Positions 1 through 34,665 of a DNA stretch of 34,665 nt are shown here, in pieces. Below the pieces are notes generated by a model. It was given only the letters and a program-made list of their open reading frames with translations. It ran no database searches and was not told where the DNA came from. The position numbers and the translations under genes are program-made. Numbering within the stretch: position 1 is the first letter of the stretch; each line of letters begins with the position of its first letter. Source of the DNA: Methanobacteriaceae archaeon (GTDB taxonomy: Archaea; Methanobacteriota; Methanobacteria; Methanobacteriales; Methanobacteriaceae). The stretch lies in assembly GCA_020854915.1 (NCBI GenBank), contig JAHKLT010000062.1, positions 1-34,665 on the forward strand. Direction: 5' to 3'.

Positions 1-132
1 AATAAATATTTTAAAACAGCTGATAAATTACAAGAATTATTTTCTAAAGTTTTTCACGAAATAATCGGAGAAAAATCTTTTTATGAAAACTGGTTAAAAA
101 AGTTTTTACCAACAGTTGTAAAAATTAAGTAA
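1..132 (+). CDS. C-terminal end of an unrecognised gene (partial)
   Basis: The reading frame is open from the window edge to a TAA, with a second in-frame TAA directly after it, and encodes 43 residues ending KKFLPTVVKIK. The start lies outside the window. The piece is charged and probably helical, with no motif I recognise, so no function is proposed. Because the next 540 bp are a decayed gene, this could also be part of a decaying region rather than the end of a living gene. Confidence 0.35.
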   Translation, partial: NKYFKTADKLQELFSKVFHEIIGEKSFYENWLKKFLPTVVKIK

Positions 133-135
133 TAA

Positions 136-676
136 ACTATAAATAAAATTCAGCTAAAAGAATTTATAAGTATAGAAAAAGGTTCAAGTAATATTAATTT
201 TTTAGGAGGTGAACCAAGCCCTAATTTAAAATATATTTTTGAACTTATAAAATTAACAAAAAATATTCCTGTGGTGTGGAATAGTAATATGTATATGTTT
301 AGTGAAGTAATGAGTTTATTAGATGGATTTGTAGATTTATATCTTAATGATTTTAAATTTGGTAATAATGAATGTGCATCAAGACTTTCTAATACAGATA
401 ATTGCATGGATGGTAGAAATCATAAAATAGCTAAATCAAAAAACATGATAATACATCATTTAGTTTTACCAAATCATTTTGAATGCTGTTCGATGCGTTT
501 AATGAATTGGATAAATGATAATTTAGAAAGATGTTATTTTAAATATTATAAGTGGATATCATTCACTTTACAAATTTAATCAAGACAAAGAGATTTCTAA
601 GCCCATTTCAAATTGTGATGTTAAAAAATTAGTTAATTATGCAAGAGAATTAGATTTGAATCAAATAATACATTAA
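136..676 (+). pseudogene. Decayed radical SAM protein (PflA-like, COG1313 type)
   Basis: Frame 1 from about 136 gives INFLGGEPSP, then WNSNMYM, LLDGFVDLYLNDFKFG and HLVLPNHFECC, a pattern I know from archaeal radical SAM proteins related to pyruvate formate-lyase activating enzymes. The GGEP motif that helps bind SAM is present, but the N-terminal part with the CxxxCxxC cluster motif is missing and no start codon fits. Frame 1 stops at 579. The C-terminal part continues in another frame, from about 553 to the stop at 676, as GYHSLYKFNQDKEISKPI and then VNYARELDLN. A frameshift near 530-555 therefore splits it, and an in-frame deletion near 405 is possible. It is an N-terminally truncated, frameshifted pseudogene. 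Confidence 0.75.
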
Positions 677-684
677 AAAGAAAA

Positions 685-705
685 AAAGATAAATTTATTA
701 TCTTT
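685..705. terminator. Hairpin between convergent genes
   Basis: A perfect 8-bp stem, AAAGATAA paired with TTATCTTT, has a 5-nt loop and is flanked by A-rich and T-rich runs. It lies between the radical SAM pseudogene (+) and the stop codon of the minus-strand acylase gene, whose TAA is within the right arm. It could act as a bidirectional terminator, though archaeal termination depends mainly on the T tract. Confidence 0.4.
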
Positions 706-1873
706 CTTTTCCAATAACATCTAAAAGTTCTTTTATTTCAGAAATGTTTTCTTTTAAAAAGTCATCATCAATATCTTTTAATATCTCTTTATTTTTACCT
801 TCAACTTGGCCCTTTTTAGTAGATTTAATATCATCTAAAAGTTTAATAACTTCTTTTATAGTTGTTTCAGGATCATTATGATCTATTCTTCCTTCAGGAG
901 TATAATATGATTGTTTTCTTGGAACTTCAAATATAACAACATTACCATCATCTATTAACTCATCAGTTATTTGTACTTTTGTGATTCTATTATTTTCATA
1001 TGGAGTAAAATAAAAAGATCTGCTTTCTATACATATTCCAGCTAAATACTGAGTAGAATCCTCACCTGCAGAATCTTCAATAACTACACCTTTTGGAATA
1101 CGAACAGTATTTAAAATCTGCCAAATATTAGTAATTCCTTCTAATTCATTTCGAGCTTTATTAATATATTCTTTAAAGAATGCTGCGCGAACAAAACGAT
1201 GAGAAGGTGTAAATCCTCCAGGAAGACCGCTTGTTCCAGTTCCTTGTGAGAAAGGTGTCGCCTCAAATTCACCATATTTTTTTGAACTACATTGTTCAGG
1301 TTGAACATGAAGATAATTCCTAAGATTCTGAGTATGCCATTCTAAATTAGGAGTATTAGTCATAACACCAACAGGATTCTCTTTGAATTTTAATTCACCA
1401 CCAGTAGGTTCAATTACAACTACTCGACCAGTACTATCAGCAAAAATATAATGTAAGGGAATTGATTTATTCATAATAGGTATTTCAACATCTACTAATC
1501 TAATATTTTTTAAATCCTTTTCTAAATCATCTATTGACTTATAATTACCTAAACACCAATTTAAAAATTCCCATGGAGCTAAGTTATTCTTTCCTTTAAC
1601 TTCATTTTTATTATATGATGCTTCACCAGGTAAATAAAGTTCAGCAATAGCAAGACCATGTTCATTTATTCCATCAGTAAAAATATAATTTCCAGCTATT
1701 CCTCGACCAGTACCAAGCATAGAATATTTATTGGTCATTTCCTTACCAAAAACATGCCAACTGTAATCTCTTGGTAAAAATACAGGATTACCCTCTATAG
1801 GAAATGAGAAATCCATTGTCCTTGCTAAAAAGTGCTTATCATCCTCAGTTTTAGTAAAAATACTTGTACACAT
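698..1873 (-). CDS. Choloylglycine hydrolase family protein (penicillin V acylase / bile salt hydrolase type)
   Basis: This is an Ntn-hydrolase cleaving linear amide bonds, for example conjugated bile salts, penicillin V or N-acyl signals. The start is set at 1873 rather than 1891 because the mature enzyme needs Cys at position 2 and GGTGA lies 4 nt before this ATG. With that start the protein is 391 aa and shows C2 (MCTSIF), R18 and D21 (ARTMDF), an Asn in VMTNTP matching bile salt hydrolase N175, and an Arg in PSHRFVRAAF matching R228. The N82-type Asn of classical bile salt hydrolases is not visible (LYLPGEASY), so substrate is open. About 60 charged residues extend the C-terminus beyond the usual 320-340 aa. 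No signal peptide is seen, so it is probably cytoplasmic. It stands alone between decayed sequences, as expected of a horizontally acquired gut-adaptation gene (inference). Confidence 0.88.
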   Translation of the reverse strand: MCTSIFTKTEDDKHFLARTMDFSFPIEGNPVFLPRDYSWHVFGKEMTNKYSMLGTGRGIAGNYIFTDGINEHGLAIAELYLPGEASYNKNEVKGKNNLAPWEFLNWCLGNYKSIDDLEKDLKNIRLVDVEIPIMNKSIPLHYIFADSTGRVVVIEPTGGELKFKENPVGVMTNTPNLEWHTQNLRNYLHVQPEQCSSKKYGEFEATPFSQGTGTSGLPGGFTPSHRFVRAAFFKEYINKARNELEGITNIWQILNTVRIPKGVVIEDSAGEDSTQYLAGICIESRSFYFTPYENNRITKVQITDELIDDGNVVIFEVPRKQSYYTPEGRIDHNDPETTIKEVIKLLDDIKSTKKGQVEGKNKEILKDIDDDFLKENISEIKELLDVIGKER

Positions 1874-1966
1874 TATTTCACCATTATCCATTCATATTCT
1901 TCATGATATTTATCATAATCTAGTTTAACTCTAACACACATTATTTCACCATTATTCATTCATATT
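1868..1966. repeat. 31-bp direct repeat covering the acylase start region
   Basis: Positions 1868-1898 and 1936-1966 are identical at 30 of 31 positions and lie 68 bp apart. On the minus strand both copies read ATG-(G/A)AT-AATGGTGAAATAATGTGT, so the Shine-Dalgarno and the Met-Cys start codons are duplicated. The downstream copy opens the acylase gene. The upstream copy opens a 28-codon reading frame (MNNGEIMC...) that overlaps the true start region. Confidence 0.8.
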
Positions 1967-2060
1967 GTTGATATATTTTATATTGTAAATATATTATTTA
2001 ATACATTATTATATATAGTTATTGATAGATTAAAACTATTAAGTTTTAAAAATATTTTAT

Positions 2061-3308
2061 AACAAGGTGTCTGTTTTATGTGAAATTTATCAGGTTGGAA
2101 ATTTCTTTAATTTACTTATAACCTTTACTAATCATGATGCTTATTAAAAGTACATTCAGATATACATGTTTATAAACAGAACTCTTTGTATATGGGTGTA
2201 TATTTTTCATTTTTAATTCTTGTTTTATGAATTTGTATGTTTCTTCTATTTTCCATCTTTGTCTTTAGTAGTCTTTCCATTTGAGTAGTAAATTGGAATA
2301 ATTTTTGTTTTAAATAGTTATATATTGAATTTTTGTATTTTTTTCTGTGAAATAGTTTAATGGGTTTTGTATTCTTTCTATTAGTATTATTAGTGCTGGC
2401 TTTTTCTTTGGAAATATTAATGTGATTATTTGGTATTTGTTTATGTCGATTAGGTAGTTTTGTAGGCTTTGGAATCCTCTGTCGCACAAAATTAATTGTC
2501 ATTTTTTTTAAGTGTTTTCTTATTTTTAGTTCATTTAGCATGTCGAATATTTTATTGTCATGTGGTGATTCTCTGTGAATTAGTAGTGTTAATTGTTTGC
2601 ATGTTTCGTGTTCTATTCATATTGTCATTTGAAATCCTATATACTGCTTTGTTCCAGTGGAATATGCTCTACCGTAGTCTTTTTCAAGTAGTATTTGTTT
2701 GCTTAAAAACTTTCCATTGAATTTTAAATCCAATGTAATTGGAATTGAATCGATTATTATAGTTTTAATATTCCTTATTTTCTTAAATTGTAGTTTATTT
2801 AATGTTTTTAAAGTTAATTCAAGGTATGCATCTTCATTATGTCTGGAATAAATCTCTCTAATCTCTTTTAAACTTGGAAGATTATTAATATTATAGAAAT
2901 TTTAAGAGTTTGTTGTTAGATAATGTTTGATTATAAACATAAAATAAGTCTAATTTAAAAAATATTGATAATAATATTAGTTTTAACATAGTTTGATGAA
3001 TATTAATCTTTTTTAACTAATTTTAAGCTATTTTTACTAAAATAATCGAGAATTGATAAGCTTAATTACAATGCCAAAAAATACCTATATAGGGTCTTTT
3101 TCATCAAGATTTAATGGAATTTTCATTTTAATCTCCAATTAAATGTATATATTCCATTATATATAAATACTCTGATTTAAAAGACTCTAAATTAAAAATT
3201 ATCAATAATAAAAGTGTACTTTTATGAAATATCATTTGCACACCATCAAACAATATAAAATAAGCATTATGTGTCCTCAGAAAAAATTAAATTATCGGAC
3301 ACCTTGTT
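2061..3308. mobile_element. Inactive ISM1-like insertion sequence
   Basis: Terminal inverted repeats AACAAGGTGTCTG (2061-2073) and CGGACACCTTGTT (3296-3308) match at 12 of 13 positions and enclose a degenerate transposase gene on the minus strand. The roughly 1.25-kb size and the host lineage fit ISM1, the element described from Methanobrevibacter smithii, but the family assignment is by recall. The flanks are AT-rich and I could not identify a clear target duplication. Confidence 0.7.
2112..3126 (-). pseudogene. Transposase pseudogene of the ISM1-like element
   Basis: The original start appears to be ATG at 3126, with GGAG 8 nt upstream and reading MKIPLNLDEKDPI before an in-frame stop. Recognisable segments follow in shifting frames: [19 protein letters not shown] (about 2890-2830), [17 protein letters not shown] with a catalytic-type Asp and [17 protein letters not shown] (about 2770-2620), and a C-terminal block with WKIEETYKFIKQELKMK and PYTKSSVYKHVYLNVLL ending at 2112. 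Several stops and frameshifts interrupt it, so it cannot make a functional transposase. Only fragments remain open, and the longest open frame here (2170-2541) is not the transposase frame throughout. Confidence 0.75.
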
Positions 3309-3569
3309 TAAAAAATATTCCTAAACAATAAAATATTGTTTAAAAAATTGCATTAAAAATAAAACTAAATATTTATTAGAGATGAATTTCAAGTATAATA
3401 ATCTATTATCAAAAAACTATTGATTAAACTATTGATTAAATAGCAAGAATGTTTGATAATTGTAAATAATTAAAAATTATTTTTAATTAAATGAAAAGAA
3501 AATATAATCAGAATTAAGAATATTTTTAAAAACATGATTAATTAATTCCTACATATTACCATACCCATA

Positions 3570-4556
3570 TCAATTAATAAAATGATTATAACCTTCTTTA
3601 GAAATATTTTGAATTCCACCATCAATCCTTTGAATCTCTATCTTTGAAGAATTATTAACTTCACCAATAATATTAAAATCAATGTTACCTTTTAATTTTG
3701 AAATATTATCTTTAGAAATAGTGAATAACAATTCAAAATCTTCACCAACATTTAAAACTAATTTTAAATAATTTTTACCAATTGATTTAGCTATTTTCTT
3801 ATACTCACTAGAAATAGCTAATTTTTCTTCATAAATTAAAATTCCTTTAAATGAATCTTTATCTGAATTTAATATTTCATATAACTCAGAAGCTAATCCA
3901 TCAGTAATATCTGTGCAAGCACTAGCTATTGAATTTAAGCTAGTTCCTTCATTTATTTTAGCTATTGGTTTTAAAACTTTTAAAATAGCTATTTTCGAAG
4001 TTTCACAGTTAAAATCTTTATTTAAAATTTCAAACCCTAATGCAGCTAAACCTAATTTACCAGTAACACAAACTAAATCACCATTTTTAAAGCCTGATTT
4101 TTTTAAAAATTGATTTTTACTAATTCCTAAAGCTGTTCCAGATATGATGACTTCATTTGCCTCATTTGTATCTCCACCAACAAGAGGAATATTATAAAAT
4201 TTGCAAGCTTCTAAAACCCCTCTAATTAAATCATTAAAATTTTTCATTAAAAAATTTGAAGGAATAGCTATGTTTAGTAAAAACCCTAAAGGTTTAGATC
4301 CCATAGCTGCAAGATCACTCACATTAACTGTTACTGATTTAAATCCCATTTGATTATAAGACATTTCTTTTGGAAAATGACGTGATTGAATTAACATATC
4401 AGATGATGCAATTAAATTTTTATTATTAATTGATAATACAGCTGCATCATCTCCTAAAATAAAATGATTTTTTTGTAATTTTTGAGTTTTTCTAATAATT
4501 AATTTTATTAATGATTTTTCTCCAAAATCAGAAACTTTTAAATCAGTAAAATTCAT
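3570..4556 (-). CDS. thiL: Thiamine-monophosphate kinase
   Basis: ThiL uses ATP to phosphorylate thiamine monophosphate to thiamine pyrophosphate, the last step of cofactor synthesis. The 328-aa protein has the PurM/ThiL fold signatures in order: GDDAAVL near residue 35, SSDMLIQSRHFP, the Asp-rich VNVSDLAAMGSKPLGF near residue 80, VGGDTN near 122, and CTDITDGLASEL near 214. These are the metal- and ATP-binding Asp residues, and the length is normal. It is a single gene facing away from the DUF134 gene, with 334 bp between their starts. The 261 bp between it and the ISM1-like element (3309-3569) contain no gene that I can see. Confidence 0.93.
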   Translation of the reverse strand: MNFTDLKVSDFGEKSLIKLIIRKTQKLQKNHFILGDDAAVLSINNKNLIASSDMLIQSRHFPKEMSYNQMGFKSVTVNVSDLAAMGSKPLGFLLNIAIPSNFLMKNFNDLIRGVLEACKFYNIPLVGGDTNEANEVIISGTALGISKNQFLKKSGFKNGDLVCVTGKLGLAALGFEILNKDFNCETSKIAILKVLKPIAKINEGTSLNSIASACTDITDGLASELYEILNSDKDSFKGILIYEEKLAISSEYKKIAKSIGKNYLKLVLNVGEDFELLFTISKDNISKLKGNIDFNIIGEVNNSSKIEIQRIDGGIQNISKEGYNHFIN

Positions 4557-4794
4557 GATTAAAAATTTGTTTTTAAAAATTAATAAGTTTTTTTAAGTTA
4601 AGAAAAAATTAATTAAATATAATTAATAAAAGTAATCACAATGAAATTATTCAAAGAACTAAATATGTAATAAATACAATGATTTAGTGATTAATTAAGA
4701 AGTAAGTATATATAATGCTAACAAGTTAGAAATTTAAAGAAAATAGGTCTACCAACACTTATTTAAACTATTAAAAATTTAGAATATTAAAAAG

Positions 4795-4805
4795 TTTTAT
4801 ATATA
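4795..4805 (+). promoter_or_regulatory. Putative TATA box of the DUF134 gene
   Basis: TTTTATATATA lies about 90 bp before the chosen start and looks like an archaeal TATA element. Transcription would be expected to begin roughly 25 bp downstream, at the right end of the palindrome at 4807-4826. Confidence 0.45.
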
Positions 4806-4806
4806 G

Positions 4807-4826
4807 TTATGAATATATATTCATAA
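4807..4826. promoter_or_regulatory. 20-bp perfect palindrome, candidate operator
   Basis: TTATGAATATATATTCATAA is its own reverse complement across all 20 bases. It sits directly after a TATA box and before the expected transcription start, where a bound repressor would block RNA polymerase. It may be the site of the DUF134 helix-turn-helix protein encoded next to it (autoregulation, inference). The rest of the 334-bp gap from 4557 to 4890 shows no other gene. Confidence 0.5.
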
Positions 4827-4890
4827 TACCTTTAGTTAATCATAGTTGTGGCTTTGAAATTTTTATAAAAAATTGTTTAAAGTGATAAAA

Positions 4891-5547
4891 ATGGTAAGAC
4901 CAAAAAGAAAAAGAAGAATAGCTCAATGTCCAAAACAAAAATGTTTTAATAAGGACATAAATAATTCATCTAAACCAATAAATCTTAGTATAGATGAATT
5001 TGAAGCTATACGTCTTAAGGATTATCATGAAATTAAACAAAAAGAATCTGCTGAACTTATGGGAATTTCTCAATCTACATTTCATAGAATTTTAAATTCT
5101 GCAAAAAAGAAAATAGCTATTTCATTAATTGAAGGAAGAGAAATTGTAATTGGAGACGATTTTGTGAGTGAGAAAATAATATATATCTGTAATAATTGTG
5201 GATTCCAATGGAGTAATCCACAAAAAACTTATGATCAATGCCCAGACTGTAAAAGTGAAAATATTAAAAAAATAGAAATAGAAGAAGAACACAAACCTTT
5301 TAGAGGCCATGGACAAGGAGAATGTCATAGAAAAGGAGATAATAAAGAGTGTCATAGAAATTCAGGAAATCAAAAGAATTGTAAATCAAATAATATGGAA
5401 AAAAATTGTCATGAAACCATGGAAAATTGTAAATGTCCTAATTGTGGATATGAAGAACCTAAAATAAAAGGTAGTCCTTGTAGAAACAAAGTATGTCCAG
5501 AATGTGGAACTAATTTATCTGGTTCTGGTAAATGTCATCCAGAATAA
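4891..5547 (+). CDS. DUF134/UPF0251 DNA-binding protein with Cys/His-rich tail
   Basis: The start is ATG at 4891 (MVRPKRKRR, the usual UPF0251 opening); the in-frame TTG at 4873 lies upstream of a GTGAT Shine-Dalgarno. The 218-aa protein has an N-terminal sigma-70-like helix-turn-helix domain (about residues 25-85, with LSIDEFEAIRLKDYH and ELMGISQSTFHRILNSAKKK). A zinc ribbon follows (YICNNCGF...CPDCKS, about 95-120), then a hydrophilic linker with repeated EC/NCH motifs, and a second CPNCGYEE...CPECGTN zinc ribbon. UPF0251 proteins are predicted regulators, and the tail resembles archaeal DUF134 versions linked to metal or Fe-S functions (recall). The palindrome upstream suggests autoregulation. 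The regulated target is unknown. Confidence 0.85.
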   Translation: MVRPKRKRRIAQCPKQKCFNKDINNSSKPINLSIDEFEAIRLKDYHEIKQKESAELMGISQSTFHRILNSAKKKIAISLIEGREIVIGDDFVSEKIIYICNNCGFQWSNPQKTYDQCPDCKSENIKKIEIEEEHKPFRGHGQGECHRKGDNKECHRNSGNQKNCKSNNMEKNCHETMENCKCPNCGYEEPKIKGSPCRNKVCPECGTNLSGSGKCHPE

Positions 5548-5584
5548 TTAAATATTTAAAAATAAAAATTATTTTATTTTTTTA

Positions 5585-5700
5585 TTTTGAGTGTCGGACA
5601 AAAATACCTTTTTCAAGAAAGATATTTCTTCAAATCTCAAACAAAGGATTAATCTATCGTTTTAAGAAAATGATTTTGAATTTTGGCCGACCCTCATTTT
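5585..5700. repeat. Short element bounded by imperfect inverted repeats
   Basis: The left arm (5585-5605, core GAGTGTCGG) and the right arm (5680-5700, whose complement has core GAGGGTCGG followed by CCAAAAT) match at 8 of 9 core positions and partly beyond. A smaller hairpin, AAGAAA-GATA-TTTCTT, lies inside at 5616-5631. The arms are notably GC-rich for this window. It could be a structured RNA, a transcription terminator, or a miniature insertion element. No coding capacity is convincing. Confidence 0.4.
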
Positions 5701-5816
5701 TAGAAAAAATACAAATCTTTACTAATTTATCTTTTTAGAAAATAATTAATTGATTTTTAACTCTTTTTTATTAATTTTTAACATTAATTATTTAAAAATT
5801 AAAATTAGAGTTAAAT

Positions 5817-6359
5817 TTATAAAGAATTAGAAATTCTTCTTTTAATAATCTCTAAAATCAAAGGATCATCTTCTAATGGATCAGTGAAAATTATTTCACC
5901 ATCAAAATCAACTTTTTCTATTTCATGGTGATGATGGTGGTGTCCTCCTCCATGATGATGGCCTCCATGATGCCCCTCACCATGATGATCCTTATGTGGA
6001 TGACCTTCACCATGATGATGTTCTTCATGGCTATCTTCTTCATTTTCTAAGCCAAGGATTTTTGGTATATCCCGTTTAGTATGCAATCCATGAGCTACAA
6101 AAACTGGAACAACAATGATTCTATCAAGTTCACCATGTTTTTTTAAGTTTTCAAAAGCTTGTGGAATATTAGGTTCAGTTATTTCCATAAATCCAGTTTC
6201 TACAATCGAACCTGGAAATTCGTCCTGATACATTTCAGATAAAGAATTTATAACATTAGAACCATGTGGTAATCTACTACCATGACTTAAAAGTAAAATT
6301 CCTGTTTTAGATAAATCAGAATCTTTTATTTTATTAAAACTTTCACTAGTATCAACCAT
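5817..6359 (-). CDS. cfbA: Small CbiX-type sirohydrochlorin chelatase with His-rich loop
   Basis: This 180-aa protein belongs to the CbiX-S/CfbA family, which inserts Co2+ (cobalamin route) or Ni2+ (coenzyme F430 route) into sirohydrochlorin. The two metal-binding histidines are visible in LLLSHGSRLPHG (near residue 27) and VFVAHGLHTKRDIP (near 95). Between them lies GFMEITEPNIPQAF, which is typical of the family. About 40 residues are inserted after ILGLE, starting EEDSHEEHHHG and rich in His and Gly, ending in six consecutive His. The insertion makes it longer than the usual 120-145 aa and probably stores or delivers metal. The start has GATGAT upstream. The neighbouring gene is a fused two-domain paralogue, so one may handle nickel and the other cobalt (inference). 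Confidence 0.88.
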   Translation of the reverse strand: MVDTSESFNKIKDSDLSKTGILLLSHGSRLPHGSNVINSLSEMYQDEFPGSIVETGFMEITEPNIPQAFENLKKHGELDRIIVVPVFVAHGLHTKRDIPKILGLENEEDSHEEHHHGEGHPHKDHHGEGHHGGHHHGGGHHHHHHEIEKVDFDGEIIFTDPLEDDPLILEIIKRRISNSL

Positions 6360-6491
6360 AATATCATCTTATATAAAAATTAAATTAAATAAGTTATAAT
6401 TTAATTTAAAAATATAAAAAGTTTTTCTATAAAGAAAATTATAGTAAAAAGATATAATAGCTATTTTTATAGAAATTAATTAAAAATATGC

Positions 6492-7373
6492 TTATAAATA
6501 GCTATTTACTTTTTTTTCTAAAATTTGAATTAATATATCATCTGCTCCAATTGGTTCAGGATATAATACTTCTCCATCAAATTCAATTTTAGTTAAATCA
6601 TGATGATGATCATGATGATCATGATCATGGCTTTGAGAGTGACCATTATCTTCTTTTAATCCTAAAATTACAGGAATATCATTGTTTGTATGAACTCCTG
6701 GTGCAATAAATACTGGAACTACAATTAATCTTTCAATTTCATTTTCACTTGTTAATTTATTTATTGATTGAGGTATATTTGGTTCTACAAGTTCCATAAA
6801 ACCAAAATCAGAAACATAGCTAGAATCTTTTGAAAATTTTTCATGTAATGTAGATATAAATTCTTTATTGTATTTTAGTCTACTTCCATGAGATACTAGT
6901 AAAATAGCTGTTTTTGCATCATTTGAAATTTTTGACCCCTCAAGTGAAGTTTCAATTCTTTTATTAATTATTTCTAATAAATCATCATTTGGTCCTATTG
7001 GTTTAAGTAGTTTTATTTCTCCATCAAATTCTACTTCTTCAAGACCATATAAATAATGATCTTCTGGGTAATTTCCATCAGGACATCTTGGATCAGTTTC
7101 TAATGGATCTAAACCTAAAATTGTTGGAATATCAATGTTTGTGTGAATTCCTGGAGATAAAAAAACAGGTAATGCAAATATTCTTTTAGGTGAATTTTCT
7201 TTTAAAATATTAATAGCTTGAGCTATTGTAGGATCACTTACTTTCATATATCCTACTTCAGTACTAAGACCAGATTTTTTCTTAAATTTAGTACATATTT
7301 CTTTAAAAGTATTTTCTGCATAAGGTAGGCTACTACCATGACTAATTAATAAAACAGCATCGTTATCATTCAT
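6492..7373 (-). CDS. Fused two-domain CbiX-like chelatase
   Basis: Two CbiX-like domains occupy one 293-aa chain. Domain 1 (about 1-145) has LLISHGSSLP, GYMKVSDPTIAQAI and VFLSPGIHTNIDIP. Domain 2 (about 153-293) has LLVSHGSRLK, GFMELVEPNIPQSI and VFIAPGVHTNNDIP. Both keep the HGS and G-H-T histidines used for metal binding. A His-rich stretch, SQSHDHDHHDHHHD, occurs after ILGLK in domain 2 only. Bacterial long CbiX has a comparable two-domain layout, while archaeal CbiX usually works as a homodimer. The start has GAGGATT upstream. It lies 132 bp from the single-domain gene on the same strand and resembles it, pointing to local duplication and fusion. The likely role is cobalt or nickel insertion into sirohydrochlorin. 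Confidence 0.85.
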   Translation of the reverse strand: MNDNDAVLLISHGSSLPYAENTFKEICTKFKKKSGLSTEVGYMKVSDPTIAQAINILKENSPKRIFALPVFLSPGIHTNIDIPTILGLDPLETDPRCPDGNYPEDHYLYGLEEVEFDGEIKLLKPIGPNDDLLEIINKRIETSLEGSKISNDAKTAILLVSHGSRLKYNKEFISTLHEKFSKDSSYVSDFGFMELVEPNIPQSINKLTSENEIERLIVVPVFIAPGVHTNNDIPVILGLKEDNGHSQSHDHDHHDHHHDLTKIEFDGEVLYPEPIGADDILIQILEKKVNSYL

Positions 7374-7575
7374 GAAAATCCTCAGTTAATAATTTTTTAC
7401 AAATAGTTAATATTATTTATGATTTATTTTATGAGTATAAAAAGTTTTCTAAGATTAATATAATAAGGATTTTATTTAAAAAATAGATAAATTAGTATAA
7501 AATTAATTTTAATAAAATAAAATTAGTTATGAATTAAAAATAAAAAGTTTTAGAAAAGTTTATTAAAATTCAAAA

Positions 7576-7974
7576 TCATTTTTTAACTTTAAATTTAAAT
7601 CCGTAGGAAATTACTCCTTCTTCTCCATCTTCTCTAATCTTTCTAAAGACCATTTCAACAGGGTCTCCAATCTCTAATGAATCTACATCACAATCAACTA
7701 ATTGTGAAGTTAATTTTGCACCTTCATCTAACTCAATAATAGCTACAGCATAAGGAGCTATTTTTTTAAAGTCGCTGGTTGGGGTTCTAACAATTGAAAA
7801 ACTATGAATTTTTCCTTTACCAGAGAATTGGAAACTTTCTATATTTCCTTTTCTTCTACATTCAGGACAAATTACTCTCGGTGGAAAATAAAGTTTTCCA
7901 CAAGTTGTGCATTCAGAACCAATAAGGTTATATCTTTCTTGAATATGACGCCATGTTCGTACGGTATCAGACAT
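7576..7974 (-). CDS. DUF35 zinc-ribbon/OB-fold protein
   Basis: This 132-aa protein has an N-terminal helix region, a rubredoxin-like zinc ribbon CTTCGKLYFPPRVICPEC (about residues 22-39) and a C-terminal OB fold (GKGKIHSFSIV...). Proteins of this family bridge acetoacetyl-CoA thiolase and HMG-CoA synthase in archaea, channelling the intermediate in the mevalonate route to isoprenoid lipids. In many archaea it is encoded beside those two enzymes; here neither is adjacent. A strong GGAGG lies before the ATG. Other DUF35 proteins partner different acyl-CoA enzymes, so the precise partner is inferred. Confidence 0.85.
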   Translation of the reverse strand: MSDTVRTWRHIQERYNLIGSECTTCGKLYFPPRVICPECRRKGNIESFQFSGKGKIHSFSIVRTPTSDFKKIAPYAVAIIELDEGAKLTSQLVDCDVDSLEIGDPVEMVFRKIREDGEEGVISYGFKFKVKK

Positions 7975-8147
7975 AAAAATCCTCCATTATTATATAGCTT
8001 AATTTTTAACTAAACTATAAAAAATTTTTATTACATATAAATATTTTATCAATAGTATAAAAAGCTATTTTTTTAAGTGATAAAAAATATTTTCATGTCC
8101 TTGTATATTAGAAATATTTTTATAAAAAACTTAAAAAATACTAATAT

Positions 8148-9098
8148 ATGAAAACCATCTTTAATGACTCTAAAGGTCATGTATTTACTGGAATAAGTGT
8201 AATTCTAATTATTTCATTTATTATAATAGTTATTTTATTTTTAAATTTAAATTATTTTATAACAGAAGAAACAAATCAAATAATAGCTAGTGATAATTTA
8301 AAATATATTGTTGAAGATTACAATAAAAACATAGAAGTTCTATCGTATACATCTTTAAAAGAAATATCTGAAAATGTAATAAAAAGTAAAACACCACTTA
8401 AAGACTCAAGTGAAGAATTTAAAAAAGTATTAAATGAGAAATTATCTAATAAAAATAAAGAATATCTTAAAAAATATGATATAAAAATTGAATCGAATGT
8501 TATAAGTATTGAAAATAGTGAAAGCCCCGAATATTTAAAATTTAAAACAATAATAACAGTTGAAAAAGATAATGAAAAGTATAATAATGTTCTTGAATCA
8601 AAAACTTCTGTTTTGAATTTAAAAGATCCATTAGGAATATTATTATGCTCACCGGATCCAAGTCTATCATACAATGAAACAAATATACTTTTTGGTAATT
8701 CTCTTTCAAAATACTTAGAAAAAAGAAATGTAGAAAATCATGAAAACTATATAAATGCAACAGCACCACTAATATTAAAAAAATGCCCATATGACCCTTA
8801 CATACACCATGGAGATAATCATACATTAGCAGATTGTATTAAAAATTCTTATTATCATGAAAGTGCAGATGGAAGTTGTTATCTTTGTAGACTTGAAGGA
8901 AAACCATTATGTCCACACTATGGCTTTGAAACATTTATAATACCAAGAGCAAATATAGAAAACAATTTAAGTTCTGTTTCATCTCCAGATCATGTTGTTT
9001 TTGCAGATAATTATCCAGGAGATCCATATTATTATTTTAATGACTCTAATAAAATAATATTCTTAGATAGTTCTCATAAGAAAAAATACGGGTTATAA
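8148..9098 (+). CDS. Prepilin-like membrane-anchored protein with Cys-rich C-terminus
   Basis: The 316-aa protein starts MKTIFNDSKG followed by a hydrophobic segment of about 22 residues (VFTGISVILIISFIIIVILF). The charged-KG-hydrophobic layout is that of class III (type IV pilin-like) signal peptides, with possible cleavage after Gly10. The exposed part is Lys/Glu/Asn-rich, then carries about ten Cys and His in the last third, in motifs such as KKCPYDPYIHHGD, DGSCYLCRLEGKPLCPHYG. Those could bind metal or form disulfides. A TATA-like TTTTTATAAAA near 8113 leaves almost no leader. It is followed after 1 bp by a second prepilin-like gene. It may be a surface pilin or pseudopilin; I do not recognise a named family. 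Confidence 0.7.
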   Translation: MKTIFNDSKGHVFTGISVILIISFIIIVILFLNLNYFITEETNQIIASDNLKYIVEDYNKNIEVLSYTSLKEISENVIKSKTPLKDSSEEFKKVLNEKLSNKNKEYLKKYDIKIESNVISIENSESPEYLKFKTIITVEKDNEKYNNVLESKTSVLNLKDPLGILLCSPDPSLSYNETNILFGNSLSKYLEKRNVENHENYINATAPLILKKCPYDPYIHHGDNHTLADCIKNSYYHESADGSCYLCRLEGKPLCPHYGFETFIIPRANIENNLSSVSSPDHVVFADNYPGDPYYYFNDSNKIIFLDSSHKKKYGL

Positions 9099-9099
9099 A

Positions 9100-9978
9100 A
9101 TGATAGACAAAAAAGGAAACATATTCTCAATTGAACTTATATTAGTTATTTTTATGTTTATATTTACAATTGGGATAATTACAAGTCTAACAAATAGTAC
9201 AAGTGAAAAAATATCTAGTGAAATAGATAAAAATCATATAGAAAAAATAACTACTGAATCATTAGATAATCTATTAAATAACCCTGGTAAACCAAGTAAT
9301 TGGGAAAATCTTAGTAACTTAAATAGTATATCTCCAGGTTTAGCAATATTAAACACAGATAATAAAACAATTAAAAACACTATTTCTTATGATAAGTTAA
9401 AACATTTAGAAAATAGTTATGATTTATTAATCACAAATAAAGTTTTTTCAAATAAAATTAAAAGCTCAATAGCTATTTATCCATTAAATAGTGAAATTCA
9501 ACCTTCTTTTTATGGTGATAGTGATGAAAGAACTAATGTTTTCCCAATAAATAGATTAGTTAAGTGTGATTACTTTTCTAAATATGTATTAGTTAATTTT
9601 AATGAAAATCATGAATGTAATAAAAACCATGACCTAAATTATAGTTGTGGATACTTTAAAATTTATAATAGCTATTTAGAAGAAAATGATTATTATTTAT
9701 TAACTGCTGAAAAAGACTTATATTACTCCATAGACAATACTAAAGAATTTAATAATGAATTTAAAAAAATTAATAATAAAATTTATTTAAATGATATTTT
9801 AACTGATAGTTTAAAATATAATAATTCTGGAATATTTTTTATTCATTTAAAAAGTGAGAATCCAGAAGCTATTTTAATAGCTATTCCAAAGGATTTTGAA
9901 AAAAATTACTTAATTTATGATTATTTTAGAATAACTGATTGTAAATTAATTTTTAAAACTTGGTATTCAATTGAATAA
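9100..9978 (+). CDS. Second prepilin-like membrane-anchored protein
   Basis: The 292-aa protein starts MIDKKGNIFSIELILVIFMF. KKG precedes a hydrophobic helix with Glu at +6 after the Gly, close to the +5 Glu of type IV prepilins, so cleavage by a FlaK/EppA-type peptidase is plausible. The rest is predicted to be outside the cell and is Asn-, Lys- and Tyr-rich, with a Cys pair region CNKNHDLNYSCGYF and a C-terminal Cys. It begins 1 bp after the stop of the preceding gene, so the two are almost certainly co-translated. No pilus ATPase or membrane core gene is in the window, so assembly would rely on genes elsewhere. It ends convergently with the MgtE gene. Confidence 0.7.
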   Translation: MIDKKGNIFSIELILVIFMFIFTIGIITSLTNSTSEKISSEIDKNHIEKITTESLDNLLNNPGKPSNWENLSNLNSISPGLAILNTDNKTIKNTISYDKLKHLENSYDLLITNKVFSNKIKSSIAIYPLNSEIQPSFYGDSDERTNVFPINRLVKCDYFSKYVLVNFNENHECNKNHDLNYSCGYFKIYNSYLEENDYYLLTAEKDLYYSIDNTKEFNNEFKKINNKIYLNDILTDSLKYNNSGIFFIHLKSENPEAILIAIPKDFEKNYLIYDYFRITDCKLIFKTWYSIE

Positions 9979-10062
9979 ACAATTAAATTTTTTAAAATAA
10001 GTGATATATATAGTCTTTATTTAAAATAAAAACAATTTTTTTAATTTAACTAAATTCACAGT

Positions 10063-11427
10063 TTAAAACATGAAATGGTTTAGAATAAACACTGCAAAAG
10101 ATGTTAAAACAATGATTGAAATTAAATCTGTGAGACTTGTAGATATTGGAAGTACAATATTATCTGGATCTAATCCTTCTCTAACTGATAATACTGATAA
10201 ATAGAAAATAATTGTCATCATTATTGTGATTACAATAAATCCAGATATAATTATAATAGGTAGTGTTGTTAAGATACCTAAAGTATCTGAACCAATTAAA
10301 TTTAAGCTAAATTCAACAATTAATGCTATAAATGGAAATATAAATATTCCAAAAACGAATAAAATAGCAAAATTATGTAATGTATTTCTATCTGGATGCA
10401 TCATTGGTTCAATAAAGCCAGCGTGAAATCCAGAGGACAATCTTGCACTTAAAATACTTAATAAACTACCATTTACCCCTGAAAATAGAGGTACAAGAGT
10501 TAACAACGTTTGATTATTTAAAAGTGTTTTAGAAGAAGTATGTAGGAATCCTCCTGCAAATATTCCTAAACATGAACTAATTAACAATACAGGTGTTGAT
10601 TGAGACAGAATCTTCTTTATTTCATTATTTAGTAAGAGTCCATAAATAAACAAAGCAATAATTATTATAATTAAAATGATTAATATTATTGTTTCTATTA
10701 ATTCATTATTTATGAAAAATAATAATAAAATAGATATTATTAAAGAAGGTAATGTAAATAAGTCTCCAGCAGCAGTAATAAGTGGTGTTGTTATATTATC
10801 TGGATCCCATCCATATTCATAACTTTTTAATGATATAAACATTGTAATAGGTAGCATTATTATACAAGAAATAATTCCAGCAAATATATTTATTAAAGCA
10901 AAGTTAACAAAAGCCATGCTTTCAAAATTAAAAGCTAAACAAATGATTTTAGCTATTATTGATAAAATTAAAGATATTACTAGTGTTAGTATTATTGATG
11001 ATAAAATATTATTATTTAAAATATCAGATTTTTTAAATTCTGGTGATAATGTACCAATATGAAGATTAGTGTTAAGTCTTGATGCAAGAGAACCAAATAT
11101 ATTACCTCTCATTGCAATTGCACCAGGTATTATAATAAGTAGTCCTGGAAAGGATTCAATGAAATAATTCATATTTCCAAGAATAATACCTGCAATCAAA
11201 TCTCCAATTGCACAAATTACAAGAGCAACTAGTCCTTGTTTAACTACAGAGCGATAATTATTGTTAAAATTCTTTAATTTATTGATTAAAAACTTAAATG
11301 TATTAATTATTAATTTAAATACAGAATCAATTTTTTTAAATAAAAATATTATAGTGTTAATCATTAACATTAATAGGAAGGATAATATATGTCGAATCAT
11401 CTTCGCTAGCTTTTTTGCTATCTTCAC
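10063..11427 (-). CDS. MgtE/SLC41-type divalent cation transporter, two integral domains
   Basis: A likely Mg2+ (possibly Co2+) channel or transporter in the cytoplasmic membrane. Start: GTG at 11427, preceded by GGTGAT at the right spacing; the in-frame GTG at 11436 lies inside that Shine-Dalgarno. Two MgtE integral-membrane domains are present, each with the same signature: PGLLIIIPGAIAMRGNIFGSLASRL in the first (about residue 90) and LLTLVPLFSGVNGSLLSILSARL in the second (about residue 310). Each is followed by a GWDPDNITTPL/GLDPDNIVLPI motif before a helix. Bacterial MgtE has a single such domain preceded by N and CBS domains and works as a dimer. Here the tandem domains form a pseudo-dimer, with a basic amphipathic N-terminus and no CBS. 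It follows the PhoU-RCK_C gene in the same operon, suggesting that protein regulates it. Confidence 0.85.
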   Translation of the reverse strand: MKIAKKLAKMIRHILSFLLMLMINTIIFLFKKIDSVFKLIINTFKFLINKLKNFNNNYRSVVKQGLVALVICAIGDLIAGIILGNMNYFIESFPGLLIIIPGAIAMRGNIFGSLASRLNTNLHIGTLSPEFKKSDILNNNILSSIILTLVISLILSIIAKIICLAFNFESMAFVNFALINIFAGIISCIIMLPITMFISLKSYEYGWDPDNITTPLITAAGDLFTLPSLIISILLLFFINNELIETIILIILIIIIIALFIYGLLLNNEIKKILSQSTPVLLISSCLGIFAGGFLHTSSKTLLNNQTLLTLVPLFSGVNGSLLSILSARLSSGFHAGFIEPMMHPDRNTLHNFAILFVFGIFIFPFIALIVEFSLNLIGSDTLGILTTLPIIIISGFIVITIMMTIIFYLSVLSVREGLDPDNIVLPISTSLTDLISIIVLTSFAVFILNHFMF

Positions 11428-11471
11428 ATATATCACCTATTAACATTTTATCACACTATTTTTAATAAATA

Positions 11472-12068
11472 CTATTCTACTAAAACATCAGGAATATCAT
11501 CCAAAGAAATTTCAGCAGATGCTAATTTTTTTAATACTTCTGAACCAGTTTCTGTTCCTTTTGCAAGAAGAACATCACCTTCAAACAAAACAGTATCTCT
11601 ATTAGGACCATAAATCCAAGAATCATTACGTCTAATAGCTATAATCATCATACCTGTACGATTTACAAGTAATAATTCACCTAAAGATTTTCCACAAAGA
11701 TCTGAACCCATCCCAATTTCAATACGTAAAATCATCTTTTCAGATTCTTCTATAACCATTTTAAAAACAGGATGAGGTTTAAATCCAGTTATTACAAGAT
11801 CTGCTAAATCTTTTGCTGCATTAGCCATGCTTTCAGCAGCTTCAGCTATTTCAAGTAAAGCAGTTAATTTTTCTGCATCTTCATATGATCTAGCTGCAAC
11901 AAGGGATTGTTTTTTAATTTCATAATTTAAGCTATTAACCTTGTCTTCAAGTTTTAAAACTTCTTCTGCTGCATCTTTACTATTAAAAAGAACTGCAGAA
12001 TAAGCTAAATCAACCATCAACTCCGATAAGTTCTTCATTTCTATTAAAATATTTTTAATACTATACAT
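11472..12068 (-). CDS. PhoU-like / RCK_C (TrkA-C) regulatory protein
   Basis: The 198-aa protein has an N-terminal PhoU-like helical domain (about residues 1-105, [49 protein letters not shown]) and a C-terminal RCK_C domain (about 115-190, [23 protein letters not shown]). This combination (COG3273) is common in euryarchaea beside MgtE-type transporter genes. RCK_C domains in other transporters bind ligands such as cyclic di-AMP, so this is likely a cytoplasmic gate or sensor for the MgtE channel (inference). The start carries a GGGGATT. It lies 21 bp from cobJ upstream and 44 bp from the MgtE gene downstream. Confidence 0.88.
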
Positions 12069-12088
12069 TTAATCCCCTTCTTAAATTA

Positions 12089-13165
12089 TCAAAGATCATT
12101 AGGATTATTGTGTAATAAACAAGCCCTTCTAAGTTTTAAAAGTTGTTTTTTAGATTTTTTAAGATCTTCAGGTTCATTAATAATTTTTCTAAGTGGTTCT
12201 TTTACACAATCAATTGTTTCCTTTTCATGAATCCACAAGCATTCTTTACAATTCCAAACACCTTTTTCTTTAATCCACTTACCACCAGTAGAACTATCAC
12301 CACAAGGATAAAATGGGCAATAACAAAAGTCACAAGATTGACCTTCATAATGACATGGATAAAACTCACATTCACTATTAGGGCCATCAGGTGTTTCACC
12401 TTTTAAAAATTTTCCATAGAAATCAATAGATAATGGATGTAAATCTGATTTAACAACATATCCCCTAGGAGTAACAAAATAACCATCTGATTCATAGCTT
12501 AAATCATTACCTACAATTAATGCTGTAGACATATTAATTTCATTTTCATCTAAATCTTTAACTTTAACAATAGAAACTTTAGAGGGGTATGATTCACTAT
12601 TTACAATACCAATTAAAATATCTTCACCTTTAATATCTAAAATTAAATTTTTAAATCTCCTAAAAGGCTCTTTTCTAGTTTTACTAATAGGATTATAAAT
12701 AGCTATGATTAAATTGGCTTTAAGTGCATATTCAATTTTTTTCTCAATTTCAGATAAAGGAGTTAAAACATTACTTAAACTAATAACCGCATAATCATTT
12801 AAAGGCGCACCAAGCAAATTAGCAGAATAATTAACTGCAGAAACTCCCGAATAGACTCTTACATCAATCTTTTCCTCATATTTACTAAGAATTTGAAATA
12901 AAACATTACTCATTCCAAAAACACCAGGATCACCAGAACTAACAAGTGCAACATCATAACCCTCATTACTTTTAGAAATTGCCATCTCAACACGACTAAT
13001 TTCATCCCCCATACCCTTTTGGATAATTTCCTTACCTTCTATTAAATCAGCTATTTCTTCAGTATATTTTTTATACCCAATAATAATATCTGAGTTTTTA
13101 ATAGCTTCATATGCTTCCAAGGTCATGGTATTAATATTTTGACCTATTCCAATCACATTTAACAT
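12089..13165 (-). CDS. cobJ: Precorrin-3B C17-methyltransferase with Cys-rich C-terminal domain
   Basis: This is CobJ/CbiH, the SAM-dependent methyltransferase that methylates C17 and contracts the corrin ring in cobalamin synthesis. The first 240 residues form the tetrapyrrole methylase fold: MLNVIGIGQN, GYKKYTEEI, VSSGDPGVFGM near residue 91, SGVSAVNYSANLLGAPLNDY, and AIYNPISKTR. The last 115 residues carry a cluster of about 12 Cys (CEFYPCHYEG, CDFCYCPFYPC, WNCKECLWIH), a Cys-rich small domain probably binding Zn or Fe-S; CbiH60 of Bacillus carries an Fe-S C-terminal domain with a role in ring contraction, so a redox role is possible. The start follows GTGATATT, which also contains the stop codon of the upstream gene. 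Confidence 0.9.
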   Translation of the reverse strand: MLNVIGIGQNINTMTLEAYEAIKNSDIIIGYKKYTEEIADLIEGKEIIQKGMGDEISRVEMAISKSNEGYDVALVSSGDPGVFGMSNVLFQILSKYEEKIDVRVYSGVSAVNYSANLLGAPLNDYAVISLSNVLTPLSEIEKKIEYALKANLIIAIYNPISKTRKEPFRRFKNLILDIKGEDILIGIVNSESYPSKVSIVKVKDLDENEINMSTALIVGNDLSYESDGYFVTPRGYVVKSDLHPLSIDFYGKFLKGETPDGPNSECEFYPCHYEGQSCDFCYCPFYPCGDSSTGGKWIKEKGVWNCKECLWIHEKETIDCVKEPLRKIINEPEDLKKSKKQLLKLRRACLLHNNPNDL

Positions 13166-13169
13166 AATA

Positions 13170-13670
13170 TCACGAATATAGTTTTAAAATTGACTCAATG
13201 TTAATAGATTCAGTTTTAATTTTAAATCCACCATCTTTATATTCAGCAACACCATTAGCTATTACTTTGTATTCTGGATCTTGACTTATAACAACTTGAC
13301 CAGATGTAGAATTTGGTGCAGAATAACCTAAAGCTTCAATAGTAACATTAATATCTTCATCCCCATCAGTACTATTATAAGTAGTAAAATTCATTGAATC
13401 AAGATTGATACCATCCACCTTAGACAGATTTTCTAAAGATACTGCAACATCTTTATTGTTTGTAATATTTATTTTATTAGGATTTTTTATTAAAGCTTCA
13501 TTAACATTATCTGAGCTAAAAAAATTTGTAACTGTATTGACTTGTAAATCAATTAATTCTCCTATATCTGGAACTTCAGAAGTGACTATAGTATAAGAAC
13601 TAAATAGTCCAATCTCAAAAAAACCAATAAATAATAAAATTACAACTATAATATTAAGTACCTTCGACAT
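13170..13670 (-). CDS. Membrane-anchored protein of unknown function
   Basis: This 166-aa protein has an N-terminal hydrophobic helix (about residues 5-28, LNIIVVILLFIGFFEIGLFSSY) followed by a soluble extracytoplasmic domain rich in Asn, Asp, Val and Ile with a probable beta structure (KVIANGVAEYKDGGFKIKTESI). No family is recognised. It is the first gene of a four-gene minus-strand unit. Its TGA lies inside the GTGATATT Shine-Dalgarno of cobJ. Its own ATG is preceded by GTGATGATAT, with a TATA-like TTTATTATAAA about 35 bp upstream (near 13700), so the operon promoter is probably there. Anchoring close to an MgtE operon suggests a sensor or accessory role, but this is only guilt by association. 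Confidence 0.8.
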   Translation of the reverse strand: MSKVLNIIVVILLFIGFFEIGLFSSYTIVTSEVPDIGELIDLQVNTVTNFFSSDNVNEALIKNPNKINITNNKDVAVSLENLSKVDGINLDSMNFTTYNSTDGDEDINVTIEALGYSAPNSTSGQVVISQDPEYKVIANGVAEYKDGGFKIKTESINIESILKLYS

Positions 13671-13778
13671 ATATCATCACAATTTTAATAAGTTTATAAT
13701 AAAACAATATATTAATTAAAAATTAAATTTGTTTATTATATATAATAAAGATTTATATTATAGTTAATTATTAAAAGT

Positions 13779-15070
13779 TTATATCTTTTTTATATACTTT
13801 TTTATCCAATTTTCATAGAAAGATTTTTCACAATATTTTCATTGAATGGTTTTTTAAATATTTGTTTCATGGTTTATATTGATTCAAAGAAGTTATTGTA
13901 CATTTCTTTTTTAATTACTCTCTATAAATCTTCTATTAGATTTAAATCTGGAGAATAATGTGGTAAAAATATAAGATTAATATTTAAAATTTCACAGATT
14001 TCTTCAACTGTTTTAGAAATGGTGTACTCTATAATTATCTAATACTATATTTATTCGTTTTTCTTTAAATTTTCTTTTATTTTTATTTTATTTAATTTTT
14101 CAAGTAGATTTTTTCTTTTATTATTTCTGTTTTCTTTTTTATATGCTTTTTCAATTGATTCTAATGATTTTTGTTTTGATAAGTTAGAGTATAATTTGTC
14201 GTTTATTTTTTTTTACGAAAGTTTTGAAATGTTAATCTTTTTTTATCTAGAAATTTTTTCATTTTTTTCATTTGAAATGTTTGGGTTATTTAAAGTGGTT
14301 TCTAGTTCTTTTTTATTGTTTTTATTTTCTGTGTTTATTATTCTAAATTTTATTAGTATTTTAACAAATTTTATTGCATTATTTGTTTTGTGAAATTCTA
14401 GGTAGTTTTCACAATTAATGCTTTGTATCCCTGTTGCTGTTATTTTAATTTTAAGTAGTTTTTTTATTAGTTTATTATTTTGTTTTGGTAAATATAAGTT
14501 TTTAGTGGTGTTTAGAATATTTTAACATGTTGTTTGATCTAATAATGCTAATCCTGCAGGTTTTTATGTTTATGTTTTTGGTGTTTTTTTTAAGATTGTT
14601 TCAGTATTTTCTGGTTTTTTAGAGTATTTTGTAAATGGTTTACCGTGATTAAAACCTAATTTTTCTCTTACAATGATCCATACTTGTTTTTCAGAGTAAT
14701 CTATATTATATTTCTTTTTTATGATTTTTTGAATTTTTTTAAGAGTGTAATTTTCATTAGAATTAGAAATAATTTCTTTTAACTCTTCTTTTTGTTTATC
14801 TGTTAAATAGCAATTACGTCCACAATTATCATAATTAGGTATTAAACCTTCAAATCCTTTTTCATTATAAAGTTTTAACCATCTAGATCCTGAAGCTCTA
14901 TTTATATTTAAAAATTCAGATGCATCTTTAACTGTTTTACCTTCTTTTAGCATTTTAATAAAAAGTAAACGCTGATAAATCATGTATGACTTTTTATGAT
15001 TAGTTAACAACTCATCAATATCTTTAATATCCAAATGATCTTCAACTGTAATATTTCTTCCACGGGACAT
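13779..15070 (-). pseudogene. IS630-family transposase, multiply interrupted
   Basis: The 5' part (15070-14570) is open and encodes 166 aa with the winged-helix DNA-binding N-terminus of IS630 transposases: SYMIYQRLLFIKMLKEGKTV, ASEFLNINRASGSRWLKLYNE, then LTDKQKEELKEII and IIKKKYNIDYSEKQVWIIV. The DDE half lies in broken frames at 14570-13779. Its last part reads EICEILNINLIFLPHYSPDLNLIED and IKKEMYNNFFESI and finally YENWIKKYIKKI before the stop, and is unmistakable IS630 C-terminus (PHYSPDLNPIE type). Many stops separate the parts, so this is dead. I could not define terminal repeats with certainty: TTTATAT...TTAATTA-like sequences occur near 13750 and on the opposite strand near 15090. 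Confidence 0.75.
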
Positions 15071-15106
15071 AAAAATAAATATATAATTAATTAGATATAA
15101 AGTTTT

Positions 15107-15710
15107 GGTAAGATACTATAATAAAAAAGAAATATTATTATCTGTAGAAAACATTGTAATGATGTTTAAAAATGGTACAAAGTATATAATTAAAGCCGTT
15201 GATAATAAAAATAGTTCAATAGCTAATTTAACTTTAATTATCAGTGTTAATTATACTAAAATTACTGATAAAGAGGGTTTAGCTATTTTAAATATCAATC
15301 TATTTCCTAATAATTATCCTATTATAACATTCTTTAAGGGTAGTGATATCTATAATAAAAATAATATAAGAACTAATCTCACTATTCTAATTTTTATCAA
15401 TCCTAAAAACTTAATTAAATATTATCGTAATGGTTTTCAATTTCAAGCTAAAGTTTTAGATAATAATGCTAACCCATTAAAGAATGTAAATGTTACTTAA
15501 TATTAATTGTGTATTTTACAATAAAACAACAGACTCAAATAGAATAGATAAATTAAATATTAATTTAAATCCTATATCATACATTGCAACCCAGATGCTA
15601 CAATTACAAAATCACATGGTACAAATTAATTTAAATCCTATATCATACATTGCAACTTAACATATAATAGTTATTCTGTTTCAAATAATATTACTGTATT
15701 AAAGAGATAA
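15107..15710 (+). pseudogene. Decayed adhesin-like protein fragment (repeat domains)
   Basis: Reading frames on the plus strand give LVRYYNKKE, FKNGTKYIIKAVDNKNSSI, TDKEGLAILNINLFP, NLIKYYRNGFQFQAKVLDNN and NPLKNVNVT, i.e. two or more copies of the Ig-like module of Methanobrevibacter adhesin-like proteins (pattern: LVKYYKNGTQ... VLD.NG.P.AN.NV.F...TTD.NG.A.L.INLNPG.Y). After 15500 the frame is broken and further pieces (CVFYNKTTDSN-like, LNINLNP, NNITVLKR) come from other frames. There is no signal peptide, start or C-terminal anchor, so this is a remnant. Its left end lies 37 bp from the IS630 relic, which may have disrupted the gene. Confidence 0.6.
15559..15656 (+). repeat. 32-bp perfect direct repeat, 66-bp period
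   Basis: Positions 15559-15590 and 15625-15656 are identical over 32 bases (from ATTAATTTAAATCC to ATTGCAAC), offset by exactly 66 bp, or 22 codons. They fall in the decayed adhesin-like fragment and include its INLNP coding motif, so they are probably a tandem duplication of part of one repeat module. The same 15-mer ATTAATTTAAATCCT recurs at 34413 in another adhesin-like relic. Confidence 0.8.
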
Positions 15711-15824
15711 TAGCTATTTCTTTCTTTTTTAATTTTTTCACTTTAAAATTTTAGTGAATTTTTTCTCTACAAAATATTTTATTACTTAGAAAAAATAAAA
15801 TTTCAATTATTAACAAGAAAAATA

Positions 15825-17399
15825 ATGGTTTTAATGTCACAAAAAATACTTAAAAAATTTGCAAAAAAAGGAATTAATCTTTCACCAGGAGCTTATAAAA
15901 AAATTATAGGTTTAGATGATCCAGTAAACTTTTCTTCTAATTTAATTGTTAAATTAAAAAGTGATAAATATAAAAATAAGGATTTATTATCTATTAAAGA
16001 AGAAATTGTTGATGATTTAATTAATTCTACAAATAATATGGAAGATAAAGCTGATAAGAGTGAAAATGATACATCGTTAAATAATAAAATAGCTAATGAT
16101 TCTAAACCTACAAACAATCCAGAACCAGAAGAGGTTATGAATGTCCCAACTACTAAATTTAAAAGAAATCTCGAAAAAGCTAATGTAAAATATGATTTTA
16201 AGATTATACAAGACACTAGTAAAAAATCATACACTAGTGGAGAGATTGATAATTTAATAGCTTATTTTAAAAGTAGATATGAAAAAATACATAAGATATT
16301 ATCTAAGCGACCTGAACTTAAAACTTGTCAAAAAATTTCTGAAATTGAAGAAGGTCAAAATAGTTTAAACCTTATTTTAATGGTTAAAGATATTAGAACT
16401 ACTAAAAATGGGCATAAATTAATTGAATTTGAAGATGAAACTGGTGAAATACCAATTTTATTTAGTAATAAAGATGAAGAAATTTTTAAAGGAGCTGAAA
16501 GATTAGTTAAAGATGAAGTTGTTGGTATTGTTGCTGAGAAAAATGGGGATCTTGCAATAGCTAAAAGTATTATTCATCCAGATATTCATAGAATTTCTCA
16601 AAAGTCTATGGATTTTGGAATTGTTTTTTTATCAGATATTCATGTTGGTAGTTTAACATTCTTAGAAGATTCTTTTTTAAAATTTGTTGATTGGATTAAT
16701 TGTGAAACTGGAAATGATGAACAGTTAGAAATAGCAAATAGTATTAAATATTTAATTATTGGTGGAGATATTGTTGATGGCGTTGGTATATATCCAAATC
16801 AGGAAAAAGAATTAGCTATTAAAGATGTTACTCAACAATATGATGAAGCTGCACGTTTACTTGGTAATATTAGAAGTGATATTAAAATAATTATTGCTCC
16901 TGGAAACCACGATGCATCTAGAGTTGCAGAGCCACAACCAGCTGTTCCTGAAAAATATGCAAAATCATTGTATGAATTAGATAATGTTGAATTTATTAGT
17001 AATCCTGGTGTAGTTTCTCTAGAAGGTATTAATGTATTGATTTATCATGGCCGTAGTTTTGATGATATGAATATGAGTATTAAAGGTTTTTCACATGATA
17101 AAAATGATATTATAATGGAAGAACTTCTTAAAAAAAGACATTTAGCTCCTATTTATGGTGAGAGAACTCCTCTTGCATCTGAACTTGAAGATTATTTGGT
17201 TATTGATGAGGTTCCTGATATTTTACATACTGGCCATGTTCACATTAATAGATATAAAAAATACAATGGTGTTCATTTAATTAATTCTGGAACTTTTCAA
17301 ACACAAACAGAGTTTCAAAAAATTTATAATATTGTTCCAACACCAGGAGAAGTTCCTGTTTTATATAAAGGAAAATATAAATTGCTTAAATTTAATTAA
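15825..17399 (+). CDS. dp1: DNA polymerase D (PolII) small subunit, exonuclease DP1
   Basis: This is the small subunit of euryarchaeal replicative polymerase D, carrying a Mre11-like 3'-5' proofreading exonuclease and an OB fold. The protein is 524 aa. Residues 1-100 are a variable N-terminal domain, then an OB fold (about 180-250, [25 protein letters not shown]), then the calcineurin-like phosphoesterase with DIHVG (about 273), [25 protein letters not shown] and [10 protein letters not shown] and the usual C-terminal [14 protein letters not shown], where the metal ligands are. No strong Shine-Dalgarno is visible; starts are possible at 15825 or 15834 (MSQKILKKF). It is near the putative origin. 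The catalytic DP2 partner is not in the window. Confidence 0.93.
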
Positions 17400-17472
17400 T
17401 TTTACAGCAAATTTTTAAATACTAATAAATTAAATATTTTTATAATATTTTATGCAAATTAGTTGTGGTATA

Positions 17473-18057
17473 ATGAAAAATCAGGCAAAAGAAGTAGTTG
17501 ACATTTCAAAATATCTTTATGAAAGAAAATTAGTTTCAGGAAAAGCAGGTAATGTTAGTTTAAGATTTAAAAGTGAAAATGGAGATATAATAGCTATTAC
17601 CCCTACTTTAAAATCATTGGGTAATTTAGAAGAAAAGGACATTGTTTTAGTTGATATAGATGGTAATGTTTTAAGTAAAGGAAATCCATCATCAGAACTT
17701 GATATGCATTTAGCTATTTATAAAAAAAGAAAGGATGTAAATGGTATTGCTCATACTCATTCTCCATTTGCAACTGGATTCGCCTTTTCAGAAAAAAGAA
17801 TTAAAAGACATGATAGATTTGGCAAAATTTCAGCCCCATATTTAGAAGATTTAGAATATGAAGCCCCTGGAAGTGAAAACTTAGCTAAAAAAGCTTGTGA
17901 AGCTTTAGAAGAGGAAGAAACTTTAGTTTTGAAGGATCATGGAATTATAGCTATTGGTAAAAATTTAGAAGAAGCAGCTGAACTTGTTGAATTTGTAGAA
18001 GATATTGCTAAAACTCAATTTATATCTTATATGCTAAATCTTTCTGATGAATTATAA
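17473..18057 (+). CDS. fucA: Class II aldolase (L-fuculose-phosphate aldolase family)
   Basis: Metal-dependent class II aldolase of the FucA/AraD family. Zn-binding and catalytic residues are visible: GNVSLRF, SSELDMHLAIYKKR, and HTHSPFATG (two of the Zn histidines, with a third in LVLKDHGIIAIG). The catalytic Glu is in SELDMH. The protein is 194 aa from ATG 17473, of ordinary length; an ATG 21 bp upstream (17452) is possible but has no Shine-Dalgarno and follows a TATA-like TTTTTATAATATT, which suits a start near 17470 better. In methanogens FucA makes lactaldehyde that can feed coenzyme F420 lactate (family knowledge, MJ1418). It lies downstream of the polymerase gene on the same strand. 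Confidence 0.85.
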   Translation: MKNQAKEVVDISKYLYERKLVSGKAGNVSLRFKSENGDIIAITPTLKSLGNLEEKDIVLVDIDGNVLSKGNPSSELDMHLAIYKKRKDVNGIAHTHSPFATGFAFSEKRIKRHDRFGKISAPYLEDLEYEAPGSENLAKKACEALEEEETLVLKDHGIIAIGKNLEEAAELVEFVEDIAKTQFISYMLNLSDEL

Positions 18058-18158
18058 GTATTGTCTTTAATTAATTTTAAATATAATAAAAAATATAATA
18101 TTAATACTTACCAATTTTTTTATATATTAATTTTATTGTATTTAAGGAGGCAGTAAAA

Positions 18159-18413
18159 ATGAGTAAGGAAATTATTGCAGAAGTTTCTGAAATTTTAAAA
18201 CATATTATGGAAAATAATAGTGTTCCAAGAAATATTAGGAAAGCTGCAGAAGATTCAAACACTATGTTAAATGATGAAACAGAGGATGAAACAGTAAGAG
18301 TTAGTTCCGTTATTTTAAAATTAGATGATATTAGTAACGACCCAAATATTCCAGTACATGCTAGAACATTGATTTGGGAAATATTAAGTAAATTAGAATC
18401 AATTAAAACTTAA
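18159..18413 (+). CDS. UPF0147 family protein
   Basis: This 84-aa acidic, helical protein matches the archaeal UPF0147 family, with NSVPRNIRKAAEDSN near residue 20 and NDPNIPVHARTLIWEILSKLE at the C-terminus. The function is unknown. The ATG is preceded by GGAGG at ideal spacing. Its stop overlaps the stop of cbiG on the other strand by 4 bp (TTAA). Confidence 0.9.
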   Translation: MSKEIIAEVSEILKHIMENNSVPRNIRKAAEDSNTMLNDETEDETVRVSSVILKLDDISNDPNIPVHARTLIWEILSKLESIKT

Positions 18414-19423
18414 TTTTTAGATATAGCAATAGCTATTGTAACACCATCAAATGCTTTTTTTTTATAAATTAATTTTGAATCAAATCCAGCTACTATTAAT
18501 GCAGATTGTTCACTAACACCATTAATTCCGAAATTAGATTTAACAAATTTAGAAATAGAACAATCTTTTGATTTAAATAATTTTAATTTTTCAATATCAA
18601 CTATTTTTAAAGGTATATTGAGATTATAAGATATATCTATAATTCCTTTTTCATTTTTCTTCATTTCACCAGTTGCAATATAATTAATCCTTTCAATTGG
18701 TAAATTTAAATCATTAATAGCTATTTTTAACCCTTTTAATATTTCATTATGATTTTTACCTTTTCTACAACCTATTCCCACTACTAAATCTCTTTCTTTA
18801 ATTATTATTTCATGATTATTTACTTTTGCTAAAATTTCATTTTTAGAAAGCTTATCATCGTATTTGATGAGGTATGTTTCAAGTGTATTTTTCTCAATAA
18901 AATCAATTATATAATCTAATTTATTGTTTCTATTAAAAAATAATTCAATCATTTCACCATTTAAAATAGCTTTATTAAAATATAAAATACTTTTAGGATT
19001 TAATATTTTTAAATAAAATAAATTACTTAAATAATCAATAGCTATTTTTTGATTAACATCAGTGGAAGTAGTTATAACTTCTTGTGTATCTAATAATCCA
19101 GCTATTTTTTTTGAAAATTTATTTGCACCGCCAATATGGCCTGATAATAAACTTATAACAAATTCTCCATTTTCATCTAAGTTTAATATTCCAGGATCTT
19201 TTAATTTTGAATCAATGAGTTTAGCTATTGATCTAATTACAATACCACTAGCCATAATAGCTATTATCATATCATATTCAAAAAAAGCTATTTTAAAATT
19301 CTTTTTAACATCTTTATAAAAAATATCTGTTTTTATAATTGTTGAATCATTATCTAAATAGTTTTTAATTTTATTAGATAATTTCAAACCTTTTTCTGTA
19401 AGTGAAATAATAGCTACCTTCAT
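18410..19423 (-). CDS. cbiG: Cobalt-precorrin-5A hydrolase
   Basis: CbiG opens the delta-lactone of cobalt-precorrin-5A, releasing acetaldehyde in anaerobic cobalamin synthesis. The 337-aa protein has the N-terminal domain (MKVAIISLTEKGLKLSNKI, IIAIMASGIVIRSIA near 60, FVISLLSGHIGGANKF near 95), a middle domain, and the CobE-like C-terminal domain (VVGIGCRKGKNHNEIL near 215, NGVSEQSALIVAG near 300). It begins in an ATGA overlap with the stop of cbiB and is therefore translationally coupled. The two cobalamin genes face the origin-proximal side. The 3' end overlaps the UPF0147 stop. Confidence 0.92.
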   Translation of the reverse strand: MKVAIISLTEKGLKLSNKIKNYLDNDSTIIKTDIFYKDVKKNFKIAFFEYDMIIAIMASGIVIRSIAKLIDSKLKDPGILNLDENGEFVISLLSGHIGGANKFSKKIAGLLDTQEVITTSTDVNQKIAIDYLSNLFYLKILNPKSILYFNKAILNGEMIELFFNRNNKLDYIIDFIEKNTLETYLIKYDDKLSKNEILAKVNNHEIIIKERDLVVGIGCRKGKNHNEILKGLKIAINDLNLPIERINYIATGEMKKNEKGIIDISYNLNIPLKIVDIEKLKLFKSKDCSISKFVKSNFGINGVSEQSALIVAGFDSKLIYKKKAFDGVTIAIAISKN

Positions 19424-20424
19424 CTAAACACCATAAATAAAATTAATATTGTAATTGTAAATACAAACATCGTTGTTTTTGAAAGATCAATAGATTTTTT
19501 TATATCATTTAATCCTAATTCTTTATTTTTAGAACCTATTATATAAACACCTTGTTTTACAAGTTGAATTCCAAGTGCACCTGCAGTTGGTGCCATTGTA
19601 TATCCAGAATTTGGACTTGAACATTTTTGAGAATCATTTATTAATACATTATAGCTATTTTTCCAATTATAGTCTAGTATAAATGATGTAATTATTACAA
19701 ATATACCTCCTATTCTTGCAGGTATAAAATTCAGTATATCATCAAAGTTAGCTGGTATAAAACCGATTAAAGTGTATTTTTCATTTTTATAACCAACCAT
19801 TGCATCTAATGTATTAACAATTCGATATATTAATGGAAATAAAATTAATAAGAGAAGTTTAATAGTTAAATTAAAATCAAAAAAATTTATTATTATGATT
19901 CCTAAAAAAAAGTAAAAAACAGGACTTATATATGAATCAACGATATTTTCTGATAAAGTTTCAATTGTTGCAGAAATAATTAATTTTTCATCTAGTTTCT
20001 CAGTATCTCTACTAACTAAAAATCCAACAGATTCTCTTGCTTTATCAATATCATGTATCAAATTAAATCTTATATCTTCAGCAGAATTTATCAATAATTT
20101 AAATGAAAAAGTACTAGATAAAATAAAAATATATACAATTAATAAAAATATATAATTAATTTTACTAGCTATTAATAAAATGATTATAAAAAAACTTAAT
20201 GAAATTATAATAGTCAATAATAATAAAAATAATCCAGATAATCTATTTTTTAAATTAATTAAATGATCAGTTAAAAAAGATATTATATTTCCAATAATAA
20301 CAACTGGATGGACTTTACTCGGTATTTCACCATATACTAAATCTAATATTAATGAAAATATAAAAATAATAACTGAAATATTTAAAAAATTTATATTATT
20401 AATTTGATTTATAATTTCTATCAT
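19420..20424 (-). CDS. cbiB: Adenosylcobinamide-phosphate synthase
   Basis: CbiB/CobD attaches the aminopropanol arm to adenosylcobyric acid, an inner-membrane step of cobalamin synthesis. The 334-aa protein has several hydrophobic helices and the family signatures LDLVYGEIPSKVHPVVIIGNII, RESVGFLVSRDTEKL, ETLSENIVDSYISPVFYF, NTLDAMVGYKNEKY and SPNSGYTMAPTAGALGIQL. The length is normal. Its TGA overlaps the cbiG start (ATGA), so they form an operon of two genes, with cbiB first. Confidence 0.93.
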   Translation of the reverse strand: MIEIINQINNINFLNISVIIFIFSLILDLVYGEIPSKVHPVVIIGNIISFLTDHLINLKNRLSGLFLLLLTIIISLSFFIIILLIASKINYIFLLIVYIFILSSTFSFKLLINSAEDIRFNLIHDIDKARESVGFLVSRDTEKLDEKLIISATIETLSENIVDSYISPVFYFFLGIIIINFFDFNLTIKLLLLILFPLIYRIVNTLDAMVGYKNEKYTLIGFIPANFDDILNFIPARIGGIFVIITSFILDYNWKNSYNVLINDSQKCSSPNSGYTMAPTAGALGIQLVKQGVYIIGSKNKELGLNDIKKSIDLSKTTMFVFTITILILFMVFR

Positions 20425-20497
20425 TAAATATAATTATATACATTAAATCATATATCTATTTTTAAATTTTATTATTGAATTTTATTTGTGTGAAAAA

Positions 20498-20983
20498 ATG
20501 ATTACAGAAGAAACAGTACAAAAATGGCTAATTGACGAATCTTTATTTAAAGAAAAATTACAGGATGAAAACTCTAACTTTCATTATATAATCAATTATC
20601 CTGATAATCATATTATGGATGTTATTCAACCTGTTGGAAAACCAGACTTAATAATAATTGGATGTGCAACTGAAATAGGAGAAGATCACAGAAATTTGAT
20701 GAGAAAAGCAAAAAATGAAGTTAAAGAAGGTTTTGTTTGGGATGTTAGATTTATATTAAATAATTTCTTACTTGATTTTAATTTACAAATTGAAAACAAT
20801 GAACTTAAGCATTTTGTAATAACAGAAGAAATTTTTGAAGATGGTCTAACAAAGGATGTTTTAATTAGATCAATTAAAAAAGTCTTTAAAGCAAAACTTC
20901 AATGTATGTGGGGACTTGAAAAAACATTTGGAATTGTTAATGTAGATATTAATAAAAATGATGATAATAATATGTTTGTTTAA
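20498..20983 (+). CDS. DUF2299 family protein
   Basis: This 161-aa protein matches archaeal DUF2299, with KWLIDESLFKEKLQDENSNFHYIINYP, VIQPVGKPDLIIIG and LWDVRF-like VWDVRFILNNFLLDF. The fold is thought to resemble a type III secretion chaperone-like alpha/beta structure (recall), with no assigned function. The start is ATG 20498 with GTGTGA upstream; the TTG 12 bp upstream is less likely. It lies between cbiB and the origin region, in the same position relative to orc1/cdc6 as in related Methanobacteriales (from memory). Confidence 0.85.
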   Translation: MITEETVQKWLIDESLFKEKLQDENSNFHYIINYPDNHIMDVIQPVGKPDLIIIGCATEIGEDHRNLMRKAKNEVKEGFVWDVRFILNNFLLDFNLQIENNELKHFVITEEIFEDGLTKDVLIRSIKKVFKAKLQCMWGLEKTFGIVNVDINKNDDNNMFV

Positions 20984-21018
20984 ATAAAACAACTATTTTT
21001 TATTTTTTTTATTTTTAG

Positions 21019-21045
21019 AGTGAGAGAGGTATATTTCAAGTGAAA
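21019..21045 (-). promoter_or_regulatory. ORB-like box 1 (leftward)
   Basis: On the minus strand: core TTTCACTTGAAA, then TATACCTCTCTCACTC. The core matches TTTACACTTGAAA except for one base and the extension matches boxes 3 and 4. Confidence 0.7.
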
Positions 21046-21071
21046 GCTTTTTTCATAACCTGAAAGAATGA

Positions 21072-21093
21072 AGAGATATATTTCATATGTAAA
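21072..21093 (-). promoter_or_regulatory. ORB-like box 2, degenerate (leftward)
   Basis: On the minus strand: TTTACATATGAAA followed by TATATCTCT. It keeps most of the mini-ORB, with CT changed to TA in the centre, and the extension differs by one base. Confidence 0.5.
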
Positions 21094-21186
21094 TTAATTG
21101 AAATTTAGCTCTTATTATTTTTTTAAAAATCATCATTTAAACTTTTTATTTTTAAATTCAAGGATTTTAAATAATCTTTCATAAAA

Positions 21187-21210
21187 TTTTACACTTGAAA
21201 TATACCTCTT
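21187..21210 (+). promoter_or_regulatory. ORB box 3 (rightward)
   Basis: TTTTACACTTGAAA followed by TATACCTCTT. The mini-ORB core is a perfect match, with the extension seen in the other boxes. Confidence 0.8.
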
Positions 21211-21236
21211 GATTTTACTTTTTCACAAATTTTTAA

Positions 21237-21263
21237 TTCACTTGAAACATACCTCTCACTCTC
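21237..21263 (+). promoter_or_regulatory. ORB box 4 (rightward)
   Basis: TTCACTTGAAACATACCTCT followed by CACTCTC. It is very close to box 1 in sequence but reads in the opposite direction. Confidence 0.75.
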
Positions 21264-21633
21264 TTTATCATATTTTTAAAAGTTTAATTTTTTAAATAAA
21301 AATATTGTTTAAAACCTTTATTTATTGATTTTAAACTAGTATTAGTAATTTATTTTTAATAAATTTTTATACAGTTGAAAAATTACTTTTTTCATTTGAA
21401 ATTTTAATAAAAATATAAAAAATATTAATTAATGTTTTTTTTAAAAAAATTTATAAATGTATTATTTAAGAATATACATTTAAATTATACTTATAATCCA
21501 ATAAAACATCTTAGTATCAATTATTTTTTAATTTAATTAATTATAATTAAAATAATATTTTTTTATTTCAAATAATTTAATACTAATTTAATATTTTGTA
21601 ATAAATACTTTTATTTATGCTGATAAAAATAAT

Positions 21634-21646
21634 ATTACACTGGAAA
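21634..21646 (+). promoter_or_regulatory. Degenerate mini-ORB near orc1/cdc6
   Basis: ATTACACTGGAAA differs from TTTACACTTGAAA at two positions. It sits 78 bp before the Orc1/Cdc6 start. Confidence 0.45.
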
Positions 21647-21692
21647 TAAAACATAAGTTTATTACTATAAAATTATTTTTAAATTAATAAAA

Positions 21693-21705
21693 TTTACACT
21701 TGAAA
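21693..21705 (+). promoter_or_regulatory. Mini-ORB directly before orc1/cdc6
   Basis: A perfect TTTACACTTGAAA ends 19 bp before the start codon of orc1/cdc6. Binding here could also repress the gene's own transcription (inference). Confidence 0.7.
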
Positions 21706-21723
21706 CTATTACAAAGTGATTAA

Positions 21724-22875
21724 ATGGGAAATATTTTTGACAATTTAGAAGGAGAAGAATCAGTTTTTGAAGATAAAACACCACTGGATCATAGATTTTT
21801 ACCAGAGAAATTACCTCATAGAGACGAACAAATTACTGAAATAGCTAAACACTGGATTGAAGCATTAAATAATGTAACACCTTCTGATGTTACTATTTAT
21901 GGTAAAACTGGAACAGGAAAAACTGCAGCTGCTAAATTTGCAAGATCACAATTAAAAGAAGCAGCTCAAAATAAAAATGTGTTTATTAAAGTAGAATATA
22001 TTAGATGTACAGATTATACTACTGAATATCAGGTTATAGCTCAATTATGTCAGAGACTTGGAAGAGATGTACCAAATAGAGGCTGGACAAAGGGGGAAAT
22101 TATTAATACATTTAGAAATATCTTTAAACAAAATTCTTTTGGAAATAAACTTATTTTAATTGTAATATTAGATGAGATAGATATTTTGCTTGAAAAAGAT
22201 GGTGATGGAATACTTTATACATTAACTAGAACAGAAAATGTTTCTATTTTATCAATAAGTAATTATATTGATTTTAAAAAATTTATTAAACCTCGTGTAA
22301 TGAGCAGTTTAAGGGATAAAGAAATAGTATTTCCTCCATATGTAGCAAGTCAATTAGCTGATATCTTAGAAGAACGTGCAAAACTATCATTTAAAGATAA
22401 TGTACTGCATAATGATGTTATTTTATTATGTGCAGCTATGGCCGCTAAAGAAGAAGGAGATGCAAGATATGCTTTGGATCTTTTACGTACTGCAGGAGAA
22501 ATTGCAGATGATGAAGGATCAAACGAAATTTTAGGGGAATATGTAAGAACTGCAAAAGATAAAATTGAACACAATAAAATTACTGATATTATTATTACAC
22601 TACCAACACAACAACAAAGAGTTTTAGAAGCATTACTTAAGCTTACTCAATCTAGTGAAGAAATAACTTCTGGAAAATTGTATGATACATATAAAGAAGT
22701 TTCAAAAGGAGATTCTGTAACTTATAGAAGAATTTTTGATTTTATAAATGAACTTGAAATGCTTGGAATAATTTCAACAAATACAATATCACGTGGTAGA
22801 GGAAAAGGAAGAACAAATATAATATCCTTGCAATGTGATACAAGATTACTTGAAACTACATTATATTCTATTTAA
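21724..22875 (+). CDS. cdc6: Orc1/Cdc6 replication initiator
   Basis: This AAA+ protein recognises the origin and loads the MCM helicase. The 383-aa protein has Walker A GKTGTGKT (about residues 60-67), Walker B VILDEID (about 147-153), a sensor 1 region (SILSISNY), a sensor 2 region around [18 protein letters not shown], and a C-terminal winged helix ([35 protein letters not shown]). The start is ATG preceded by GTGATT at the proper distance. It lies beside the ORB cluster, which is the usual arrangement for an archaeal origin. It is a normal-length Orc1-1-type protein, and no second paralogue is in the window. Confidence 0.95.
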
Positions 22876-22962
22876 TTTAAGACTTTTTATTATTTCTCTT
22901 GAATCTATAATATATTCTATTGAATTTTATTGTATTCCTTGGAATCTACAATATATTACTAT
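22849..22962. repeat. Three imperfect repeats around the cdc6 3' end
   Basis: Three similar units occur: 22849-22871 (CTTGAAACTACATTATATTC), 22898-22920 (CTTGAATCTATAATATATTC) and 22937-22962 (CCTTGGAATCTACAATATAT). They are spaced about 40-50 bp apart, across the last codons of cdc6 and the gap to pyrB. Each opens with a CTTGAA-like ORB core. They may be degenerate origin boxes, or coincidence in AT-rich DNA. Confidence 0.4.
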
Positions 22963-22980
22963 TTTTTAAAATATTAAATA

Positions 22981-23901
22981 TTATTTAAGTAATTGTTTAA
23001 GTATGGCCATTCTCATTGGTACAGCATTAAATGCTTGCTCAAAATACTTATTATATTTTGTATTATCTACATCTTGGCTAATTTCATCAATTCTTGGTAA
23101 TGGATGCATTACAATTAAATTTTTACCATTTATTAATTCTTTATTAATAATGTATCTGCTTTTAATTTTTAAATATTCTTCAATGTCTCCAAAACGCTCT
23201 TTTTGTATTCTAGTAACATATAATACATCTACTTTATCAACAATATTTTTTAAATTTTCTTCTTCATAATAGCTAATATTGTTTTTTTCCAAATCATGTA
23301 ATATTTCATTTGGCATTTTTAGTTCTTTAGGAGATACAAAGTACATTTCAACATCATATAAACCTAATGCATATGCAAGTGAGTGTACTGTACGCCCATA
23401 TTTTAAATCTCCCACTAAAGCTATTTTTAAACCATCAATCTTTTTAAATTCTTTTTTAATAGTATATAAATCTAGTAATGTTTGTGTTGGATGTTGACCT
23501 GCACCGTCTCCTGCATTTATAATTGGTACATTAACTATATCTGATATAAACTTTGAAACTCCTTCTATTTCATGTCTTATAACAAGACCATCACAATATG
23601 CTTCAAACATTTTTGCTGTATCTGCTATACTTTCTCCCTTTGCAACTGAACTAGTTATACTATTTTCAAATCCTATACATTCTCCTCCAAGTCTTTTCAT
23701 ACTTGTTTCAAATGACAACTTTGTTCTTGTTGATGGTTCAAAGAACATCATTCCAAGGATTTTTCCATTTAAAGTATCTGAGTTTTCTTCTGATTTGGCT
23801 ACTTTTTCAAGTTTAAAAGCTTCATCTATTATATAATCAATATCTTCCCTTTTTAAATCCTTTATAGTTATTATATCATTGAAGTTAAAAATGTGAACCA
23901 A
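22981..23901 (-). CDS. pyrB: Aspartate carbamoyltransferase catalytic subunit
   Basis: PyrB joins carbamoyl phosphate and aspartate in de novo pyrimidine synthesis. The 306-aa protein contains the carbamoyl-phosphate site FEPSTRTKLSFE (about 55-66), IRHEIEGVSKF, GDGAGQHPTQTLLDLYTI (about 132-149), GDLKYGRTVHSLAYAL and MHPLPRIDEI (about 265). The start is probably the TTG at 23901, since the family begins FNFNDII and no ATG fits. It lies 26 bp after hisG on the same strand, so the two are likely one operon. No pyrI regulatory gene adjoins it. Confidence 0.92.
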   Translation of the reverse strand: MVHIFNFNDIITIKDLKREDIDYIIDEAFKLEKVAKSEENSDTLNGKILGMMFFEPSTRTKLSFETSMKRLGGECIGFENSITSSVAKGESIADTAKMFEAYCDGLVIRHEIEGVSKFISDIVNVPIINAGDGAGQHPTQTLLDLYTIKKEFKKIDGLKIALVGDLKYGRTVHSLAYALGLYDVEMYFVSPKELKMPNEILHDLEKNNISYYEEENLKNIVDKVDVLYVTRIQKERFGDIEEYLKIKSRYIINKELINGKNLIVMHPLPRIDEISQDVDNTKYNKYFEQAFNAVPMRMAILKQLLK

Positions 23902-23927
23902 CTCTTAAATTTAATATATTTATATAA

Positions 23928-24788
23928 TTAAATAATTCTTTCTATTGGAACGACTAATATATCTTTTGCACCAGCATTTTTTAATTGATTTACAAGTTCA
24001 AAAACTTCATCTTCATCAATTACTGCTTGAACAGCAACAGTTTTTTCATCAGATAATACTTCAGATATTGTAGGGCCTGTCATAGATGGCATAACTTTTT
24101 TAATATCATCTAAATAATTACTTTTAACATTCATCATCACTAGTTTTTTTCTCTCAGCATCTATTACTCCACCAATACTAGTGCTTATAGAATCTATTAA
24201 CAATTTTTTCTCATTATAACTATCTTTATTTGCAATTAATTTTATAGAACTTTTTAAAATAGTATCAATAATTTTTAAGTGATTCATCCTAAGTGTTGTT
24301 CCTGTACTTGTTAAGTCTGTAATTAAATCACTTACACCAATAAATGGGGCTGCTTCTGTTGATCCACTTAATTTAACTACTTTTAAATTTAATCCTTTTT
24401 CATTGAAATACTGCTTTGTTAAATTTGGGAATTCACTAGCTACTATCATCTCATCTTTAACATCATTTATAGAAGAAATTTTTGACTCTTCAGGAGAAGC
24501 AAGTACTAAGTTTGTTTTACCAAAATTTAAATCAAGTAATATCTTAACTTCTGAGTCACTTTCTTTTAAAAGATCTAATCCAGTTATTCCTAAATCAACA
24601 ACCCCATCTTCTACAAATTCTGGTATATCTGATGCACGTGCAAATAATACATCTATGTTTTTATTATGTGTGGCTGAGAATAATTTTCTATTAACATTAT
24701 CTTTTAAACCGAGTCCAGCTTTTTCTAAGATGTCTATTGATGGATCACTTATTCTCCCTTTTGATGGTATAGCTATTTTTATTTTCAT
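23928..24788 (-). CDS. hisG: ATP phosphoribosyltransferase, long form
   Basis: HisG joins ATP and PRPP in the first step of histidine synthesis. The start is set at 24788 (MKIKIAIPSKGRISDPS, the usual opening); an ATG 9 bp upstream is possible. The 286-aa protein has two catalytic lobes with GLDLL, ASEFPNLTKQYF, LSGSTEAAPFIGVSDLITDLTSTGTTLR (PRPP site, about 145-172) and the C-terminal regulatory domain with VMPSMTGPTISEVL and VFELVNQLKNAGAKDILVVPIERI, a fold that binds histidine. The long form needs no HisZ. It precedes pyrB in the same operon. Histidine feedback is expected from the C-terminal domain. Confidence 0.92.
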   Translation of the reverse strand: MKIKIAIPSKGRISDPSIDILEKAGLGLKDNVNRKLFSATHNKNIDVLFARASDIPEFVEDGVVDLGITGLDLLKESDSEVKILLDLNFGKTNLVLASPEESKISSINDVKDEMIVASEFPNLTKQYFNEKGLNLKVVKLSGSTEAAPFIGVSDLITDLTSTGTTLRMNHLKIIDTILKSSIKLIANKDSYNEKKLLIDSISTSIGGVIDAERKKLVMMNVKSNYLDDIKKVMPSMTGPTISEVLSDEKTVAVQAVIDEDEVFELVNQLKNAGAKDILVVPIERII

Positions 24789-25041
24789 CTTAATCATTTT
24801 TTAATTAATTATTTTTATTTTTCTTTTTATAGTAAATAAATCTTATTTATTTAGATTTTTTGATTTTTTTTAAATATTATTTAGTATTTTCAAATCAAGT
24901 AAATTTTAGAAAATATTAATACTTTTTAAGTATTTATTTTATTGCTTTTTTGATTTTAATTCTTTATATTTCTATTCAATCCCTTAATAATTAATAAATA
25001 TTTTCTTAATTTTTAAAATAACTTAATTTTTAGTGCAAATA

Positions 25042-25051
25042 TTTAAATATA
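25042..25051 (+). promoter_or_regulatory. Putative TATA box of the histone gene
   Basis: TTTAAATATA lies about 80 bp before the histone ATG, within the 332-bp gap between hisG and the histone. The rest of the gap (24798-25040) is AT-rich, with no gene or repeat that I can support. Confidence 0.4.
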
Positions 25052-25072
25052 AGGTTTTTTAAAACACTTATT

Positions 25073-25099
25073 ACTTATTAATTTAAGTTTTTAATAAGT
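25073..25099 (+). promoter_or_regulatory. Hairpin in the histone leader
   Basis: ACTTATTA (25073-25080) pairs with TAATAAGT (25092-25099), giving an 8-bp stem and an 11-nt loop. ACTTATT is also repeated in tandem just upstream (25066-25079). The hairpin would lie at the 5' end of the mRNA, 30 bp before the start codon, and could affect stability or translation. Confidence 0.45.
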
Positions 25100-25129
25100 A
25101 TTTTTAAAAAAAAGTTTGGAGTGATTATA

Positions 25130-25336
25130 ATGTCTAATATTCCTAAGGCTCCTGTTGGGAGAATAATGAAGGAAGCTGGCGCTGAGAGAATTAGCGAGGA
25201 TGCAAAAGATGAATTAACTATGTATCTTGAAGAAGTAGCAGAAAAAGTTACTATCGAAGCTAAAAAAGCAGCTGAATTTGCTAAACGTAAAACCATTAAA
25301 GCTGAAGATATTAAATTAGCTATTAAAAATCTTTAA
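25130..25336 (+). CDS. Archaeal histone (HMf family)
   Basis: This 68-aa histone-fold protein wraps DNA in archaeal nucleosomes. It has the three-helix fold: [26 protein letters not shown], then a long helix [19 protein letters not shown], then the [16 protein letters not shown] end typical of HMfA/HMfB. The start is ATG 25130, not the in-frame GTG 9 bp earlier, because GGAGTGAT is directly upstream. It is a single gene facing away from hisG, with a promoter at about 25042 and a clear hairpin terminator after it. Length is normal. Confidence 0.95.
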
Positions 25337-25342
25337 TTATTT

Positions 25343-25366
25343 TTAGCTATTTTTATAAATAGCTAA
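25343..25366 (+). terminator. Perfect hairpin after the histone gene
   Basis: TTAGCTATTT pairs with AAATAGCTAA, 10 bp with no mismatch and a 4-nt loop, 7 bp after the stop. It is followed by a T-rich run. It probably ends histone transcription. Both arms contain the over-represented TAGCTATT word. Confidence 0.55.
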
Positions 25367-25381
25367 TTTATTATATTATTT

Positions 25382-25406
25382 TTTTACACTTGAAATACAT
25401 CTCTTT
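25382..25406 (+). promoter_or_regulatory. Outlying ORB-like box
   Basis: TTTTACACTTGAAATACATC followed by TCTTT matches the mini-ORB core perfectly and the extension partly. It lies about 3.7 kb downstream of the origin region, between the histone and gatA genes. Confidence 0.6.
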
Positions 25407-25506
25407 TTAGATTAATTTTTATTTTAAATTAGTAAAATTATTTAAACCTTAAAAACTATAAATTAATAATAACTAATTTTATGTATAATCACACTTAGGT
25501 GTTTTA

Positions 25507-26889
25507 ATGAATATTTTTGAAAAATCCCAAGCTATTAAAAATCAAGAATTGAAGGCTAAAGACAATTTAGATAACTTTTTAAGAACTATTGATAATACAA
25601 ATGATTCAATAAATGCATTTTTAGAAATTAATAAAGAAGATGCAATAAATAAAGCAGAAACTTTAGATAAAAAAATCCAAAATAAAGAAAAAGTAGGATC
25701 CCTTGCAGGGCTTGTTTTTTCAATTAAAGCTAATATTAATGTAGAAGACTTTATTATATCTGCTGCTTCTAAAACACTTGAAAATTATAAGGGTAGTTAT
25801 AATGCTACTGTTATAGATAAAATTTTAAAAGAAGATGGAATTATTTTAGGAATTACAAATATGGATGAATTTGCTGCAGGAAGTTCTTCAGAAACATCTT
25901 ATTATGGTATTACAGATAATCCTGCTGCACCAGGAAGAATTCCAGGAGGATCCAGTGGTGGTAGTGCAGCAACAATAGCTGGAGATATGTGTGATATAAG
26001 TTTGGGAAGTGATACTGGAGGATCTATTAGAAATCCAGCATCACATTGTGGAATTATGGGATTTAAACCGACTTATGGAGCTGTTTCAAGACAAGGTTTA
26101 ATTGATCTTTCAATGAGTTTAGATCAAATTGGACCAATGGCAAAAGATGTAACTGGTCTTTCCATGGCTTTAGATACAATCGTTGCTCATGATCCTTCAG
26201 AATGTTCAAGTATAGATTATAAAAAACCTAATTTTACTCAAACCGCATTAAATGCTAAAAATTCTGAATCTCCTTTTGAAGGAATGACTATTGCTGTTTG
26301 TGATGAGTTTAGAAGTATTACTGATGATAAAATTAATAAAATTGTTGATAAAAAGATCAATGAACTTTCATCTTTAGGTGCAGAAGTCATTGATTTTTGT
26401 TTTCATTACATTGATTTATGTTTACCTACATATTACTTAATTAATTATGTTGAATTTTTCTCAGCAACTAGAAAATTCGATGGACGAAAATTTGGTCATA
26501 GGATAGAAGATGTATGTGGGGATGAAGTTTTTAGAAGAATTGAAATGGGTTCATACATCTCTCAAAAAGAATTTAGTGGAAAATATTATAAACATGCTTT
26601 AAAAGCTAGATCTTTAATTAAAGATGAAATTAATGCAATGTTAAAAGGATTAGATTTTATTATGTCTTCAACCGTTCCAAAACTTCCTCATAAGATTGGT
26701 GAAAAATTAGATCCAATGGAAATGTATGCTTACGATGTTTTAACAGTTATAGCTAATTTATCAGGAATTCCTGCTGCTAGTATGAAAGCAGGCGAAGTTG
26801 ATGGAATTCCTGTTGGATTACAAATTCAAGCTAATTCTTTAGAAGATGAAAAAATAATTCATGCACTTTCAGCTCTTGAAGAAATATAA
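25507..26889 (+). CDS. gatA: Glutamyl-tRNA(Gln)/aspartyl-tRNA(Asn) amidotransferase subunit A
   Basis: GatA hydrolyses glutamine or asparagine to supply ammonia for conversion of Asp-tRNA(Asn) or Glu-tRNA(Gln). The 460-aa amidase-signature protein has the catalytic triad: Lys74 (FSIKANINVED), cis-Ser149 (PGGSSGGSAA) and Ser173 (GSDTGGSIRNPAS), with the usual GFKPTYGAVSRQGLI after it and a full C-terminal half. The start has GGTGT 6 nt upstream. It begins a plus-strand unit with the two following genes (gaps 18 and 8 bp). The partners gatB/gatC are not here. In archaea the GatCAB complex mainly makes Asn-tRNA. Confidence 0.93.
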   Translation: MNIFEKSQAIKNQELKAKDNLDNFLRTIDNTNDSINAFLEINKEDAINKAETLDKKIQNKEKVGSLAGLVFSIKANINVEDFIISAASKTLENYKGSYNATVIDKILKEDGIILGITNMDEFAAGSSSETSYYGITDNPAAPGRIPGGSSGGSAATIAGDMCDISLGSDTGGSIRNPASHCGIMGFKPTYGAVSRQGLIDLSMSLDQIGPMAKDVTGLSMALDTIVAHDPSECSSIDYKKPNFTQTALNAKNSESPFEGMTIAVCDEFRSITDDKINKIVDKKINELSSLGAEVIDFCFHYIDLCLPTYYLINYVEFFSATRKFDGRKFGHRIEDVCGDEVFRRIEMGSYISQKEFSGKYYKHALKARSLIKDEINAMLKGLDFIMSSTVPKLPHKIGEKLDPMEMYAYDVLTVIANLSGIPAASMKAGEVDGIPVGLQIQANSLEDEKIIHALSALEEI

Positions 26890-26907
26890 TAAGCCTCTGG
26901 TGAGGAA

Positions 26908-28428
26908 ATGAAAATTGGAATAATTTGTATTAAAGGAGCTCTTCCAGGATTTGAAAATTTTGGTAATTTACCTACAGATATTGTAAATTCTGATGGTTTA
27001 GTAAATGGTTTAAAAGCTTCAAAAGAATTAAATGCTTTAATTATTCCTGGTGGAACCTTAATCGAGTCAGGAGATATTTCAAAAGATTTAAAATACGAAA
27101 TTAATCAAATAGCATCAGATGGAAAACCTGTTATTGGTATTTGTGCTGGATTTCAAACTTTAGGAAATACTATTGATATTGGAAGAAACTCACCATGTCC
27201 AATAGAAAAAGAAGGTTTAGGTTTAATTGATGTTAAATTTTCACCACTTATTAGTAGTGATAGAGTAAAAGCATTAGTAAGTGAAGAATCTTTTTTAACT
27301 AAAGGTCTTAAAGGGGATAGTATAACTGGTTTTCATTGTCATACTTATGGTAAAGTTGAAGGAGATGCAAAACCACTAGTTTATTCACAAGTTCAAAGAA
27401 TGAATTATGGGGATGTTAATTCTGAGTTAGATTATAATATTTTATCAGGAGCTATTGGGGATAATGAAAATGTTCTTGGAACTCTTGTTCATGGTTGTCT
27501 TGATGAAAATCCTATTTTAGTTAAAAATATATTTAGTTTTTTAGATGCTAATAATGAAGATATCAATGATATTTATCTTAAAAATCAAGAGTTTAAAGAA
27601 AAAATATCAAAAACTATTGGTATTTCTAGCAGAGAAGTAAATAATTTAAAAGAGCCTTTTTCTAAATTCAAAAAAAAAACAAATCAAATTCCAAGAGTTT
27701 TAATGATAGCTAGTACTGGCTCAGATTCTGGTAAAACCTTTATAAATACTGGTCTTGCTGGAGCTTTAAGAGAAAAAGGATTAAATGTTGGTATTATTAA
27801 AGTTGGACCAGATGTAAGGGATATTGTTCCAGGTCTATATCTAACTAAAGGTTTAATGGAAGATTTTTCATCAGTAAAAATTGGACATATTGGTTGGATG
27901 GATATTAAAGATATTTTAGAAAGATTAAAATATTCTAATTATGATATTATATTGATTGAAGGAGTTATGAGTGTCTTTACAGGATTATTAAATGAAAAAA
28001 CTCCTTATTCAGGTGTAGAAGTAGCTGCATCATCGAACATTCCCTTGGTTTTAGTATCAGGTGTTAATAAAGGAGGAATAGAATCAGCTGCACTAGATTT
28101 AACTTATCATGCAAATTTTTTAAAATCTTTTAATGTTGATGTTAAAGGAATAATCTTAAATAAAGTTTATAGTATAGATATTTTTAATAATGTGTATTCA
28201 TATATTAAGAATAAAACTAATGTTAATGATGTATTATCTATTAAAAAAGTAAAACTTGAAAAAAGAGGAGCTACCCCTGAAGTTGAAATAAAATATGACG
28301 AATTTGGAGAAATTGCTCTTCAATCTATAAAAGAAAATCTAGACATTGAAAAAATAGCTAATATGACTAGTATTCCAGAATTCAATAGATATCTATCATT
28401 TAAAGAAATTAAAGAAAAGTTTCAATAA
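26908..28428 (+). CDS. CobB/CobQ-like protein with reversed domain order (amidotransferase-P-loop)
   Basis: The 506-aa protein has two parts. Residues 1-215 form a class I glutamine amidotransferase: ALIIPGGTLIESGD, VIGICAGFQTLG with the catalytic Cys79, and GTLVHGCLDENP with His195, as in CobB/CobQ. Residues 262-506 form a dethiobiotin synthetase-type ATPase with Walker A ASTGSDSGKTFIN (about 268-280), KVGPDVRDIVP, LIEGVMSVFTGL and LVLVSGVNKGG. CobB, CobQ and CfbB have the ATPase first and amidotransferase second, so this is the reverse order. It is often annotated as cobyrinic acid a,c-diamide synthase, but its substrate is not established from sequence alone. It is cotranscribed with gatA and a small unknown gene. 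Start: ATG with GGTGAGG upstream. Confidence 0.85.
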   Translation: MKIGIICIKGALPGFENFGNLPTDIVNSDGLVNGLKASKELNALIIPGGTLIESGDISKDLKYEINQIASDGKPVIGICAGFQTLGNTIDIGRNSPCPIEKEGLGLIDVKFSPLISSDRVKALVSEESFLTKGLKGDSITGFHCHTYGKVEGDAKPLVYSQVQRMNYGDVNSELDYNILSGAIGDNENVLGTLVHGCLDENPILVKNIFSFLDANNEDINDIYLKNQEFKEKISKTIGISSREVNNLKEPFSKFKKKTNQIPRVLMIASTGSDSGKTFINTGLAGALREKGLNVGIIKVGPDVRDIVPGLYLTKGLMEDFSSVKIGHIGWMDIKDILERLKYSNYDIILIEGVMSVFTGLLNEKTPYSGVEVAASSNIPLVLVSGVNKGGIESAALDLTYHANFLKSFNVDVKGIILNKVYSIDIFNNVYSYIKNKTNVNDVLSIKKVKLEKRGATPEVEIKYDEFGEIALQSIKENLDIEKIANMTSIPEFNRYLSFKEIKEKFQ

Positions 28429-28436
28429 GGTGTTTT

Positions 28437-28874
28437 ATGTCACTTACAATGCGTCCAGAACGCCATGTTAAATTAACAAAACAAGATAAAAATAAATTAA
28501 AAAAGAAATTAAAAAAAGGATGGAAATCAAAAATAGTTCTCCCTGATTATACTGTTACAGAAGATGGTTCTTTAGCTGTTAAATCTGATAAACTAAGAAG
28601 AGCTATAAAAATGGTTAGAATTTTAGATGATTCTATATTTATAGAAAAAGCTATTAATAAAAAGAAAAATATTAAGATTGCTTGGAGCAGAATTTCTCTA
28701 ATTCAGCCAAGTCGAGATTTAAAAGATGCTTTAGAAGTTACTATAGCTGATGGTAGTATTATTGAATTTGAAGTTTATAGTTCATTTAAAGTTGACCAAA
28801 TTAAAGGTTATATTATTGAATATGTTAATCAAAAAAGGCTAGAATCAAATTCAAATCTTCCTATGCATAATTAA
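28437..28874 (+). CDS. Small protein of unknown function, possible PH-like domain
   Basis: The 145-aa protein has a very basic N-terminus ([10 protein letters not shown] near residue 25) and a C-terminal stretch of alternating beta strands ending in a helix, [20 protein letters not shown], which is reminiscent of bacterial PH-like/GRAM domains. No family is recognised with confidence. It begins 8 bp after the permuted CobB/CobQ-like gene with GGTGTTTT upstream and may be translated with it. Its stop overlaps the ribB stop by 4 bp (TTAA). Confidence 0.75.
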
Positions 28875-29539
28875 CTTTTTAAATATCTATCTATTATTTC
28901 TTTTCCTTTTATAAATACTAAATTATTTTCATCTGCATATTTTTTAGCATTTTCAACAGATTTTGCATTTCCAGATTTTTCATCCATCATTTCGCATACA
29001 ACACAAACAGGAGTAATATCTGCCATTTCACATAAAGCTAAAGCTATTTCTGTATGGCCTTGCCTATTTTTAACCAAGTTTTCTGCCCCTCTAAGTAGTG
29101 ATACATGACCTGGAGATCTAAATTCTTTTCCAAATTCATTAAATCTTTCTTCACCACATAATACAGCCATTTTATTAATAGTCATAGCTCTATCATTATC
29201 AGTTATACCTGTAAATGTGTCTCTATGATTTACCCAAATTGCAAATGATGATCTTTCATCATAAGGTATGTCATTTGGAGTTAATTCTTTTAAAACAGGA
29301 TATTTACTTGATGCAGCATTCATGATATTATTCATAAATGGTAAATCTAATTTTTCACAATATTTAGGATGTAAACAATTACAAATTAATCCTCCAGCAT
29401 CTATTCTCATTTTAGAAACAGATTCATGATTAACAAATTCTGAAGCTATTACCATATCTGTTTCCCCTTCCCTATCGTCATCATCATAAATTAAAACAAA
29501 TTCTCCATTTTTTAAAGCTTTTATAGCATCATCTATCAT
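28871..29539 (-). CDS. ribB: 3,4-dihydroxy-2-butanone 4-phosphate synthase
   Basis: RibB converts ribulose 5-phosphate to the four-carbon unit of riboflavin. The start is ATG 29539, preceded by GGTGATT, rather than the upstream in-frame GTG that is part of that Shine-Dalgarno. The 222-aa protein has the acidic metal- and substrate-binding loop [14 protein letters not shown] (near residue 20), [34 protein letters not shown] with the conserved His, and DRAMTINKM. The Shine-Dalgarno sits inside the last codons of ribK, whose stop lies 1 bp before this start, so the two are translationally coupled. Archaeal monofunctional form without a GTP cyclohydrolase II domain. Confidence 0.93.
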
Positions 29540-29540
29540 A

Positions 29541-29921
29541 TTAATCACCTATTATTAAATTTACTTTATCATCATCTTTTAAATATAACTTTTCCCTTAA
29601 ACCTTCTTGTGATATAAATTCTAAGTAGTTTTCATCATGAGTTGTTTTCTCTGGAAATACAATAGCTCCTTTGATTTTATTATTTAAAGTAGCTTCAATA
29701 TATTTAACAGATCCAAAATTGTTTTCACCATTAATCTTATTTTTACAATTCTTTTTAATAGAATTAATATCCTTTAAGTGTTTTTCTGGAATTATTATAT
29801 TTAGTGTTCCTGGATATGGTTTGAATCCTAATTTTTCTTTGAACTTTAATTTGTAAAAATCCTTTGATAAAAATTCTTTTCCTTTTCCATATCCACTTGT
29901 TACAAAACCATCAGTTTCCAT
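29541..29921 (-). CDS. ribK: CTP-dependent riboflavin kinase
   Basis: Archaeal RibK (DUF120 family) makes FMN from riboflavin using CTP. The 126-aa protein has the signatures [11 protein letters not shown] near residue 8, [13 protein letters not shown] near 35 and [15 protein letters not shown] at the end. The N-terminal HTH found in some homologues is absent, as in MJ0056. It is the first gene of the ribK-ribB pair, and the same pairing is known in Methanocaldococcus. The two riboflavin steps lie together, but the other rib genes are not in this window. Confidence 0.9.
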
Positions 29922-30002
29922 AAATATTCCTTTAATAATTTTATAGTCTTAATCCTTAAATAGTATTATTATTAATTATTTTTTTAATTAGAATTAAGCT
30001 AT

Positions 30003-31664
30003 TCATTCTACATATAAATTTACACTAGAAAATATAGGTCCTCTAATATCAATAAACTTATTTTCATTATTAATATATTTCATAGCTATATCATCAACTT
30101 TTAAATTAACATCAGATAAAGATCTAGCTATAGTATTTTTAAATTCAAAATTATCTTCTCCAGATAAAATAGCTTCTTCAATTTTATAAGCTATTAACCC
30201 AGCTATTGATTTGTAAAACTTAATATTTGTTGAAATACCACTATCTATTACTTTAAATATTAGTGGATTAGTATCTCCATTTTTATATTTTTCTTCTAAT
30301 ATATTATTATCCTCTTTTGAAATAGTTTTATTTTTTTCATTAATGTAAGTTTGTGGAATAGCTAAAATATTTCCATTATAGACAAAAACTTCATTTGAAT
30401 AAGCTGGACCTAGAAGATTAGTGTTTTCTTCTTTTTCAAAAACATTTAAACTAATGTTTTTATTTAAAAATTCACCTTCAAAAATATTAAATTCACAAGG
30501 TGATTTTGTTAAAGCTTTATTTTCCCATAAAGAAGAAATTTTATTCATTATATCAATACCCTCTTCTGTTACAGGATAATAATTGTAATTAATCATAGTA
30601 GCTAAATCTCTATCACTTAATTTGAAACCCTCATAAATTTGAGAATAAACCATTTTACGAATATCACGGTATTCATTTAAAACCATAGCTATTCTTTCAA
30701 CACCACAACCAAGATTCATAACTTCTTGATCAATTCCGTATTTAGATAAAGCTATAGGAGAATATAAACCGAAAGTAGCTATTTCAACCCATTCTTTTAA
30801 TTTAGGATGATATCCATAAACTTCAGTTTGAGTATCAGGAATATAATACTTAGATTTTTTCTCATCAGGTAAAAATTTAAATTTAGAAAAACCAAAATGT
30901 TCTAAAAGAGCTTCTGATGTTGCCATACCTGTATCTAAACTAACTTCATCATCAGCTATTACACAAGAAGCAGAATGGTATGTCATTAAATGACTAGAAT
31001 CTTCTTTTTGTTCTCTTCTAAAACATCTATCAATGGAAAATGATTTGATTGGTAATTTTGATTTATTAATCATTTCACCTAAACTAATAAACCAACCAGA
31101 AGTCATATGGGATCTTAAAGTATTTTTTTGAGGAATTGGTTCTAATTCATATAATTCTTTAAAAACATTCTCTAAAACTTTAAGACCTAATTCATTTGAA
31201 ACATCTAAAGAATTAGCTACTTCTAAAACAAGATCATCACCATCAATATCTCCTTTTTTATAAAATCTAAAAACAGATTGTAATGATTCTATTTTATCCT
31301 CATCTAAAGAAATACCTAAATTTTCAATTTCTTCTATTTTATTAATTCCAATACCAATATCTGGTCTTGGAAGTCCTGCCAAATAAAAACATCTATCAAG
31401 TACAGCAGGAGCCTCTTTACCAAATTGTTTGTGAACATGAGATTCTTCAATAAAAACAGGATTAACTACTTCATCAAAACCTAATCTTAAATAAGCTTCT
31501 CTTAATTCTTGTAAAGTATCATAAAGAATATGAGAACTTCCTATGTCATATTTAAGTTTAGGATAGCTATAATCCGGATGTGTGGGTTTAATCAAATTTT
31601 TTGATTCAATCCAAGCCTTTTCGAAATCTTTTTTAGCTAATTTTATAATTTTTTTTTTATCCAA
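30003..31664 (-). CDS. sepS: O-phosphoseryl-tRNA(Cys) synthetase
   Basis: SepRS charges tRNA(Cys) with O-phosphoserine, which SepCysS then turns into Cys-tRNA(Cys), the methanogen route to cysteine. The 553-aa class II synthetase has PTHPDYSYPKLKYDIGSSHILY, EAYLRLGFDEVVNPVFIEESHVHKQFG (motif 1 area), SIDRCFRREQKEDSSHLMTYHSASC (motif 2) and NLGCGVERIAMVL (motif 3). The start is the TTG at 31664 (MDKKKIIKL), with a GGTGG upstream and no better ATG. It is a single gene facing away from the FAH gene, with about 130 bp between. No SepCysS in the window. Confidence 0.93.
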   Translation of the reverse strand: MDKKKIIKLAKKDFEKAWIESKNLIKPTHPDYSYPKLKYDIGSSHILYDTLQELREAYLRLGFDEVVNPVFIEESHVHKQFGKEAPAVLDRCFYLAGLPRPDIGIGINKIEEIENLGISLDEDKIESLQSVFRFYKKGDIDGDDLVLEVANSLDVSNELGLKVLENVFKELYELEPIPQKNTLRSHMTSGWFISLGEMINKSKLPIKSFSIDRCFRREQKEDSSHLMTYHSASCVIADDEVSLDTGMATSEALLEHFGFSKFKFLPDEKKSKYYIPDTQTEVYGYHPKLKEWVEIATFGLYSPIALSKYGIDQEVMNLGCGVERIAMVLNEYRDIRKMVYSQIYEGFKLSDRDLATMINYNYYPVTEEGIDIMNKISSLWENKALTKSPCEFNIFEGEFLNKNISLNVFEKEENTNLLGPAYSNEVFVYNGNILAIPQTYINEKNKTISKEDNNILEEKYKNGDTNPLIFKVIDSGISTNIKFYKSIAGLIAYKIEEAILSGEDNFEFKNTIARSLSDVNLKVDDIAMKYINNENKFIDIRGPIFSSVNLYVE

Positions 31665-31796
31665 AACTCACAGCCACCTTAATATTTAAATAAAGATATA
31701 TTGTTTTTAATATATTAAATAATTATGATTTGATTTTAATTTTTAATAATTAATATAAACAGTTAATTAAATAAAAATAAGTGTTAAATGATTAAT

Positions 31797-32576
31797 ATGA
31801 AACTTTTAATATTTAAATATAAAAATAAAATTAAAATAGGATATTTTAATGAAAATAAAATAAGTGAAATTAATTGTAATGATATTTTAAACTTATTCAA
31901 TAAAACAAATGAAGAAATAGTTAAATTATCCCTAGATTCTTTTAATTTAAATGAAATTAAAATATTAACTCCAACAAATCCTAGTAAAATTATATGTGTA
32001 GGTCTTAATTACAAAGACCATGCTAAAGAATTAAATATGAACCTTCCAGAAGAACCAATAATTTTCATTAAACCATCTACATCAGCTATTTCCCACGAAT
32101 CTAATATTATTTATCCTAAAATTTCTAATGAATTAGACTTCGAAGGCGAATTAGCTATTGTAATTGGAAAAAAAGCTTATGGAATCGATAAAAAAATAGC
32201 TGATGATTATATTTTTGGATATAGTATTTTAAATGATGTTACAGCTCGTGATATTCAACGAAAAGATGGACAATGGACAAGAGCTAAAAGTTTTAATACT
32301 TTTGCACCATATGGTCCTTGTATTGAAACAGATTTTGATTATGTAAATAAAAAAATACTAACTAAGTTAAATAATACTGTTAAACAAGATTCTAATTTAA
32401 ATAATATGATTTTTACACCAAAAGAAATTGTAAGTTTCATATCAAATGTAATGACTTTAAATCCAGGAGATGTAATAGCTACTGGAACACCACATGGTGT
32501 TGGATCAATGGATAAAAAAGATTCGATTTCTATTTATATTGAAGGAATTGGGGAATTAAGAAATAGTGTTTTATAG
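31797..32576 (+). CDS. Fumarylacetoacetate hydrolase (FAH) superfamily protein
   Basis: This 259-aa protein has the FAH/HHDD-isomerase fold: ICVGLNYKDHAKELN near residue 62, PIIFIKPSTSAI, LDFEGELAIVIGKKA with the Glu metal ligands near 105, GYSILNDVTARDIQRKDGQWTRAKSFNTFAPYGPC near 145-180, and MTLNPGDVIATGTPHGVG. Family members act as oxaloacetate decarboxylases, acylpyruvate hydrolases or hydroxyheptadienedioate isomerases; the substrate cannot be settled here. ATG at 31797 gives MKLLIFKYK; the ATG 9 bp upstream is also possible. It lies upstream of tfrA by about 125 bp on the same strand. Confidence 0.88.
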   Translation: MKLLIFKYKNKIKIGYFNENKISEINCNDILNLFNKTNEEIVKLSLDSFNLNEIKILTPTNPSKIICVGLNYKDHAKELNMNLPEEPIIFIKPSTSAISHESNIIYPKISNELDFEGELAIVIGKKAYGIDKKIADDYIFGYSILNDVTARDIQRKDGQWTRAKSFNTFAPYGPCIETDFDYVNKKILTKLNNTVKQDSNLNNMIFTPKEIVSFISNVMTLNPGDVIATGTPHGVGSMDKKDSISIYIEGIGELRNSVL

Positions 32577-32701
32577 TAAAGATATAAACATTTTTGAATA
32601 TTTTTACAGTATATGTTTTTAAATTTCTCATAATAATTAATTTAAAATTTATTGAAAAATTTTAATTAACTGTTTTAATAAAAATTAGAATGAGGTTAAT
32701 A

Positions 32702-34351
32702 ATGGATAGTAAAATTATTAAATCAGATGTTTTAATTGTTGGTTCAGGCGGTGCTGGTTCAAGAGCAGCTATTGAAGTTTCGAAACAAGGTTTAAAACCT
32801 TTGATTGTTTCAAAAGGATTATCATTTAAATCTGGCTGTACTGGAATGGCTGAAGGAGGATATAATGCTGTTTTCTCTACAGTTGACCCAGAAGATACAA
32901 AAGAAACTCATTTCAACGATACATTAAAAGGTGGTAGCTATCTTAATGATAAAGAATTAATTAATATTCTTGTTGAAGAGTCACCAGATCGATTAATCGA
33001 TTTAGAAAATTTTGGTGCATTATTTGATAGGATGGATAGTTGTGAAATTAACCAAAGGCCTTTTGGTGGTCAAACTTGTAGAAGAACTTGTTTTCAAGGA
33101 GATAGAACTGGTCATGAAATGATTACTGCTTTAAAAGAAGAAATCATTAAAAGAAACATAAAAACAATTGAAGAGGTTATGATTACTTCTCTTATTTTAA
33201 ATAAAGATGAAAATAAAGTTATTGGGGCTATTGGTCTTAAATTAGAAAATTCTTCCACGATTTTTTTTCAAGCTAAAACTGTTATACTAGCTAGTGGTGG
33301 AGCAGGTCAACTATATCCTGTAACTTCTAATACTTTCCAAAAAAATGGTGATGGTTTTGCTCTTGCATGGGATATTGGTTGTGATTTAATCGATATGGAA
33401 GAAATTCAATTTCATCCTACTGGTATGATTTTTCCAGAATCTAAAAAAGGTGTACTTGTAACTGAAGCTGTAAGAGCAGAAGGAGGAATTTTATTAAATA
33501 GTGATAATGAAAGATTCATGAAAAAATACGATTCTAGAGGAGAATTAGCTACTCGTGATGTAGTTGCAAGATCAATTTATCAAGAAATCATTGAAGGTAG
33601 AGGAACAGAGAAAGGTGGAGTATATTTAGATATAACTCATTTAGATGATGATTTAATTGATTATAAACTTGAAACTATGGTTTTACAATTTGAAGATGTA
33701 GGTGTAGATATTAAAAATGAACCAATGGAAGTAGCTCCTACTGCTCATCACTTTATGGGTGGTGTTAGAATCAATCATAAATGTGAAAGTAATATTTCAG
33801 GATTGTTTGCTGCAGGTGAAGTTACTGGTGGAATTCATGGAGCTAATCGTTTAGGTGGCAATGCTTTAGCTGATACTCAAGTTTTTGGAAAAAGAGCTGG
33901 TGAATTTGCTTCAAAATTTGCTAAAAATCAAGAATTTGAAATAAATAAAGATTTAATAGCTAAAGAAGAAAATAGAATTAAAGAGTTATTTAAAAAAGGC
34001 CCTATTAAACCAAGTGATGTTAAAAAACAGATAAAAACTTTAATGTGGGAAAAAGTAGCTATTATTCGTTCTGAAAAATCTTTAAATGAAGCATTAGATG
34101 AATTAACTAAAATTCAAAATAAATTAAATGAACTTGGAATTCCAGATTATAAACAATATAACATTGAACTTCAAACAGCATTAGAAGTTATTAATATGGT
34201 GGAAATAGCTATTATTATTGTAAAATCAGCTATTCTTAGAAAAGAATCTAGAGGAGCTCATTTTAGAAGTGATTTTCCTGAAACTAGTGATGAGTGGAAT
34301 AAAAGTATTGTTATGAATAAGAATTCTGTTGATTTTATTTCTAGAGAATAA
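32702..34351 (+). CDS. tfrA: Thiol:fumarate reductase subunit A (flavoprotein)
   Basis: TfrA is the FAD subunit of the cytoplasmic methanogen enzyme that reduces fumarate with coenzyme M and coenzyme B thiols, feeding succinate to biosynthesis. The start is ATG 32702, with GAGGT upstream, giving 549 aa; the ATG 12 bp earlier lacks this. Signatures: VLIVGSGGAGSRAA (FAD site, near 12), SGCTGMAEGGYN, GQTCRRTCFQGDRTGHEM (near 140), LASGGAGQLYPVTSN, EEIQFHPTGM, APTAHHFMGGVRI and GEVTGGIHGANRLGGNALADTQVFG. The C-terminal helical domain has ESRGAHFRSDFPE. The iron-sulfur subunit TfrB is not adjacent, as expected in related methanogens (from memory). Confidence 0.93.
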   Translation: MDSKIIKSDVLIVGSGGAGSRAAIEVSKQGLKPLIVSKGLSFKSGCTGMAEGGYNAVFSTVDPEDTKETHFNDTLKGGSYLNDKELINILVEESPDRLIDLENFGALFDRMDSCEINQRPFGGQTCRRTCFQGDRTGHEMITALKEEIIKRNIKTIEEVMITSLILNKDENKVIGAIGLKLENSSTIFFQAKTVILASGGAGQLYPVTSNTFQKNGDGFALAWDIGCDLIDMEEIQFHPTGMIFPESKKGVLVTEAVRAEGGILLNSDNERFMKKYDSRGELATRDVVARSIYQEIIEGRGTEKGGVYLDITHLDDDLIDYKLETMVLQFEDVGVDIKNEPMEVAPTAHHFMGGVRINHKCESNISGLFAAGEVTGGIHGANRLGGNALADTQVFGKRAGEFASKFAKNQEFEINKDLIAKEENRIKELFKKGPIKPSDVKKQIKTLMWEKVAIIRSEKSLNEALDELTKIQNKLNELGIPDYKQYNIELQTALEVINMVEIAIIIVKSAILRKESRGAHFRSDFPETSDEWNKSIVMNKNSVDFISRE

Positions 34352-34401
34352 TTTTATATTTCTAATCTACTTTTACTTTTTTTGACAGTATCATTTTTTT
34401 A

Positions 34402-34497
34402 GTAAGATAAATATTAATTTAAATCCTGATAGTTATTATAGCAATAGCAGAATATGAAGGATACAAAACATCAAACATGGTTAAAGTTAATCATTGA
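34402..34497 (+). pseudogene. Adhesin-like protein relic
   Basis: A short plus-strand piece gives KINLNPDSYYS in one frame and IAEYEGYKTSNMVKVNH in another, matching the L-INLNPG-Y...TAEYEG modules of Methanobrevibacter adhesin-like proteins across a frameshift. It contains the 15-mer ATTAATTTAAATCCT (34413-34427) also present twice near 15560-15640. The rest of the 314-bp gap after tfrA is AT-rich and shows nothing else. Confidence 0.5.
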
Positions 34498-34665
34498 GTG
34501 GTTAAATATAGATAAGAAAGATTTGAAGATGAATAATAAATAAATTATTGTTTTTCTGGATCTTTTTTTAAGAATGGATTATATTAATTAAATTCTTTTT
34601 AAACATATAACTTTCATTTTTTGGATTACTTTTAATAAATTTGAACATTATTTATTATTTTTTAG

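Follow-up and report, generated by a model that had tools for sequence, protein, structure and literature searches.

Archaeal ORBs are each bound by Orc1 as an oriented monomer, and opposed ORBs put two MCMs between them (PMC6742236; PMC12141716). In fact, the ORBs that flank a DUE are often of opposite polarity, an arrangement that is thought to load two MCMs (PMC6742236). In Sulfolobus oriC1, for instance, inverted ORBs surround the unwinding region and the initiator is of the Orc1-1 type, as at the locus described here; regarding the ucm/UBP element of Sulfolobus, Desulfurococcales and Sulfolobales are reported to have acquired the ubp gene recently (PMC12141716; PMC6742236). Additionally, the AAA+ domain is known to contact a G-string in other archaea, and the published passages on Haloarcula hispanica oriC1 describe two inverted ORBs (four are found here) around an AT-rich region, with a base-biased element at the end of each ORB (PMC3936714). 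Where our locus carries C and T, the same strand of the halophile has a G-string, and the mutated elements given in those passages, CCCCCC (I) and GGGGGGGG (II), fit outward-pointing elements like those found here, if I is the left one (PMC3936714).

Within the order, oriC of M. ruminantium M1, which has the same family and gene neighbour as our locus, was placed immediately upstream of cdc6-1 through GC skew and homology; the published passages give this position and no box layout (PMC2812497). An origin with mini-ORBs has been reported in Methanothermobacter thermautotrophicus (Capaldi and Berger 2004; Majernik and Chong 2008; both as related in PMC4010727 and PMC5333045), and the Methanobacteriaceae ORB motif of Ori-Finder 2, TT[TA]CACTTGAAAT[GTA]T[CT][CG]TC, published in 2014, has the core found here followed by a C/T-rich tail (PMC4164010). 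However, the printed tail is one base shorter than ours, and it merges tails that are box-specific at our locus, namely long in boxes A and D and CTTSA in B and C. The location of the origin, its kind and a family motif with such a tail are, thus, already known (PMC2812497, in its published passages; PMC4164010).

The locus analysed here is a 740-bp gap (20984-21723) in the window, as we call the whole 34,665-nucleotide stretch under analysis. It lies between a DUF2299 gene and orc1/cdc6-1 and lacks any ORF of at least 80 aa, and the first-pass annotation was right in describing it as a gene-free, AT-rich region beside orc1/cdc6; intergenic DNA adjoining this gene is a characteristic of archaeal oriC1-type (Orc1/ORB) origins. 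The product of the gene, whose best structural neighbours are 2qby_A (Cdc6 homolog 1) and 2v1u_A, is an Orc1-1-type initiator, nearest to crystallised Orc1-1. We consider that this gap is very probably the oriC of the Methanobrevibacter-group chromosome. Less than 6 kb from it, there are also an archaeal histone gene (25130-25336) and, at 15825-17399, a gene whose product has a DNA polymerase alpha/epsilon subunit B domain and is probably the small subunit of polymerase D. The window also contains a short ORF on the minus strand (14570-15070), with helix-turn-helix domains resembling a transposase N-terminus, which is flanked by conserved neighbours and whose orthologue is absent from the corresponding stretch of a closed relative, G015.

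Table 1. Boxes, genes and candidate functional elements in and around the gap (window coordinates).
Feature	Position	Core	Strand	Sequence or basis	Score or remark
Solitary extended ORB, 3' side of thiL	3378..3399		-		20.2 bits
Solitary extended box inside cbiG coding sequence	18868..18889		-		22.2 bits
DUF2299 gene	20486-20983		+		left neighbour of gap
Box A, outer left ORB	21017..21046	21034-21046	-	CTTTCACTTGAAATATACCTCTCTCACTC	28.9 bits
Box B, inner left ORB	21071..21093	21081-21093	-	TTTACATATGAAATATATCTCTTCATTC	19.1 bits
B*, inward-reading half-site overlapping B	21091..21113		+		degenerate in window: -5.1
AT-rich spacer between opposed pairs, candidate helicase-loading and unwinding site	21094..21187		.	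geometry	
Box C, inner right ORB	21188..21210	21188-21200	+	TTTACACTTGAAATATACCTCTTGATT	34.1 bits
Box D, outer right ORB	21235..21264	21235-21247	+	AATTCACTTGAAACATACCTCTCACTCTC	23.5 bits
E/E', core-only box pair	21368-21380, 21389-21401		+	core match	21 bp apart
Least stable DNA of gap, alternative candidate unwinding element	21400..21620		.	nearest-neighbour energy	
F1, promoter-proximal box	21634..21646		+	ATTACACTGGAAA	
F2	21693..21705		+	exact core TTTACACTTGAAA	ends 18 bp before orc1 start codon
orc1/cdc6-1 initiator gene	21724..22875		+	Pfam: AAA+, Cdc6 lid, winged helix	
Solitary extended ORB, between histone gene and gatA	25383..25405		+		33.5 bits; about 3.5 kb from gap

As in other oriC1-type origins, several ORB repeats in opposed orientation are present, with the order A(-)B(-)C(+)D(+); this agrees with the first-pass annotation, which had claimed at least four boxes, the first two leftward and the others rightward. 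It had also called them good boxes on a common core, which is correct for their orientation and extension, but within the quartet the exact core, TTTACACTTGAAA, is found only in C, with two mismatches in A and B and three in D. Followed by an A[CT][CG]TCT-type tail, this core is that of the Methanobacteriales ORB motif. A and D both carry a long pyrimidine extension (CCTCTCTCACTCT on the minus strand in the case of A), and together they form a 28-nt inverted repeat that is 89% identical. The GGGG(T) that follows GAAAN4 on the core strand of G-string ORBs is absent from the boxes, where this position reads CCTC or YGTC. The equal spacing of the two pairs in the window (47 bp both for A-B and for C-D), the extra plus-strand boxes in the gap and the solitary extended boxes outside it had been overlooked.

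With up to three mismatches, the core alone is matched 75 times in the window against 58.6 ± 7.3 expected, which is near chance in AT-rich DNA; consequently, significance rests on the extension, and core-only matching was dropped as evidence. By contrast, the core plus the tail CACTTGAAATATACCTCT, with the same tolerance, is found 6 times where 0.05 are expected (0 of 100 shuffles), so the extension that the boxes were said to share is real. In the 1.66-Mb host assembly, the strict extended pattern has four sites, three of which lie in the gap, and the reversed control has none.

The homologous gap of related organisms, whose comparison had been suggested as a check, supports this picture. Relatives of orc1 were collected with their flanks from 80 genome contigs and two closed genomes were added later, the quartet being counted in 80 sequences (77 loci, the window and the two closed genomes). 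To search the upstream regions, we built a profile from 273 sites picked by their core only; its columns 16-22, corresponding to the tail, are nevertheless informative though unused for selection. The quartet, in the same order and polarity, was found upstream of orc1 in 58 of the 80 sequences, and in none of 800 shuffled ones. Among these 58 quartets, A and B are 47 bp apart in 50 cases, 48 bp in seven and 49 bp in one, and C and D are 47 bp apart in 19 cases, 48 bp in 34 and 49 bp in five, while the distance from B to C varies from 36 to 246 (most commonly 114). As the pair spacings are nearly fixed and the B-C distance is variable, it is the geometry that has been kept, not the surrounding sequence. 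The outer boxes, A and D, have a long C/T tract, and the inner ones a short tail ending in CTTCA or CTTGA; the spacer between the opposed pairs has a mean AT content of 0.81 in the relatives. Additionally, at the position of B*, 44 of the 58 quartets score at least 8 bits, compared with 3.2% at random places, and this half-site, clear in most relatives, has decayed in the window. The sequences without a quartet, about one quarter, are Methanosphaera, Methanobacterium-like organisms, truncated contigs and a few Methanobrevibacter-group genomes.

Other members of the order have larger arrays. In Methanosphaera there are four to six leftward boxes and a strong rightward one, mostly 50-56 bp apart, and at the Methanobacterium-like loci L039 and L044 three to six boxes read leftward and four or five rightward. 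Five genomes from another family of the order, probably Methanothermobacter, carry opposed arrays of about 5-7 boxes per side upstream of orc1, 49-56 bp apart, as compared with 2 + 2 at 47 bp here, and they share core, extension and polarity with the Methanobrevibacter quartet. In a closed 2,937,203-bp genome, presumably that of M. ruminantium M1, the pattern finds a single leftward box and a rightward pair spaced by 47 bp. In every array with two visible arms, the tails point outward and the cores toward the central spacer, so the quartet looks like a reduced, spacing-locked form of an order-wide design. The proposal that the extension goes beyond the mini-ORB of Methanothermobacter is not supported: the extension is present in the arrays of that other family and is not new to the Methanobrevibacter group, a similar motif having also been published (PMC4164010).

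The host genome is a 75-contig draft, and skew was read in one closed relative, G015 (1,853,160 bp), where the boxes span 1,269,944-1,270,542 and orc1 is found at 1,268,482-1,269,630. In this genome, the keto and AT disparities have their maxima at 1,270,583 and 1,270,461, respectively, where the homologous gap has its outer border, but the GC-skew minimum (1,255,475) is 14 kb away. Thus, the skew analysis that had been proposed as a check is favourable in its keto and AT extremes and unfavourable in its GC minimum, and the switch in strand composition that is typical of oriC1-type origins is seen at the locus in a single closed relative. The cumulative GC skew of G015 turns near 1,851,000, so that the two arms starting at the origin differ in length (about 0.58 and 1.27 Mb).

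The extended boxes, the conservation of the quartet, the shuffles, the skew extremes of G015 and the Orc1-1-type neighbour all lead to reading the gap as oriC, as do the position reported in the published passages on M. ruminantium (PMC2812497) and the opposed ORBs described at the DUE of other archaea (PMC6742236). Against this reading we count the displaced GC minimum, the location of the least stable DNA outside the opposed pairs, the poor cores of B and D, the decay of B* and the existence of quartet-free relatives. In any case, we are highly confident that the best explanation of the whole is an oriC, at which Orc1/Cdc6-1 would bind boxes A-D and two MCMs would be loaded at the central spacer.

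From the sequence, polarity, spacing and conservation of the boxes, the identity of the initiator and the strand-bias switch of the relative, all of them observed, we infer protein binding, helicase loading, start points and autoregulation as follows. Orc1/Cdc6-1, made from the adjacent gene, would bind boxes A-D as polar monomers, with its winged helix on the quasi-palindromic core, while its AAA+ part would contact the C/T-rich element on the outward side, whose place is that of the G-string in other archaeal ORBs. As this position reads CCTC or YGTC here, the contact to the C/T-rich element is proposed by analogy, as an equivalent of the G-string contact. Since the pairs face apart, the core sides of B and C are directed toward the AT-rich spacer, which would receive two oppositely oriented MCM helicases, and replication would proceed bidirectionally from there.

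An origin that is unwound and loaded elsewhere in the gap, at 21400-21620, between E/E' and F1/F2 and with A-D as a one-sided anchor, is a rival reading that we consider less likely. The spacer is AT-rich, yet this stretch, to the right of all four boxes, is less stable, with a nearest-neighbour energy among the lowest 0.1-5% of the window; accordingly, of the sequence of opposed arrays, spacer and AT-rich section outlined in the first-pass annotation, the opposed pairs and the AT-rich spacer stand, while the least stable DNA lies at 21400-21620. Moreover, E/E' and F-type boxes recur in relatives: many have a box pair 20-21 bp apart at about -310/-290, and TTAACACTGGAAATTATACT, comparable to F1, is found at about -55 to -126 (the nearest counterpart of the F1/F2 pair is that of L224, at -126/-69); the palindrome beside E' is present in just 4 of the 80 sequences. 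However, all boxes to the right of D read in the same direction, so this stretch is without a flanking opposed pair, whereas opposed boxes round a central spacer are common to the family and to the five genomes of the other one. Because of this geometry, we prefer 21094-21187 as the loading site.

The proximity of F1 and F2 to the start codon suggests autoregulation of orc1, F2 being a possible autoregulatory site, and both may allow the initiator to repress its own gene. It might even be argued that all boxes are mainly operators, for Orc1/Cdc6 or another factor, controlling orc1 transcription, and that replication begins elsewhere, as two boxes are less than 90 bp from the start codon and promoter-proximal boxes recur in relatives. 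We find this very improbable, since the start codon is separated from the quartet, with its mirrored pairs, by 470-690 bp, farther upstream than an archaeal operator requires, and the strand bias of the closed relative switches at the gap. The near-chance frequency of the core and the near-identical repeats around some exact cores elsewhere might suggest that the boxes arose by chance in AT-rich DNA or belong to a mobile repeat, but this reading, of negligible probability, is excluded by the shuffles, by the statistics of the extension and by a geometry conserved across the clade. Such exact TTTACACTTGAAA cores occur with near-identical surroundings on three G000 contigs (C1:7091, C2:5011 and C3:47116; L001-L003), just upstream of an ORF start on C2, and on C1 and C3 only 71 bp follow the core before the contig end; they were set aside as origin evidence, being probably part of a mobile element.

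Extended boxes are also found outside the gap. The gatA gene has a neighbouring box in G011, G013 and G015 as well as in the window, where the box is on the opposite side of this gene. Similarly, both G015 and G011 have a box about 0.5 kb 3' of their thiL orthologue, which in G011 is inside an extra ORF. The box in cbiG, at an equal offset in G015, may merely reflect protein conservation, as may some other boxes inside genes. When one mismatch is allowed, the extended pattern has 55 sites outside the orc1 gap in 11 closed genomes. Of these, 16 are at a distance of 2-30 kb from the origin, where 1.35 would be expected, an enrichment whose computed probability is too strong, given the relatedness of the genomes and the location of some sites inside genes; in the host draft, three of the five solitary sites of this kind are on this contig. 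It is possible that solitary boxes titrate Orc1, by analogy with Haloarcula, where an ORB-rich region restrains oriC2 (PMC3936714). Second clusters of two or three same-strand extended boxes exist in G010 (C1:603410-603505; L219) and G016 (C1:271704-271820; L220), with an orc1-2 paralogue at a distance of about 3.5 kb, and we examined whether they might be second origins; the host contig with its own orc1-2 paralogue is without such boxes.

In the literature searched, which covered few subscription journals and, for the Methanothermobacter originals, secondary sources, we found no description of the exact layout, of its near-invariant spacing or of the solitary boxes, nor of a control zone of such boxes round an origin. 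Possibly, then, the minimal 2+2 layout with 47-48 bp spacing, the inward half-site at B and the near-origin solitary boxes are undescribed. Tentatively, and with more doubt than conviction, we suggest that Methanobrevibacter has a minimal, spacing-locked origin with two Orc1 pairs at about 47 bp, ringed within about 30 kb by solitary boxes that would titrate or park Orc1. A spacing of about 47 bp corresponds to roughly four and a half helical turns, and the approximately 52 bp of the relatives to roughly five.

The origin of a draft Methanobrevibacter-group genome is narrowed here to one 740-bp gap; otherwise, the origin and its position are as the field would expect. The compact four-box layout, near-invariant over many gut and termite methanogens, could serve to test Orc1 spacing and polarity in two-helicase loading, and sister groups that differ in this spacing (47-48 against about 52 bp) offer a natural experiment on the geometry of the initiator.
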